Origin: Armatimonadota bacterium
GTDB taxonomy: Bacteria > Bacillota > Desulfotomaculia > Desulfotomaculales > Nap2-2B
Assembly: GCA_023511535.1 (NCBI GenBank)
Contig: JAIMBK010000001.1
Coordinates: 45,493 to 109,492, forward strand
Reading direction: 5' to 3'
DNA length: 64,000 nt
Made by a program: the position numbers and the translations under genes. The notes beneath the pieces are model-generated. The model ran no database searches and was not told the DNA's origin. It worked only from the letters and a program-made list of their open reading frames with translations. Positions 1 to 64,000 of this stretch are shown one piece after another. How positions within the stretch are numbered: the stretch's first letter is position 1; the number at the start of each line of letters is the position of its first letter.

Positions 1-633
1 ACCGCGGCAACCAGGTCTTTGGAACGGCGCGCGGCGCAAACGGTGCTTTACCAGGTGCTCCACAACCTGGTGCGCCTGCTGGCGCCCGTGCTGGCCTTCA
101 CCAGCGAGGAGATCTGGCGCTGCGCCCCCAAAGAAGAGGGGGCCCCGGTAAGCGTGCAGTTGACCGACCTGCCGGAAGTAAACGAAGAGCACCTGGACAC
201 AGAACTGGAACAAAAGTGGGAGCGCCTGCTGGCGGTGCGCAGCGAGGTGACCCGGGCCCTGGAAGAGGCCAGGCGGGAAAAAACCATCGGCAACCCCCTG
301 GAAGCGGCGGTGGCTTTATACGCCGGCGGCGAGCTTTACGACTTCCTCCAGCAGTCCCTGACTGAGCTGCCGGTATTTTTCATTGTTTCGGCGGTATCCC
401 TGCACAGGTGGCAGGAAAAGCCGGACGCGGAAAACAGGCCCAACGGGGAAAAAGTGTTTCCTGCCCTGGAAATTTCCGAACTGGCGGTAGGCGTCCGGCG
501 CGCGCCGGGCGAAAAATGTGTCCGGTGCTGGAAGTACAGCGAAGGGGTGGGCAAAAATGCTGAACACCCCGCCTTGTGCCCGCGCTGCGCCGAAGTGGTC
601 AGGAACTGGAGGCCGGAAGCTGAAGAACATTAA
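1..633 (+). CDS. ileS: Isoleucyl-tRNA synthetase, C-terminal part (5' end outside window)
   Basis: Frame is open from base 1. Anticodon-binding region (LLAPVLAFTSEEIW) and C-terminal zinc finger CVRCWKYSEGVGKNAEHPALCPRC. Confidence 0.93.
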   Translation, partial: TAATRSLERRAAQTVLYQVLHNLVRLLAPVLAFTSEEIWRCAPKEEGAPVSVQLTDLPEVNEEHLDTELEQKWERLLAVRSEVTRALEEARREKTIGNPLEAAVALYAGGELYDFLQQSLTELPVFFIVSAVSLHRWQEKPDAENRPNGEKVFPALEISELAVGVRRAPGEKCVRCWKYSEGVGKNAEHPALCPRCAEVVRNWRPEAEEH

Positions 634-833
634 ACCACAGAAAACATAGAGAATTTCCCGGATGGGGAATTAGAGATGGTGCAAGAGCTGGAGGAACTGG
701 AAGAAGAGCTGGCCAGGAAAAAGGAGAGACAGGGAACATAAAAAATACCGCCGGCCGGCGAAGAAAAACTGAGCTCCCGGCGGAGGCGGACTTCTTTGGA
801 ATGTATCGAGAGAAAGGCCCATTGCAAAGGGCT

Positions 834-861
834 AATAAGGGGGGGCAACACCCCCCTTATT
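834..861. terminator. Strong inverted repeat AATAAGGGGGG...CCCCCCTTATT between convergent ileS and SDR
   Basis: Near-perfect 11-bp arms read directly from sequence; convergent gene ends on both sides. Confidence 0.65.
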
Positions 862-895
862 TGAAACGTCATCAGGTAAGCGAAAAACGGCAGTT

Positions 896-1663
896 TTACC
901 GCGGCGGCATCCGCAGGGCGCCGTCGAGGCGGATGGTGGTACCGTTCAGCATCGGGTTTGTGACGATCTGCTCCACAAGCAGGGCGTACTCCTGCGGCCG
1001 GCCCAGGCGGGACGGGAAGGGAACCATGGCTCCCAGCGCCTCCCGGGCCTTTTCCGGCAGGCCGGCAAACATGGGGGTTTCAAAGATGCCGGGAGCAATG
1101 GTAACCACCCGGATGCCCAGCGCCGCGAACTCCCTGGCGATGGGCAGGGTCAACCCTACCACGCCCCCCTTGGAAGCGCTGTACGCCGCCTGCCCGATCT
1201 GCCCCTCGTAGGCCGCCACCGAAGCAGTGTTGATGATTACCCCCCGCTCCCCGTCTTGATTGGGCTCGTTCCGGGCCATTTTTTCCGCCGCCAGGCGAAT
1301 CACGTTAAACGTGCCCACCAGGTTGACCTGGATCACCCGGTTGAAATTTTCCAGGGGCATGGGGCCCTTTTTGCCCAAAACCTTTTCGGCCACGCCAATC
1401 CCGGCACAGTTGACCACTATGTGAATGCCCCCGAAGGCTTCCACCACCCGGTTAACGGCATTTTGCACGCTTTCGCCGTCCACCACGTTGGTGTTCACAA
1501 AGATTACTCCCTCGCCCAACCCGGCAGCCAGCTTATTTCCGGCTTCTTCGGCCAGATCGAAAATCGCCGCTTTGCCGCCCAGCGCCACCAGGCGGCGAAC
1601 CGTCGCCTCCCCCAGGCCCGACGCTCCGCCGGTTACTACCGCCACTGAACCTTTCACTTCCAT
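896..1663 (-). CDS. SDR oxidoreductase, 3-hydroxyacyl-CoA dehydrogenase type-2-like
   Basis: [25 protein letters not shown] Rossmann start, YSASKGG catalytic motif. The ORF-track extension to 1801 is probably not translated. Confidence 0.85.
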
Positions 1664-1695
1664 AATTATTCCACCCTCCCTGATTTTATTAATGA

Positions 1696-1977
1696 TCAGC
1701 GCTTTCTTTGTCCAAACAACCTTTTCGTCGTTGCCACAAGCCAGTTCCAGTGCAAACAGAGGTGAATCACTACCAGTACCGAAAAAATCACCGCCAGCCA
1801 CTGGTGAAGATCAGTCCACGTGTGCCGCGTGAAAATAAATACCGATTCTCCTTCACGCCACCCCCCGCGACCGGCTCCCGGTAGAATAAGCCAGCGGACA
1901 AACCCGGATATTGCCAGCCCCAGGCCGGCCAAAAAAAGCAATCACGCCAGCAAGTAATTAAGGATCAATTTAGTCAT
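1696..1977 (-). pseudogene. DUF4405-like small membrane protein interrupted by in-frame TGA at codon 12
   Basis: ATG at 1977 with AGGAGG upstream reads MTKLILNYLLA*LLFLAGLGLAISGFVRW...[28 protein letters not shown]. Confidence 0.55.
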
Positions 1978-2282
1978 CTTCCAACCTCCTGTTGGTCGCT
2001 GAACAGTAGTTTCAGCACCTGCTCCCTGGTCAATCCAACCACCCGTACCTGTTTATTTCTTCCCTTGTGGCCGCCGACTATTTCCACGCCGGACTTCGGC
2101 ACGTTAAGTATTTTCGCCAAAAGGGAGCGGCAGGCTTCGTTGGCCTCCCCTTCTACCGGCGGAGCAGTCACCCGGACGCGCAAAGCGCCTTCGAAAAAGC
2201 CGGCCAGTTCATTTTTAGCAGCCCTGGGCTGGACGCGCACCTTAAAAAGCACCGCCTTGCCCTCCTGACGTACGTCTAACAT
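1974..2282 (-). CDS. DUF167 / YggU family protein
   Basis: VLFKVRVQPRAAKNELAGFFEGALRVRVTAPPVEGEANEA is the characteristic DUF167 pattern. Confidence 0.9.
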   Translation of the reverse strand: MLDVRQEGKAVLFKVRVQPRAAKNELAGFFEGALRVRVTAPPVEGEANEACRSLLAKILNVPKSGVEIVGGHKGRNKQVRVVGLTREQVLKLLFSDQQEVGR

Positions 2283-2686
2283 AATTGTTCAGCCTTTAAA
2301 TAAGTTTGCACAGCGCCTAAAAATTCACCGGCGCTCTGAAGTATCTCCCTGGCATCTTCTGGTTCAATTTCGGTCATTTCTCCGTAGTCTCCCTGCTGAC
2401 GCAGTTCGAAAGCATAGTGAAGGGTTTTACTATGCTCTTTGGAAAATTTCCCGGTTTTCACAAAATGCAAGTCAAAAAGGGAAATAACTCCACTGTGTCT
2501 GGAGGAGCCTTTTCCAATGGTCAAGAGAAGAGCCAGTACGGCGTAAAACATGGCATAGTAAGCCCGGTTTACGATACTTCTTGGACTTCCCTGATGTTCG
2601 GCTAATTTGTTAGCATCCTCTAGTGATTCCTTTGCCTGGGTAAGCCGGTAATTAATCAGCGATGCTATATTTTCTTCGTGGTTCAC
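2276..2686 (-). CDS. HEPN domain protein (HEPN/MNT module)
   Basis: RLTQAKESLEDANKL...SIVNRAYYAMFYAVLALL HEPN signature; 4-nt overlap with the upstream MNT gene. Confidence 0.85.
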   Translation of the reverse strand: MNHEENIASLINYRLTQAKESLEDANKLAEHQGSPRSIVNRAYYAMFYAVLALLLTIGKGSSRHSGVISLFDLHFVKTGKFSKEHSKTLHYAFELRQQGDYGEMTEIEPEDAREILQSAGEFLGAVQTYLKAEQLC

Positions 2687-3000
2687 ACCAGGATACCTTC
2701 TTTCTGAATAACCTTATACAACGGTGAGGCTGAAAGGGGCCCCTTTTGAACAGCCTCCCGGGGAAACACGACCGGAGCAATGACTATATTGTGTTGAAAA
2801 CCCACCTCCCAGGCAATCTCGCTGATCAATCGCCGTTCCCGGCGCGTTAAGGAGCCGACTTCCAGATAGACATCCAGATCAGAATCGTACCGGGCGTCAC
2901 CCCTGACCCGGGAGCCGAAGACGCGCATTTCGTAAAGAGATATTCTCCCCTTAAGCTTCTTTTTTAACTTGCGGGCAACCGCCAGATCTTTTTTATTCAT
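2683..3000 (-). CDS. MNT-type nucleotidyltransferase
   Basis: MRVFGSRVRGDARYDSDLDVYLEV: GSRVRG...SDLD nucleotidyltransferase motif. Confidence 0.88.
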   Translation of the reverse strand: MNKKDLAVARKLKKKLKGRISLYEMRVFGSRVRGDARYDSDLDVYLEVGSLTRRERRLISEIAWEVGFQHNIVIAPVVFPREAVQKGPLSASPLYKVIQKEGILV

Positions 3001-3069
3001 AACCCTCTCATTCCCAATCTCATAAAGGAATGCAAACAGGGATCTGTAGAGATACCTGTTTGCTGCTGC

Positions 3070-3837
3070 CTACTTCTCCGCGGCGATCAGGGCCGCCCCG
3101 TAAGCCCCCATGAGCTGCGGGTTGGCGGGGACGTGCACGGGCTGTCCCAGGTGGCGGCTCAAAATTTCCACAATAGCGCTGTTTAAGGCGACTCCTCCCG
3201 TCATGGCCACCTCCGGCTCCACCCCCACCCGGCGGGCCATCCCTTCCAGGCGGTCGACCACCGCTTCAAAAAGCCCCCGGATAATCTCGTCCTTGGGCCG
3301 CCCCTGGGCAAGGTGGGAGATCACTTCCGATTCGGCAAAAACGGTGCACGTACTGCTGATCGGCACCGCCGCCGGCGCCTGCCGGGCCAGCCCCGCCATT
3401 TCCAAAAGATCCGTTTCCAGCGCCCTGGCCATTACCTCTAAAAAACGGCCCGTCCCGGCGGCGCACTTGTCGTTCATCACAAAATCAACGACCCGCCCGC
3501 GCCCGTCCAGGCGAATCACTTTGCTGTCCTGCCCGCCCACGTCAATAACGGTGCGTGCCGGCGGAAAGGAAGCGTGCGCGCCGCGCCCGTGGCAGCTGAT
3601 TTCGGTTACCTGTTTATCGGCAAAAGGGATATTGGCCCGCCCGTAACCGGTGGCCACGATCCTTTCCACTTTTTCCCGGCTTACCCCGGCCCGGGCGAGG
3701 GCCTTGGCCAGGGCTTCCTCGGCGCTGGCCCGGTTGTTCGTACCGGTGGGCAGCAGCGCCTCCCCCCGCCATTCCCCGTCAACGAGCACCACCGCTTTCG
3801 TGGTGGTGGAACCAACGTCAATTCCGGCCGCAATCAA
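3070..3837 (-). CDS. BadF/BadG/BcrA/D (HgdC-type) CoA-substrate-specific enzyme activase
   Basis: AGIDVGSTTTKAVVL, VIDVGGQDSKVI, NDKCAAGTGRFLEVMA. Confidence 0.9.
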   Translation of the reverse strand: MIAAGIDVGSTTTKAVVLVDGEWRGEALLPTGTNNRASAEEALAKALARAGVSREKVERIVATGYGRANIPFADKQVTEISCHGRGAHASFPPARTVIDVGGQDSKVIRLDGRGRVVDFVMNDKCAAGTGRFLEVMARALETDLLEMAGLARQAPAAVPISSTCTVFAESEVISHLAQGRPKDEIIRGLFEAVVDRLEGMARRVGVEPEVAMTGGVALNSAIVEILSRHLGQPVHVPANPQLMGAYGAALIAAEK

Positions 3838-3876
3838 GCTTCTTTTCCCTCCTAAAGAATGGTTCTTTGTGTTTTT

Positions 3877-4140
3877 CTATAATCCGGCGGTGCGCAATAA
3901 AGCCAGCACCAGCTGCCGCAAAATTTCCAAAGCGAAAAAGGCTGCGATCGGCGAAAAATCGATCATGCCCACCGGGGGAATAAATCGCCTGAAAATCCGC
4001 AGCCACGGTTCGGTTACCTCGTAAATAAACCTGATTAACGGCTGGTAGGGATTGTGCCTGATAAACGACAAGATGATGCGGATAAAAATCAGCCAGTAAT
4101 AAACCTGAAAAATCACGTTTACAATCCGGTAAATATCCAT
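3877..4140 (-). CDS. YggT family membrane protein
   Basis: YYWLIFIRIILSFIRHNPYQPLIRFIYEVTEPWLRIFRRFIPPVGMIDFSPI. Confidence 0.9.
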   Translation of the reverse strand: MDIYRIVNVIFQVYYWLIFIRIILSFIRHNPYQPLIRFIYEVTEPWLRIFRRFIPPVGMIDFSPIAAFFALEILRQLVLALLRTAGL

Positions 4141-4155
4141 GCTCCACCCCGTCTT

Positions 4156-4977
4156 TTATTTTAGCCCGGCGGATATCTCGGAGGACCGGCGGGTTGCCGC
4201 GCTCACTGCCTTCATTAAAGTACACCGCAGGCCGCCTTCCTCCAGGGCAAAAATCCCTTCGATGGTCGTCCCCGCCGGCGTGGTGACCAGATTTTTCAGC
4301 CGGGCCGGGTGTTCGCCGCTTTCCAGCGCCATTTTTGCCGCCCCCAGCATCGTCTGGGCGCTTAAAAGAAAGGCTGTTTCCCTGGGCAGGCCCACCCGCA
4401 GGCCGGCGTCGACCAGGGCGTCCAAAATCATGAACATATAGGCCGGGCCGCTGCCGCTCAAACCGGTGACCGCATCCATCAACCTTTCCGGAACCTCGGT
4501 CACCCTCCCGACCGCGGAAAAAATCGCCCTTGCCCGGCTTAAGTCTTCTTCACGGGCGTGCGTGCCGGCGCAAAGGGCACTGGCTCCGGCCCCAACCAGG
4601 CAGGGCGTATTGGGCATTACCCGGACCACCCCCACCGGATGTTTTAAAAACCCTTCAATATATTTTATGGGGACACCGGCGGCAATCGAAATGAGGGTCT
4701 GCCCGGAACGGAAAAGCCCCCCCGTTTCGGGCAACACCTGCCCGACAATTTGCGGCTTGACGGCCAAAACAACAAGATCGACGGTTTCCACCAGCCGGCA
4801 ATTATTCTGGGCCGCGCTTATGCCCAATTTCTGCTGCAGATAAGCCAGCCGTTTCTGCTCAACATCACTGGCGTATAAATCGGCCGGCGGAAAACCGCTT
4901 TTCACCAGCCCCGTAAAGAGCGCCTCGGCCATGGCTCCTCCGCCCAGGCTGCCGATTTTCAGTCCCGTTAACGGCAT
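4156..4977 (-). CDS. proC: Pyrroline-5-carboxylate reductase
   Basis: IGSLGGGAMAEALFTGL, VRVMPNTPCLVGAGASAL, VTGLSGSGPAYMF. Confidence 0.94.
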   Translation of the reverse strand: MPLTGLKIGSLGGGAMAEALFTGLVKSGFPPADLYASDVEQKRLAYLQQKLGISAAQNNCRLVETVDLVVLAVKPQIVGQVLPETGGLFRSGQTLISIAAGVPIKYIEGFLKHPVGVVRVMPNTPCLVGAGASALCAGTHAREEDLSRARAIFSAVGRVTEVPERLMDAVTGLSGSGPAYMFMILDALVDAGLRVGLPRETAFLLSAQTMLGAAKMALESGEHPARLKNLVTTPAGTTIEGIFALEEGGLRCTLMKAVSAATRRSSEISAGLK

Positions 4978-5004
4978 TTGTTTACCCCTTTTCTTTTTCG
5001 AATG

Positions 5005-5442
5005 CTACCGCATCCAGGAAAAAAGTTCGCGATCCCGGGCCTGGCTTTTCAGTTCGGAAGAAATATCCACATTGCTCGGCACAAAAAGGAAAATCCCGTT
5101 GCCGACTTTTTGCGTATTCCCGTTTAGGCCGTAGGTTGCCCCGCTGACGAAATCGACCACCCGTCTGGCCAGTTCGGCATCCGCCTGCTCCAGGTTGACA
5201 ATCACGGGCCGCCTGTTTTTCAGGTGATCGACAATCCCCTGCACATCCTCGAAAACTTTCGGCTCCGCCACCACCACCCGCACCTGCCGCTGGGCGTGCA
5301 GGCTCACCACCTGCCCTTTGCGCCGGGCCGGCGAAACCATTTCGTCTTCTTCCCGGCCTTCTTTTTCCTGTTCTTCCTCTTCCAAAGGCTCCTCCTCAAA
5401 TCCGATAAAACCCAAGACCTTATCTACAAATCTCCTGGCCAT
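5005..5442 (-). CDS. sepF: Cell division protein SepF
   Basis: N-terminal membrane-targeting region; RRPVIVNLEQADAELARRVVDFVSGATYGLNGNTQKVGNGIFLFVPSNVDI. Confidence 0.93.
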   Translation of the reverse strand: MARRFVDKVLGFIGFEEEPLEEEEQEKEGREEDEMVSPARRKGQVVSLHAQRQVRVVVAEPKVFEDVQGIVDHLKNRRPVIVNLEQADAELARRVVDFVSGATYGLNGNTQKVGNGIFLFVPSNVDISSELKSQARDRELFSWMR

Positions 5443-5455
5443 CGCTCACCCTCCT

Positions 5456-5560
5456 TGAAAATAGGGATTAGGAATCAGGGGTTAGGAATTAGGGGTAAAT
5501 ACTTTTACATAATTATACTTTATGGTGAGAACGAACGTTCTTATGGGAAACTCCTTGGAA
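5456..5560 (-). repeat. Leader repeat copy 1, upstream of sepF
   Basis: Minus strand: AAGGAGTTTCCCATAAGAACGTTCGTTCTCACCATAAAG...GTAAAAGTATTTACCCCTAATTCCTAACCCCTGATTCCTAATCCCTATTTTCAAGGAGGG. Confidence 0.85.
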
Positions 5561-5589
5561 ACATTGGAATAGCGTTTATCTGTGGGGCT

Positions 5590-6312
5590 TCAGTGGTCGC
5601 GGGCGCCGAAAATGGCTGTTCCCAAACGGATCAAGTTGGCTCCCTCTTCCACAGCCACCAGGTAATCATTGGTCATGCCCATCGACAGATAATCAATCCC
5701 CGCAGCGGGAAAAAGCGCCCGCGCCCGCTCGTACAAAAGGCGGAGTTCCCGGAAAACGGGCCGGACTTCTTCGGGATCGTCCACCGCCGGCGCAACGGTC
5801 ATCAGCCCCCTGATTTTCAACCCCGGAAGGGTGCTCACCGCGCCAAGAAATTCCATGACCTCGCCGGGGGGCAAACCATACTTGGTTTTTTCGCCGGCCA
5901 CGTTCACCTGCACCAAAACGGGCACCTCCCTCCCCTCTTTCCCGGCCAGCCGGCTGATGGCCTGGGCCAGACGCCAGCTGTCCAGGGAGTGGATTAAACT
6001 TACCCTGTCCAGGACATATTTTACCTTATTCGTTTGCAAGTGTCCAATAAAATGCCACTCGATCCCGGCCGGCAAAAGCGGCTGCTTGGCCAGCATCTCC
6101 TGGACGCGGTTTTCGCCCAAAATCCATACTCCCGCCGCCAAAGCGGCCTCAATTTTCTCTACGGAAACTCCTTTCGTCACGGCCACCAGCTTAACCTCCC
6201 GGGCCGACCGCCCGGCCCGGCCGGCAGCCTGGGCAATTTTTGCCCTTACCCGCCGCAAATTTTCCTGCACGTTCAAAGCATGATTCCCCTGTGCTGAAGA
6301 TACTTTCTTCAT
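5590..6312 (-). CDS. YggS family PLP homeostasis protein
   Basis: LVAVTKGVSVEKIEAAL...ILGENRVQEMLAK...WHFIGHLQTNKVKY...LSMGMTNDYLVAVEEGANLIRLGTAIFG. Confidence 0.95.
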   Translation of the reverse strand: MKKVSSAQGNHALNVQENLRRVRAKIAQAAGRAGRSAREVKLVAVTKGVSVEKIEAALAAGVWILGENRVQEMLAKQPLLPAGIEWHFIGHLQTNKVKYVLDRVSLIHSLDSWRLAQAISRLAGKEGREVPVLVQVNVAGEKTKYGLPPGEVMEFLGAVSTLPGLKIRGLMTVAPAVDDPEEVRPVFRELRLLYERARALFPAAGIDYLSMGMTNDYLVAVEEGANLIRLGTAIFGARDH

Positions 6313-6379
6313 CGTGACAACCGTTTCTGGTCGTAGATGGTATTTTTTATTCGACGCCAGGAACAGAAATCCTGCCCTA

Positions 6380-6416
6380 AAAAAGGCAAAGGCGGGGAAA
6401 ACCCGCCTTCTTTTTA
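6380..6416 (-). terminator. Intrinsic terminator downstream of trpB2
   Basis: AGGCGGG-TTTTC-CCCGCCT stem with T-rich tail. Confidence 0.75.
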
Positions 6417-6424
6417 ATCATGGC

Positions 6425-7780
6425 TTAGACTTTCGGCAGCATCGCCAGGGCCTTTTGCAGTTCGTTTTCGGGCAGCGGGTAATCCTCCAGTTTACCGGAG
6501 AGGTAATTGTCGTAGGCGGCCAGGTCGAGCAGGCCGTGGCCGCTCAAGTTAAACACAATGGTCCGGGCCTCGCCGGCTTCCTTTGCCCGCAGGGCTTCCC
6601 GGATGGCCCACGCGATGGCGTGCGCCGATTCGGGAGCGGGAACAATTCCTTCGCTCCGGGCAAAGGTCACCGCCCCCTCGAACACTTCCGTCTGATTGAG
6701 GGCCTGTGCTTCCACGATCCCGTCCGCCACCAGCTGGCAGAGCAGCGGGGCATCGCCGTGGTACCGCAGCCCTCCGGCGTGAATCCCGGGCGGAATAAAC
6801 CGGGACCCCAGCGTATGCATGTATAAAAGCGGGGTAAAGCCGGCCACGTCGCCGAAGTCGTAGGTATGCAGGCCCCGCGTCAGCGTGGGGCAGGCCGTAG
6901 GTTCGACGGCGACCAGGCGCACTTGCGCGCCTTGCGTCAGTTTATCACAGGCAAAGGGAAAGGCAAAACCGCTGAAGTTGCTCCCGCCGCCCACGCAACC
7001 GATGACCACGTCGGGATAATAACCGGCTTTGGCCATTTGTTCTTTTGTTTCCAGACCGACGACCGTCTGGTGCAGGCAAACGTGATTTAAGACACTGCCC
7101 AACGAATAGTTGGTGTCCTCCCGCCCGGCGGCCTCCTCGATCGCCTCGCTGATGGCGATGCCCAGACTCCCCGGCGTGTCCGGCATTTCCGCCAGAATTT
7201 TCCGCCCGGCCTCGGTATTCTCGCTGGGGCTGGCGTACACCCGGGCGCCGAAAATCTCCATGATGGAACGCCGGTAGGGCTTTTGCTGGAAGCTGACCCT
7301 CACCATGTAAACCACACATTCCAGGCCGAAAAAGTTGCAGGCCTGGGATAGGGCCGTGCCCCACTGTCCGGCGCCGGTTTCGGTGGTCAGGCGCTTAATC
7401 CCTTCCACTTTGTTGTAGTAAGCCTGGGCCACCGCCGTGTTCAGCTTGTGGCTGCCGGCCGGACTGACCCCTTCGTATTTGTAGAAAATCCGCGCCGGGG
7501 TAGCCAGGGCCTTTTCCAGACGCCTGGCCCGGAAAAGGGGCGAAGGGCGCCACAACCGGTAAATTTCCCGGACTTCTTCCGGGATCTCGATCCAGCGTTC
7601 CCGCGACGCCTCCTGCCTGATCAAACCCATGGGAAAAATGGGCTTCAGGTCATCGGGGGTCACCGGTTGCCCGGTGGCAGGATTTAAGGGGGGCCTGGGG
7701 AGGTTGGGCAGATCTGCCTGAATGTTGTACCAGTGGGTGGGAATTTCCTTCTCCGTAAGCATAATCTTGACCTCGTCCAT
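6425..7780 (-). CDS. trpB2: Tryptophan synthase beta-like protein, TrpB2 type
   Basis: [16 protein letters not shown]-type N-terminus, [14 protein letters not shown] (PLP lysine), [18 protein letters not shown]; 451 aa with the long TrpB2 N-terminus. Confidence 0.9.
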
Positions 7781-8023
7781 GCTTGTCTCAACTCCTCTCT
7801 TCTAAAAAAATGATAGTACTATTGTATTGAATTAATTAAATGAAATCAAGGGTTAAAAAGGCACAAAACCTCTGGATTATTTTCCCACCCGGGCTCAATT
7901 AATTATTATAAATTGATAAGAGCAAATTTAACCCTAAAGACAGAAAAAAGAAAATTCCTTTGGGATTTAAATTAATTGTTGACAGCCCAGGCAATTATCA
8001 ATATAATATTCTTATCTATTATT

Positions 8024-8048
8024 GGTTGGTTCAGAGTCTGAACCAACC
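8024..8048. promoter_or_regulatory. Perfect 11-bp inverted repeat GGTTGGTTCAG-AGT-CTGAACCAACC upstream of otsA
   Basis: Read directly; sits in the AT-rich divergent trpB2/otsA intergenic region. Confidence 0.5.
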
Positions 8049-8132
8049 GGCAACTTATATATTATTATAATGTGTCAGTTAGAATTTACCATAACCGACG
8101 GACTGCAACGGGGATAACCAAAATTTTGGGAG

Positions 8133-9626
8133 GTGAAAGCGGTGCAAACTCCGTTTAATCCCAACAGACAGGCCGGTAAGCTGGTCGTTGTCTCGAACCG
8201 CGCGAGCTATGTCTTTGCCGAAGATGCCGGGCAAATTACCTGGAAGCGTGCCGTAAGCGGTCTGGTATCTGCCGTTGAACCGGTTTTAAATTCAGCAAAC
8301 GGGACCTGGGTGGCCTGGTGCGGCCGCCTGGGCAGTCCTCAGGGCAAGGGTGTCCGGATTGGCGTTCCCGCCGGCTCACCCCGTTACTTCCTTCAGGAAG
8401 TAGTTCTTGATCAGGAAGATTACCGCGGTTATTATCACGGATTTGCCAACAGCTGCCTGTGGCCCCTGGCCCACCAGATGATCGATAAATGCGATTTTCA
8501 GGGGCAATACTGGCAGGCCTACCGGAAAGTCAACCATCAGTTTGCCCGGACGGTGCTCGAGTGCGCCCGGGCAGAGAGCATTTTTTGGGTTCACGATTAT
8601 CACCTGGCCATCGTGCCCCAGCTCATTCGCCGGCGCCTCCCCGGGGCGAAAATAGCCTTCTTCTGGCATATTCCCTTCCCGCCCCCGGACGTTTTCGCGG
8701 TGCTGCCGTGGGGCAGGCAGGTGCTGCACGGTTTGCTGGGAAACGACTTGATTGCCTTCCATACCCGGTCCTATTTAGAAAATTTCCTGGCCTGCGCAAA
8801 AAAATATTTCCGCCTCAAAATCAATCCGGAACACGGGCTGATCTGGTTTGGCGACCGCCGGATCATCACCCGGGCCGTACCGGTGGGAATTAACTGGCAG
8901 CACTTCGAGCAGCTGGCGGACGACCCGGAAGTTAAGGCCCAGGCGCAACAGATCCGCCGGTCGACGGGAGCCAGGCATCTTTTCCTGGGCATTGACCGGC
9001 TGGACTACACCAAGGGAATTCCGGAAAGAATCAAAGCCTTTGGGGCTTTTTTGGATAAATTTCCGCAGTACCGGGGGAAAGCGACCCTTTTACAAATTGC
9101 CGTGCCCACCAGAAACGGCGTGGAAGCTTACGACCGGTTAAAAGAAGAGGTGGAACGCCTGGTCGGGAAAATCAATGGCGCTTACGACCACGGCTGCGGG
9201 GCCGTGCCCGTCCGCTACCTGCACCGCTCCTTAAACGAAAAGGAACTGGTCGCCCACTACCTGGCGGCGGACGTCATGCTGGTAACCGCCCTGCGCGACG
9301 GCCTCAACCTGATCGCCAAAGAATTTATCGCCGCGCGGACCGACGGGCGGGGGGTGCTCCTGCTCAGCCCCTTTGCCGGAGTCGCCGACGAGTTGACCAG
9401 CGCCCTGCTGGCCAATCCGTACAATGTTACCCAGCTGGCCAATCGCATGAAGACGGCCCTGGAAATGCCCCCGGAAGAAAAACGGGAAAGGCTCCGGGCG
9501 CTTCAGCAAACAGTGAAAAACAAAGATTCCCGGTGGTGGTGGCAGACCCAGCTCAAGCTGATCTCCCTGCCCCAGGGCCGGCTCACGCCTGAAAAGCCCC
9601 TTGCCGCCAACCAGACGGCAACGTAG
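8133..9626 (+). CDS. otsA: Alpha,alpha-trehalose-phosphate synthase (GT20)
   Basis: LVVVSNRASYVF, FWVHDYHLAIVPQLIRRRLPGAKIAFFWHIPFPPPDVFAVLPW, GIDRLDYTKGIPERIKAF, DGLNLIAKEFIAAR. The GTG at 8142 is an alternative start. Confidence 0.94.
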   Translation: MKAVQTPFNPNRQAGKLVVVSNRASYVFAEDAGQITWKRAVSGLVSAVEPVLNSANGTWVAWCGRLGSPQGKGVRIGVPAGSPRYFLQEVVLDQEDYRGYYHGFANSCLWPLAHQMIDKCDFQGQYWQAYRKVNHQFARTVLECARAESIFWVHDYHLAIVPQLIRRRLPGAKIAFFWHIPFPPPDVFAVLPWGRQVLHGLLGNDLIAFHTRSYLENFLACAKKYFRLKINPEHGLIWFGDRRIITRAVPVGINWQHFEQLADDPEVKAQAQQIRRSTGARHLFLGIDRLDYTKGIPERIKAFGAFLDKFPQYRGKATLLQIAVPTRNGVEAYDRLKEEVERLVGKINGAYDHGCGAVPVRYLHRSLNEKELVAHYLAADVMLVTALRDGLNLIAKEFIAARTDGRGVLLLSPFAGVADELTSALLANPYNVTQLANRMKTALEMPPEEKRERLRALQQTVKNKDSRWWWQTQLKLISLPQGRLTPEKPLAANQTAT

Positions 9627-9648
9627 CGCATTAATAGGGGATAGGGAA

Positions 9649-9885
9649 AATAGAGGCACAAAGGCAGCAGGCACAGAGGCATAAAGAGAAAGATGCCTGC
9701 TTTAGTGCTTACCTCCGGGCCGCGCCCCCTGATCCATTTGCCCTTTGTGCCTTTGCCCCTTGTCGCCTCTTGTTTCTTTATTCCTTTGGGCCTTTGTGTT
9801 TGCGCCTCTGTGCTTTTTGCCTTTGTCTCTCTGTCCCTTTTGCCTGTGCGCCCCTTTTGCCTTTGTGCCTTTCGCACCCGAGCGC
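9649..9885. repeat. Low-complexity degenerate CCTTTGTG/CACAAAGG-type repeat between convergent genes
   Basis: Right part repeats cctttgtgcctttg...cctctgtgct...; left part carries the opposite orientation aggcacaaaggc...ggcacagaggc. Confidence 0.75.
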
Positions 9886-10905
9886 TTACTTATGCCCCGT
9901 GGGCCCTTTGGGGATGCGGCCCGTCCGGATGCACTCGCTTCTCAGCCGGCGGCCGACGATCTTTTCCGTCATCCGGCCGATTTCCAGCACCCGGTCCACG
10001 TTCACCCCGGTATCGATGCCCATTTCGTCCATCATGACCACCATGTCCTCGGTGGAAACGAGGCCGACAATGTTGGGATCCTGGTAATAGTACGAACCCG
10101 TCCCGGCCACGGGCACGCCGTCCACGAAGTTGGCCGGCTGGCCGCCGATGCCGCCCAGGGTGCTCTCGAAGTGGGTAATCCCGGCCTGCAGGGCCGCCAG
10201 CACGTTGGCCAGACCCCAGCCGCGGGTCACGTGGAAGTGGGCGATGTGCAGGTCGGGGTTGGGGAAGGCGTCGAGGACCATGGAAAAATATTCGTACACC
10301 TTATTGGGCGGGGCGGAGCCGTCGTGATCGGCGTGTTCAATGTCGTCGGCCCCCAGTTCTAAAAAGCGTCTGGTCACTTCCACCGCCGCCTTTAGCTCCG
10401 TGGGCCCTTCGATGGGGCAGCCCCAGATGGTGCTCACCGTGCCGTTAAACTTCATCCCGGCGTCGTGGACCTTTTGAATGCAGCGCTCCACCTCGGCCCA
10501 GTAACCTTTATGATCGAGCCCGGAGTTTTTCACCTGGTGCGATTCGGAGGTGGATACCATCATCAGTACGCGGTCCGGGCCGTATCCTTCCTTTCTGGCC
10601 TGGATGGCCCGGTCCACCGCCCTTTCCCGGATGGTGACGGCGGTCAACTCCACGCCGGCCAGCTTATCCTTAACTTTTTTGCTGGCGCGCAAAAGCTTAA
10701 ACAGCTCGTCAGCGTCGGCAAACTGGGGCATTCCCCGGGGGTTTCCGTAATTGGTGACTTCCAGGCGCTTAAACCCCGCCAGGATCAGTTCTTCTAAAAC
10801 CCAGAGCTTGGCCAGGGTGGGGATAAACTTTTCCTCGTGCTGGAAGCCGTCCCGGACGGTTATTTCTCCCAAAACTACCTTTTTCGGATACTTTAATTCG
10901 GCCAT
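9886..10905 (-). CDS. HMG-CoA lyase / pyruvate carboxyltransferase (DRE-TIM) family protein
   Basis: GEITVRDGFQHEEKFIPT...FKRLEVTNYGNP...FHVTRGWGLANVLAALQAGITHFESTLGGIGG. Confidence 0.85.
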   Translation of the reverse strand: MAELKYPKKVVLGEITVRDGFQHEEKFIPTLAKLWVLEELILAGFKRLEVTNYGNPRGMPQFADADELFKLLRASKKVKDKLAGVELTAVTIRERAVDRAIQARKEGYGPDRVLMMVSTSESHQVKNSGLDHKGYWAEVERCIQKVHDAGMKFNGTVSTIWGCPIEGPTELKAAVEVTRRFLELGADDIEHADHDGSAPPNKVYEYFSMVLDAFPNPDLHIAHFHVTRGWGLANVLAALQAGITHFESTLGGIGGQPANFVDGVPVAGTGSYYYQDPNIVGLVSTEDMVVMMDEMGIDTGVNVDRVLEIGRMTEKIVGRRLRSECIRTGRIPKGPTGHK

Positions 10906-10923
10906 CTCTCCCTAGCCTCCTTT

Positions 10924-11026
10924 GAAAATAGGGATTGGGAATTAGGGAATGGGAATTAGGGGAGTAAATACTGTTACATTTTTCATTTCTTTATGGTGAG
11001 AATGAACGTTCCCATCAACTCCCCGG
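10924..11026 (-). repeat. Leader repeat copy 2, upstream of the HMG-CoA lyase-like gene
   Basis: Minus strand: GGGGAGTTGATGGGAACGTTCATTCTCACCATAAAG...GTAACAGTATTTACTCCCCTAATTCCCATTCCCTAATTCCCAATCCCTATTTTCAAAGGAGG. Confidence 0.85.
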
Positions 11027-11254
11027 TCAATGATTTTAGAAAAATTATATAATAATTGCGCATCGGTTATCAACTAGAAAATTAAAAATTAAACCTTAAT
11101 TCAAGGTGCACCGTAATCCCGGCCAACAGGGAATTGCCGCAAAAATTCATTTATCGGTTTTTGACTGGGGTTAGCAGGATTTTTGTCCGTTACTCAGAAT
11201 ACAATAGTTATTGAAGAAAATCTTCGTTTTCCGGAGCAGTTGGCAAGGAGGCCG

Positions 11255-11284
11255 GCGCCACCAGCAATGGAGTGGCGCTTTTTA
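11255..11284 (+). terminator. Terminator-like hairpin GCGCCAC...GTGGCGC-TTTTT in carB leader
   Basis: 7-bp perfect stem followed by T run, ~140 nt before carB. Confidence 0.6.
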
Positions 11285-11339
11285 ACGACTTTTAACTCAA
11301 AAGGGTGGTAGAATACAATTCCCAATTCCTGTTTTTCGA

Positions 11340-11416
11340 GGATTTTCCCATGGGAACGTTCGTTCTATCCATAAAGTATTTATCCCTATTCCCTAACCCC
11401 TATTTTTTGAGGAGGG
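11340..11416 (+). repeat. Leader repeat copy 3, upstream of carB
   Basis: CCCATGGGAACGTTCGTTCTATCCATAAAGTATTTATCCCTATTCCCTAACCCCTATTTTTTGAGGAGGG; a partial extra 3' half at 11314-11340. Confidence 0.85.
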
Positions 11417-11420
11417 CGTC

Positions 11421-14400
11421 ATGCCGAAGCGAACCGACTTGCAAAAGATCATGATTATCGGCTCCGGCCCGATTATCATTGGCCAGGCCTGCGAATTCGA
11501 CTATTCCGGCTCCCAGGCCTGCCGGGCTTTAAGGCAGGAAGGATACCAGGTGGTTCTGCTCAACAGCAACCCGGCCACCATCATGACCGATCCCGAAATG
11601 GCCGACCGGACCTACATCGAACCGATCACCCCGGAAGTGGCGGAAAAAATCATCCGGCGTGAGCGCCCCGACGCCCTGTTGCCCACCCTCGGCGGGCAGA
11701 CCGGCTTAAACCTGGCCGCCGAACTGCACCGGCGCGGGGTTTTGGCCCGGTACGGGGTGGAACTGATCGGCGCCAAATTTGAGGCCATCGAAAAGGCCGA
11801 GAAAAGAGATCTCTTTAAAGCGGCCATGGAGCGGATCGGCCTCGCCGTCTGCCGCAGCCGCTACGTCAACTCGGTGGTGGAAGCCCTGGCCTTTGCCCGG
11901 GAAACCGGCTACCCCGTGATCGTCCGCCCTTCCTACACCCTCGGCGGAACCGGCGGCGGGGTCGCCCACAACGTCGACGAACTGCGCGAACTGGCCGCCC
12001 GCGGCATCGAACACAGCCCGGTAGGGGAGATCCTGGTGGAGGAATCCGTCATCGGCTGGAAGGAATACGAGCTGGAAGTGATGCGGGACCGGGCCGACAA
12101 CGTGGTGATCGTCTGCTCCATCGAAAACTTCGACCCGATGGGCATCCACACCGGGGATAGCATTACCGTCGCCCCCGCCCAGACCCTCACGGACAGGGAG
12201 TACCAGGAGATGCGCAACGCGGCCATCCGCATTATCCGGGAAATCGGGGTGGAAACCGGGGGTTCCAATATCCAGTTTGCGGTGCACCCCGAAACCGGGC
12301 GGATGGTGGTGGTGGAGATGAACCCGCGGGTTTCCCGGTCATCCGCCCTGGCCTCCAAAGCTACCGGCTTCCCCATCGCCAAAATTGCGGCCAAGTTAGC
12401 CGTGGGTTACACGCTGGACGAACTGCCCAACGACATCACCCGGGAAACGCCGGCCTGCTTTGAACCGACCATCGATTACTGCGTGGTCAAAATCCCGCGC
12501 TGGGACTTCGCCAAGTTCCCCGGCGCCGACCGGACCCTGACCACTCAGATGAAATCGGTGGGGGAAGTGATGGCCGTCGGCCGCAACTTTAAGGAGGCCC
12601 TGCAAAAGGCCATCCGCTCCTTAGAGCAGGACCGCTACGGCCTGGGCGTGGACGGCAAAGACGAGCTGGCCGGGCTGTTCCCCGCCCTTCCGGAAAATCG
12701 CCCCGGGGAGCCAGAAGCGTCAAAACGGCGGGAAGAAAAGCTGCGGGAGGAAGTCCGGGCCAGGCTGATTACCCCCTGCCCGGAACGGATTTTTTACCTG
12801 CGCCACGCGTTGCGCCTGGGTCTGACCGTGGATGAGATTTACGCCTGCACCGGCATCGACCGCTGGTTTCTCCACAACCTCCGGGAACTGGTCGAGTTTG
12901 AGCAGAAGCTGGCCGGGGCGCTCGCCGATGGAGCGGGGAATTTGCCCCCGGACCTCCTGGAGCAGGCGAAAAAATACGGTTTTTCCGACCGCCAGCTGGC
13001 CTATCTGGCGCAAACGGAGGAGTCTTCCATCCGCCGGCGCCGGCTGGCGAGCCAAATCCGGGCGGTCTTCAAAATGGTCGACACCTGCGCGGCGGAATTT
13101 GAAGCCTATACTCCTTATTTTTATTCCACCTACGGCCGGGAAAACGAGGCCGTCCCGTCCCGGCAGAAAAAGGTCATGATCATCGGCAGCGGCCCCAACC
13201 GGATCGGCCAGGGCATTGAATTCGACTACTGCTGCGTCCAGGCCGCCTATGCCTTGCGGGAAGAGGGCTGCCAGGTGATCATGGTCAACTGCAACCCGGA
13301 AACGGTGAGCACCGACTACGACACCTCCGACCGGCTTTACTTCGAACCGCTGACCTTAGAAGACGTCCTCAACATCTGTGGCGTGGAACAGCCGGACGGA
13401 ATCATTCTGCAGTTCGGCGGCCAGACGCCGCTGAAGCTCGCCCGCTCTCTGGAAAAAGAGGGGCTGCCCATCATCGGCACCGCGCCAGCCAGCATCGACC
13501 TGGCCGAAGACCGGGAAAAGTTTTCGGCGCTTTTGCGGCGGCTCGGCCTCAAACAGCCGGCCAGCGGCACCGGCCGCTCGGTGGCCGAGGCCCGGCGGAT
13601 TGCCCGGGAGATCGGCTACCCCGTGCTGCTGCGGCCTTCTTACGTGCTGGGGGGGCGGGCGATGGAAGTGGTTTACGACGAGGAGTCCCTGGTCGATTAC
13701 ATGAACCGGGCGGTGGCGGTTTCGGCCGGGCACCCGGTGCTGATCGACAAGTTCCTGGAGGGGGCCGTGGAAGTGGACGTGGACGCCCTTTCCGACGGCC
13801 GCCTGACCGTGATCGGCGGTTTAATGGAGCACATCGAGGAGGCCGGGGTGCACTCCGGGGACAGCGCCTGCTCCCTGCCCCCCTTTAGCCTGGCCCCCAC
13901 GCACATTGCGGAAATGAAAAGGCAAACGGAACTTCTGGCGCGGGAACTGGCAGTGGTGGGGCTGCTCAACGTCCAGTTCGCCGTCGAAAACGGCGAAATT
14001 TACGTGCTGGAAGCAAACCCGCGGGCTTCCCGGACAGTCCCCTTCGTCAGCAAAGCCACGGGAATTCCCCTGGCCAGGCTGGCCACCAGGGTGATGCTGG
14101 GCAAAAAGCTGGCCGAACTCGGCTTCACCCGCGAATTGATCCCTGACCACGTGGCCGTGAAAGAAGCGGTCTTTCCTTTCATAAAATTTCCCGGGGTGGA
14201 CATCGTCTTAGGTCCGGAGATGCGCTCCACCGGGGAAGTAATGGGCATTGACGACAATTTCGGCCTGGCTTTTGCCAAGTCCCAGATAGCGGCCGGGGTT
14301 CCCCTGCCGCTCAAAGGAACGGTGCTGCTCACCGTGGCCGATAAGGACAAGGGGGCGCTGCCGGCGGTGGCCCGGGGATTTGCGCAGCTGGGATTCAAGC

Positions 14401-14726
14401 TGCTGGCCACCCGGGGGACGGCCCGCCTGCTGGCCGATCACGGTCTCATCGTGAAGACGGTCAAAAAAATGGGCGAAGGCCGGCCCAACATCGTGGACCA
14501 CATCAAAAACGGGGAGATTGACCTGATCATCAATACTCCCCTGGGGAAAGGGCCGAAATACGACGAGTACCACCTGCGCCGGCAGGCCATGATCAGCAAC
14601 GTCCCGATCATCACCACCATCCGGGGCGCCCAGGCGGCCCTGGAGGGAATCGCCAAAATGCGCGGCGGCCTGCGGGTAAAATCGCTCCAGGAATATCACC
14701 GGGAGGCTTCGTCCAAAATCATTTGA
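11421..14726 (+). CDS. carB: Carbamoyl-phosphate synthase large subunit
   Basis: Full-length 1101 aa; duplicated ATP-grasp halves ([26 protein letters not shown] / [26 protein letters not shown]). Confidence 0.97.
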
Positions 14727-15178
14727 ACGAGTTTTTTACTGAGGCGAAAACCAATTATCCGCCAGGCATCTAAAATTTCATAAACTTCTTTTACAGAAAG
14801 AAGATTCCTCCTTAGGCTCAACATTATAACTCCTACGGAACCACTGATTTTAAAACCTGCTGAAACAGCAACCTTTCTTGCAAATAGATCATCGATCAGG
14901 GTAAGATCCGCTTCCATTTTTTGTGCAAGCAATAAACAGTGGGCTTCCCCGCTTGTCGGGTCCAAAGGCAGAAAAGTATCTTCTTCTGAAAAAGGACAAA
15001 CTTTTAACCAACCATTCTCTACTGCCTTGACCACTTCAGAATATCCAGGTCTGCCAACACTTATTTCCGCTAAAACCCTCTGTGGAACAAAAACGACCTT
15101 CCACAACTTATGTAGAAGGTCGAGCCTTTCCGCTGCCCCTAAAGCAATCAGTACCGAGGTATCAGCGATAACGATCAT
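14696..15178 (-). CDS. PIN-domain toxin-like protein (DUF3368-like)
   Basis: [22 protein letters not shown]...[28 protein letters not shown]. Confidence 0.85.
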
Positions 15179-15462
15179 AGTTCTTCCAGCTCTCTTAAAG
15201 TTTTTAGATCCTCTTCAAGGTGTTCCTCGGTATACATTGGACCCAAACCTAACTTTCCAACCAGATCAAGGAAGTCGCTGTAAGACATGTCTGCCAATGC
15301 TGCTGCACTTCCCATGCTCAATTTTCCTTCGGCATATAATCCTATTGCCAAATACCTTCTTACTTCCCGTGTTACGTTTTGTTTCTGTTGGGCTATTACA
15401 GATAAAAACCGGTCCGGCAAATTTACTGTTAATGATGCCATATTAGTCACCCCTGCAACCAT
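15175..15462 (-). CDS. UPF0175-family antitoxin
   Basis: LFAEGKLSMGSAAALADMSYSDFLDLVGKLG-like UPF0175 pattern; ATGA overlap with the PIN gene. Confidence 0.83.
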   Translation of the reverse strand: MVAGVTNMASLTVNLPDRFLSVIAQQKQNVTREVRRYLAIGLYAEGKLSMGSAAALADMSYSDFLDLVGKLGLGPMYTEEHLEEDLKTLRELEEL

Positions 15463-15537
15463 TATACCACATACCTTTCCTTAGTAAATAAAAAATAAGC
15501 CGGTGCCCATGCCAGGGCGCGCAGAAAATAAAAAACC

Positions 15538-16560
15538 TTAAAGGTATTTTCTAATCTCCTGCACTACCTCCGCCAAAGAAGAAGTCCCCGCAAACCAGGG
15601 GCGGCCGGTGACTTCGTTGGCGTAGGCGCAGTAGAGCCGGGAAATCAGTTCCTTTAAACGCGGCGGCAACGGCGGGGGAGACTGCTCAACCAGCTCTTTC
15701 CATTTAATTTTATCTTTCTTTTTGGCCGCTTCAACCTCCCGGTACCAGGCCGTTTCCTTGTAAAAAATCCGGGCCGCTTCCTTGCTCACCGGAATCCCCT
15801 GAAAAGTAAAGCGGCATTCGTCCAGGGTGCCCAAAGCGTCGATAACCAGCAGGTTGCGCTCCCCGTCGAAACCGAACTCCACTTTTCCGTCCTCGTTAAC
15901 CAGCCCGGCCTTGCCGGCTTCCGCCGCGATCAGCCCGCCGATCGTCAGCGCGGCCCGTTTAATTTCGGCAACCTCCCCTTCGGTCAGCCCGGCCAGCTCT
16001 TTTGCCTCCGCCCAGCTAAGGTAACGGTCGCTGGCCTCCAGCTTCGTGGAAACGTCCAGCAGGGGCCTCTCCAGAACCTGGCCCGGCACTGGCCTTTCCG
16101 CCAGACCAAGGTCTTCCGGCTTTAAGCTGCCTTCCCGAAGCCGCCGGAAAACGCTGGAACCCGGCGGCAGAGCATGGCGGTAGATTACCTCCAGGGGAAT
16201 CAGGAAATTTCCTTTCTTTTCCTGGTAGACCGAATAGTCGTAGCCGCCTTCTTTAACCGCCGGCTCGATTACCCGGAGCAGCCCGACCTCCATGACGGCA
16301 ACCGGCCCCGTCAGCTCCGTCAGCCTTTTTACCGCGCCGTTCTCCACCAACCCCCGGTAGTGGGTCCTGATTCCTTTTTCCTCCAGGCGTTCAAAAAAGT
16401 AGGCGCTGACCAGGCACAGGGAAGCCCCTTTATGAGGGATATGGTCGGGCATTTCCCCCCAGTCAAAAACCGAGTAGCGGTCCGAAAAGGAAAACCGCCC
16501 CACACCGCCCGCCTCTTCTGTGGGCGGCACAAGCACCTGCAGATCTTTTACGCTGCCCAA
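15538..16560 (-). CDS. purC: Phosphoribosylaminoimidazole-succinocarboxamide synthase-like
   Basis: VGRFSFSDRYSVFDWGEMPDHIPHKGASLCLVSAYFFERLEEKGIRTHYRGL; VIDALGTLDECRFTFQG. Confidence 0.82.
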   Translation of the reverse strand: MGSVKDLQVLVPPTEEAGGVGRFSFSDRYSVFDWGEMPDHIPHKGASLCLVSAYFFERLEEKGIRTHYRGLVENGAVKRLTELTGPVAVMEVGLLRVIEPAVKEGGYDYSVYQEKKGNFLIPLEVIYRHALPPGSSVFRRLREGSLKPEDLGLAERPVPGQVLERPLLDVSTKLEASDRYLSWAEAKELAGLTEGEVAEIKRAALTIGGLIAAEAGKAGLVNEDGKVEFGFDGERNLLVIDALGTLDECRFTFQGIPVSKEAARIFYKETAWYREVEAAKKKDKIKWKELVEQSPPPLPPRLKELISRLYCAYANEVTGRPWFAGTSSLAEVVQEIRKYL

Positions 16561-16775
16561 AATAAATCTCTCCTATCCTTATCTGATCACAAAAACTATC
16601 GTTTTAGATTTTCAGTAATGGGCGCTATGGGCAATTGGAACAATTTCAATCAAATCGTCTCTTCATCCTTTTCACCTGTTATTTTACCACTCCCGGCGGT
16701 CCTTTTCCAGCACCACCAGCAGTTTGCGGCGCATATTTTCAGGAATCTTTGTTATGCTAAACCAAAATAAAGGGA

Positions 16776-16890
16776 GAGAGGAAGCTGTTCCGGAAGGAAA
16801 TTGAGGAAGTTTTCCAGGAGCTGGCTACCGGCCCGCAAGGGCTTTAGCCGGGAGGAGACCGCCCGGCGATCAAACCAAATCTCTGAAGGC
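16776..16890 (+). pseudogene. Remnant resembling a P-type cation ATPase N-terminus
   Basis: Across a frame change: LFRKEIEEVFQELATGP // GFSREETARRSNQI, similar to the GLS-EE-A-RRL--YGPN N-terminal pattern. Confidence 0.35.
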
Positions 16891-18588
16891 CTCTCTCAAG
16901 AGTCTTTTTGTATAAACGTGTTCCGGGTTTTCGAATATTTCAAAGGATACACCCGTTTCCACTATTTCACCTCGATACATAACGTAAACTTTATCGGCAA
17001 TTTTACGGGCCAGATGCAAATCGTGAGTAATATACAGCATGGCAAATCCATGCCTGTTCTGGAGCGCTTTCAGCTCCCTTAAAAGATTGGCCTGGGTGGA
17101 AGGGTCCAGCATCGAGGTTACTTCGTCAGCAATCAATAATTTCGGCTTTGTTACCAGGGCGCGCGCGATGGCCAGACGTTGTCGCTGTCCTCCACTTAAG
17201 GCGTAACAGTAACGATTTAAAAATTCCGGGGAGACGGGCAACTGTACCTTCTGTAAAGCCTTCATTGCTTCTTCTTCCCTTTCATCTCTTTTGCCCCACT
17301 TAATTATGTCCAGCGGTTCTCTAACCACTTCCAGAACCTTCAGGCGGTGACTGGTGGCAGAGAATGGATCCTGGAAGATTATTTGCATACCCCCCACCAT
17401 TTTAGTGGCCCATCTTCCCTCCACCTTTTTGTTTTTAAAAAATACCTGGCCCGCATCGGCCGGCAAAACCCCTGCCAAAATGTGGGCAAGCGTAGATTTG
17501 CCGGAACCGGATTCCCCCACCAGGGCCACCACCTCACCGCTTTTAATTTCCAGGCTGACTCCTTTTACCGCCTCAATTTCTCTCTCCTTCAAGATGTATT
17601 TTTTTCGAATCCCTTCCGCCCTGAGAAACGTTTCGATGCCTCCCTTGTGACAGGCTACCATGCGCTCAAGGGCTACATACCTGAGGGGAGGTCTGGCCTG
17701 ACGGCAACTTTCTTCTCCCTGACAACACCGGGGATAAAAAGCACAACCTTCTATCGAGCCTCCCGGGGGAGGCTCTCCGCCGATTCCCCACAGGTCTTTA
17801 TACCTAAAGAAATTGGGGGAAGAATTCAGCAAGCCGCGGGTATAACAGTGCAGGGGATTTTTAAGCACCTCCGAGGTAATCCCCAGCTCGACCACGCGCC
17901 CACAGTACAGGGTCATCACTCTGGAGGTAAGCTTTTTAACTGCTCCCAAATCATGGGAGATTAAAATCATGGCAAAGCCCGACTTTTTCTGCAATTTCTG
18001 CAGCAACTGCAAAACTTCATTTTTACTTGCCGGGTCCAGCGACGTGGTAGGCTCATCCACAATCAGCAGTTCCGGATCACAGGACAAAGCCATGGCCAAA
18101 AGTACCCGCTGCCTCATTCCCCCTGATAACTGGTGCGGGTAACAGTGCCGCCACTCCGGCTCAAGGCCTGCCATTTCTAATAATTTTACAACCTTTTGGT
18201 CAATCTCCAGGGGGGATAAGTTATAATGAGCCCGCAAAGGCTCTCCTATTTGTTCTCCAATGCTGAGGACGGGATTAAGCACTTCCAGAGAGTTTTGAAA
18301 CACCATGGCCATATCTTTCCAGCGATAATTCCTCAGCCTCTTTTCCGGCAACCCCACCAGGTTTTGACCCCTGTAAATTATTTCCCCTTCAACGCCAACC
18401 TGTTTTAGCAACCCCATTATCCCCAGGGCCAGGGTACTTTTCCCACACCCGGATTCCCCAATAATCCCCAGGCTCTCTCCTTTTCGAAGCTGCAGGGACA
18501 CGCCGTCAACGGCCTTTACCGGCGGGTGTACGGCGTGATACGTAATGGACAGGTTTTTTATTTCCAGCAAATATTGCTCAGCGGTCAC
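16870..18588 (-). CDS. Peptide/nickel-type ABC transporter, two ATPase domains fused (DppD-DppF-like)
   Basis: Two Walker A motifs (GESGCGKST, GESGSGKST), two signature motifs (LSGGMRQR, LSGGQRQR). Likely GTG start at 18588. Confidence 0.9.
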   Translation of the reverse strand: MTAEQYLLEIKNLSITYHAVHPPVKAVDGVSLQLRKGESLGIIGESGCGKSTLALGIMGLLKQVGVEGEIIYRGQNLVGLPEKRLRNYRWKDMAMVFQNSLEVLNPVLSIGEQIGEPLRAHYNLSPLEIDQKVVKLLEMAGLEPEWRHCYPHQLSGGMRQRVLLAMALSCDPELLIVDEPTTSLDPASKNEVLQLLQKLQKKSGFAMILISHDLGAVKKLTSRVMTLYCGRVVELGITSEVLKNPLHCYTRGLLNSSPNFFRYKDLWGIGGEPPPGGSIEGCAFYPRCCQGEESCRQARPPLRYVALERMVACHKGGIETFLRAEGIRKKYILKEREIEAVKGVSLEIKSGEVVALVGESGSGKSTLAHILAGVLPADAGQVFFKNKKVEGRWATKMVGGMQIIFQDPFSATSHRLKVLEVVREPLDIIKWGKRDEREEEAMKALQKVQLPVSPEFLNRYCYALSGGQRQRLAIARALVTKPKLLIADEVTSMLDPSTQANLLRELKALQNRHGFAMLYITHDLHLARKIADKVYVMYRGEIVETGVSFEIFENPEHVYTKRLLREAFRDLV

Positions 18589-18613
18589 GGCGAATACCCC
18601 CAGGTATAAACGT

Positions 18614-19477
18614 TTACCTTCCCAGGCGCGGGTCGACCATTCGTTCCAGCTCACGGCTGATCAAGGCCAGGGAAATTACCATTATAATCAGGGCCAGCCA
18701 CGGGTAGAGCAACCACCATTTCCAGAAGTCCGTATAGTATATCCCCTTAAAATTGGTAGCATGGTGAATGATTAAACCCCAGCTTTTGGAAGTAGGGTCC
18801 CCCAACCCCAGAAAGGAAAGCCCGGCTTCGGCAACAATTGCCCTCCCCGAAAGCCTGATCATATTTACTGCCACCAAAGGGAAAACTTCCGGGAGAAAAT
18901 GCTTCCCCAGCAGATACCAGACGCCGGCGCCATATGTCTCCGCCGATTTGATATAGCTCCGTTCCTTCACCATCAGGATCTGGGAACGCACGATTCTGGC
19001 GGGGAAAACCCAGGAAAACAGGGCCAGCACGAAAATGATATTGAGCAGACTGGGACCGAAAAAAGCTGCCAGCACAATCATCACCGGCAGGTCCGGCAAC
19101 ACAATCATAATATCAATTAACCTCATGAAAACCTTATCGGGCCACCCGCCCAGGTACCCCGAAACAATGCCAATCAGGCCGCCGCCCAGGGCTGCCAATA
19201 AGGCCGTGCCGAAACCCACGAGCAGGCTGACCCTGGCCCCGTAGCACAGCTGGGCCCAAAGGTCAATACCAAGCTCGTCGGTACCCAAAGGGTGCCCTCC
19301 TCCCGGCGGCACAAGAGGCGGTCCCGATGAGATATTGTGGGGATGGATGGAAATATAAGGAGCCAGGATAGCTGCCAGCAGGACAACCAGAATCACCGCC
19401 AGACCGGCTTTTCCCGGCAGGGAAAATTCTTTTCCCCCTTCGACTATTTTCACCAACAACTCCGGCGTTCTCCCCAA
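18614..19477 (-). CDS. Peptide/nickel-type ABC permease (DppC-like)
   Basis: HPLGTDELGIDLWAQLCYGARVSLLVGFG; EAGLSFLGLGDPTSKSWG. Confidence 0.93.
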   Translation of the reverse strand: MGRTPELLVKIVEGGKEFSLPGKAGLAVILVVLLAAILAPYISIHPHNISSGPPLVPPGGGHPLGTDELGIDLWAQLCYGARVSLLVGFGTALLAALGGGLIGIVSGYLGGWPDKVFMRLIDIMIVLPDLPVMIVLAAFFGPSLLNIIFVLALFSWVFPARIVRSQILMVKERSYIKSAETYGAGVWYLLGKHFLPEVFPLVAVNMIRLSGRAIVAEAGLSFLGLGDPTSKSWGLIIHHATNFKGIYYTDFWKWWLLYPWLALIIMVISLALISRELERMVDPRLGR

Positions 19478-19479
19478 GG

Positions 19480-20481
19480 TTATCCCCCACGTATCCCGCT
19501 ATAGTCACCAATCCGCGGGTCAAGCTTCCTGTAAACTAAATCGGCGAGAAAATTGGCCAGCAAAACACATATGGTCACCACCAGGAAAATCCCCTGAACA
19601 AGCGGATAATCGTGGACCATGACGGCTTCCCTCATTAAATGCCCCAGCCCCGGGTAGGCAAAAACATTTTCCACCAGAATTGCGCCCCCCACAAGGGAAC
19701 CAAGGCTTAAAAACACCCGCGTTACGATGGGAAGCAGGGCATTCCTCAAGGCATGGCGAAAAATGATCCGTTTTTGGGGAAGTCCTTTGGCCCAGGCAGT
19801 ACGCAGGTAATCTTTTTCCAGCACGGTCGTCATACTGTTTCTGGAAAGCAAATACATACCGCCCAGCCGGGCAATGGTCAGGGCCATTACGGGCAGGAAA
19901 GCATGATGCAAGATATCAAGCAACTTTTCCCACCAACTACTATAACTGGCAAAATGCGTGATGGCCCCCGACAAGGGGAATAATCCCAACCCCGCGGCAA
20001 ATGTAAAAAGTAAAACGAGACCCAGGAGAAAGGCCGGAACCTCCGATAGAAGAATCAAGTGAAAAAACAGAAGTTTGTCCAGCAACTTCTCCCGGTACCA
20101 GGCGGATAGGCTGCCCAGAATAGTACCGGAAACAGTGCTCAGCAGCACCGCCGCCATGACCAGAAAAGTTGTCCACGGTAACCGGCGCAGGATGATCGCG
20201 CTCACCGGTTCATTATAGTACAAACTGTACCCTAAATCCCCCCGCAACAAATCAGCCAGGTAAGACAGGTACTGCCCGGCAACAGGCCGGTCCAGCCCGT
20301 AGTATTCAAGATAATACTGTCTCTGTTCTTCCGAAAACCTCGCCACCTCCTGGCCTTCGTCTGCAGACAGGTACAAAAAGGGATCGCCGGGCATGGCCCG
20401 GGGAAGGAAGAAGTTGAGGGTCACTAAGACCCAAATGGTAAAAAGATATTCCATCAGCCTGGTGACCCTCTTCCATTTCAA
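19480..20481 (-). CDS. Peptide/nickel-type ABC permease (DppB-like)
   Basis: LNFFLPRAMPGDPF...YYGLDRPVAGQYLSYLADLLRGDLGYSLYYNEPVSAII. Confidence 0.93.
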   Translation of the reverse strand: MKWKRVTRLMEYLFTIWVLVTLNFFLPRAMPGDPFLYLSADEGQEVARFSEEQRQYYLEYYGLDRPVAGQYLSYLADLLRGDLGYSLYYNEPVSAIILRRLPWTTFLVMAAVLLSTVSGTILGSLSAWYREKLLDKLLFFHLILLSEVPAFLLGLVLLFTFAAGLGLFPLSGAITHFASYSSWWEKLLDILHHAFLPVMALTIARLGGMYLLSRNSMTTVLEKDYLRTAWAKGLPQKRIIFRHALRNALLPIVTRVFLSLGSLVGGAILVENVFAYPGLGHLMREAVMVHDYPLVQGIFLVVTICVLLANFLADLVYRKLDPRIGDYSGIRGG

Positions 20482-20487
20482 TTAAGA

Positions 20488-22110
20488 TTAACCCCTTTCC
20501 AGGTAAGACAGTTTACTATGAGTTAAAGAATGGTGGTCAAACATGAACATCCAGCCGTCATATTTGGCCGGCCTGAACACGTTGTAACCGGTAGTGTAGT
20601 AAAGGGGTATTTCGGGGACATCTTCAGCCAGGATTTCCTGGATTTTAAAGATTAATTGCTTGCGTTTTTGATCATCCATTTCCAGGCGCTGTTTTTCTAA
20701 CAAGTTGTTTAATTCATCGTTGTTATAGCCCCGCAAGCCTGAAGCGGAAGGAGAAAGTCCTCCCCGGGAGCGGCCGGCGAACCTTTCGCGCAGGTAATCC
20801 GGGTCGTTGCCCCAACCCCCGTGCCCGATGATAGCCAGCTGGTACTCATTGTTTCGCACCCGGGCGTCCCGGGTCTTCATATCCACGCTTTGCACTTTTA
20901 TCTCGATCCCTGCTTTGGCCAGTTGCTCCTTCAATACTTCCGCCAGCCTGACTTCCTCCCCGACAAGCATGTTGAAGGAAAGTTTTTCACCGCTCTGGTT
21001 TTGGCGAATTCCGTTCTGGTCCAGCCTGTCGTAACCCAGCTTCACCAGCAGCTCTTCCGCCTTCTTTAAATCAAGGTCATATTGCCTGACATCGGGATTA
21101 TACATGACGTGGTCGGGAGGCAGGATCCCCGCACTGCCGGGGACAGCGGCGCCGCGGGCCACTTTTTCAATCAATTCTTTTGCATCAATAGCGGAAGCGA
21201 TGGCCTGCCTGAGTTCCCTCTGCCGCAAAGCCGGGTATTCGCCCATGTTGAACAGCAAGCGGTACCCCCAGAAGCCCGGATTGACCACAATTTTGTACTG
21301 CGGGTCATTTTGAAAACGGGGCAATACGTCGGGAGTAACACCGGCCAGATCAATTTCCCCTTTTTCAAAGGCCAAAATTTCTTCACTAACCGGCACAAAC
21401 TCAATAACCTTGACTCTCTGCCCGGGCCCCCAGAAATCCTCGAAAGCTTCAAAGCGGTAAGTGCCGTGTTCCTTGTTGTAGTCCGTCAGGCGGTAGGGGC
21501 CGGTTCCGATGACTGCTTCCGGCTTTGTAAACTCCTTCGGGTTATCAACGTTTTCCCAGATGTGTTTAGGAATGATGCGGGTCAAACCCAGGTTATAAAG
21601 CATAGCTGCGTTCGGTTCCGAAACGGTAATCAAAACCTGGCGATCTCCCACCACTTCCACTTTTTCAATATCCTCAGCGCCGATATATGACGACACCATG
21701 GGATGTTTACTTGCATATTCAAAAGTGAATTTAACATCCCCGGCAGTTAAAGGCTTCCCATCTTGCCATTTAACGCCATCTCGAATGGTAAACAGGTACT
21801 GTTTACCACCTTCTTTAATTTCATATTTTTCAGCCAGCCAGGGAATGAGCCCCTTTTCATCCCGCTCCAAAAGACCGTCAAAAATCAGGCCCATCTTAAA
21901 AATCCCCGGCCCTCTGGGATAATGGGCATAAGGACTCGGGTAACCCCAATCTCCCCCGGCCAGCCTGATCATCTCTACCGGCTGCTGTCCCCCGCCCTTC
22001 GCTCCGTCGGGTTTCCGGTCATCCCCGGCTTGATCCGTTCCACAGCCAAACAGAAGAAGGCTTAATGAGATGACCAGCAGGAGGGCGATTGATAACCATT
22101 TCCGGGACAT
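20488..22110 (-). CDS. Peptide/nickel-type ABC substrate-binding lipoprotein (SBP family 5)
   Basis: Lipobox LLLFGCGTD; SBP_bac_5 motifs (ANDVKFTFEYA-like, GTGPYRLTDY). Confidence 0.92.
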   Translation of the reverse strand: MSRKWLSIALLLVISLSLLLFGCGTDQAGDDRKPDGAKGGGQQPVEMIRLAGGDWGYPSPYAHYPRGPGIFKMGLIFDGLLERDEKGLIPWLAEKYEIKEGGKQYLFTIRDGVKWQDGKPLTAGDVKFTFEYASKHPMVSSYIGAEDIEKVEVVGDRQVLITVSEPNAAMLYNLGLTRIIPKHIWENVDNPKEFTKPEAVIGTGPYRLTDYNKEHGTYRFEAFEDFWGPGQRVKVIEFVPVSEEILAFEKGEIDLAGVTPDVLPRFQNDPQYKIVVNPGFWGYRLLFNMGEYPALRQRELRQAIASAIDAKELIEKVARGAAVPGSAGILPPDHVMYNPDVRQYDLDLKKAEELLVKLGYDRLDQNGIRQNQSGEKLSFNMLVGEEVRLAEVLKEQLAKAGIEIKVQSVDMKTRDARVRNNEYQLAIIGHGGWGNDPDYLRERFAGRSRGGLSPSASGLRGYNNDELNNLLEKQRLEMDDQKRKQLIFKIQEILAEDVPEIPLYYTTGYNVFRPAKYDGWMFMFDHHSLTHSKLSYLERG

Positions 22111-22163
22111 TGTGCCACCTCCAGTTCTAAATTATCCACCAGCAAAATCATATTTTATCCAAA

Positions 22164-23525
22164 TTAATTTACGGTAATATGAACGGTTTGGGTATCCTCC
22201 TCCCACTCCACGCTTGCTCCCAGCGCTTCGCTGATAAATCTTAACGGCACCATGGCCCGATCATTTATAATCTGCGCCGGTTGAGCTAATTGAACTGTTT
22301 TACCATTCTTTGTTGCAGCTTCGGCGCCGATTTTCAAAACGATATCAGCGCCCCCTTTAGTTTCTTTCATCAGCCCAATTTCAACCAGAGGGTTCACTCC
22401 GGCCGCTTGAAGGGCAGCAAGCTCATCTGCATCAACTTTAAAACGTTTTAACGTAGTAATCAGTGTTTCCGGGTTATCCAAATATTCCATTAACTCCATA
22501 TTCATTTTTAACTTCGATATCCATTCAGGTCCGGAGTAATCTGCCACCCCGGCCAATTTTCTTACTTTATCGAAGTCGAATCCCAGCGCCAGTCCGTCTC
22601 CCGAACCGGATTTTCCGTCCCAGCGAATATATAATCCGGCAATGGTCTTTGCTTCCGGCGGAAGTTTTTCTTCTTGCTCTTTTGTCAGGGCTTTTACATA
22701 GATTCCCTTCTTACCTACGGTTGTATCGAGGATAACCTGGAAGGCATCATCCTTGCACCAGGGAGGGCAGGCTATAATTTTATATTCCTGGCCTGGCTGC
22801 AGCGGCAACATCTTGTCCAGATACTTAATAATCAAATACCCGCTGTTTACACCGGGGCAGACGTGGTTATGAAATTGGATTACCTGTAAAAAATCATACG
22901 TGCATTTGGGATGAGCCCAGACATTAGCAATGCCGATCAAGCTGAACTCATTGCCTTCGAATACCTTGTTCTTCACTTTTTCTTCCCATTGCCCGGGATT
23001 ATTCAACAGATCATTTAATCCAATACTTTCTTTAGTAATTTTTACAAATATCTCTTTATCCGTTAGTTTATTTATTTCAGTTAACGGTTTACCAGCCACG
23101 GCATTATTTACCTGCAGGTAAACGAGCTCTTTAGTATCTTTTTTGAAAAAGGCAAACCAAAGCGGTTTTTCCTTACTGCGGTGAATCAATAATAAATTGC
23201 CCTTGCCTACGGTACAGCCGCTGACCGCCGTTACCCCGTCAATGCACTTTTCGGTAGTTTGCCCGTTAATTATTGCATACCCCGCATTGGTCATGGCCAG
23301 TACATTTTCATCGCCTTTGGTAAACGACAGCTGTTCCATTGCAATGCTTGCGGCCTTCGCGCCCAATAAGTGCCAGGAAGTTACATTTTCTTTGCCGGTA
23401 AAATTTTCCACGTCCTGGATTATTCCCGACGCTGACGCAAGCACAGGGAAAACCAGAAGCAAAGCCATAATAACGGGAACTATAACTGTTTTCATTCTCA
23501 TTAAGGAACCCTCCTCTAAGATCAT
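22164..23525 (-). CDS. Secreted FmdE-like protein with C-terminal copper-amine-oxidase-N-like domain
   Basis: Signal peptide; FHNHVCPGVNSGYLIIKYLDK...CPPWCKDDAFQVILDTTVGKKGIYV (FmdE); C-term AQIINDRAMVPLRFISEALGASVEWEEDTQTVHITVN. Confidence 0.85.
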   Translation of the reverse strand: MILEEGSLMRMKTVIVPVIMALLLVFPVLASASGIIQDVENFTGKENVTSWHLLGAKAASIAMEQLSFTKGDENVLAMTNAGYAIINGQTTEKCIDGVTAVSGCTVGKGNLLLIHRSKEKPLWFAFFKKDTKELVYLQVNNAVAGKPLTEINKLTDKEIFVKITKESIGLNDLLNNPGQWEEKVKNKVFEGNEFSLIGIANVWAHPKCTYDFLQVIQFHNHVCPGVNSGYLIIKYLDKMLPLQPGQEYKIIACPPWCKDDAFQVILDTTVGKKGIYVKALTKEQEEKLPPEAKTIAGLYIRWDGKSGSGDGLALGFDFDKVRKLAGVADYSGPEWISKLKMNMELMEYLDNPETLITTLKRFKVDADELAALQAAGVNPLVEIGLMKETKGGADIVLKIGAEAATKNGKTVQLAQPAQIINDRAMVPLRFISEALGASVEWEEDTQTVHITVN

Positions 23526-23615
23526 TTTTTACAGTTCCGGATTAATAAACTTGTTACCCAACTTTTGCCTGTCAACAAATCTATTTTTCCTTAGATCACC
23601 GCCTTTCTTGATCAG

Positions 23616-23676
23616 AATAAAAAAAGCCACCGGAAATCCCTTCCTGCCTTCAGGCGGGAAGAAGGCCTTCGTGGCC
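23616..23676 (-). ncRNA. Structured leader element R1 (Moco/Tuco-like candidate)
   Basis: Minus strand GGCCACGAAGGCCTTCTTCCCGCCTGAAGGCAGGAAGGGATTTCCGGTGGCTTTTTTTATT; shared P1, AGGC box and T tail with R2-R4. Confidence 0.6.
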
Positions 23677-23730
23677 CATTTTCTTCCAATATCCAACTTT
23701 GCTGCGTCTCCACCTGCTTTTCAGCAAGAA

Positions 23731-23790
23731 AACAAAAAGCCACGGAACCTCCTTCCCCCCAGAGAAGGAATTTTTGGGCCTCCGTGGCCG
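23731..23790 (-). ncRNA. Structured leader element R2 (Moco/Tuco-like candidate), tandem with R1
   Basis: Minus strand CGGCCACGGAGGCCCAAAAATTCCTTCTCTGGGGGGAAGGAGGTTCCGTGGCTTTTTGTT; 8-bp P1 GCCACGGA/TCCGTGGC. Confidence 0.65.
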
Positions 23791-23856
23791 ATAATTCTTA
23801 CCTTCTGCGGTTGACGAAAAATATAATTTGTCCGTGTCGTTCCCGTCTCCGCTACG

Positions 23857-23950
23857 GGGTTAAAGACAGGACAACTTTCGTCATAACGTTACCACGTCAT
23901 CACGGCGCTGTCAAGTCATTCGGTTAAAGATCCAGGATAACTTTCGTCCT
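23857..23950. repeat. Two direct repeats GGTTAAAGA(TC)CAGGA(C/T)AACTTTCGTC, 64-bp offset
   Basis: Copies at ~23858-23882 and ~23922-23948, read directly. Confidence 0.7.
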
Positions 23951-24221
23951 CACCCATTCGACCAAAATTATGTGAAGCCTCTCCCGCCTCCCAAGAGGTA
24001 AGAGCCCAAAAACAGGAAGGCGCGACATCTTTTCCCGCCCTGTTCTGACCACTATATCCGGGCAAAAATTTCCTTAACCTCCACCTCCAGCCCATCCCAA
24101 AACAAGCGATTTAACTTGCTATTTTAAGTGGGTAAACGTATGTTCCCCTCATACCCAGACCGTCTTTTTGAACTGGTAGCCAAAAATGGAGAGATCCAGA
24201 TTTATCGTCTCCCGGCAGCGG

Positions 24222-25340
24222 CTACCGGCTTAACCTCTTTTTGGCAATGATTATTTTGGAATCCAGTGCATCGCCAATCTTTCCCAGCGAGGGGCCGGCA
24301 AATGCAGCCGTTTCAATCACCTTTTCAATGGAGAAATATCCAGACAGCAGTTCCAGGTAATCTTCAAAGGAAAGATCTCCTTCAAAACTGTACACCCTGT
24401 CTCCTTTTTTCACGCCGGCGAAGGTGGTCAGATTCCACTCCAGATCCAGGAAAATATCTTTTGTTTCTTCACCTTTCCGGTAAAAGCAGTGCTTGCTGAC
24501 AAAAAGCCCGCCCTCGTTTAAGCTGGCGTGGATTTTAGGCACCAGTCCCGGATTTTTACCGCCGGGATTGTAGGCAAAAAAGACCAGGTCGTAGCCGCTG
24601 CCCAGGTCGTCTTGAAAAAAGTTCCCGGCCATGACTGTTACCTTTGCCCCGTGTTTTTCAATGTACGCCCTTGTTTTTTGCGTAACCCCGGGAAGATCGT
24701 AGACGAATACCCGCAACCCCGGGTTTAATTTGGAAAACGCAATGGCGTACAGGCCGTGGCCGCTACCGAGATCGAGAAGTTTTCTTGCTTTTTGAAATTC
24801 CGGAAGTCCGGCCACAATCCGGACTGTTTTTGGCAGTTCCCCGGTCAGGTGTTCTGCGGCTATGGCGTGGATGTGGTCCTCCCCGAAAAACTCTTCTTCG
24901 CGGATCTTAACCGGTCCGCCCTTCAAAACTTCGGGCAATTTTTCCCAGAGCCGGAATGTGCCCCGTAAGGTTTTCAAAACATTCTCCTGCGCCAGGGGGG
25001 AACCGGTTCGCAAATAAAGGTTGCTGATTTCAGCATTTTGATAAGCACCGTTTACTTCAACGAGGAAACCAAGCTTTTCCAGACACTTGCAGACGATGCG
25101 GGCGATCCGCGGGTTTAAGCCCAGTTCACGGGAAAGCTCAACGGTCGGGCGCGGGGCTTCCAGGTGGTCAAAAAGGCCGGTTTCAACGGCCGCCGACAGA
25201 AGGCAAAACACTTTATAATTTACGGCGCAATTATTTAAGAGTGAATATAATGGCTGAACGTCAACAAATGGCTCCTGGCCAAACAAATCTCCGTGAACAT
25301 CTTCCCCGAGACCAGTGATAACCGGATGTACCTTTTTCAA
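24222..25340 (-). CDS. SAM-dependent O-methyltransferase (plant-type/dimerisation-2 family)
   Basis: N-term winged-helix dimerisation region, KLLDLGSGHGLYAIAFSKLNPGLRVFVYDLPGV. Confidence 0.85.
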   Translation of the reverse strand: MKKVHPVITGLGEDVHGDLFGQEPFVDVQPLYSLLNNCAVNYKVFCLLSAAVETGLFDHLEAPRPTVELSRELGLNPRIARIVCKCLEKLGFLVEVNGAYQNAEISNLYLRTGSPLAQENVLKTLRGTFRLWEKLPEVLKGGPVKIREEEFFGEDHIHAIAAEHLTGELPKTVRIVAGLPEFQKARKLLDLGSGHGLYAIAFSKLNPGLRVFVYDLPGVTQKTRAYIEKHGAKVTVMAGNFFQDDLGSGYDLVFFAYNPGGKNPGLVPKIHASLNEGGLFVSKHCFYRKGEETKDIFLDLEWNLTTFAGVKKGDRVYSFEGDLSFEDYLELLSGYFSIEKVIETAAFAGPSLGKIGDALDSKIIIAKKRLSR

Positions 25341-25370
25341 TCCGCTCAGCCCCCTTTAAACCGAACGTTA

Positions 25371-25452
25371 AAAAACAAAAAGACCATGAAAGCCCTTCAT
25401 CCATTCCTGGATTTTCTTCCTCCTGGAAGAATCCGGCGCCTCCATGGCTACC
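25371..25452 (-). ncRNA. Structured leader element R3 (Moco/Tuco-like candidate)
   Basis: Minus strand GTAGCCATGGAGGCGCCGGATTCTTCCAGGAGGAAGAAAATCCAGGAATGGATGAAGGGCTTTCATGGTCTTTTTGTTTTT. Confidence 0.65.
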
Positions 25453-25599
25453 ATAATTAAATTACCTTATTCTGCACGGCAGGGAGAAATCCTCTCGGGG
25501 GGAAAATTTTTTTTATTATGTTCGTTCATGCGGCCATCGCGCTGCCTGCGACTTTTACCCTCAGCATTTCGGTCTTTATATTAGTATAGACAACCACTA

Positions 25600-26230
25600 C
25601 TGTCAGCCAGGCCGTTTACCAGGCAGTTTACAGCGGGAGCAGTTCATCCCCTCCGCTGACCGTCGATGTAACCTATTCCACCCTTTATCAAAAACCGGAA
25701 TTAACTGTTTTCGCCCAGGCAGTGGAGACAGTAAATCAGGCTGTTTATGCTGCCCTTACTCCTCCAGCGGGGGGCGTCGGCCGGCTGGAGGAGCTTTACC
25801 AAAGCGTTTATGCCGGCGTAGATGAGGCTTCCCTGGGAAGCGAGTTGCCACCGGGAACTTTTGATTCCTTTGCCAGCTATTATGACTGGTACAGGCTAAG
25901 CGGCCGCTTTAAAGAAGGAGCTCCCTGGGCAGGCATTATCTGTTACAACACCTATTTTATCAATAATGACCTGGATATGCATACGGCCCTGCTGGATAAC
26001 CTGGAGAAAAAGGGGTTAAATGTGCTCCTGGCCTTTACCGATGCCGACAGAAAAGCCCTGCTCGATGAATTCTTCCTTCAGGACGGGCGCAGCCGGGTTG
26101 ATGTGTTGATGACCTGTATGGGATTTAATTTCATTTATGGCCGGCCTGAAGCCGGCATTGAACCTGTTTAAGCAGCTCAATGTCCCGGTGCTGGCCCCGG
26201 TGTACAGCAGCAATTTGGAAGCATGGCAGG
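25600..26230 (+). pseudogene. CobN-like (cobaltochelatase large-subunit family) gene fragment
   Basis: VETVNQAVYAAL...GAPWAGIICYNTYFINNDLDMHTALLDNLEKKGLNVLLAFTD...DVLMTCMGFNFIYGRPEAGIE then frameshift to LKQLNVPVLAPVYSSNLEAWQ. Confidence 0.6.
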
Positions 26231-26246
26231 TATTTAGCGTTCACTT

Positions 26247-27539
26247 TTACTTCCAGTACAGACCCAGGTCAAAGCCTTCCTTGTCCTTATAACGATTAAA
26301 TATATAATGGCGATATTTTATGTAATCATCATAATTGCAGTTAATACCTTCACCCCGCATCGCCTTTTCGAACTTCTTTAAATCAGGGGGGCACCCCCGG
26401 ATGGGAACGGCTTTTTTGATGTTCGGATTATCTTTATTGAGTTCACAGGCGCATTTGCCAAAAAGAACCGTTTTTTCAAACCCTTTGCTGGCTAATTGTT
26501 TTTTGCCGGTGATCACTTCCACGCCCGGAAAGGGTTCGCCTTTAAAAGCAGACATGAACATGATGAGCATGGGGTTGTACACGCTCGAACACCCCGTGCA
26601 CAACGTGCTGTCGTATTTCCTGACGACAAGCCCGGTTATGCCGCGTTTGGCAAAGCCGGTCGGCCCGGTGTCTTCTTTGGTCCACTCCCAGTCGTAATCA
26701 ACGAAAAAGCGGTGCTTTTCGATTTCTTCACCCCTTACTTCCATGTCCGCAAGATCAGTGCTTCGCCCGTGACGTTCGGCAAAGTATCTCAAATGCGAGA
26801 CTTCTGCAGCGGGATAACCCATGATTTCCGCCCCCACAACATCACAGGCAAAAGGATCGCGGGAAGCGATGAAGAGGTCTTTTCTGTAGGCCTTGCCGGT
26901 GGGTCCAGGACCCCTTTCCAGGGTAAAGATTCCGTCGATAATTGTCAACGCAACCGGCACTTTTTCGATTATGCGCGGAAATATATGGTCAAGATCCAGA
27001 TTAACGTTATGGCAGAACATTTTCGATTTTCTATCCAGAACACCTTTTAAGTTTTTTATCCCCAGGGAAACCTTGCACTGGTTGTGGGTCTTGAGCACCG
27101 GCACGTTGATGATTTTATCCGCTTCCAGGGCCTTTCGGGCAATGGACAGCTGAAAGCCGCCAAAATCTACCGGCTCAAATTTTTCTTCATTGAAGTCAAC
27201 CAATTCAACGCCGTATTTTTCTTTAAGCTTTTCGTAGCCGAGGGCCTTATAGATGGCTCTTCCCTGCGTCTTGGGCACGGGCCGGGAGGCTTCGCCAATC
27301 GTGATGTGCCGAAATCCTTCTTCAGCCAGGATTTGCACGAGGGCAAACATCACAGCGCTGGTGGTTACCACCCCAAAAGGCGGAAAAGGCAAAACAAAGT
27401 CCCAGGCAACGATGTTTGGTTTGATTAAGATTTTGTCGTCTTTTCTAAGCCCGGAAAGACCGCTGCAGAGCTCTATCGCTTCCCTTAAAGAATGGTACGG
27501 ATCTTTGAATTTTACGAGAGAAACAACCGCCTTTGCCAT
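26247..27539 (-). CDS. DUF362 domain-containing protein
   Basis: ILIKPNIVAWDFVLPFPPFGVVTTSAVMFALVQILAEEGFRHITIGEAS; VLKTHNQCKVSLGIKNLKGVL. Confidence 0.88.
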   Translation of the reverse strand: MAKAVVSLVKFKDPYHSLREAIELCSGLSGLRKDDKILIKPNIVAWDFVLPFPPFGVVTTSAVMFALVQILAEEGFRHITIGEASRPVPKTQGRAIYKALGYEKLKEKYGVELVDFNEEKFEPVDFGGFQLSIARKALEADKIINVPVLKTHNQCKVSLGIKNLKGVLDRKSKMFCHNVNLDLDHIFPRIIEKVPVALTIIDGIFTLERGPGPTGKAYRKDLFIASRDPFACDVVGAEIMGYPAAEVSHLRYFAERHGRSTDLADMEVRGEEIEKHRFFVDYDWEWTKEDTGPTGFAKRGITGLVVRKYDSTLCTGCSSVYNPMLIMFMSAFKGEPFPGVEVITGKKQLASKGFEKTVLFGKCACELNKDNPNIKKAVPIRGCPPDLKKFEKAMRGEGINCNYDDYIKYRHYIFNRYKDKEGFDLGLYWK

Positions 27540-27631
27540 CTTAAACCCTCCATTACTTACAGAGCTTGTTTTTCGGCTTTTCTTAATGCGGTTTCCTTTC
27601 GCCCGGCATTCTCTGCTTGTGCCAAATAGTG

Positions 27632-28978
27632 TTACAGTTTCTTGTTGGTTTTAGTCCAGATTTTCATTTTTTCTGCTTGCTTAATCAATTCGTCTCTAAA
27701 ATCAGGGTGAGCGATATTGATTAACATTTCCGCCCTCTGCCAAGCTGATTTTCCTTTCAAGTTTACTTTTCCGTATTCAGTCACTATAAAGGGGGCTACC
27801 GTTCTTGGAAGGGTTATTATTCCTCCCGGCGTAATAGTTGGCACAATCCTGGAGACAAGATTATCGTTTACAAGCTTCATTGAACTTATACAGATAAAAG
27901 CTTTGCCCCCTCTGGAAAGAAAGGCTCCGTAAGTAAAGTCAAACTGGCCGCCAGTTCCGGAAATCTGCCTGGTTCCGACCGATTCCGAACACACCTGTCC
28001 AAATAAATCTACTTCGATGGCATTGTTAATGGCAATCTGTTTATCATTTTGGGAGATTACAAAAGGTGAGTTGGTATAATCTACCGGATAGGTCGCACAA
28101 GCCGGGTTGCTGTCAACAAATTCATACAACCTGGCGTTGCCCAAAGCAAAAGTAAACACCATTTTATAGCGATCTACCGTTTTCTTTGATCCGGTTATCT
28201 TTCCTGCATTATACAGGTCTAAAAACGCACCGCACAACATTTCACTATGTACGCCCAAATCTTTTAAATCTGATTCGGCAAGCATTTTTCCTATAGTGTT
28301 AGGCAATCCCCCAATGCCTAACTGGAGGCAGGCCCCATCTTCTATTTCTTCAACTATATAAGAAGCTATCTTTTTGTCCACTTCGTCGGCAAGGTGATCG
28401 GACAGTTCTATTAATGGTTCGTTATTACCCTGGACAATGTAATCTACCTCAGAAATATGGATACACTCCTGGTCACCCCCAAGGCAACGTGGGGCTCTTT
28501 CATTTACTTCTACGATGACAATTTTTGCCATATCACAGATTGCCCGCGCATATGAATTAGCCACACTGAAGTTAAAGAAGCCATCCTTGTCCATGGGGGT
28601 AGTAACTATCATGGCAACATCCGGCGGCGGTGAATATCCCTTCCGGAGGTTAACCGGGGACTCTGCATACAAACCGGGAACATGATAGCAAGCACCCTGG
28701 TCGTGCAATTTCCTGTCGTTGCCACTAAAGAAACCGCTATGATAAATAAAATGCTTTTGTTCCGGATCTACCTGGGCTACCTTCACCGGATATACAGAGC
28801 AAACTCCTTTTATCTTAACGTTGGTTAACTCGTCTTTTCTTTTCGCCAGGGCTTCGTCTAAAACTCTGGGAGTGCAGGCAAAATGGCTGTAATAAACCCA
28901 ATCGCCAGATTTTACTACCTTTACAGCTTCATCGGCTGTTACCAGCTTACTCTTATACATGTCTTTATAACGGCTCAT
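27632..28978 (-). CDS. Acetyl-CoA hydrolase/transferase family (4-hydroxybutyrate CoA-transferase-like)
   Basis: YKSKLVTADEAVKVVKSGDWVYYSHFACTPRVLDEAL; GIGGLPNTIGKMLAESDLKDLGVHSEMLCGAFLDL; QISGTGGQFDFTYGAFLSRGGKAFI. Confidence 0.92.
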   Translation of the reverse strand: MSRYKDMYKSKLVTADEAVKVVKSGDWVYYSHFACTPRVLDEALAKRKDELTNVKIKGVCSVYPVKVAQVDPEQKHFIYHSGFFSGNDRKLHDQGACYHVPGLYAESPVNLRKGYSPPPDVAMIVTTPMDKDGFFNFSVANSYARAICDMAKIVIVEVNERAPRCLGGDQECIHISEVDYIVQGNNEPLIELSDHLADEVDKKIASYIVEEIEDGACLQLGIGGLPNTIGKMLAESDLKDLGVHSEMLCGAFLDLYNAGKITGSKKTVDRYKMVFTFALGNARLYEFVDSNPACATYPVDYTNSPFVISQNDKQIAINNAIEVDLFGQVCSESVGTRQISGTGGQFDFTYGAFLSRGGKAFICISSMKLVNDNLVSRIVPTITPGGIITLPRTVAPFIVTEYGKVNLKGKSAWQRAEMLINIAHPDFRDELIKQAEKMKIWTKTNKKL

Positions 28979-29035
28979 TTTATTAACCCCCGTCTTAGAT
29001 CTTATTGAACAATTAATATCTCGACTTTAAAGATT

Positions 29036-30934
29036 TTAGTCAACCGTACTCTTTCTTTGTTTTAGTATGTAGCTAAAAATACCCTGTCTAAATAACACAA
29101 TCAAAAAGAGCACAAACCCTATATAATCGAATACACCGAATGGGATTAATAAAAACAAGCCGGCAACTAGTGCCAGAGTCCGATCTAGCGGTCCCAAATC
29201 CCTGATAAAGTAGCCGCTTATCCCGGTAGCGAAAATGATCAGGCCAGGAATTACAAAAACAATAAAACGAAAGACTTCATGTAAGCTCCAATAATCGGGA
29301 ATAAGCAAATATGCCGGACTGTACGCAAAGATAAACGGTATAATATATGTCATTATACCTAGCTTGCAGGCGACAAAGCCCGTTTTCATAGGGTCTTCGC
29401 GGGCTATCTGAGCGCCAGCGTAAGAGGCAAACGCTACAGGGGGGGTTATTGAGTAAAGTGTGGCGTAATAAAAGCAAAAAATGTGCGCTACTTCAGGAAT
29501 AACCCCCAGCTTAATCAGGGCCGGTCCAAATATAGCTATACCAGTAATATATGCCGGAATAGAAGGCATCCCCATACTCATTATTAAAATACCCAGCGCC
29601 GAGAGCATAAGGGCTAAAAACAGGTTATTTTGCCCAAAAACGATAACCATATTGGCAAATTTTAAATTTAGCCCGGTTTCTACCAAAAAGCCTGTTATGA
29701 TACCGGCGGCAGCGCACGCAATGGCAATATAAACAGAAGTTCTTCCTGTTCGAGCCAAAATTGTGTATAAAGTTTTTAAATCTAGCCGGTTGTTCTTTCT
29801 GACTACTCCTAACCCCAAGGCAATTATACAGGCATAAAAGGCAGCCAGGCCAACAGGGTAGAATTTAAATAAAAAGTACAATAAAACAGCAATCGTAATT
29901 AAAAATATATAAAATCCTTTAAGCATTATATCTTTGTAAGAAATTGTCGGAATTGGATGGGCTTTAATCCCTAACTTCTTGGTTTCAAAATGTATTGTCG
30001 CGAAAAAAACGAAATAAAAGAGCAATGCCGGAAGTAATGTGTACTGGCATACCTTGATATACGGAACGCCCATGTACTGGGCGACAACAAAAGCTGCCAC
30101 TCCCAACATTGGAGGCATCAGCTGTGCCGCCGTTCCCACCACCGCAGCTATAGCACCCGCCGTTCTCGGGGGGTACCCCACCTTAATCATCTCCGGAATC
30201 GTAGGGAAACCGATCAAGTAGGTTGTGGACATAGGCATCCCGCTCGCCATGCCAACCAGGGTACCGGCAACTACTGAGGTTTTAGCCGGCGCCCCCGGCG
30301 ATTTGCCCAATAACCTGTTGGCAAAGTCCAGGAAAGACTTTAAAATACCCATGTTTTCCAGGATCACGCCGTAGAATATAAAAGGGAATGCTAGAGTGAT
30401 AACAACCCACAGAGGGGTACCGAAAATTCCTTTGGAAGTTAAAAACATCGTCTCAATAATCCAGTCTAAAGAAAAACCGGAATGTCCAAACGGCGGAGGC
30501 AAAGCCTGTCCGAGCCAGGCGTAACCGAAAAATATTAATGCGATAAGCGCCATCGGCAATCCAATGGCTCTTCGCGTAGCTTCCAATACGGTAGCAATGG
30601 CGACAAAACCAAGAACATACTCTACCGGCGTTACAGGAGTTATATATTCAACCCTTGTCAAGATATGTTTGGAATTAAAAATCAAATAACCTATAGCGAC
30701 GGCAGAAATCAAGGCAAGGGCCATATCTACAACGTTTATTTTGGCCATGAAAGAAGATTTTCCGCCGGGATATATAATAAAGGTAAGGGGCAGGGCAAAA
30801 AAAAGGAAAATTGCCAGGGAAACCAAGTACCCCAAGAGAGGACCCAAAACTATTAGTTGAAGGGCAAATATAGTTAATAACACACTAAAAAAATCTACTA
30901 CCTTGCCGGCTGTTCCTTCTGTGCTCCTACTCAT
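29036..30934 (-). CDS. TRAP transporter, fused permease (4TM/12TM)
   Basis: 632 aa polytopic protein; AGTLVGMASGMPMSTTYLIGFPTIPEMIKVGYPPRTAGAIAAVVGTAAQLMPPMLGVAAFVVA. Confidence 0.9.
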   Translation of the reverse strand: MSRSTEGTAGKVVDFFSVLLTIFALQLIVLGPLLGYLVSLAIFLFFALPLTFIIYPGGKSSFMAKINVVDMALALISAVAIGYLIFNSKHILTRVEYITPVTPVEYVLGFVAIATVLEATRRAIGLPMALIALIFFGYAWLGQALPPPFGHSGFSLDWIIETMFLTSKGIFGTPLWVVITLAFPFIFYGVILENMGILKSFLDFANRLLGKSPGAPAKTSVVAGTLVGMASGMPMSTTYLIGFPTIPEMIKVGYPPRTAGAIAAVVGTAAQLMPPMLGVAAFVVAQYMGVPYIKVCQYTLLPALLFYFVFFATIHFETKKLGIKAHPIPTISYKDIMLKGFYIFLITIAVLLYFLFKFYPVGLAAFYACIIALGLGVVRKNNRLDLKTLYTILARTGRTSVYIAIACAAAGIITGFLVETGLNLKFANMVIVFGQNNLFLALMLSALGILIMSMGMPSIPAYITGIAIFGPALIKLGVIPEVAHIFCFYYATLYSITPPVAFASYAGAQIAREDPMKTGFVACKLGIMTYIIPFIFAYSPAYLLIPDYWSLHEVFRFIVFVIPGLIIFATGISGYFIRDLGPLDRTLALVAGLFLLIPFGVFDYIGFVLFLIVLFRQGIFSYILKQRKSTVD

Positions 30935-31262
30935 AAAAACATTCCCCCTTGTCTGATCGTAAGTGGTGCCGGTTTAAGACTACACCCTAACCGCAACCGC
31001 CTACCCGCATGCTTACCCGCCCTGCAGACCCGTTTTTCAGTCCGGAGAGCAGCAGGCGACTGCGGCAGAGATCACCGCTCCAGAAACTGTCGCGGCCGAG
31101 TTCCAGAAGGCGGCCCGAAATTTGCTACAGAGATCACAGAGCAAGCGGTTTATATGGCAAAAATACTGGCAAAAATCTGTAACGCTTAATCCAATATTTT
31201 ACCCTGTGATCTCTATAGTATCAGTTCCGTCAGCTGCACAATTTCTCCATCCCTTGCCGGAA

Positions 31263-32327
31263 CTAAATCGCACCCTTTTCCTTGTAAAATTTTTCGGCAC
31301 CGGGGTGAAGCGGTAGTTGTTTACCCTTACCGTACAAACGTGCCAGGTCTTTAGCTGTAAAACCTTTGAATTCGCTATTGCCTACCTGGGCCATGGCATC
31401 CATGTTCTCCAACAGGCAACTTAAAATTTTATCCACAGTATCCTCAGGTATATCTTTCCGAACTACCCAGGTAGTTACATCAGCCAGTACTTTGGTATCT
31501 TCTTTGATACTTTTATGTAGACCTTTGGGCACCGTATCAATTGACACAGGAATTTCTTTAACGAGATCAGCAATTGCATCTTCGTTGAGCTTAAGGATCT
31601 TAAATTCCTTTTGGGCTTCGAGTTCCGACAAGGCTGACGATTGGGCGTTTAAGGCCATGGTATAAGCTATAACATCAGCCTGTCCTTTAGCTAAAAGATC
31701 ACAGGCTTCCTCATATTTCCCTACAATAATGACTTTTCCTTTGGCGTCCTCAATACTTTTGTGCGTTATGCCATGAGCTTCCAATATTTTTTCGGGAACG
31801 TACCTGGCCGTAAAGCCGGATGGATAAGTTACGTACTTAACAGGCTTGCCTTTTAAGTCTTCCACAGTTTCGTAGGGAGAATCGGCGTCAACGAGCAATA
31901 CGTAAGCTGCAGTTGTTGTATAACAAAGGGTACGGACATTTTTTAGCGGTTCCTTGAAATACTCGGTTTCTCCTATCTTGGCAACAACTTTTCCTCCTGC
32001 CATGGCAGGCAGGTATGACGAAAAGGTTAAACCTATATCCGCCTTGCCATTTTCAACTTGAATAACGTTGCTTATCGCAGAGCCGGTCAATACATCTACG
32101 GTCATCCCGAGATTTTTTGAAGCTATACCGGAAAAAGCCGAAGCCTGTGCATACCAGGTTGTTCCTGTCGGTCCTGATAAAAATTTTACATTTTGGATTT
32201 GAGCGGGTGGCTTACTGGTTGTTTGCTGCTCCCCCTGACCTTGCTTATCCTGTTTAGCACAACCTGCCAGAATACCGGCTAAAACAAAAGCCCCTGCCAA
32301 TAACAACGCAAAAACCTTTTTACTCAC
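31263..32327 (-). CDS. TAXI-family TRAP solute receptor lipoprotein
   Basis: Lipobox LAGILAGCAKQ; VKFLSGPTGTTWYAQASAFSGIASKNLGMTVDVLTGSAISNVIQVENGKADIGLTFS. Confidence 0.92.
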   Translation of the reverse strand: MSKKVFALLLAGAFVLAGILAGCAKQDKQGQGEQQTTSKPPAQIQNVKFLSGPTGTTWYAQASAFSGIASKNLGMTVDVLTGSAISNVIQVENGKADIGLTFSSYLPAMAGGKVVAKIGETEYFKEPLKNVRTLCYTTTAAYVLLVDADSPYETVEDLKGKPVKYVTYPSGFTARYVPEKILEAHGITHKSIEDAKGKVIIVGKYEEACDLLAKGQADVIAYTMALNAQSSALSELEAQKEFKILKLNEDAIADLVKEIPVSIDTVPKGLHKSIKEDTKVLADVTTWVVRKDIPEDTVDKILSCLLENMDAMAQVGNSEFKGFTAKDLARLYGKGKQLPLHPGAEKFYKEKGAI

Positions 32328-32539
32328 TTTCTCCCCTTCCTTTCGTTACTTAAATAATAATGAAAAGTACAAACCTTTAAAAAAACGACTATTAAAAAAT
32401 CTTTAGAAAAACCTTCTTGATCACCCCTTAAATTATGCAGATTTTTTAAAAACATCTAACTCCACCACAACACTATTACCAACTGGTCAATTTTATAAAT
32501 AAATAAGATCCAACATATTTGCCCAGAAAATAGCTACAA

Positions 32540-33688
32540 TTAACCATAATCCTTTAACAATTGAGCGGCGATAATATTTTTTTGGATTTCCGAGGTGCCT
32601 TCATAAATGCGGCAAATGCGGGCGTCACGGTAATAGCGTTCAATGGGGAGATCTTTCATATATCCCATTCCACCAAAAATTTGCACCGCCCTGTCGGCCA
32701 CCCGGCAATAAGCTTCCGAGGCAAAATACTTTACCATGGCAGCCTCTTTGATTACCTTCATCTTTTGATCGACCATCCAGGCCACGCGGTAAACCATCGA
32801 GCGCGTCAATTCAATGTCTACAGCCATGTCCGCGAGCATATGCTGAACCGCCTGAAAAGAACTTATGGGCACATCGAATTGCACCCGTTCCTGAGCGTAT
32901 TTAATCGACAGCTCCAACAGTTTTTGCATGGAGCCGAGATTCCTGGCGGCCAGCCCGGCCCTGCCGTTAGTCAAAATCTTAAGTGCATTCGTATAACCTT
33001 CGCCTCCCCGCCCCAGTACATTTTCTGCCGGCACTTCGCAGTCCTCAAAAATAACCTCGGCAGTTTGGGACCCCTTCAGGCCCATCTTGCGCTCCACAGT
33101 ACCCAACTTAAAGCCGGGAAAACTTTTCTCCACAATAAAAGACGTGATCCCTTTAGCTCCCTTCGATTTATCCGTAACTGCCATAACTGTAAAAACTTCC
33201 GCAATAGTAGCGTTCGTAATAAAATGTTTTGTCCCGTTGAGGATATATTTGTCTCCCTTGCGAACAGCCGTTGTTTTGATGTTCGCTGCATGCGAGCCTG
33301 CCTGCGGTTCCGTTAGGGCAAAGGCGCCTATTTTATCTCCCGCAGCCATGGGAGGGAGATATTTTCTTTTTTGTTCCTCTGTGCCCGACTCTACTATCCC
33401 TACGGTTCCAATGCCGGTATGCCCGCCAATTACGGTGGTGAATCCATTGGAAGTCCGGCCGAGCTGCTCGTAGATCAGGCACTTACCCACCATGCCGATG
33501 CCGGCACCGCCATACTCGGCAGGTATGCTCAGGCCAAAAAGACCCATTTCTTTGCACTTTTTCATAATATCTTCCGGAATGCGATCAGTTTCTTCAATAA
33601 TGTGGCTGACCGGGTCAACTTCGTTATCAACGAAATCCTTTACTGTTTTAATCATTAAACTTAGTTCTTGATCGATGCAAAAGTCCAT
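32540..33688 (-). CDS. Acyl-CoA dehydrogenase
   Basis: AFALTEPQAGSHAANIKTTAVRKGDKYILNGTKHFITNA; YYRDARICRIYEGTSEIQKNIIAAQLL. Confidence 0.95.
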   Translation of the reverse strand: MDFCIDQELSLMIKTVKDFVDNEVDPVSHIIEETDRIPEDIMKKCKEMGLFGLSIPAEYGGAGIGMVGKCLIYEQLGRTSNGFTTVIGGHTGIGTVGIVESGTEEQKRKYLPPMAAGDKIGAFALTEPQAGSHAANIKTTAVRKGDKYILNGTKHFITNATIAEVFTVMAVTDKSKGAKGITSFIVEKSFPGFKLGTVERKMGLKGSQTAEVIFEDCEVPAENVLGRGGEGYTNALKILTNGRAGLAARNLGSMQKLLELSIKYAQERVQFDVPISSFQAVQHMLADMAVDIELTRSMVYRVAWMVDQKMKVIKEAAMVKYFASEAYCRVADRAVQIFGGMGYMKDLPIERYYRDARICRIYEGTSEIQKNIIAAQLLKDYG

Positions 33689-33702
33689 TTTTTAGCAGCC
33701 CC

Positions 33703-34500
33703 CTATTGGTCCTGTGCTTTTTGCCCTCCCAGGGCTTTTGTTATTTCAAGGGCAATTTCCTTGACTTTTTCGCCGTAAGCCGTGATTTTTTCTTCATCCA
33801 CATACGCTGCCACTCCCAGGCAGGCAATGATCATACTCACCCTGCCGTTCAGATCAAATATGGGTGCGGCAATACCAACCACGCCGGGAGTATGTTCTTC
33901 GTAGCTTACTGCATATCCCCTGCGCACAACCTGTTTTAAATTTTCCCTCAGCTCATCTACATTTGTAATGGTTTTAGGGGTAAACTGCCTTATCCCAACC
34001 TCTTTTATTATTTGATCAAGCTTAGTTTTATCCATAAAGGCCAGGTAACATTTCCCGAATGATGTCGTGGTTACAGGGAAATACTGCCCAAGAGTGACAT
34101 TTACTCTAATGCCTACATCCGGCTCTTCTTTTAGCACGTACATAAGGCGGTGATCAGACGCCGGTTGAAGGAGCACGCTGGTCAGCTGGGTCTCTTCCAT
34201 TAGCCGGCGTAGGTAAGGCCTGACTATTTCCAAATGATCCGAAAATTCGGCGGCCCTTGCTCCCAAAACCACCAGGTATACTCCCAGGCCATATTTTTTG
34301 GTTTCCTCATCGTAAGATACAAATTGGTATTTTTTAAGCACTCTTAAAATTCGCAGGCAAGTACTTTTATTTAGCCCGAGTTTTTGGCAAATTTCGGTCA
34401 ATGTGCTGCGCTTGTGTTTATACCTGCTTAAAAAATCAAGAATTCTTGCCGCTGCCTCTACAGAAGGAACATCAGATTTTTCTTCCTCATTCATCAACAA
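33703..34500 (-). CDS. IclR family transcriptional regulator
   Basis: VEAAARILDFLSRYKHKRSTLTEICQKLGLNKSTCLRILRVL HTH; GVVGIAAPIFDLNGRVSMIIACLG effector domain. Confidence 0.94.
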   Translation of the reverse strand: MLMNEEEKSDVPSVEAAARILDFLSRYKHKRSTLTEICQKLGLNKSTCLRILRVLKKYQFVSYDEETKKYGLGVYLVVLGARAAEFSDHLEIVRPYLRRLMEETQLTSVLLQPASDHRLMYVLKEEPDVGIRVNVTLGQYFPVTTTSFGKCYLAFMDKTKLDQIIKEVGIRQFTPKTITNVDELRENLKQVVRRGYAVSYEEHTPGVVGIAAPIFDLNGRVSMIIACLGVAAYVDEEKITAYGEKVKEIALEITKALGGQKAQDQ

Positions 34501-34578
34501 AACATCTCACCTTAACTGTTTAAATTTTTAAGCAACAGATATAAACTTGTCCGGTTTTGGGGATTTTATACCCTTATG

Positions 34579-35355
34579 TCACTTTCCCTTAAAGCCTGGT
34601 TTTCTTTTTTCTAAAAAAGCGGTAGTACCTTCAAGGCGATCTTCCGTAAAAAACGCCACTGTCTGGGCAAATTTTTCAAACTGCAGGCCGGTTACAATGT
34701 CGGCGTCGGCCCCGATATTAATCGCCGCTTTCGAAAGACTGATCGCCAGGGGGGCTTTGGCCGCTATTTTATCGGCCATTTCCCGCGCTGCAGACAATAA
34801 TTCTTCGGGCGGAACAACCTTGTTCACCAGACCGATCCGTTCCGCCTCGGCCGCACTGATAATTTCCCCGGTGAAGATCAGTTCTTTTGCCTTACCGATC
34901 CCCACCAAGCGCTGCAGGCGTTGGGTGCCGCCGGCGCCGGGGATAATACCCAGATTTACTTCCGGCTGGCCCAACCGGGAACGGTCTGTGGCTATCCTGA
35001 GATCGCAGGCCATCGCCAGCTCGCAACCGCCGCCGAGGGCAAAACCATCAATGGCCGCTATGACCGGCTTGTTTAAATTTTCTATGTCATTGAGAGTTTC
35101 TTGGGTTTCGCTCTTTAGCACATCCAACGCCCGGCGCTCCCGCAAAGAACGGATATCGGCTCCGGAGGCAAAGGCTTTTCCGCCGGCGCCGGTAATTATA
35201 ACCACCCGCACCCCGTCATCTGTTTTGCACTTTCGGATTGCGTCGCGAAGTTCCGCCCAGGTCCGGGGATCAAGGGCGTTATGAACTTCCGGGCGGTTTA
35301 AGGTAATGAAAGCAATATTTCCGTCTTTTTCGAACAAAATGTTTTGATAAGCCAA
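34579..35355 (-). CDS. Enoyl-CoA hydratase/isomerase
   Basis: FITLNRPEVHNALD; GFALGGGCELAMACDLRIA; LGIIPGAGGTQRL. Confidence 0.94.
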   Translation of the reverse strand: MAYQNILFEKDGNIAFITLNRPEVHNALDPRTWAELRDAIRKCKTDDGVRVVIITGAGGKAFASGADIRSLRERRALDVLKSETQETLNDIENLNKPVIAAIDGFALGGGCELAMACDLRIATDRSRLGQPEVNLGIIPGAGGTQRLQRLVGIGKAKELIFTGEIISAAEAERIGLVNKVVPPEELLSAAREMADKIAAKAPLAISLSKAAINIGADADIVTGLQFEKFAQTVAFFTEDRLEGTTAFLEKRKPGFKGK

Positions 35356-35415
35356 GCCTGATTTACCTCCCTGGTTCCAAAGTCGTTCTTCCAGTACATT
35401 GGAGCGCTGTTGCCG

Positions 35416-36294
35416 TCAGCTGTTCTGTGGATAATCATAAAAGCCCTTGCCGGTTTTGCGCCCCCATTCTCCCTTGACAAACTTTTCTACTATTACAGGT
35501 GAAGGCTTGTGGGCGGGATCCCCGCTTTCCCGGTATCTTTCCATGTGGACGGAGTAGGAAAGATCGATCCCGGTAAGGTCCAGCAATTGAAAAGGCCCCA
35601 TGGGGTGGCCAAGGCCGTGGACTACGGCTTTGTCTATATCCTCAAAGGAAGCAACGCCCAGGTCGTAAAGGCATAAAGCTTCGCTCCGGATAGCCGTAAG
35701 AATCCGGTTGACTAAAAAACCATAAATTTCTTTTTGCAGCAGTACGGGGATCTTGCCCATTTTTTTGGCTGCTTCCATAGTTGACTCCACGGTTTCTTCC
35801 GCCGTATGGGGGCCTTTGACAACCTCCACGAGTTTCATCACCAGGGCAGGATTAAAAAAGTGCATATTGCAGACTTTCCCGGGCCGCTTCGTCGCGTCGG
35901 CTATTTTTGAACTGACAATGTAAGAGCTGTTGGTGGCCAGAATGGTGTGCGGCGGGCAAATTTCATCCAGCTGAGAAAAGACTCTTCTTTTGAGATCCAG
36001 TTTTTCCAGCACAGCTTCGACAACTAAATCGGCGTCACCAGCAGCTTCTTTTAAATCCGTGGTAAAAGATATGCTGGACCGTGCACCTTCCGCGACTTCC
36101 CGGGAAAGCTTGCCCTTATCTACCCGCTCTGAAAGGTAAGTATCGGCAAACTCCTTTGCTTTCTGCAATATTTCCTCATGAATGTCGCAACATTTTACCT
36201 TAAACCCGTTTATTGCAGCACAAAGGGCTATTTGATGCCCCATATTACCGGCCCCGACCACGCAAATATTTTCTATTTTAATCATCTCTTTCAC
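35416..36294 (-). CDS. 3-hydroxyacyl-CoA dehydrogenase (3-hydroxybutyryl-CoA dehydrogenase-like)
   Basis: ICVVGAGNMGHQIALCAAINGFKV; MHFFNPALVMKLVEVVKGPHT; DLTGIDLSYSVHMERY. Confidence 0.95.
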   Translation of the reverse strand: MKEMIKIENICVVGAGNMGHQIALCAAINGFKVKCCDIHEEILQKAKEFADTYLSERVDKGKLSREVAEGARSSISFTTDLKEAAGDADLVVEAVLEKLDLKRRVFSQLDEICPPHTILATNSSYIVSSKIADATKRPGKVCNMHFFNPALVMKLVEVVKGPHTAEETVESTMEAAKKMGKIPVLLQKEIYGFLVNRILTAIRSEALCLYDLGVASFEDIDKAVVHGLGHPMGPFQLLDLTGIDLSYSVHMERYRESGDPAHKPSPVIVEKFVKGEWGRKTGKGFYDYPQNS

Positions 36295-36352
36295 AACCCC
36301 TATTTCCTAAAATATTTCCTTTCTAAGTTTATTTATTTAAAATAACACTTAA

Positions 36353-38188
36353 TCAGGTAAGGAAAGATTCTTCCGGACATTCCAGCGCGCTTGCATCCGC
36401 ACATTTAATTATTTCTGTTAAAGTATAAACATTGGGCAGTATATTATGAATAAAGTATTTTGCAGAGGCAATTTTACCCGCGTAAAAATGATGCTCGTGG
36501 CAATCCGGCCCGGCTTCTTCAATTTTTCTTTTTGAAACGATTGCCTGCTCCAGCAAGCATTCGGCGACAAACAATTGGGCACAGCAGCTAAGCACCCGCA
36601 AAGCGTATAACGGTACTAGCTTACCTTTCTCGGAAAAGTTGCTATAATAACCTTCTAAAATTTTCTTGATCTCCACCACGCATTCGTAAGCTTTTTCCAA
36701 TTTTTTAATTTCTGCTTGAAAGACATTTAATTTTCTATTTTTGGCGATAAATTCTTCCCGGTCGCCCAGCCAGGCAGCAAACAGCTTACCGCCTTCCATC
36801 CTCATCTTTCGACCAACCAGATCCAGCGCCTGGATAAATGAGGTACCTTCCCAGATTGTTAAAATTTTAACGTCGCGCGCATATTGGGAAACAGGATATT
36901 CCTCCGTGTAGCCGACGCCACCGTGCACCTGGATCGCCTGGGCAACCACCGACCAGGCAGTTTCGCTGGCGTAAGTCTTAATCAGCGGGGTCAGAATCTC
37001 GCCCAACCAGCGGCACTTTTTCGCCTTCTCTTTATCGTCGCTGTGCCCGGCCACGTCCAGGTAATAAAAACCCTTAAAAATCATCGCCCTGATGCCTTCC
37101 ACCCGGGACTTCATTTCCATCAACATTCTTTTCACGTCTTCGTGCCTGATAATCGGCACCCGGTCCGCCTTCGGGTCGGTGAAAGGCCTTCCCTGAATCC
37201 GTTCGGCGGCGTAGCGGGAAGCGAAGTAATACGCCGCCGCCATTTGCGCAAGGGCGTTGTGGCCCGTCCCGATGCGCGATTCATTCATCATGTGGAACAT
37301 CATGGCTAACCCTTGCGATCTGCCTTCGCGATCCGGCGGGTCGCCCACAAGGATTCCCCGGCAATGGTCGCTATCGCCAAAACTCAACATCGCCGTGGCG
37401 GATGCTTTCAAGCCCATTTTGCTCTCTACGGCGATACAGGTAACGTCATTCGGCTCACCGAGGCTCCCGTCCCCGTTCACCCAAATCTTGGGCACGATAA
37501 AAAGCCCCAAACCCTTCGTCCCCGGGGCGCCTCCGGCGGGGCGGGCCAGGACCATGTGGATGATGTTTTCGGTCATGTCCACTTCCCCGCCGGTAATGAA
37601 CATCTTGGTGCCTTTTATCTTGTAGATCCGGGGATCGTCGGTCGGGTAGGCCCTGGTGTTCGCCTCCCCCACGTCGGAACCGGCGTGCGGTTCGGTCAGG
37701 CACATTGTTCCGCTCCATTGCCCGGAGAGCATTTTCTCTAAAAATAATTTTTTATCCCTTTCCGTGCCAAACCGGTATATAAGGTTCGCCGCCCCGGTGG
37801 TCAACTTAATGTAAGAACACAGCGCCGGGCAGGCGGCCATAAACATTTCGTGGTACGCCCTGTACAGAGTAAGCGGCATGTGCGTCTCCGAAGCAATGCT
37901 TTCGTTGGCGGAACCCCACCCGTTTTCTTGCAAAAATTTATAAGCCTTTTTATATCCCGGCGGCAGTTTTGCCACCCCATTTTCAAGTTGAACCCCAATT
38001 TTGTCTCCTTCCCGGTTAAGCGGGTAAATTACTTCTTTTGCAATTTTATATGCCTCATTTAATATAAAATCGATGTCTTCAAGCGTATAGTTCTCTTTAA
38101 AGCGCTCGTAATTCAGTATCTCTTCCAGATTAAGCCATTCTTTTAAAATAAACTTTAAATCCCTGAGATCGTATGTAAACTCCGTCAT
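36353..38188 (-). CDS. Acyl-CoA dehydrogenase, long ~611 aa type
   Basis: Likely start MTEFTYDLRDLKFIL at 38188; MCLTEPHAGSDVGEANTRA; QVHGGVGYTEEYPVSQYARDVKILTIWEGTSFIQALDLV. Confidence 0.9.
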   Translation of the reverse strand: MTEFTYDLRDLKFILKEWLNLEEILNYERFKENYTLEDIDFILNEAYKIAKEVIYPLNREGDKIGVQLENGVAKLPPGYKKAYKFLQENGWGSANESIASETHMPLTLYRAYHEMFMAACPALCSYIKLTTGAANLIYRFGTERDKKLFLEKMLSGQWSGTMCLTEPHAGSDVGEANTRAYPTDDPRIYKIKGTKMFITGGEVDMTENIIHMVLARPAGGAPGTKGLGLFIVPKIWVNGDGSLGEPNDVTCIAVESKMGLKASATAMLSFGDSDHCRGILVGDPPDREGRSQGLAMMFHMMNESRIGTGHNALAQMAAAYYFASRYAAERIQGRPFTDPKADRVPIIRHEDVKRMLMEMKSRVEGIRAMIFKGFYYLDVAGHSDDKEKAKKCRWLGEILTPLIKTYASETAWSVVAQAIQVHGGVGYTEEYPVSQYARDVKILTIWEGTSFIQALDLVGRKMRMEGGKLFAAWLGDREEFIAKNRKLNVFQAEIKKLEKAYECVVEIKKILEGYYSNFSEKGKLVPLYALRVLSCCAQLFVAECLLEQAIVSKRKIEEAGPDCHEHHFYAGKIASAKYFIHNILPNVYTLTEIIKCADASALECPEESFLT

Positions 38189-38241
38189 TAGAAGCCCCTC
38201 CCGTACGGACGGTAAAACCTGCAGCCAAAACCCCGACCCAG

Positions 38242-39429
38242 TCAGTCCTTCCGGCCAAAAATCGCCACCGCACAGGTAAAATGCCCGGGGTGTCCGCCAA
38301 GGTTGTGCGTAAGACCCAGATCGGCCTTCTTCACCTGCCTTGGCCCGGCCTTGCCCTGCAGCTGCTTGTAAATTTCGTAGATCATGCGCAGCCCGCTGGC
38401 TCCGATCGGGTGCCCGAAGCACTTCAGGCCGCCGTCGGTATTGACGGGCAGCCCTCCCTCCAGGGTAAAGAAGCCGGCATCCACGTCTTCTTTTGCCCTT
38501 CCCCGGGGGCTGAAGCCGAGGTCTTCGTAGATCAAAAGCTCGGTTATGGTGAAGCAGTCGTGAACCACGGCCAGATCGATCTCCTCCCGGGGATTTTTTA
38601 TCCCTGCGTCCTGATAAGCGCTGTTTGCTGCCGTAACTGTTTCTTCAAAATGAACCATGTCGTAGTCGTCGTTAAGGAGCGCCTGTCTGGCGCCGCAGCT
38701 CAAACCCAGCCCCTTGACCAGGACGTAGTCGCTCCTTGTGCTTTTGGCTATCTCGGGCCTGGCAATAATTGCCGCGGCAGCCCCGTCGCTGACTCCGCAG
38801 CAATCGAACAGGCCCAAAGGCCAGGCGATCATGGGGGCGTTTAAAACCTGCTCGATGGTAATTTCTCTTTGGAAGTGGGCCCTGGGGTTTAAGGAACCAT
38901 TGTGATGGTTCTTGACGGCAATTTTGGCCAGGGTTTTTTTTCCTTCCTCGAAACTTAAGCCATAGTGATGAAAATACCTGGTGGCCGCCAGGGCGAACTG
39001 AACCGGCGCGGGCACGGGCGGTTCCACGCGCGACCCCCAGAAAGGCGCGTAAGAAACCGGCAGGCCGGATAAGCCGGAGTCTTTTAATTTTTCCACCCCC
39101 ATCACGAGCACAAGGTCGTAAACCCCCGCGGCCACGGCGAAACAGGCGTTTCGAAACGCGTCGGTTCCCGTGCAGCAGGCGTTTTCCACCCTGGTGACGG
39201 GGATGTAATTCAGCTTTAAGGCGTGGGCCAGCATCGTCCCCCGGGCGGAACCGAAGGAATACTGCAAGCCGAGCCAGGCCGCCTGGATATCTTTTGGATC
39301 TATGCCGGCGTCTTCGTAGGCTTCGTAAGCCGCCTCAACCATCAAATCCTCGGCGCTTTTGTCCCAATGCTCGCCGAATTTCGTGCACCCCATGCCAATA
39401 ATGGCCACTCTATCTTTAATTCCACCCAT
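38242..39429 (-). CDS. Thiolase family protein (SCP2/acetyl-CoA acetyltransferase-like)
   Basis: VAIIGMGCTKFGEHWDKSAEDLMVEAAYEAYEDAGID; NACCTGTDAFRNACFAVAAGVYDLVLVMGVEKL; GHPIGASGLRMIYEIYKQLQ. Confidence 0.92.
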   Translation of the reverse strand: MGGIKDRVAIIGMGCTKFGEHWDKSAEDLMVEAAYEAYEDAGIDPKDIQAAWLGLQYSFGSARGTMLAHALKLNYIPVTRVENACCTGTDAFRNACFAVAAGVYDLVLVMGVEKLKDSGLSGLPVSYAPFWGSRVEPPVPAPVQFALAATRYFHHYGLSFEEGKKTLAKIAVKNHHNGSLNPRAHFQREITIEQVLNAPMIAWPLGLFDCCGVSDGAAAAIIARPEIAKSTRSDYVLVKGLGLSCGARQALLNDDYDMVHFEETVTAANSAYQDAGIKNPREEIDLAVVHDCFTITELLIYEDLGFSPRGRAKEDVDAGFFTLEGGLPVNTDGGLKCFGHPIGASGLRMIYEIYKQLQGKAGPRQVKKADLGLTHNLGGHPGHFTCAVAIFGRKD

Positions 39430-39445
39430 AACCTGTCTCCTTTCC

Positions 39446-40858
39446 TTAACCTCTTGTCGGCATGCATTTCCAGTAGTAATTATGAATACCGCCTACTGTA
39501 TGCAATTTCCGGAAGCTCATTTCCAACGGCATGCCCACCTTGATTTCTTCGATCGTGCGGTCGGTCATGATGCACTGCATCCTTCCCCCGCCCTCAAAGT
39601 CAATAAAACAAATCACCAGCGGGGGATCCGGAGTGGGCCCCAGGTAGTCCAGCGAGTAGGTGAAAAGGGTGGCCTTTTGGTCGGAAAACCTTACCGGCGC
39701 GAACTGATCTCTGGTCCGGCACTTCGTGCATACCCTTTGCGGCGGGTACTGCTGGTAGCCGCAATGTTTGCATTTGACCCCGTACAGCCGGACGTTCTGT
39801 TTGCGCTCGCGATAAACGGCCGCCGGGGAGGGGGGATCGAGCGGGGGGCGGCGCGCGGGCGGGGCGGCGTCGATAAGCGCACGCCATCTGGCGTAAGTGA
39901 GGTAGTCGGGAAGAATTTTTTTCGATTTTAAGTGGCCCCTTACTCCGCGCCGGGACCCCAGGTTTTTTATTTCTTCGGTAACTCTTAATACAAAAGCATC
40001 CGCCCCGTCGCCGTAGCCGGCCAAAAGAATGCGGTCCCCGGGTTTGGCCTCTTCCAGGGCCGCGGCCAGCATCAAAAGTGAGAAAGCCGTCCCCGTGTTG
40101 CCCGCTTTATTGAAAAGCGGCTCCTGCACCTGGGTCTGCAGGTCAAAACCCAACCGGCGGGCCATTTCTCTGTGTCTTCTGGCGTCGGGGGCGTAAAAAA
40201 CGGCTTTCGTGAAATCCCGGGGAGTCAACTTGCACTTTTCAAAAAGACCCTTAACTGCCAGAGGGAGGATTTTTAGATAACCCTCTTCGCTGGCGAAGCG
40301 ATCTTCGGCGGAACGAACGAAAGGATCGCCTGCCGCCCTCCAGAGATCAAGAATTTCATGGGAAAGGGAATAACTCTCTTCAATTTCAGCGATCACGTTT
40401 TCTCTTCCCACGATAATTGCTGCCGCTCCGTCGCCAAAGACCGCTTCGAACTCCGAACGGGGCTGGGGCAGGCGCATGTCGGCCGCCACTACCAGCACCT
40501 GCTTAGCCGAGCCTGCCTTTACAGAATCGAGCGCGGCCCGCAACGCCTGCGTCCCCGCTCTTAATGAATTGGCAAAGTCCGCTGTAAAAATGTCTTCCCG
40601 CAGGTCGAGGGCTTCCGCCACGATTGCCGCCCCTTGCTTTTCCAGGTACGGAACAGTAGTGGTGGCCAGATACAGGCCGTCGACCATTTGCCGCTCCATG
40701 CCGTTCAAACAATCAATTCCCGCCGCCACGGCCATCGTTATGCTGTCTTCGTCATAACTGGCAACTGCTTTTTCAATGCGCGCGTTCCACCCCGCCGTTC
40801 CTTCACCAAGGCGGAACAGCGGAATATAAGCGCCGTAAGAGGTGATGCCGGCCATCAT
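39446..40858 (-). CDS. HMG-CoA synthase-like domain fused to C-terminal DUF35 (rubredoxin-like Zn ribbon + OB fold)
   Basis: MAGITSYGAYIPLFRLGEGTAGW HMGCS-like start; C-terminal VKCKHCGYQQYPPQRVCTKC and GGGRMQCIMTD OB region. Confidence 0.85.
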   Translation of the reverse strand: MMAGITSYGAYIPLFRLGEGTAGWNARIEKAVASYDEDSITMAVAAGIDCLNGMERQMVDGLYLATTTVPYLEKQGAAIVAEALDLREDIFTADFANSLRAGTQALRAALDSVKAGSAKQVLVVAADMRLPQPRSEFEAVFGDGAAAIIVGRENVIAEIEESYSLSHEILDLWRAAGDPFVRSAEDRFASEEGYLKILPLAVKGLFEKCKLTPRDFTKAVFYAPDARRHREMARRLGFDLQTQVQEPLFNKAGNTGTAFSLLMLAAALEEAKPGDRILLAGYGDGADAFVLRVTEEIKNLGSRRGVRGHLKSKKILPDYLTYARWRALIDAAPPARRPPLDPPSPAAVYRERKQNVRLYGVKCKHCGYQQYPPQRVCTKCRTRDQFAPVRFSDQKATLFTYSLDYLGPTPDPPLVICFIDFEGGGRMQCIMTDRTIEEIKVGMPLEMSFRKLHTVGGIHNYYWKCMPTRG

Positions 40859-40974
40859 TTACCCGTCCTTTCCATCAGCATTATTACCTTTTTCCGCAGA
40901 TAATCAGTAAACTTACAATGTAAAAAGGGTAAGGCTACACTATAAAAAATTAAAAGATAACTTTGCTTGTTCCA

Positions 40975-40997
40975 TATATGAAACTACGTTTCCTATA
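40975..40997. promoter_or_regulatory. Palindromic operator candidate TATATGAAAC-TAC-GTTTCCTATA
   Basis: Perfect GAAAC/GTTTC plus TATA/TATA flanks; just downstream of the predicted promoter. Confidence 0.6.
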
Positions 40998-41004
40998 TAG
41001 ATTA

Positions 41005-41033
41005 ATTATAATGCGTTTTGTACAACTAGTCAA
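41005..41033 (-). promoter_or_regulatory. Sigma-A promoter TTGACT-N17-TATAAT
   Basis: Minus strand TTGACTAGTTGTACAAAACGCATTATAAT; exact 17-bp spacer. Confidence 0.75.
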
Positions 41034-41154
41034 TAACCATTTTTTAAGATCTACAGGTGATGTTTTTTCTAAAATAGTATAGAGTCAAAAGTTCTTGGTC
41101 CCCCTAAGCAGCATCCTCAACATACAAATGCCAACAATTCTTTTCTACGCTTTA

Positions 41155-41196
41155 AAAAACAAAAACTCCCCTCGCCCGGCGGTCAAGGGGAGCTCA
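41155..41196 (-). terminator. Intrinsic terminator after enoyl-CoA hydratase gene
   Basis: CTCCCC...GGGGAG stem then TTTTTGTTTTTT on minus strand. Confidence 0.8.
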
Positions 41197-41207
41197 AGCA
41201 AATGTTC

Positions 41208-41990
41208 TTACCTGTTTTTATAGACGGGTTTGCGCTTCTCGTTAAAGGCCCGCAGGCCCTCGTCCCGGTCTTCGGAATACAGGCAGGCGTTGTAGCATTC
41301 GGCCTCCAGGGCCAGGGCGGTGTTCAGGTCCAGTTCCACCCCCAGGTTGATCGCCCGCTTGGCCTGCCTTAAGGCGATCGGGCCGTTCTTGACGATTTCG
41401 GCCATGATTTCCATGGTTTTATCCATCAGTTCCGCCGGGGGAACCACGTAGTTAACCAGTCCCAGCCGGCAGGCTTCGGCGGCGGAAATGCGCCGGCCGG
41501 TGAAGATCAACTCTTTCGCTTTATTGCGCCCGATAACGCGGGGCAGCAACTGGGTGCCGCCGCCGCCGGGGATGATGGCCAGCCCCACTTCCGGCAGGCC
41601 GAAGGCGGCGTTTTCGGAAGCGATAATAAAATCGCAGCCCAGGGCAAACTCACAGCCGCCGCCCAGGGCGTAGCCGTTCACCGCCGCCACCAGGGGCTTG
41701 GGAAACGCGGCCACGGCGGTAAAGGCCCGGACGAAAAGGGCGCGCTGTTTTTTCATGTCTTCCTTGCTCATGTCTTTTCTTTCTTTCAGGTCCGCCCCTA
41801 CACAAAAAGCCCGGTCCCCTTCGGCGGTAAGAACGGCGGCGAATACTTCGTCGTCCAGCTCCAGTTCCTCTAAGGCGGCCAGCAGTTCCCGGGCCATCTG
41901 GGTGGAGATGGCGTTCATGGCCCGGGGGCGGTTGAAGGAAAGGATGCCCACGTGGCCTTCTTTTTGCAGTTTAATGGTTTCGTAACTCAT
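41208..41990 (-). CDS. Enoyl-CoA hydratase/isomerase (second paralog)
   Basis: MSYETIKLQKEGHVGILSFNRPRAMNAIS; GYALGGGCEFALGCDFIIA; LAIIPGGGGTQLLPR. Confidence 0.94.
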   Translation of the reverse strand: MSYETIKLQKEGHVGILSFNRPRAMNAISTQMARELLAALEELELDDEVFAAVLTAEGDRAFCVGADLKERKDMSKEDMKKQRALFVRAFTAVAAFPKPLVAAVNGYALGGGCEFALGCDFIIASENAAFGLPEVGLAIIPGGGGTQLLPRVIGRNKAKELIFTGRRISAAEACRLGLVNYVVPPAELMDKTMEIMAEIVKNGPIALRQAKRAINLGVELDLNTALALEAECYNACLYSEDRDEGLRAFNEKRKPVYKNR

Positions 41991-42102
41991 GATTTTCACC
42001 CCCGCAATCAATTTGATGCCTGTCCTTCGTTTACCGCTTGCTCCCCTGCTCTTCAGAACAAAATGTGTTAGAGGGGCACGGACGGCAACGCCCAACCGCT
42101 CC

Positions 42103-43650
42103 TTACACCGGGTAAACCGGGTGCTTGCGCGCGGAGAAGTGCCGGGTCTTGGACGCGTACAGGTTGAAGCGGGCGATCAGTTCGCTGCGCAGGTCCCGGC
42201 CCCGGACGATGTGGTCCACCACCAGCTCGGAGGCCAGCCGGTAAATGTCGATGTCCTTGACGTATTCCTCCTGCTTTTGCCGGATAAAGGCCGGCCTTTC
42301 CTCCGGCGCCAACGCGTTGATGTAATTATCGTAGACGGCCTTCACCGCCGCCTGCGGCCCCATGACGGCGATCTGGGCGCTGGGCAGGGCCAGGCAGCAG
42401 TCGGGATCGTAGGCCGGGCCGCACATGGCGTATAAGCCCGCTCCGTAGGCTTTGCGCACGACCACGGAAATCTTCGGCACCGTGGCTTCCGAAACGGCGG
42501 AAATGAATTTTGCCCCGTGGCGGATGATCCCCTGCCTCTCCACGTCCTCGCCGACCATAAAGCCGGGCACGTCCGCCAGGAAGAGCAAGGGGATGTTAAA
42601 GGCGTCGCACAGGTTGACGAACCGGGCGCCCTTATCGGCGGAATCCACGAAAAGGACGCCGCCCATGTGCAGGGGCTGGTTGGCCAGAATGCCTACGGGG
42701 CGCCCGCCGATCCGGCAAAGGCCGGTAATCAGTTCCCGGGCAAACAGCTCCTTGATTTCAAACCAGCTGTCCCGGTCGATAATCCGGTGAATCACTTCGT
42801 ACATATCAAAGGGTTCGCTTTCCAGGGGAGGGATGATCTCTTCGATTTCTCTGCCCTCGGCCGGGGGAAGGGCCTCGGCCGAAGAGGGCCTGTCCAGATA
42901 GTTTTGCGGCATGTAGGTAAGATACCGGCGGCAGGCCGCGATGGCTTCTTCCTCCGTTTTGCACAGCAGGTCCCCGCACCCGCTCACCGTGCAGTGCATG
43001 CGCGCCCCGCCCAGGTCCTCCAGGGTGGTTTTTTCGCCGATCACCATCTCCACCATCCGGGGAGAGCCCAGGTACATGCTGGCGTTTCCTTCCACCATAA
43101 AAACCACGTCGCAAAATGCGGGGATATAGGCTCCGCCGGCGGCCGAAGGGCCGAAAAGCAGGCAGATCTGCGGGACCACCCCCGATAATTTTACTTCGTT
43201 ATAAAAAATAGCCCCGGCTCCCCGCCGGCCGGGAAACATTTCCACCTGGTCGGTGATCCTGGCCCCGGCGGAATCCACCAGATAAAGCATGGGCACTTTT
43301 AAATCCATGGCCGTTTCCTGAATGCGCAGGATTTTTTCCACCGTCCGCCAGCCCCAGGAACCGGCCTTGACCGTGGAATCGTTGGCCATCACGCAGACCG
43401 TCCGTCCATGGATTTTCCCCACCCCGCAGACGACCCCGTCGGCGGGCAGATCCCCGGCCAGGTTGTTGGCCCAAAAGCCGTCTTCGCAAAACGGCTCCCC
43501 GGGATCGAAAAGGAGTCTCAGCCTTTCCCGGGCGAACAACTTTCCCCGGGCGGCGTTGGCCTGGTGATATTTGGGGGCCCCGCCGGCTCTGATCCGCTTT
43601 TCTTTCTCGGTTAACTCCTCGTTCAAGGACTTGCGATCAACCTCATCCAT
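42103..43650 (-). CDS. Acyl-CoA carboxylase carboxyltransferase (beta-type) subunit
   Basis: ARERLRLLFDPGEPF; LYLVDSAGARITDQVEMFPGRRGAGAIFYNEVKLSGVVPQICLLFGPSAAGGAYIPAFCD. Confidence 0.92.
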   Translation of the reverse strand: MDEVDRKSLNEELTEKEKRIRAGGAPKYHQANAARGKLFARERLRLLFDPGEPFCEDGFWANNLAGDLPADGVVCGVGKIHGRTVCVMANDSTVKAGSWGWRTVEKILRIQETAMDLKVPMLYLVDSAGARITDQVEMFPGRRGAGAIFYNEVKLSGVVPQICLLFGPSAAGGAYIPAFCDVVFMVEGNASMYLGSPRMVEMVIGEKTTLEDLGGARMHCTVSGCGDLLCKTEEEAIAACRRYLTYMPQNYLDRPSSAEALPPAEGREIEEIIPPLESEPFDMYEVIHRIIDRDSWFEIKELFARELITGLCRIGGRPVGILANQPLHMGGVLFVDSADKGARFVNLCDAFNIPLLFLADVPGFMVGEDVERQGIIRHGAKFISAVSEATVPKISVVVRKAYGAGLYAMCGPAYDPDCCLALPSAQIAVMGPQAAVKAVYDNYINALAPEERPAFIRQKQEEYVKDIDIYRLASELVVDHIVRGRDLRSELIARFNLYASKTRHFSARKHPVYPV

Positions 43651-43994
43651 CCCCTTAAAACTCCTCCCTTTCCATAAAATCTCTGCTTTTTCCAGATCAT
43701 CCTGGACGTTTTAAAAATTATACAATAAATTTTAACTTACAATCAACTAAAAAATTAAAAATCAAACCCGCGTTTAAAAAACATGCGGGCGGGAACTCTA
43801 ATCACATAGAACGGGTTCATTCCGGAAAAATATAAAAATATATAAGAAAAAAGTATAAAAACTAAACTCCCCGGGGACAAAAAAGGAAAATACACGACGT
43901 AATTGTGAAATAAGGAACTTGTCTGGATTGTTCTTCCCGGTGTACAATAAACCCGGCACGTGCTCGAAATAAGGAAAGATGGGAGATTCGTAAC

Positions 43995-46094
43995 GTGACG
44001 CTGTCCAGCCTCCTGAAACCAGAAGCGGTAGCAATCGTCGGCGCCTCCAGGACTCCCGGAAAAATAGGCAACTTTCTGGTGAAAAATATCATCGAGTCAG
44101 GCTACGGAGGGAAAGTTTACCCGATCAACCCCAGGGAGGTAGAAATCGAAGGACTAAAATGTTATCCTGATCTGGCGGCCGTGCAAAAGAAGATCGATCT
44201 GGCGGTGGTCGCCGTCCCGGCGGCCCGCACCCCGGAAGCGGCCGAACAGTGCGGACGGGCCGGGGTAAAGGGCCTCGTTGTTATTTCCGCCGGCTTCAAG
44301 GAAGTGGGGCCGGCCGGAATGGCTTTAGAAAAGGAACTTTTGCGCATCTGCCGGAATTACGGAATGCGCCTGGTGGGACCCAATTGCGTAGGTGTCATCG
44401 ACACCCACACCCCGCTGAACGCTTCTTTCTCCGGAACCTATCCGCAGCCGGGAAACATCGCCTTTATCTCCCAGAGCGGAGCCATGCTGGTGGCCATTCT
44501 GGACTGGTCGCGCAAGAGCAGGCTCGGCTTTTCGAAAGTAATCAGCCTGGGCAACAAAACAGATTTAAACGAAGCTGATTTTATCGCCGACGCTGCCGAC
44601 GATCCCGAGACAAAGGTAATCCTCTGCTATATCGAAGACGTGGCCGACGGCTCCCAGTTTTTAGAAGTTGCCCGCGCGGCCAGCCGCAAAAAACCGGTGA
44701 TTGTTTATAAAAGCGGAACCAGCGCCGCGGGCGCCCGGGCGGCCTCTTCCCACACCGGCGCCCTGGCCGGCAGTGACCTGGCTTACGAAACGGCCTTCCG
44801 GCAGGCAGGAGTAATCCGGGCCCGCAGCATGGCGGAATTATTCGACCTGGCCGGAGCTTTCGTCACCCAGCCGGTCCCGGACGGCGATAAAGTGGCCGTG
44901 GTCACCAACGCAGGCGGCCCGGGCATCATCACTACCGATAATATTGAAAAGATCAATCTGAAGATGGCCCGCTTCCAGAAGGAGACCACCGAAGCCCTGC
45001 GCGCCCGGCTGCCCGCGGCGGCGGCCATTTACAACCCGGTGGACGTGCTCGGCGACGGCGGCCCCGACCGCTACCGAAGCGCCTTCGAGCTCGTCCTGGC
45101 CGACCCGGGAGTAGACAGCGTGCTGGTTCTCCTCTGTCCTGCCGCGGCCACCGACAGCGAAAAGATTGCCCGCGCCCTGCTGGAGGTGCAGCGCCACAAC
45201 CGGCACAAGCCCGTTTTCGGCGTTTTTTTAGGCGGCGAATTCCTGGGCAAAGGCAGGAGCCTCTTCGAACAGGCCGGCATCCCCTGTTTTACCTTTCCCG
45301 AACCGGCCGTCCTGGCCATCGGGGGAATGGTCCGCTTCAGCCAGCTGAAAAAGATCCCCGCCGATGAGCCGGCGGAACAATTCAATAACTTGCAGCAAGA
45401 TATCGTCCAAAACACTCTCGAAAAGGTGAAAAATGAAGGCCGGCTGGTTCTTTTAGGCAGCGAGGCGGCCCGGGTGGTCTCCGCTTACGGCATCCCGGCG
45501 GCCCCCATCCACCTGGCCACCACCCCGGAAGAAGCGGCCGAAATAGCGCAAGCAATCGGCTTCCCGGTGGTCATGAAAGTAGCCTCCCCCCAGATCATGC
45601 ATAAAACCGACGTGGGCGGCATCCTGACCAATCTCCAAACGGCCGGCGAGGTCCGGAAAGGTTTCATTCAAATCAGCGAAAACGTTCACCGCTATTTCCC
45701 GGACCTGGCCATCCACGGAGTGGAAGTGCAAAAAATGATGCCCAGGGGCGACGAGGTGTTGATCGGCATGACCAGGGACGTTCAATTCGGCCCGCTGATC
45801 GCCTTCGGCCTGGGCGGGATTTACGTCAATTTACTCAAAGATGTCGCCTTCCGGCTGGCCCACCGGTTGACCAGAAGAGAAATCCGGAGCATGATTATGG
45901 AAACGAAGGCTTACACGCTTCTGCGGGGTTACCGGGGAGAAAAACCCAAGGACATCAAATCCCTGGTGGAAATAATCGCCCGGGCGGCCAGGCTGGCCGT
46001 GGATTTCCCGGCCATCACCGAAATGGACATCAACCCGCTTTTTGCTTACCCGGACGGGGCAGTTGCCCTGGATGTTAAAATTACTATCTCATGA
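43995..46094 (+). CDS. ADP-forming acetyl/acyl-CoA synthetase, fused alpha-beta
   Basis: LLKPEAVAIVGASRTPGKIGNFLVKNII; SSHTGALAGSDLAYE; C-terminal ATP-grasp (GFPVVMKVASPQIMHKTDVGGI). Confidence 0.94.
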   Translation: MTLSSLLKPEAVAIVGASRTPGKIGNFLVKNIIESGYGGKVYPINPREVEIEGLKCYPDLAAVQKKIDLAVVAVPAARTPEAAEQCGRAGVKGLVVISAGFKEVGPAGMALEKELLRICRNYGMRLVGPNCVGVIDTHTPLNASFSGTYPQPGNIAFISQSGAMLVAILDWSRKSRLGFSKVISLGNKTDLNEADFIADAADDPETKVILCYIEDVADGSQFLEVARAASRKKPVIVYKSGTSAAGARAASSHTGALAGSDLAYETAFRQAGVIRARSMAELFDLAGAFVTQPVPDGDKVAVVTNAGGPGIITTDNIEKINLKMARFQKETTEALRARLPAAAAIYNPVDVLGDGGPDRYRSAFELVLADPGVDSVLVLLCPAAATDSEKIARALLEVQRHNRHKPVFGVFLGGEFLGKGRSLFEQAGIPCFTFPEPAVLAIGGMVRFSQLKKIPADEPAEQFNNLQQDIVQNTLEKVKNEGRLVLLGSEAARVVSAYGIPAAPIHLATTPEEAAEIAQAIGFPVVMKVASPQIMHKTDVGGILTNLQTAGEVRKGFIQISENVHRYFPDLAIHGVEVQKMMPRGDEVLIGMTRDVQFGPLIAFGLGGIYVNLLKDVAFRLAHRLTRREIRSMIMETKAYTLLRGYRGEKPKDIKSLVEIIARAARLAVDFPAITEMDINPLFAYPDGAVALDVKITIS

Positions 46095-46104
46095 GGTGAA
46101 AAAA

Positions 46105-47163
46105 ATGAAAAATTTGTCGATCATCGGCACGGCAGGCAGCGGCAAAACAGCCGTTGCGCTCGGCCTGGCCCTGAAATTTCAGGAGCAGGGGTACCGGGTA
46201 GCCTACTTTAAGCCGGTCGGCCGTCCCCCCGGCGTAAAGGGGCAGGAGGACGAAGACGGGCTCCTGATGCAGCAGGTGCTGGGCCTTCCCCAGCCGCTCG
46301 AAACCATCGTCCCCTTCACCATCGGACCCTCTTATCTCTCCGGAAACCGGCCGGGCAACGTGACAGAGCAAATCCAGGAAGCTTACCGGCAGGTCGCCGA
46401 GGGAATGGATCTCGTCATTATCGGGGGGGCGGAATACCCCTATTTGATGGGCAGCCTGGGCGCGGACGCGCTGGCGCTGGCCCGGCTTTTCCAGGCGGCG
46501 GTTCTTTTTACCGTCCAGATTAAAAACGACTTCAGCCTGGACGAGGTAATTTTCTTCAACAATTATTTCGCTCAGGCGGGGGTTAATGTGCTGGGCAATA
46601 TTTTCAACAACGTCCCCCGGCCCTTCCTGGCCAAAACCGAGGGAGTTTACCGTTCCCTGCTGGCGGAAAGGGGCTACCGCACGCTGGGCGTGATCCCGAG
46701 CCGGCCGGAGATTGCCTGCCCGACCGTGGCCGAATATTACGAAGTGCTGGGCGGGGAGGTCCTTACCGGCGAGGACCGGCTGGAAAGAATCGTGGAAAAC
46801 GTGGTCATCGGCGCCATGACCATGGAAAGCGCCCTGGGGTATTTCCGGCGCTCGCCCAATAAAGCCGTGATTACCGGGGGAGACCGGGCTGACGTGGCTT
46901 TAGCCGCCCTGGAAACCAGCACCTCCGTAATCATCCTGACCGGCGGCCTTTACCCCGACGTCCGGGTGATCGCCCGCGCCGGCGAAAAGCGCGTCCCGGT
47001 CATTCTGGTTCATTACGACACTTACACCACCATCGAAAAAATCAGCGAAACCGAACGGCGCATTCACCCCGGTGACCGGCGGGGGATTGAAATGGCCCGG
47101 GAAAACGTGGAAAAATACTGCGATTGGGCGGGAATTCTGGAGGCCCTGGGCAAGCTTCCTTGA
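46105..47163 (+). CDS. P-loop NTPase + DRTGG domain protein (Pta N-terminal region-like)
   Basis: Start MKNLSIIGTAGSGKTAVALGLALKFQEQGYRVAYFKPVG; DRTGG-type region VVIGAMTMESALGYFRRSPNKAVITGGDRADVALAALET. Confidence 0.87.
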   Translation: MKNLSIIGTAGSGKTAVALGLALKFQEQGYRVAYFKPVGRPPGVKGQEDEDGLLMQQVLGLPQPLETIVPFTIGPSYLSGNRPGNVTEQIQEAYRQVAEGMDLVIIGGAEYPYLMGSLGADALALARLFQAAVLFTVQIKNDFSLDEVIFFNNYFAQAGVNVLGNIFNNVPRPFLAKTEGVYRSLLAERGYRTLGVIPSRPEIACPTVAEYYEVLGGEVLTGEDRLERIVENVVIGAMTMESALGYFRRSPNKAVITGGDRADVALAALETSTSVIILTGGLYPDVRVIARAGEKRVPVILVHYDTYTTIEKISETERRIHPGDRRGIEMARENVEKYCDWAGILEALGKLP

Positions 47164-47208
47164 TTTTCTTTCCATTTGAAAAAGAATTATAAAACTTTAA
47201 AAAAGAAG

Positions 47209-47243
47209 AATGAGCAAATAAATCATTTGCTCATTTTTTTTAA
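47209..47243 (+). terminator. Intrinsic terminator
   Basis: ATGAGCAAAT...ATTTGCTCAT followed by T8. Confidence 0.85.
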
Positions 47244-47368
47244 TTATCCATGCCGGTAATTTCGCGGACACAATGGACAATATTGACAACCCGGCACGGC
47301 CGCCATGAGCTGGTTCCAGGTCTCGCGTTCTTCGTTTTAAACCGGGCGGACAATCAGTTCTCTTTCCA

Positions 47369-48796
47369 TCAGGCTGTTCCGGTTCCCCGGCTGTTTTGAA
47401 TCTCCTTTAGCTTTTCCCAGAGTTCATCCACCTGCTTTTGAGTCTCTTCCAGCGTACCCTCGTTATGGATGACAAAGTCGGCGTAACCCACCTTTTCTTC
47501 GATGGGCAGCTGGGCTTTCAGCCTGTTAACCGCTTCCTCGCGGCTGATCCCGTCCCGCTCCATAAGCCTTTTGATCTGTACCTCCTCCGGAGTATAAACG
47601 ACCAAAAGCTTGTGGAACATGTACTGGAGGTTGAGCTCGATCATCAAGGGAATATCCACCTGGATGATCGCATTTGGATCTTTAGAAATCAATTTTTCAA
47701 GCTCCTTGACAAACTCCTCGTTAATCCTGGGGTGAGTAAAACTTTCCAGTTTTTTCCTTTTCTCTATATCCCGGAAAACGATATCCGACAGCTTCTTACG
47801 GTCCAGGGTCCGGTCCTCCTGGAGAACCTGCTCGCCGAAATAGGCCACAATATCCCTCCAGGCCGGCTGATCCGGCTCCACCACCTTGCGGGCCAGCAGG
47901 TCAAAATCAATTACCGGGGCCCCCTTTTTCTTCAGCATCTCAACCACAGTACTTTTCCCCGTTGCAATCCCCCCGGTTACCCCCAGAAGCAGGCGGCGAT
48001 CATTCTTTCCCCGGATCGCCTCCACCTGTCCAATGGTCCCGTAGGAACCGGGGAAGGCATTGGTCAGATCCTGTTCGGCCCCGGCAAAGCTGATCGGGTA
48101 GCGGATTCCCCGGCGGTAAAGGGCCTCCATCCCCCGCAGAGCCTTTTCCATCTGATCCGCCGGCACGGCCATGACCAGGTCTTCGTCCTGGGCGTGGCCG
48201 TAACGCCTTTCTCCGTAACAGGGAATGGTCAGCGAAGGCTTTCCCGTCAGGTAGCACCGGGCGATGGCGTCGGAGCAGGATGACTCGCCCACGCAGGAAA
48301 AATGCATAACCTCGTAGTCTTCAAACTGGAGGGAGTTGATCAAAAGCATCATCTGGGCCGGGTTGGCATAGATGAGAACGAGATCGGGTTCAAAAGGGTT
48401 GTAAACCAGGGGGGCCATGGCTACCGCCTCGTATTTTCCCAGCGGGAGCCGGGGAATGGAGGCCTCGTATTTCCTGGCGTCCGCACGGGTCTTCACCCAG
48501 ACGATGCTCCGGAACGTTCCGTCCTTATAAATCTCGGGAATTTCCGTCAAACCCAGGATGGAAGGACAGACCGGAGAGACGAAGTCGGACAGTTCGGCCC
48601 CGACCGTCCAGTCAAAATTTCTGACCAGGGTGATCAACTGGCAAAGGGTAACCTTTTTGGCCAGCCGGCGCATGAAGGGGATCTTTTCCAGTTCCGTCTT
48701 GTCCGCGAGCATCTTGAAGGCTACCGGAAACGATTTCAGCCGCATCAGCAGTTCCATTCTCCGGATGATTTTTTCCCAGTCTCTTTTTGTTTGCAT
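47369..48796 (-). CDS. DUF169 - dephospho-CoA kinase (CoaE) fusion protein
   Basis: N-term DUF169 pattern (RLKSFPVAFKML...CQLITLVRNFDWTV...CVGESSCSDAIARCYLTGKPSLTIPCYGERRYG); C-term LLGVTGGIATGKSTVVEMLKKKGAPVIDFDLLARKVV...FTHPRINEEF (CoaE). Confidence 0.88.
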   Translation of the reverse strand: MQTKRDWEKIIRRMELLMRLKSFPVAFKMLADKTELEKIPFMRRLAKKVTLCQLITLVRNFDWTVGAELSDFVSPVCPSILGLTEIPEIYKDGTFRSIVWVKTRADARKYEASIPRLPLGKYEAVAMAPLVYNPFEPDLVLIYANPAQMMLLINSLQFEDYEVMHFSCVGESSCSDAIARCYLTGKPSLTIPCYGERRYGHAQDEDLVMAVPADQMEKALRGMEALYRRGIRYPISFAGAEQDLTNAFPGSYGTIGQVEAIRGKNDRRLLLGVTGGIATGKSTVVEMLKKKGAPVIDFDLLARKVVEPDQPAWRDIVAYFGEQVLQEDRTLDRKKLSDIVFRDIEKRKKLESFTHPRINEEFVKELEKLISKDPNAIIQVDIPLMIELNLQYMFHKLLVVYTPEEVQIKRLMERDGISREEAVNRLKAQLPIEEKVGYADFVIHNEGTLEETQKQVDELWEKLKEIQNSRGTGTA

Positions 48797-48849
48797 ATTC
48801 TTCTCCTTTCACCACCGCCAAAGGCTTAAAAAGTGTTTCCCGGCCGGGA

Positions 48850-49962
48850 TCAATCCGGGCAGCGGTTTCTAAACACGACGGGGGAATAACCTCCCTTTTT
48901 CAAGGCCTCGATAAGATCCCGCTCGTTTTGGATCGGGCCGGGGAACCGGGTGGCGTAGAGCCCCACCTCCCCGGCCCCGTGGGCATCGCTCCCGCCGGTC
49001 ACCGGAAGACGGAGGCCCTGCGCCACTTTTGCCGCAAAACTGTTTTCCCGCTCCGCTACCTTGCCGTTTAAAACCTCTACGGCGTCCACCAATTTGAAGA
49101 GCGGTCTTTCCATGGCCTTTTCCACCGTCAGGCCCAGGTAGCCGATGCCGAAGGTCAAAAAGCCCCGGAACGGATGAGCCGCAATCATAAAACCGTTAGC
49201 CGCCAGGGCTTTTTTTCTGAGTTCGGCCAGGGTAATGATTCCCTTGATGTCTTCTTCCAGGCCAAAGACCAGGATATCTCCCTGATCCGTAGTGATTTCA
49301 TTTCCCCTCAGGATCAAAAAACCATGCTTCTGCCTTAAATCTTCCACCTTCCGGGGCTCCCACCAATGGTTGTGGTCGGTCAGGCAAATCCCGTCCAGCC
49401 CAATCTCTTTTGCCTCTTCGATCAGTTCCCGAAGGGAAATGGAGCTGCAGGGCGAAGCGGGAAAGGAGTGCACGTGGAGATCGATCACCACACCGCCGGC
49501 AACCCGGTTGTCCGGTTCGCCGTCTTTTTCCGGCCGTTCGGCTTTGGGAACATCCTTTGCCTTGCCGAAAAGATGAGCGACCGTCAGACCGGCCTCCTTT
49601 TCCTTGTCCCCCTCCCTCTGGATGATGGCGGCGGCATCTCTGGCCGCCTCACAACATTCCAGAATCAGGTCGGCAAAATGCCGGCACGCCTTGCGACCCA
49701 CAATCTTCTGGACCTTCCGGACAAAGTCCTCCTCCAGGCGAAACCCCACGGCCTCCTGCAGAAAAGGGATCGCCCGCGGGCATTGGGAATTCTCCATGCG
49801 GTTCCATTTTCCCCGGATGGCCAGGATCTCCATCCTGGAAAAATCCAGGTCCAGGTCTACCTCCAGCCCGTAAATGTCGTCTTCCAGAACGCCGTGCACC
49901 GACAGAGTCTTCCCGTCCTTCCGGTAAACGCTCGCCAGCTTGTTCCGGGTAAATTTCAGCAT
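48850..49962 (-). CDS. DUF2889-like N-terminus fused to PHP-domain metal-dependent phosphoesterase
   Basis: N-term VRKVQKIVGRKACRHFADLILECCEAA (DUF2889-like); C-term VIDLHVHSFPASPCSSISLRELIEEAKEIGLDGICLTDHNHW (PHP). Confidence 0.8.
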   Translation of the reverse strand: MLKFTRNKLASVYRKDGKTLSVHGVLEDDIYGLEVDLDLDFSRMEILAIRGKWNRMENSQCPRAIPFLQEAVGFRLEEDFVRKVQKIVGRKACRHFADLILECCEAARDAAAIIQREGDKEKEAGLTVAHLFGKAKDVPKAERPEKDGEPDNRVAGGVVIDLHVHSFPASPCSSISLRELIEEAKEIGLDGICLTDHNHWWEPRKVEDLRQKHGFLILRGNEITTDQGDILVFGLEEDIKGIITLAELRKKALAANGFMIAAHPFRGFLTFGIGYLGLTVEKAMERPLFKLVDAVEVLNGKVAERENSFAAKVAQGLRLPVTGGSDAHGAGEVGLYATRFPGPIQNERDLIEALKKGGYSPVVFRNRCPD

Positions 49963-49977
49963 GTTTACCTCCGCAGG

Positions 49978-50484
49978 TCAATCATTATCCTTATCCAGTT
50001 CCAATCCTTCCATGAGAGGGCTGTCCGCAGAAAGGGCCGCGCAGCTGTTGTACAATCGCGGATTGGCCCTGACCATGCCGGCAAAGAACTCTCTCTCCCC
50101 CGCCCTGTCCTTCGGCGCGTGGACGAGAACGTCTTTGGTAAAGGACAGGATAACGCCGTTGCAACATTCATCCACCAGGGTCGCCACCTGCTCCGCATGG
50201 GCTGAATGCCCAAGGAGGCCCCGGATAATCTTCTTGATGCCCGGCCCCACGCGGGAGCCGGTTAATTTCTGAAGATCGTCCGTGACGTCCCTCTCCTTTT
50301 CTTCCGGAGACCGTCTGATTTCACCCTTAACCTGGACGATTTCCAGGTCGGGGGCCTTGACCAGAATCTCCACCCAGGCCTCCCGGAGGGTATCCTGGAC
50401 CCGGCAGGTTGCCCGGAAGGTCCGGTCGTCCATCTGCTCCACAGATGTCCACCTGTTTCTGGAAAATACAAGAATCTCGGCCAT
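49978..50484 (-). CDS. DUF2889-like protein
   Basis: RVQDTLREAWVEILVKAPDLEIVQVKGEIRRSPEEKERDV...GSRVGPGIKKIIRGLLGHSAHAEQVATLVDECCNGVI. Confidence 0.7.
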   Translation of the reverse strand: MAEILVFSRNRWTSVEQMDDRTFRATCRVQDTLREAWVEILVKAPDLEIVQVKGEIRRSPEEKERDVTDDLQKLTGSRVGPGIKKIIRGLLGHSAHAEQVATLVDECCNGVILSFTKDVLVHAPKDRAGEREFFAGMVRANPRLYNSCAALSADSPLMEGLELDKDND

Positions 50485-50571
50485 TGGCTACCCTCCTTCG
50501 GCAACTAAATAAGCCGGGTCATTTTGGTTATTTGAACAACAGACCATAATAATTTTATGCCGGTTACGAAA

Positions 50572-51658
50572 TTATGTCAATTTATTGTCCGGTTTTTCCC
50601 GAAAAATATTGATTACCGCCGGCGGGATGGAACAATAAACCTCCCGGCCGGGAAACAGGCCAAGCCTGCCGCCCTCTCTTTTCGCCACCAGGACAGAAAG
50701 CTTTTCCCCGGCATCAATCGTTACCTTGAAGAATAACCCCTTCGCAGCAAATGAGAATTTTTCCCCGCAGACAATTGCCGGGTTGCGGGGAATTATTCAG
50801 CAGAATATCCTCCGGCCGGACGGAAAAGCCCACCGGACCGGATAAGCCGGTATTCACTTCGAGCAAAGCTCCGTCCAGGCGAACAAATTTTTTCCCATCC
50901 CGGCAGATAATCTCGCCGGTAAAGATATTTTCCGCCCCTACAAAGCGGGCCGCCGCCGCCGAGCGGGGCCGGGCAAAAATTTCTTCGGGCGGGCCTACTT
51001 GCAGCAGCCGCCCCCCGTCCAAGACAGCGATGCGGTCGGCCAGGAAAAACGCTTCTTCAAAATCGTGGGTCACCTGCAGGGTCAGCGTCCCGGCAATTTT
51101 GTGCAGCTGCCGCAACTCTTGCTGAAGCGCCTCCCTGTTCCGGGGGTCGAGAGCCGCCAAAGGTTCGTCGAGCAAAAGGATTTGGGGTTCCGTCACCAGG
51201 GCGCGGGCCAGGGCCACGCGCTGCTGCTCCCCGCCGCTGAGGGTGCCGGGAAAACGCCGGAGAAGGTGGGAAATACCTAATAAGGCCGCAATATCTTCGA
51301 TTTTCTTTTCCAGGCCGTTTTTTGACCAGCGGTTTACCCTTGCTCCGAAAGCAATATTCTGCTTTACATTTAAATGGGGAAAAAGAACGTAGTCCTGGTA
51401 AACAAAGCCGAACCGCCGCTGTTCCGGCGGCCAGGCGGTAATGTTGACGCCGTCGAACCAGATTTCCCCGGCGTCTACAGAATGGATGCCGGCGACCGTT
51501 TCCAGCAGCACCGTCTTCCCCGCCCCCGTTGGCCCCAGGACGACAAAATATTCACCGGGGGCAACCTCCAATGAAATATCCTGCAGAGAAAAGCCGCCGA
51601 TCTTTTTTGTTACCCCGGATAGCCGAAGCTTTCCCGCTTCCGGCAAACTGTTTCTCAC
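50572..51658 (-). CDS. Molybdate/tungstate-type ABC ATPase, C-terminal TOBE region frameshifted
   Basis: GPTGAGKTVLLETVAGI, LSGGEQQRVALARALVTEPQILLLDEPLAALD. ORF stops at 50714, but the shifted frame continues as LFFKVTIDAGEKLSVLVAKREGGRLGLFPGREVYCSIPPAVINIFREKPDNKLT to 50572. Confidence 0.85.
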
Positions 51659-52446
51659 AGGCCGGACACCCGCCCGGGGAGGCCGGCTCCTTTCCTTTCC
51701 AAAGCGGCCAGCGAAATTAAAGAAATCAGGATCAAAATGGTTGCGGAAGCCATCAGCGCGTCCAGGTCGCCGGTGGACATGTGCAGGTAGATGGAAACCG
51801 GCAGGGTTTCCGTCTTAAAGCGAATCGCCCCGGCCAGCATGAGAACGGCCCCGAATTCTCCTAAAGCCTTGCTCCAGGTAAGAATCAACCCGGCTAACAG
51901 ACCATTTTTAATCAGGGGCAGAGTGACCCTGGTAAAAGCCCGTCCCGGACTGCAGCCAAGTGTTCTGGCCACGTATTCCAGGCGCACGTCGACCGCTTCA
52001 ATGGCTCCTTTGAGCACGGTTATCAGTCCGGAAACGTTGACAAAAAATTGGGCCATGATAATTCCCGGCACGGTAAAAACAAAGTGCAGGCCAATTCTTT
52101 CCAGCGCTTCCCCGCAAGCCGTGGTGCCGAAAAAGAGCAGCAGGCAAACACCGGAAACCAGGGGCGGCAGGCTTAAGGGAATTCTCAAGAGGCTGGCGAC
52201 CGCCCCCCGGCCGGGCAAACGGTAGCGGGCGAGCGCGTAGGCTGCCGGCAGCGCAACAAGCAAACACAAGGCCGTCGAAACAAAAGATGTATACAGGCTT
52301 AATTTGACCGCAAAAACAATCTCCGGCACTTTTAAAGCCCTGTAAAGGCCGGGCAGCCCCCGGACGAAAACGGTGCCCACGACAGCCAGGATAAAAAACA
52401 AGAGAAGATAGGTCACAACGAGATTGCCAAGCTTAAATAATTTCAT
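51655..52446 (-). CDS. Molybdate/tungstate-type ABC permease (ModB/WtpB-like)
   Basis: LPAAYALARYRLPGRG...IPLSLPPLVSGVCLLLFFG...TLGCSPGRAFTRVTLPLIKNGLLAGLILTWSKALGEFGAVLMLAG. Confidence 0.92.
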   Translation of the reverse strand: MKLFKLGNLVVTYLLLFFILAVVGTVFVRGLPGLYRALKVPEIVFAVKLSLYTSFVSTALCLLVALPAAYALARYRLPGRGAVASLLRIPLSLPPLVSGVCLLLFFGTTACGEALERIGLHFVFTVPGIIMAQFFVNVSGLITVLKGAIEAVDVRLEYVARTLGCSPGRAFTRVTLPLIKNGLLAGLILTWSKALGEFGAVLMLAGAIRFKTETLPVSIYLHMSTGDLDALMASATILILISLISLAALERKGAGLPGRVSGL

Positions 52447-52491
52447 TGCCCGCCTTCCCCCTCCTTTCCCGGTTGGGGCGGTCCACCGGAG

Positions 52492-53307
52492 CTATGACTT
52501 GACCGGTTTGTAGCCCCATTTTTCCCAGATCTGTTGCGCGGGAGCGGAAATCATAAATTCCGCCAGTTGCCGGGCCGCCGCTGTTTCCTGCGAACAGGCC
52601 AGCACCGCTACCGGAACAGTCTTCTTAAATTTTTCTAATTCCGGCAAAGTAATCAATTCTACTTTATCCTCGACACCGCGGTAATTTTCCTCCCAGATAA
52701 TCGCGGCGTCGACCTGCCGCGTGCTTACGTAAACGACCAGTTCGTTTACCGTCGGCGTCCGGACGACTACGTTTTTATTCACGGCTTCGGCCAGCCCGGA
52801 TGCTTGCAAAAGCCGGTCGGCCAGCTTGCCGATCGGGTTGGCCTGAGGGTCGCCCAGGGCGACTTTTACCCCGGGACGCCCCAGGTCGGCCAGGGTGCGC
52901 ACCCCGGCGGGATTAGTTTTCGGCACGGCCAGCGCGGGAAGGTGGTAAACCACGTCCTTTTTCCATTTTACCATTTCTTTCAGCGGTGCTAATTCCTCAA
53001 CGTCTCCGGGGAGATAGACGTCCCCTTTTTTAGTGAGAAGGATCTGGCTGTTCAGCTGGGCCGAACCGCCGAAGGTATAGGTGACTTTTATTCCCGTCTG
53101 CTTTTGAAAGGCGGCGCCGATTTCTTCAACGGGCTTTTTCAAACCGGCGCCGCTATACACTAAAAGCGTTGCCGGGGCCGGCTCGCCGGCCTTGCCGCCG
53201 TCCTGGTTGCGCCCGCCTCCGCAGCCCGCCATAGCTGCCAGCAAACCCAGCAGAAGGATCCCGGCCAGACCATAAAGCCAGCTTCTTTTTGCGCTCATGT
53301 CAGTCAA
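52492..53307 (-). CDS. ModA-like molybdate/tungstate-binding lipoprotein
   Basis: Lipobox MAGCGGG; LLVYSGAGLKKPVEEIGAAFQKQTGIKVTYTFGGSAQLNSQILLTKKGDVYLPGD. Confidence 0.88.
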   Translation of the reverse strand: MTDMSAKRSWLYGLAGILLLGLLAAMAGCGGGRNQDGGKAGEPAPATLLVYSGAGLKKPVEEIGAAFQKQTGIKVTYTFGGSAQLNSQILLTKKGDVYLPGDVEELAPLKEMVKWKKDVVYHLPALAVPKTNPAGVRTLADLGRPGVKVALGDPQANPIGKLADRLLQASGLAEAVNKNVVVRTPTVNELVVYVSTRQVDAAIIWEENYRGVEDKVELITLPELEKFKKTVPVAVLACSQETAAARQLAEFMISAPAQQIWEKWGYKPVKS

Positions 53308-53367
53308 TACCTCCGTCCCCGGGCCATAATCTCCGAAAGGACCGTTTGGGGAAAATCCTCGCCAACT

Positions 53368-54093
53368 TTAGCGGCCGCAATAGCAATACTGCTCAAGCCC
53401 GGCCAGCCGGGCCACCCCTGCCACCGTTACGCCGTAAAAAACAACCGGCTTGCGGCCGAGCAGCGGCTGCAGCGTTCCGTTTACCGCCGTACTGCCGGTG
53501 GCCAGCACGATCTCTCCCCAGGAAAGAACCTCCTCATTGCGCTGGGCGTCTTCAATCAGCACGCCGCACCGGCGCCGGCCGATATTGTCCGGATCCAGGT
53601 CGGTAACCCGGATGGCGAAGTGGGCGGCCAGGCTCTCCACCATGGCCGGCTGCAAGCCGATAAAGGCAATGCGTGGATTGCCGAAACGCTCCCGCACGTA
53701 TTCGACCAGGCGGCCGGCACATAATCCGGGTTCCTGATCACGGCAATGGATCGTTTTTTCCACCAGTTTCAAGTGCCGCAGAACAGCGTTCAGGGAGGCG
53801 ATGAAGACGGCCCGTTGAAAATTATTGCGCAACGGAAGAGCAAGTACTTCGCTTAAGGGGCCGCGATAGTTGCCCGGCTGATCCGTATAGGCCTGGCCCA
53901 GGCCATCCCGGAAAGTAGCCTGGATCATTACTTCTTTTCCTTTTAAAAGGGGAAAGTCCCGGCGGTCCGGGCTGCCGATGGCTTCCTCCGGGGAAAGCGG
54001 CCGGGCGCTGACCACCTGCACCTCCTCTTCCGCCAAACAGTTTTGCTCCACCAGAGAAGCAAACCGGGTTTTGATTTGATCAAGAAAATTCAC
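53368..54093 (-). CDS. DUF364 (putative heavy-metal chelation) family protein
   Basis: IAFIGLQPAMVESLAAHFAIRVTDLDPDNIGRRRCGVLIED...VLATGSTAVNGTLQPLLGRKPVVFYGVTVAGVARL. Confidence 0.82.
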   Translation of the reverse strand: MNFLDQIKTRFASLVEQNCLAEEEVQVVSARPLSPEEAIGSPDRRDFPLLKGKEVMIQATFRDGLGQAYTDQPGNYRGPLSEVLALPLRNNFQRAVFIASLNAVLRHLKLVEKTIHCRDQEPGLCAGRLVEYVRERFGNPRIAFIGLQPAMVESLAAHFAIRVTDLDPDNIGRRRCGVLIEDAQRNEEVLSWGEIVLATGSTAVNGTLQPLLGRKPVVFYGVTVAGVARLAGLEQYCYCGR

Positions 54094-54255
54094 GGGTTCA
54101 CTCCCTCCTGCGCAAATTTTTGAAGGTACGCCGGGATATACTCAACCTAGTATAACGCTTTTAAATAATGTATTCTCCCTTCAGGGGAACTTTTCCTCTC
54201 CGCTCAAAAAATTTTTTTCTTCTCCGCCACTCTCTTTGGTCAACCACCACTACCT

Positions 54256-54849
54256 TTAAGTCAGATCAAAGTACTTTTGCATTTTTAAAATCTGAAAGTA
54301 CTCGCCGAAGAGGTCTTTCCTGTAGATATTCAGACAGGCCAGGTGATCCTCGGGAGGATAAGCAGTACAGCAATCTTCCAGGATAACGGTTTTAAAACCG
54401 TAGCAGAGGGCGTCCAGGGCAGTCAAAAGAACGCAGAAGGGAGTGGCGATTCCAGCCACGGCCACCCTTTCCACCCCGTTGTCACGCAGGGTTATATCCA
54501 GGTCGGTTTTAAAAAAAGCGCTCATCCGTCTTTTTTCCAAAATAATGTCCCCCGGCTCCGGTTTCAGCTCGGTAATCACCTGCACGCCGGCGGTTCCCCG
54601 CAGGGCGTGCGGCTTCACCCGCCCGCGGAAGATTACGTCGGTGGGATAAAAACTGTCGTTGGCGTAAACCACCAGAAACCCTTTTTGCCGGGCCGTAGCC
54701 AGCAACGACTGGAGGTTGGGGATAATCTTGCGGGCTTCGCCGCTGATTCCCGTATGCAGGCTGGTATTGACATTATCCTTGACCATGTCAACTACAATTA
54801 CAGCATCCTTCATTATGTAAACCTTCCTTTCCTTGATCCTGGTCGCCAC
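54256..54849 (-). CDS. Isochorismatase/nicotinamidase-like cysteine hydrolase
   Basis: AVIVVDMVKDNVN; EKRRMSAFFKTDLDITLRDNGVERVAVAGIATPFCVLLTALDALCYGFKTVILEDCCTA. Confidence 0.9.
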   Translation of the reverse strand: MATRIKERKVYIMKDAVIVVDMVKDNVNTSLHTGISGEARKIIPNLQSLLATARQKGFLVVYANDSFYPTDVIFRGRVKPHALRGTAGVQVITELKPEPGDIILEKRRMSAFFKTDLDITLRDNGVERVAVAGIATPFCVLLTALDALCYGFKTVILEDCCTAYPPEDHLACLNIYRKDLFGEYFQILKMQKYFDLT

Positions 54850-54854
54850 CGCCT

Positions 54855-54896
54855 CAAAAAGAACAGCGGAACGCTTCTGTGCGAAGCCCCCCGCTT
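54855..54896 (-). terminator. Terminator-like hairpin downstream of ferredoxin gene
   Basis: Minus strand AGCGGGGGGCTTCGCACAGAAGCGTTCCGCTGTTCTTTTTG. Confidence 0.6.
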
Positions 54897-54952
54897 TCCA
54901 TTACATAAACTCATTTTTTAGACAATTTATTCTTTAGCAGGATAGATTTTCA

Positions 54953-55135
54953 TTATTCTTCTAACGTAATTGCTTCTTCGGGGCACTCCATCATACACTG
55001 CTCACAGGCGGTGCAATCATCGGGATGAATGACCTGGGATTTATCATCCACTATTTCAAACACTTCGTTCGGACATACATCCGCACACGTCCCACAACCA
55101 GTACATTTTTCCAGATCAACCCTTGGTGGCATAAA
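54953..55135 (-). CDS. 2[4Fe-4S] ferredoxin
   Basis: MPPRVDLEKCTGCGTCADVCPNEVFE...DDCTACEQCMMECPEEAI; start possibly at 55171. Confidence 0.93.
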   Translation of the reverse strand, partial: FMPPRVDLEKCTGCGTCADVCPNEVFEIVDDKSQVIHPDDCTACEQCMMECPEEAITLEE

Positions 55136-55313
55136 GCAATCCTCTCCTTTCTTAAAAAATTTACCCTGCAAAATAATAACAAAGCATTTTTACATATGTC
55201 AACAACCACCGGAAAACTACTTTCGTTCAATCCCTGCACCTGGTTTTTCAAAGGTCAGCTTCTTTAACTGATTAATTTTCCCGGATGAACCACCCCCTCA
55301 AAAGAGGCTTCCC

Positions 55314-56444
55314 CTATTCGTTTTGCGCGCAGGAAAGCTTCGGACACTCCCGGCAGAAGGCCGTTAACCGCCCGGTGGAAAAAGAGCGCCGAAAATTGAC
55401 ATAATCCTTTTGCCGCCAGATGCGGAACAAATCGTGATCGTGAACGTTGCCAAAGGTCATCCGCCCGTACCGGCGGACCGCTCCGCGAACCAGAAACGTT
55501 GCCCGGGCAACCGGAACATTGGCAAAAACACAGGGAGAAACCAGGCCGTCGGCAGAAATAAAGAGCGCCCGCTGAACGTTCTCGGAACAGACCTGTTTTC
55601 TTTGGCCCGGCACACTTAACTGATAGTAAATGGAAAGGCCCCTTTCTTTACCCCGGGCCGCCACTTCTTGAAGAGAAGAAAGCAATTCCTCGGCCGCCGT
55701 CCTTTCCGTGAGAAACAGGCTTTCCTCCACCAGGGCCGGGGAGGAAACGAAGTCGAGGGTGGTGATGACCACCTGGTCAATGCCGTAACCTTCCAGCAGG
55801 TCCGGCAACTGAGGCAGTTCATCAATTCCAGAACGCAACAACAGGTAGGCGATGTGGACCGCCGGCCGCGCCGCTCCCGCTTCTTCCTTCGCTTTTTGCA
55901 AAAACCGGATTGCTTCCAGGACTTTTTCCAGCCTTGTTCCCCGGCGAAAGAAATCGTTTTTTTCCGCCGTCGTCCCGGCCAGGGAAAAGGCTACAAAATC
56001 GAGGCCGCCGGCCACCAGCCGGGCAGCCACAGAAGCGTCCACCAGCTTTCCGTTGGTTGCCGTTCCGACCCGGCAGCCGGCCTGCCGGGCCAGGGAAACC
56101 ATGGTGAAAAAGTCCGGGTGCAAAAGAGGTTCCCCCCAGCCCTGGAGATGCACGAGCCCCGCTTTCCGGAAAGCCGGCCGCAGCTTTTGAAAAGTATCCA
56201 GGGGGAGGTGGCGGTTTAACCAGTTGTCCCGGTAAATAGTGTGCGGGCAATAAACGCAGGCCGCGTTGCAATAAGAAGTAACCTCCACCTGGAGCCAGTC
56301 GAACGCCGGTGCAATGAAGGCAAAGGGGAACCCGAACACAGCCCAGCCACCACCCGACACGGCATATTCAATGCCTGACCACAATTGCCTGCCGCAGTTC
56401 TTCTTCGGTAGATACCTGTCCAGGTACTCCATGATATGGAGCAC
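55314..56444 (-). CDS. Radical SAM protein with SPASM-like C-terminus
   Basis: VEVTSYCNAACVYCPHT (CxxxCxxC); C-terminal CSENVQRALFISADGLVSPCVFANVP...FGNVHDHDLFRIW...FCRECPKLSC. Confidence 0.9.
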   Translation of the reverse strand: MLHIMEYLDRYLPKKNCGRQLWSGIEYAVSGGGWAVFGFPFAFIAPAFDWLQVEVTSYCNAACVYCPHTIYRDNWLNRHLPLDTFQKLRPAFRKAGLVHLQGWGEPLLHPDFFTMVSLARQAGCRVGTATNGKLVDASVAARLVAGGLDFVAFSLAGTTAEKNDFFRRGTRLEKVLEAIRFLQKAKEEAGAARPAVHIAYLLLRSGIDELPQLPDLLEGYGIDQVVITTLDFVSSPALVEESLFLTERTAAEELLSSLQEVAARGKERGLSIYYQLSVPGQRKQVCSENVQRALFISADGLVSPCVFANVPVARATFLVRGAVRRYGRMTFGNVHDHDLFRIWRQKDYVNFRRSFSTGRLTAFCRECPKLSCAQNE

Positions 56445-56473
56445 TCAGTTCAGGGGGTTTGGATAAATCCGAT

Positions 56474-56501
56474 AAACTAAACCACAGAGGACATAGAGAA
56501 T
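56474..56501. repeat. AAACCACAGAGGACATAGAGAAT short dispersed repeat (second copy at 631-654)
   Basis: Near-identical to TAAACCACAGAAAACATAGAGAAT at 631-654. Confidence 0.65.
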
Positions 56502-56710
56502 ATATGGATTCGGAAACAAGTAGCCGGTTTTTTAAATTCTAAGCCACATTATCCAGTATCTGGAAAGCAGGAAAGAGTAAATTCCTGCAGATTTAAATAA
56601 TACAATAAACCGGATCCGGCTTCCGGTCAATAGAAAATATGACAAAAAAATTTTTTCTCCAGAAGGATTTTCACCTCCTCAAGGAGAATAAATATGGAGA
56701 GTGATAGCGG

Positions 56711-56784
56711 CAGCCATGAAGGCGCCTGAAATCTTCCTGAAGGAAGAGCGGGGAGGAAAAGGGCATTCATGGTTTTTTGTTTTT
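56711..56784 (+). ncRNA. Structured leader element R4 (Moco/Tuco-like candidate)
   Basis: CAGCCATGAAGGCGCCTGAAATCTTCCTGAAGGAAGAGCGGGGAGGAAAAGGGCATTCATGGTTTTTTGTTTTT; P1 GCCATGAA/TTCATGGT covaries with R2. Confidence 0.65.
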
Positions 56785-56789
56785 AAAAG

Positions 56790-56901
56790 GAGGAGTTGCC
56801 CATGAGAACGTTCGTTCTCTCCATAAAGTAATGAAAATATGTAAAAGTATTTACCCCTATTTCCTAACCCCTAATTCCTGATTCCTATTTTTTGAGGAGG
56901 G
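56790..56901 (+). repeat. Leader repeat copy 4, upstream of Znu-like SBP
   Basis: GGAGGAGTTGCCCATGAGAACGTTCGTTCTCTCCATAAAGTAATG...GTAAAAGTATTTACCCCTATTTCCTAACCCCTAATTCCTGATTCCTATTTTTTGAGGAGGG. Confidence 0.88.
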
Positions 56902-56908
56902 ACGATTA

Positions 56909-57757
56909 TTGAGGAGGGTTCAGCCACTTCTCGCCGGGATTATTTTAACGGTCATTTTGCTGGCTCTTGTTGGGTGTGCGGCAAAGGAAAGCAAAAAGCT
57001 CAAAGTTGCTGCGGGGACTACGTTGATCGCCGGGATCGTGCAGGAAGTAGGCGGCGACAAAGTAGAGGTGGTAAATATTGTTCCCCCGGGCCAGTGCCCC
57101 GGCCACTTCGATTTAAAGCCGGAGGACGTGCGGAAGCTGGCGGACGCAAAACTGCTTTTGCGCCACGACTGGCAGGGGGGGATGTTTACCAAAGAGCTCC
57201 TTGACTCGGTGCACAATAAGGAGCTGGAGGTGGTGGAAATAGCCGTGGCCGGCAACTGGATGGCGCCGCCGGCGCAAAAAGAGGCGGTGCAAAAAATTAC
57301 CGGGGTGTTGACGGAAAAAGATCCGGCAAACAAAGCTTACTACGAGGAAAAAACCAACCGGCTGGCCGCGCTGATCGAGACAAAAGACAGGGAAACCCGG
57401 GCCAGGCTCCAGGCTGCTGACGTAAGCAGCGTAAAGGTAATGTGTTCGGAGATGCAGCAAGGTTTCCTGAAATGGGCCGGTTTTGACGTGGTGGCCACCT
57501 ACGGGCGGCCGGAAGAACTCAACCCGCAAAAAATCCAGGAACTGCTCAACAAGGGGAAACAGGCCGGCGTAAAACTGGTGGTGGACAACCTGCAGAGCGG
57601 CCCGGACGCCGGCCAGGGCATTGCCAAAGAGTTGGGAGCGGCGCAGGTGACCATCTCCAACTTCCCCGGCGGCCTGCCGCAAACCGAAACCTGGAGCGCC
57701 GCCCTGGAGAAAAATGTGGAACTGCTTCTGGATGCCCTGAAGAAAAGCCGGAGCTAA
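56909..57757 (+). CDS. Metal ABC transporter substrate-binding lipoprotein, ZnuA/TroA-like, divergent
   Basis: Lipobox LALVGCAAK; LIAGIVQEVGGDKVEVVNIVPPGQCPGHFDLKPEDVRKLADAKLLL; TTG start after GAGGAGGG. Confidence 0.88.
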   Translation: MRRVQPLLAGIILTVILLALVGCAAKESKKLKVAAGTTLIAGIVQEVGGDKVEVVNIVPPGQCPGHFDLKPEDVRKLADAKLLLRHDWQGGMFTKELLDSVHNKELEVVEIAVAGNWMAPPAQKEAVQKITGVLTEKDPANKAYYEEKTNRLAALIETKDRETRARLQAADVSSVKVMCSEMQQGFLKWAGFDVVATYGRPEELNPQKIQELLNKGKQAGVKLVVDNLQSGPDAGQGIAKELGAAQVTISNFPGGLPQTETWSAALEKNVELLLDALKKSRS

Positions 57758-57922
57758 ATGAGGAAACTTTTCGCGCCCGTTCAAGCCCGCAGTTACAAAT
57801 TAGCCTTGCTGTTCAGCGCCCTCACCATTCCCGTTTAAGGAAGGGCGGGGTGAAAACGACCCGGACAGGGGGGAAAAGCAATTCCGGGAGAAGCAATTGC
57901 TCTTTCCAAAGAGTGGAAAAAT

Positions 57923-58747
57923 GTGCCGGAGCACCTGCCTCCCACGGAGGACGTGCTGATTAAAATTGAAAACGCGGTGGTTTCCTACCGGGAAGACGTG
58001 GCCCTGCGGGGAGTTTCGCTGGCGCTGCACAGGGGGGAACTGGCCGGGATCATCGGGCCCAACGGGGCGGGAAAAACCACCCTGCTCACCCTGGTGAACG
58101 GGCTGGGCAGGCTGCTCCGGGGGCGGGTGGAGGTGCTGGGCTGCCTGCTGAACGGCGGCTGCCCGGCCTTTTTGCGCCGGCGCATCGGTTACGTTCCGCA
58201 AATCCAGAACATCGACCCCCGGATGCCGGTGAGCGCCCGGGAAGTAGTCATGATGGGGCGCTACGGCCGCCTGGGCCTGTTGCGCCGCCCGGGGCCGGCC
58301 GACCGGCAGGTGGTGGACGGCATGTTGAAGCTGGTGGGCATGAGCCACCTGGCCTCCCGCCCCATCGGTCATCTTTCGGGAGGTGAGCAGCAGCGGGTGG
58401 CCATCGCCCGCGCCCTGGCCCAGGAGCCGGAGATCCTGCTTTTGGACGAGCCGACGGCCTCCCTGGACCGCCGGGCGCGGGTGGAGATCATGACTCTGGT
58501 CAGCGAAATCCACCGCTCCCGCCGCCTGACCACCCTGATGGTGACCCACGAACTGAAGACAGCGGCAGCCGTTTGCGACCGGCTGATTTTAATGAAGGAA
58601 GGACGCATCTGGGCCCAGGGCCGGCCGGAAGAAGTCCTGCGGGAAGATATCCTGGATCCTCTGTACGGCGGCGAAAGCACGGCCGAAAACACGATCACTG
58701 TTTTTAACGGCACCGCCAGGGAGAAACGCGGTAAGCCAGGCGGCTGA
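57923..58747 (+). CDS. Metal ABC transporter ATPase (ZnuC-like)
   Basis: IIGPNGAGKTTLLTLVNGLGRLL; LSGGEQQRVAIARALAQEPEILLLDEPTASLD. Confidence 0.93.
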   Translation: MPEHLPPTEDVLIKIENAVVSYREDVALRGVSLALHRGELAGIIGPNGAGKTTLLTLVNGLGRLLRGRVEVLGCLLNGGCPAFLRRRIGYVPQIQNIDPRMPVSAREVVMMGRYGRLGLLRRPGPADRQVVDGMLKLVGMSHLASRPIGHLSGGEQQRVAIARALAQEPEILLLDEPTASLDRRARVEIMTLVSEIHRSRRLTTLMVTHELKTAAAVCDRLILMKEGRIWAQGRPEEVLREDILDPLYGGESTAENTITVFNGTAREKRGKPGG

Positions 58748-58836
58748 TTTTACCGGCCACCCGCCGGAAAAAAATCGCGACGCATTAGAGCCAATAATCA
58801 CTGCCCAAAAAAGCAAGCCGCCGGCTGCAACCGGGG

Positions 58837-59685
58837 GTGATCAGTCTGGACCTTTCCATTTTTGGCTACCAGTTCATGCAAAACGCCATCCTGGCCGGCC
58901 TGCTGGGGGGCGCGGCCTGTTCCGTGATCGGGGTTTTCGTCGTCACGATGAACCTTTCCTTTATCGGGGTAGCCATCTCCCACGCCGCTTTCGCCGGCGC
59001 CCTGTGCGGTGCATGGCTGGGTTTCAGTCCGCAGGCGGGGGCCTTTATTTTCAGTCTGGTAGCCGCAGCAGTTATCGGGCCGCTGGCCGACCGGGGGGAG
59101 TTCAACCCCGACACCCCCATCGGGATCGTTTTTTCCGTTACGATGGGACTGGCCTTTTTGTTCATGGGCCTTTTGCCCGGCCCGAAAACCCAGGCCCTGG
59201 AACTTTTGTGGGGGAGCATCCTGACGGTTACCGATCGCGATCTTCTCCTGCTGGCCGTGGTGGCCGTAATCGTCCTGCTCCTGGTAGCCCTCTTCTTTAA
59301 AGAAATCCAGGCCGTGATTTTTCACCGGGAAGCCGCCCTGGCCGTGGGCATCCCGGCCGGCCTGATCTTTTACGGGCTGCTCTTTCTCACCGGCACGGTC
59401 ATCACCGTTACTTTGCGCAGCATCGGCGGCCTGCTTATCTTTAACCTGATCCTGAACCCCGCAGCGGCGGCCTACCAGCTTACCTACAACCTCCGGGTGA
59501 TGTTTGCGCTTGCCGCTCTCTTCGGCATCCTTTCCACCTGGCTGGGGCTTTTTCTTTCCTGCCTGTTTAACGTGCCCAGCGGGGCCACCATCGTGATTGT
59601 TTCCGCGGTCATCTTTATCCTCGCCGCCGCCTTTTCGCCTAAACGAAAGGTAAAGAAATGGGAGGAGGTTATAAACGGGAAGTAA
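58837..59685 (+). CDS. Metal ABC transporter permease (ZnuB/ABC-3 family)
   Basis: YQFMQNAILAGLLGGAACSVIGVFVVTMNLSFIGVAISHAAFAGALCG. Confidence 0.93.
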   Translation: MISLDLSIFGYQFMQNAILAGLLGGAACSVIGVFVVTMNLSFIGVAISHAAFAGALCGAWLGFSPQAGAFIFSLVAAAVIGPLADRGEFNPDTPIGIVFSVTMGLAFLFMGLLPGPKTQALELLWGSILTVTDRDLLLLAVVAVIVLLLVALFFKEIQAVIFHREAALAVGIPAGLIFYGLLFLTGTVITVTLRSIGGLLIFNLILNPAAAAYQLTYNLRVMFALAALFGILSTWLGLFLSCLFNVPSGATIVIVSAVIFILAAAFSPKRKVKKWEEVINGK

Positions 59686-60357
59686 ATGATTGACAATAGC
59701 CACTACCTTGTAAAAGGACCAGGGGGAAAAATACAGGAAAGGAAGGTAGCAAAAGAAAATATGGACCACCGCGCTTATTTTAACGAAATGGCAGGCCGCT
59801 GGGACGACCTGCTTACCGACGAGGTAAGGACGCGTTTAAAGGGAATTATCGACGATCTCTCCCTTGCCCGGGGCAGCAAAGTGCTGGACGTGGGGACGGG
59901 CACCGGCGTGCTCATTCCTTTTCTGGCGGATGCGGTCGGCCCCGCGGGAACAGTGGTGGCGGTGGACTTTGCCGCCGAAATGCTGGCCGTCGCCCGTAAA
60001 AAGTACCCGTGGCCGAACGTTCAGTATATCGAGGCCGAGGTGACCGCTCTCCCGTTCCCTGACGAAACTTTCGACGAAGTGATCTGCAACTCGGCCTTCC
60101 CCCATTTTGCCGACTGCCGGCAAGCGGCAAAAGAAATGGCCAGAGTGCTTAGGGCGGGGGGAAGAATTGCCGTCTGCCACCCGCACAGCAGAGATTACGT
60201 GAATAACCTCCACCGGTCCATCGGCGGCGTCGTCGGCAACGACCTTTTGCCGGACGACGAAACCATGCGCGCCATTTTTTCCGCAGCCGGCTTCCGGAAT
60301 ATCGTCATTGCCGACGGCGCCGGGCGCTATCTTTTGGTAGCCCGGAAAAATCCTTAA
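59686..60357 (+). CDS. Class I SAM-dependent methyltransferase
   Basis: SKVLDVGTGTGVLIPFLADAVGPAGTVVAVDFAAEMLAVARKK; possible internal start at 59761 (MDHRAYFNEMAGRWD). Confidence 0.9.
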   Translation: MIDNSHYLVKGPGGKIQERKVAKENMDHRAYFNEMAGRWDDLLTDEVRTRLKGIIDDLSLARGSKVLDVGTGTGVLIPFLADAVGPAGTVVAVDFAAEMLAVARKKYPWPNVQYIEAEVTALPFPDETFDEVICNSAFPHFADCRQAAKEMARVLRAGGRIAVCHPHSRDYVNNLHRSIGGVVGNDLLPDDETMRAIFSAAGFRNIVIADGAGRYLLVARKNP

Positions 60358-60377
60358 AAATAGCCAAAATATTCGCT

Positions 60378-60809
60378 TCACTGTCCCCCTTTAAACCAGC
60401 CTATCCGGGCCTCCGGAACAGAATCGATCCCGGCGGAATACGGTTTGAGGTCCAGCAGCGGGCTTTTGTCCAGGGCATCACACCCCCGCACGTGCAGGCA
60501 GTTTCCTTCTCTTTTCAACAGCTCCACGACGCTAAAGGCAATGGGGTTGGGGCGGGAGGGGGAGCGGCAGGCAAAAACCCCGCGGATTTCCGGCCCGTGA
60601 GGAGTGCGGGTCTGCAACCGCTCCCGGTCCGCCCGGTCGCACCAGTAAAGGACGATCAGGTGGCTGGCCTGCTCCACGTCTTTCAGCCCGGCCGCAAATT
60701 CGGGAAAAATTTCGACTACCGCCGTTTCCCGCGTATGCCGCCCCTGGTGAGGAGCCTCCCCGGGAATTTGAAACGGGGAGTGAATGATGCCGATCGCTTT
60801 CAGTTCCAT
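60378..60809 (-). CDS. TsaA/TrmO-like SAM-dependent methyltransferase domain protein
   Basis: MELKAIGIIHSPFQIPGEAPHQGRH...FACRSPSRPNPIAFSVVELL...LDLKPY. Confidence 0.9.
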   Translation of the reverse strand: MELKAIGIIHSPFQIPGEAPHQGRHTRETAVVEIFPEFAAGLKDVEQASHLIVLYWCDRADRERLQTRTPHGPEIRGVFACRSPSRPNPIAFSVVELLKREGNCLHVRGCDALDKSPLLDLKPYSAGIDSVPEARIGWFKGGQ

Positions 60810-60878
60810 AACATTTTCCTTTCTGAACGACAATTTCCTGAAAGTGAAAAATATTTTCCGCTTAAATTTTATCGACGA

Positions 60879-61631
60879 TCACAACGGTACGACCACAGGA
60901 ATATTGCCTAATTTTTCCACGGTCACCGGCACCCCGTAAACGCCGGCAATATTTTCCGGAGTCATGATTTCCAATCCGCCGCAGGCAAAGATCGTCCTGT
61001 TTTTTAAAAGCAGGAATTTATCGGCGAAGCGCAGCGCCAGGTTGAGGTCGTGCATAACCACCACCGCCGCAATGTTCTGCTCCCTGACCACGTTTTTCAC
61101 GGTTTGCAAAACTTCTAATTGATTCTTTAAATCCAGGTTGCTGGTGGGCTCGTCGAGCAAAAGAATCCGCGGTTCCTGGGCCAGCGCCCGGGCAACGACC
61201 ACTTTTTGCAACTCGCCGCCGCTCAATTCGTCCAGATAACACAAAGATAATTTTTCCAGGTTGAGGATTCTTAAAATCCGCCGGACAATTTCGTGATCCC
61301 GGGCGGTGGCGTCCCACTTGATGTGGGGTTTGCGACCCAAAAGCACGGCGTCAAAAACGGTAAACCGCGCGCTCTCACTGCGCTGCGCCACGTACCCGAT
61401 CCTTTTGGCCACTTCCAGCCGGCTTAAAGCCAAAATGTCTGTTTTTTCCACCAGGATGGCGCCCGCCTGGGGCTTTAAGATTTTGTTCAGGCACTTTAAA
61501 AGGGTGGTTTTGCCGGCACCGTTGTTACCGAGAACGGCAAACAACTCTCCTCTTTCCACGGCAAACCGGATCTTTTTTAAGACCGCCCGGCTCCGGTAAC
61601 TGAAGCTTAATCCGTCTACCGTTAAATTCAT
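60879..61631 (-). CDS. FecE-type ABC ATPase (iron/cobalamin family)
   Basis: Internal start MNLTVDGLSFSYRSRAVLKKIRF at 61631; LGNNGAGKTTLLKCLN; LSGGELQKVVVARALAQEPRILLLDEPTSNLD. Confidence 0.93.
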   Translation of the reverse strand: MNLTVDGLSFSYRSRAVLKKIRFAVERGELFAVLGNNGAGKTTLLKCLNKILKPQAGAILVEKTDILALSRLEVAKRIGYVAQRSESARFTVFDAVLLGRKPHIKWDATARDHEIVRRILRILNLEKLSLCYLDELSGGELQKVVVARALAQEPRILLLDEPTSNLDLKNQLEVLQTVKNVVREQNIAAVVVMHDLNLALRFADKFLLLKNRTIFACGGLEIMTPENIAGVYGVPVTVEKLGNIPVVVPL

Positions 61632-62701
61632 CTTTTCCCCACTCCCCTGGAGAGAAGATAAAGGAATAAAGGCGCGCCCATAAACGCGGTCACCGCCCCC
61701 ACCGGCAGCACCACCGGAGCTATCACGGTCCGGGCCAGGGTATCGGAAGCAAGCAGCAAAAGCCCACCCATCACGCTGGCCCCCGGAATCAAAAAGCGGT
61801 GGTCGCCGCCGAGCAACCGGCGCATCAGATGCGGTCCCACCAGGCCGATAAAGCCGATAATCCCCAGAAAAGAAACCACCACGGCGGTAACCAGGGAAGC
61901 CAGCAGCATGCCGGTCAGCCGGACTTTTTCCACCTCCACCCCCAGCCCCTTGGCCGTTTCCTCCCCGCTGTCCAGGGCGTTGTAATTCCACCGGTTGGCC
62001 AGGAAGTAAAGCAGCGCTGCGCCGGTTACGGCGGCCATGACCGTCAGCTCGCGCCAGGAAGCCCGGCCGATGTCGCCGAAGGTCCAGAAGACAACGGCGG
62101 CCACCTGGACGTCTTCGGCGAAATACTGGAGGATCACTGTGGCGGCCGAAAAAAGAGAGCCCAGCGCCACCCCCGCCAGGACCATCGCCTCCGGGGTCAC
62201 CCCTTTCAGCCGGGCCAGGGAGAGGACGACCAGGGTCGTCGCCATCGCCCCCAGAAAGGCAGCTCCGCTGACCAGGTAAGGGTTGTTGATGATCACCGCG
62301 TCGGCGCTGGTGCTCCCGGTGCTCCCCGCACCCAGGGCGATGATGGCCACGGCGGCGCCGAAGGCGGCACCCTGGGAAATGCCCAGGGTAAAGGGGGAGG
62401 CCAGGGGGTTGCGCAAAATGTTTTGCATCACGCAACCCGCCACGGAAAGGCCCACCCCGGCAGTGATCGCCGCCAGGATGCGGGGGAGCCGGATGTTCCA
62501 GATAATAATACTTAAACGTTCCTTTTCCTGGCCCAGCAATGTCAGCAGCACCTGCGCCGGCGATGTTTGCGCCGACCCGGCGTTGATGGCGTAGATACCC
62601 AGCAAGACGGTGAGAAGGATCAGCAGGCAAATGATGAAAATTTTTCTTTGGGTGTACTGCAGATAACTTTCCGGGATGTTTTCCATTGCTGCCGGCCGCA
62701 T
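61628..62701 (-). CDS. FecCD-family ABC permease
   Basis: NIRLPRILAAITAGVGLSVAGCVMQNILRNPLASPFTLGISQGAAFGAA; GFIGLVGPHLMRRLLGGDHRFLIPGA. Confidence 0.95.
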   Translation of the reverse strand: MRPAAMENIPESYLQYTQRKIFIICLLILLTVLLGIYAINAGSAQTSPAQVLLTLLGQEKERLSIIIWNIRLPRILAAITAGVGLSVAGCVMQNILRNPLASPFTLGISQGAAFGAAVAIIALGAGSTGSTSADAVIINNPYLVSGAAFLGAMATTLVVLSLARLKGVTPEAMVLAGVALGSLFSAATVILQYFAEDVQVAAVVFWTFGDIGRASWRELTVMAAVTGAALLYFLANRWNYNALDSGEETAKGLGVEVEKVRLTGMLLASLVTAVVVSFLGIIGFIGLVGPHLMRRLLGGDHRFLIPGASVMGGLLLLASDTLARTVIAPVVLPVGAVTAFMGAPLFLYLLSRGVGKR

Positions 62702-62723
62702 ATTTTTTCTATCTCCTTAAGGA

Positions 62724-63848
62724 TTACTTACCAGCAATATCCAGCTTTTTAAATCCACCGTAATATTTTGCAATCTGGTCATATACAGGTTTGCCTAAAA
62801 GGAACCGGTAAATCTCATCGATCTTTTGAACCGGGTCAATGTCTTTAAATTGCTCGGGGAAAATCACTTTTCCGGCGTAATAGGCGTCGGCAATGGCGGT
62901 GCCGATGTTCGTGTGATAGTAATTATAAGGAATCTGGCCGTAAACCTGCCCGTTTTTCACGGCCTGCAGGGACTGGTATAATTGCGGGTTTTTCTTGTAA
63001 TCCTCCTGCACCAGGGAAAGGCCCGCCTCATCGATAAAAATAATGTCTGGATCCCAAATGAGAAGTTTTTCCTTGTCAATCATTACGCTTCCTTTTTGGC
63101 CTGTCTCGTCAACCACATTATATGCATTAATAAGAACAAAGGGCGGGTATTGGGCCTGGGTGCTCTCGATGCCATGGCATCCAGCCATCCCCAAGGCACC
63201 CACGTAAACTTTCAGCTTTTTATCCGCCGGGATGTCCTTTGTCCTCATGTTTAAGTCCTGCATCCAGTTATTCAGGTAAGCAACCACTTTCTGCGCTCTT
63301 TTTTCGTTGCCGACAATTTTACCGGCCAGCACCAGCGATTGATAAAAGTCCTGGCTTAAGATGCCCTGCGGTCCATAACTCAACACAACCACCGGAATAT
63401 TCGTTTTGGCTTGAAGTTCATCCGCCTGAGCTCTGTCCACCAGGGAGGCGACAAAAATCACATCTGGTTTAACAGTGACCAGCTTTTCCGCATCCGGGGT
63501 GGACCTGGGCCCGCCCTGGCCAATGGAGGGCAAATCTTTTAATTCGGGATGGGCCAAAATATACGGCCGGCCTTCGGGTTCCCACTGTTTTTCCACGTCT
63601 TCCACCCCCACCACCTTATCCGCGCCGTTCACGTAGCAAACCAGCCGCAGGGCGCCGGGGCCGATGGCCACCACCTTATTTGCCGGAACGGGAACTTCCA
63701 CCTGCCGGCCGGCCAGGTCGGTGACAACGGCTTTCGGCGGCGCCGCCGTATCCTGCCCGGGCGTTTTCGCGCCGCACCCGCTTAAGACAACCAGGGTCAT
63801 TAATAATCCGATCAGCAGAAAACCTGCCTTCAGCGCTTTTGTCCGCAT
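62724..63848 (-). CDS. FecB/BtuF-type ABC substrate-binding lipoprotein
   Basis: Lipobox LVVLSGCGAK; VTDLAGRQVEVPVPANKVVAIGPGALRLVCYVNGADKVVGVE. Confidence 0.92.
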   Translation of the reverse strand: MRTKALKAGFLLIGLLMTLVVLSGCGAKTPGQDTAAPPKAVVTDLAGRQVEVPVPANKVVAIGPGALRLVCYVNGADKVVGVEDVEKQWEPEGRPYILAHPELKDLPSIGQGGPRSTPDAEKLVTVKPDVIFVASLVDRAQADELQAKTNIPVVVLSYGPQGILSQDFYQSLVLAGKIVGNEKRAQKVVAYLNNWMQDLNMRTKDIPADKKLKVYVGALGMAGCHGIESTQAQYPPFVLINAYNVVDETGQKGSVMIDKEKLLIWDPDIIFIDEAGLSLVQEDYKKNPQLYQSLQAVKNGQVYGQIPYNYYHTNIGTAIADAYYAGKVIFPEQFKDIDPVQKIDEIYRFLLGKPVYDQIAKYYGGFKKLDIAGK

Positions 63849-64000
63849 TTCTTTCTCCTCCCCTTTTGAATGTACTGGATATCGCCAATACCTGCCCCTT
63901 TCACCGGAATCTCTGTTCCCTTAAAAACGCCGCCTCCGGCGCAGATCCCTCCGGGCGGGATAACTCCTACCCGTTTTTGCCGGTAAAAGCAGGGGCTTCG

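Follow-up and report, generated by a model that had tools for sequence, protein, structure and literature searches.

A family of small non-coding repeats that probably insert behind Shine-Dalgarno sequences and carry their own

We describe a short repeat that occurs four times in a 64,000-nt stretch of bacterial DNA (the window) and many more times in the rest of the genome. We consider it fairly probable that it represents a family of small non-coding mobile elements which insert 3' of a Shine-Dalgarno (SD) sequence and bring an SD of their own. The evidence comprises the dispersal of the copies, their absence at orthologous loci of a sister species, their orientation, the presence of an SD at both ends and the mutual independence of the left and right SDs.

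Data and methods

The genome containing the window has 3.18 Mb in 136 contigs. For the census, fetched stretches were joined to a sample of 779 kb out of these 3.18 Mb; whole-genome BLAST and pattern searches were done besides. The sampled contigs were chosen for holding copies, which should not bias orientation. Genes were called with a home-made codon model, some starts being assigned by visual inspection, and the SD pairs were delimited manually.

Copies of the repeat in the window

All four copies named in the preliminary description were found, and the window contains exactly four. As had been claimed, each is located directly 5' of a start codon, is oriented as the gene and ends in the SD of that gene. 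The copies before sepF and the HMGL-like gene are on the minus strand, and those before carB and the znuA-like gene are on the plus strand; Pfam assigns the four genes to SepF, HMGL-like, CarB (CPSase) and ZnuA. The features are as follows.

5005..5442, minus: sepF (PF04472, E=3e-30)
5449..5456, minus: right SD AAGGAGGG in front of sepF
5457..5550, minus: element copy before sepF, between the two SDs
5464..5494, minus: cargo of 7-nt units (CCCTAATTCCTAAC..), sepF copy
5527..5542, minus: hairpin AAGAAC(GTTC)GTTCTC, sepF copy
5551..5556, minus: left SD AAGGAG (old host site), sepF copy; the sister species has an SD here and no element
9886..10905, minus: HMGL-like gene (PF00682)
10916..10923, minus: right SD AAAGGAGG, HMGL-like copy
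10923..11018, minus: element copy before the HMGL-like gene; empty site in the sister species
10998..11013, minus: hairpin GGGAAC(GTTC)ATTCTC, HMGL-like copy
11044..11049, minus: TATAAT upstream of the HMGL-like insertion; the sister species can be aligned here and also has TATAAT
11343..11407, plus: element copy before carB; its cargo is short, and a probable remnant of an earlier copy lies in front of it
11352..11367, plus: hairpin GGGAAC(GTTC)GTTCTA, carB copy
11408..11415, plus: right SD TGAGGAGG, carB copy
11421..14726, plus: carB (PF02786 and others)
56796..56892, plus: element copy before the znuA-like gene
56804..56819, plus: hairpin GAGAAC(GTTC)GTTCTC, znuA-like copy
56855..56885, plus: cargo of 7-nt units, znuA-like copy
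56893..56900, plus: right SD TGAGGAGG, znuA-like copy
56909..57757, plus: znuA-like gene with a TTG start (PF01297)

The 3' ends of the copies read AAGGAGG, AAAGGAGG or TGAGGAGG and are separated from ATG or TTG by ~5 to 10 nt. On the gene strand the sepF copy is AAGGAG-TTTCCCATAAGAACGTTCGTTCTCACCATAAAG..CCCTATTTTC-AAGGAGGGTGAGCG-ATG. The earlier proposal that the repeat supplies the RBS holds and has to be extended: the 5' edge of the repeat is an SD too (the old host site or the end of an earlier copy), and the target apparently is also an RBS, giving two per insertion. Just 5' of the carB copy, positions 11318-11342 of the window hold the probable earlier-element remnant (CAATTCCCAATTCCTGTTTTTC-GAGGA).

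Structure of the element

The general layout is: host SD - TTCCCCAT - hairpin GAGAAC(GTTC)GTTCTC - ..ATGAAAAT - cargo - CTATTTTC - element SD, with a size of about 50-110 nt in the genome of the window. In the 5' part, the left SD is followed by about 8 nt (TTCCCCAT) and by a hairpin with 6 bp and a 4-nt loop. The stretch 3' of the hairpin ends in ATGAAAAT, after which come the cargo, CTATTTTC and the right SD. GAAAATAG is complementary to CTATTTTC, with the cargo between them; 2 nt separate the two in the shortest form. The cargo is exchangeable; often it consists of 7-nt repeats (three kinds: CCTAAC/T, GACGACT, TGTGCCT), otherwise of a GC hairpin or a foldback sequence, and it differs between two species at what is apparently one orthologous locus (L084, L097).

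The hairpin helix is 91.7% paired, a level reached by 25 of 500 shuffles, and covariation is modest, with both sides of one pair varying in 14 sequences. Conservation of the hairpin, as judged from these sequences, appears moderately supported. The partners of the right GAAAAT/ATTTTC pairing are close together only in short copies, with DNA fold z of -1.3 and -2.7. With z of about -1 to -2, RNA folds were not clearly better than those of shuffles, and the idea that RNA structure sequesters the old SD was rejected, the folds not being convincing.

The left SD differs by site (AAGGAG, GAGGGAG, AAGGGAG, TGAGGAG), and the right SD follows the subfamily: the short form in the genome of the window ends in TATTTTC-TGAGGAG whatever the left SD. 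The two SDs are identical in 7 of 35 hand-parsed copies, compared with 7.6 expected by permutation. Identity no better than chance argues against faithful duplication of a target and for an SD brought by the element itself. The left SD is probably the target, and the element carries the right one. Where copies stand in tandem, each right SD serves as the left SD of the following copy, and the least diverged copy is usually nearest to the gene. Such arrays fit insertion of an element into the SD of the previous copy.

Several further variants were observed. At G000:C71:59293-59659 (L175), a foldback cargo of ~280 nt with inverted ends GGGCTGGAATTTGTCCGG / CCGGACAATTCCAGCCC lies between the core and CTATTTTC-SD. 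The variant core GAGTTGCCCATRATGACTTGCGTCCTCTCCATAAA, followed by 7-nt repeats, occurs at G000:C127:102, in the C44:25741 region and at C1:41742 and may define a second subfamily. The 3' modules (TATTTTY + SD) with 7-nt-repeat cargo at G000:C50:16015, C72:3194, C72:18759 and C115:60300 each precede a gene, and no hairpin core is recognisable in them.

Genome-wide census and orientation

With 40 of 135 candidates scored, BLAST with one copy gave at least 51 matches in the genome. Many contigs end within the repeat, often at 77 nt, which is expected of short-read assembly, and the true copy number is therefore probably higher. Profile search of the 779 kb yielded 60 cores at E<1e-3, and none of the copies lay inside a called gene.

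There were 41 evaluable copies, located away from contig ends. Thirty-eight of them are on the strand of the next downstream gene, whereas 55% (0.55) would be expected for random intergenic placement (P about 2e-7); the remaining three point away from the start. When tandem copies are collapsed to clusters, 30 of 33 face the start (P about 1e-5). Random orientation away from starts, named in the preliminary description as the outcome that would speak against it, was thus not what the mapping gave. By our reading, 21 of 30 clusters have a start no more than about 16 nt behind the element SD, and three more probably do; the other six are degenerate or further upstream of the start; the null for a start within 40 nt is 7%. 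The 3' module TATTTT[CT]..SD was found 60 times in the genome compared with 3 times in the reversed genome sequence; the corresponding numbers in the sister species are 6 and 10. The genes behind the copies are unrelated and often of the housekeeping type (gatA-like, prs, accB-like, sepF, pfkA). The suggestion that the repeat marks a shared regulon finds no common function among these genes to build on.

Empty sites in the sister species

The sister species from the same genus (G001) has no copy detectable by whole-genome BLAST, and the profile search gave one weak match there (E=0.15). At about ten orthologous loci the element is absent from the sister species, and most of these have an SD immediately 5' of the same gene. 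For example, AAAGGAG-element-TAAGGAGGG corresponds to ATAAGGAGGGATGAAAAATG in the sister species, with a conserved upstream TATAAT. The clearest empty site is that of pyruvoyl-dependent arginine decarboxylase, where TATAAT..CAAAGGAG / TTCCCC..CTATTTTTT / AAGGAGGGAACCCAATG corresponds to TATAAT..GATAAGGAGGGATGAAAAATG in the sister species. Within the window, the same pattern is seen at the HMGL-like and sepF loci. Since TATAAT is conserved upstream at the arginine decarboxylase and HMGL-like loci, the insertion probably took place in the 5' UTR. The alignments suggest insertion in the lineage of the window, loss from the sister species being the alternative.

Distribution in the order

Within the order, 13 of 113 genomes, from four families, have the core, and in those relatives it also often precedes starts or ORFs. 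In a strict-pattern scan of genome contigs, the core was matched in only one named record, a Desulfotomaculum sp. MAG. The pattern CTATTTTCNRRGGAG has 46 matches in the genome of the window and none for the reversed pattern, and it is also enriched in genomes with no detectable core (G045, 22 vs 0; G048, 8 vs 0). Its flanks in G045 and G048 demonstrate the same layout with different hairpins. In a second genus (g24; G048/G082) the element is (GGAGGAG)TCACTCAC-GACGAT(TC)ATCGTC-..GATGAAAAT..CTATTTTC-(GGAGGAG); in G048 it occurs in tandem, 5' of a 183-aa ORF. This second hairpin, GACGAT..ATCGTC, was matched 10 times in one genome and 8 times in another, with weaker matches in eight more. A third hairpin was seen at one locus of G045, (GAGGGAG)TTACCTC-GCGC(GGA)GCGC-..CTATTTTC-(GAAGGAG)GAAGTC-ATG, before a 333-aa ORF. 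Comparison of these loci suggests that the architecture occurs with at least two, probably three, different hairpins across one order.

Proposed mechanism and alternative explanations

In the mechanism that we propose, the insertion point of the element would lie directly 3' of an SD-like RAGG(G)AG. The host SD would be left upstream and the 3' SD of the element would now stand before the start codon, lengthening the 5' UTR and keeping both the promoter and the SD-start pair. The SD of an earlier copy could itself receive new copies, giving tandem arrays. Transposition may proceed by recognition of the hairpin beside the target motif, possibly as single-stranded DNA, similarly to IS200/IS605 or REP; an enzyme would mobilise the element, and insertion would presumably be near-neutral for the host. 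The term "mobile 5'-UTR/RBS cassette" from the preliminary description agrees with the dispersed and tandem copies, the empty sites and the element-owned SD. A broader and tentative reading, held with somewhat under even confidence, is that of a new single-strand transposon superfamily in the clostridial order, with the SD as target and lineage-specific hairpins read by a transposase; each insertion would regenerate a working SD, so that spread would have almost no cost.

The position bias could be contributed to by purifying selection against insertions elsewhere. Taken as the whole explanation, selection would act on near-random intergenic insertions and retain just the copies that place an SD before a start. 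The absence of copies from called genes would agree with that, and the 3' SD makes such copies tolerable, but there is an SD at the left boundary too, both in host DNA and in tandem copies, and selection acting through the downstream gene has no need of it. Only three of the 41 evaluable copies point away from a start. We regard this explanation as unlikely. A 5'-UTR regulatory motif (a site for an RNA-binding protein or an attenuator) that marks a regulon and spreads by being useful seems more doubtful still. The location in the 5' UTR beside the SD speaks for it, and heptamers before start codons in Beggiatoaceae were read in this way (PMC4679880); against it are the unrelated downstream genes, the lack of the repeat at the same genes in the sister species, the lack of an Rfam match and the RNA fold z of about -1 to -2.

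We give little credence to the translation of a short peptide, MRTFVLSIK, from the old SD. Its ATG is present in 34 of 44 distinct cores, in most of them 6-7 nt after the left SD, but nine of the 44 have a frame-shifting inserted base before the hairpin and substitutions are spread over the codon positions (47/38/61). A coding mini-ORF was rejected, the frame not being kept, and the core is regarded as non-coding. Least credible of all is a mobile LexA (SOS) operator in the core GAACNNNNGTTC. The core fits GAAC-N4-GTTC, and GAACAATTGTTT and GAACACCTGTTT are found upstream of two lexA-like genes of the same genome. Operators of LexA in Firmicutes have a C before GAAC, which is absent from the core, and the fit is only partial; the site lies between SD and start, downstream of TATAAT at two loci, and related elements of the same layout have hairpins with no LexA-like motif.

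The two lexA-like genes, L289 and L290, have GAAC-N4-GTTT upstream.

Search for a transposase and class membership

Y1 loci were searched in the genome of the window and its 12 core-bearing relatives. The core was absent from the flanks of all 30 fetched loci, and a Y1 transposase as the carrier was rejected; the genomes are incomplete and these loci are part of the Y1 matches, so this absence is not final. The genome of the window has one RAYT-like gene (C93). This Y1 transposase, at G000:C93:38779-39099 (L110), lies between inverted GGGGGACACCATACT ends and is unrelated to the repeat. A classical MITE (DDE) was rejected, as inspection of the ends revealed no terminal inverted repeat and there is no sign of duplication; target-site duplication was likewise unsupported by the permutation of SD pairs. 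For a GTAG/CGTC-tagged REP the tag does not agree, being RAGGRAG at about 8 nt from the hairpin. Rfam gave no match at E up to 1 for five loci, and a search for a phage or plasmid origin gave no match.

Comparison with known systems

Among open-access papers we found no SD-targeting or SD-bearing repeat of this kind, and novelty is provisional to that extent. An element that aims at an RBS and restores one would, if the proposal is true, have a simple way of multiplying in 5' UTRs of essential genes while these survive, and its insertions would steadily lengthen and restructure leaders genome-wide. It is also a possible natural tool for placing a sequence between promoter and SD. An architecture with several hairpins across an order makes the search for the enzyme concrete.

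The ends of IS200/IS605 elements are similar in that a hairpin lies close to the end, the left flank retains a target motif and the right end has a similar motif, and in both cases there is no sign of target duplication (here, left and right SDs identical in 7/35 vs 7.6, and the empty sites). The differences are that no Y1 transposase bearing these ends was seen at the 30 loci, that the repeat ends in an SD and that its cargo is non-coding. IS200/IS605 elements have guide tetranucleotides 5' of the hairpins, and these determine where cleavage occurs (PMC8266576). CAT often precedes both hairpins of the present family, which by analogy would fit identical guides for identical sites. REP sequences of the REP/RAYT (TnpA-REP) system share the short tagged hairpin, the many dispersed non-coding copies and the lineage-specificity of hairpins. 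Unlike in REP, the tag is an SD-like RAGGRAG and apparently the target, not only a part of the repeat; the repeat is nearly always in one orientation before a gene, and no examined RAYT locus has it in the flanks.

Enterobacterial RU and pneumococcal BOX/RUP are also small, mobile, non-autonomous intergenic repeats of roughly 100 nt, and targeting and regeneration of SDs are not reported for them in the searchable literature (PMC2759123, PMC3049150). The nearest phenomenon is that of the TAACTGA heptamers of Beggiatoaceae, which likewise have the forward orientation, lie immediately in front of the start codons of unrelated genes and are scattered across species (PMC4679880). Those repeats are bare heptamer arrays, about 10% of them with an SD (PMC4679880), whereas in the family described here the heptamers are cargo between hairpin and SD, and empty sites are seen.
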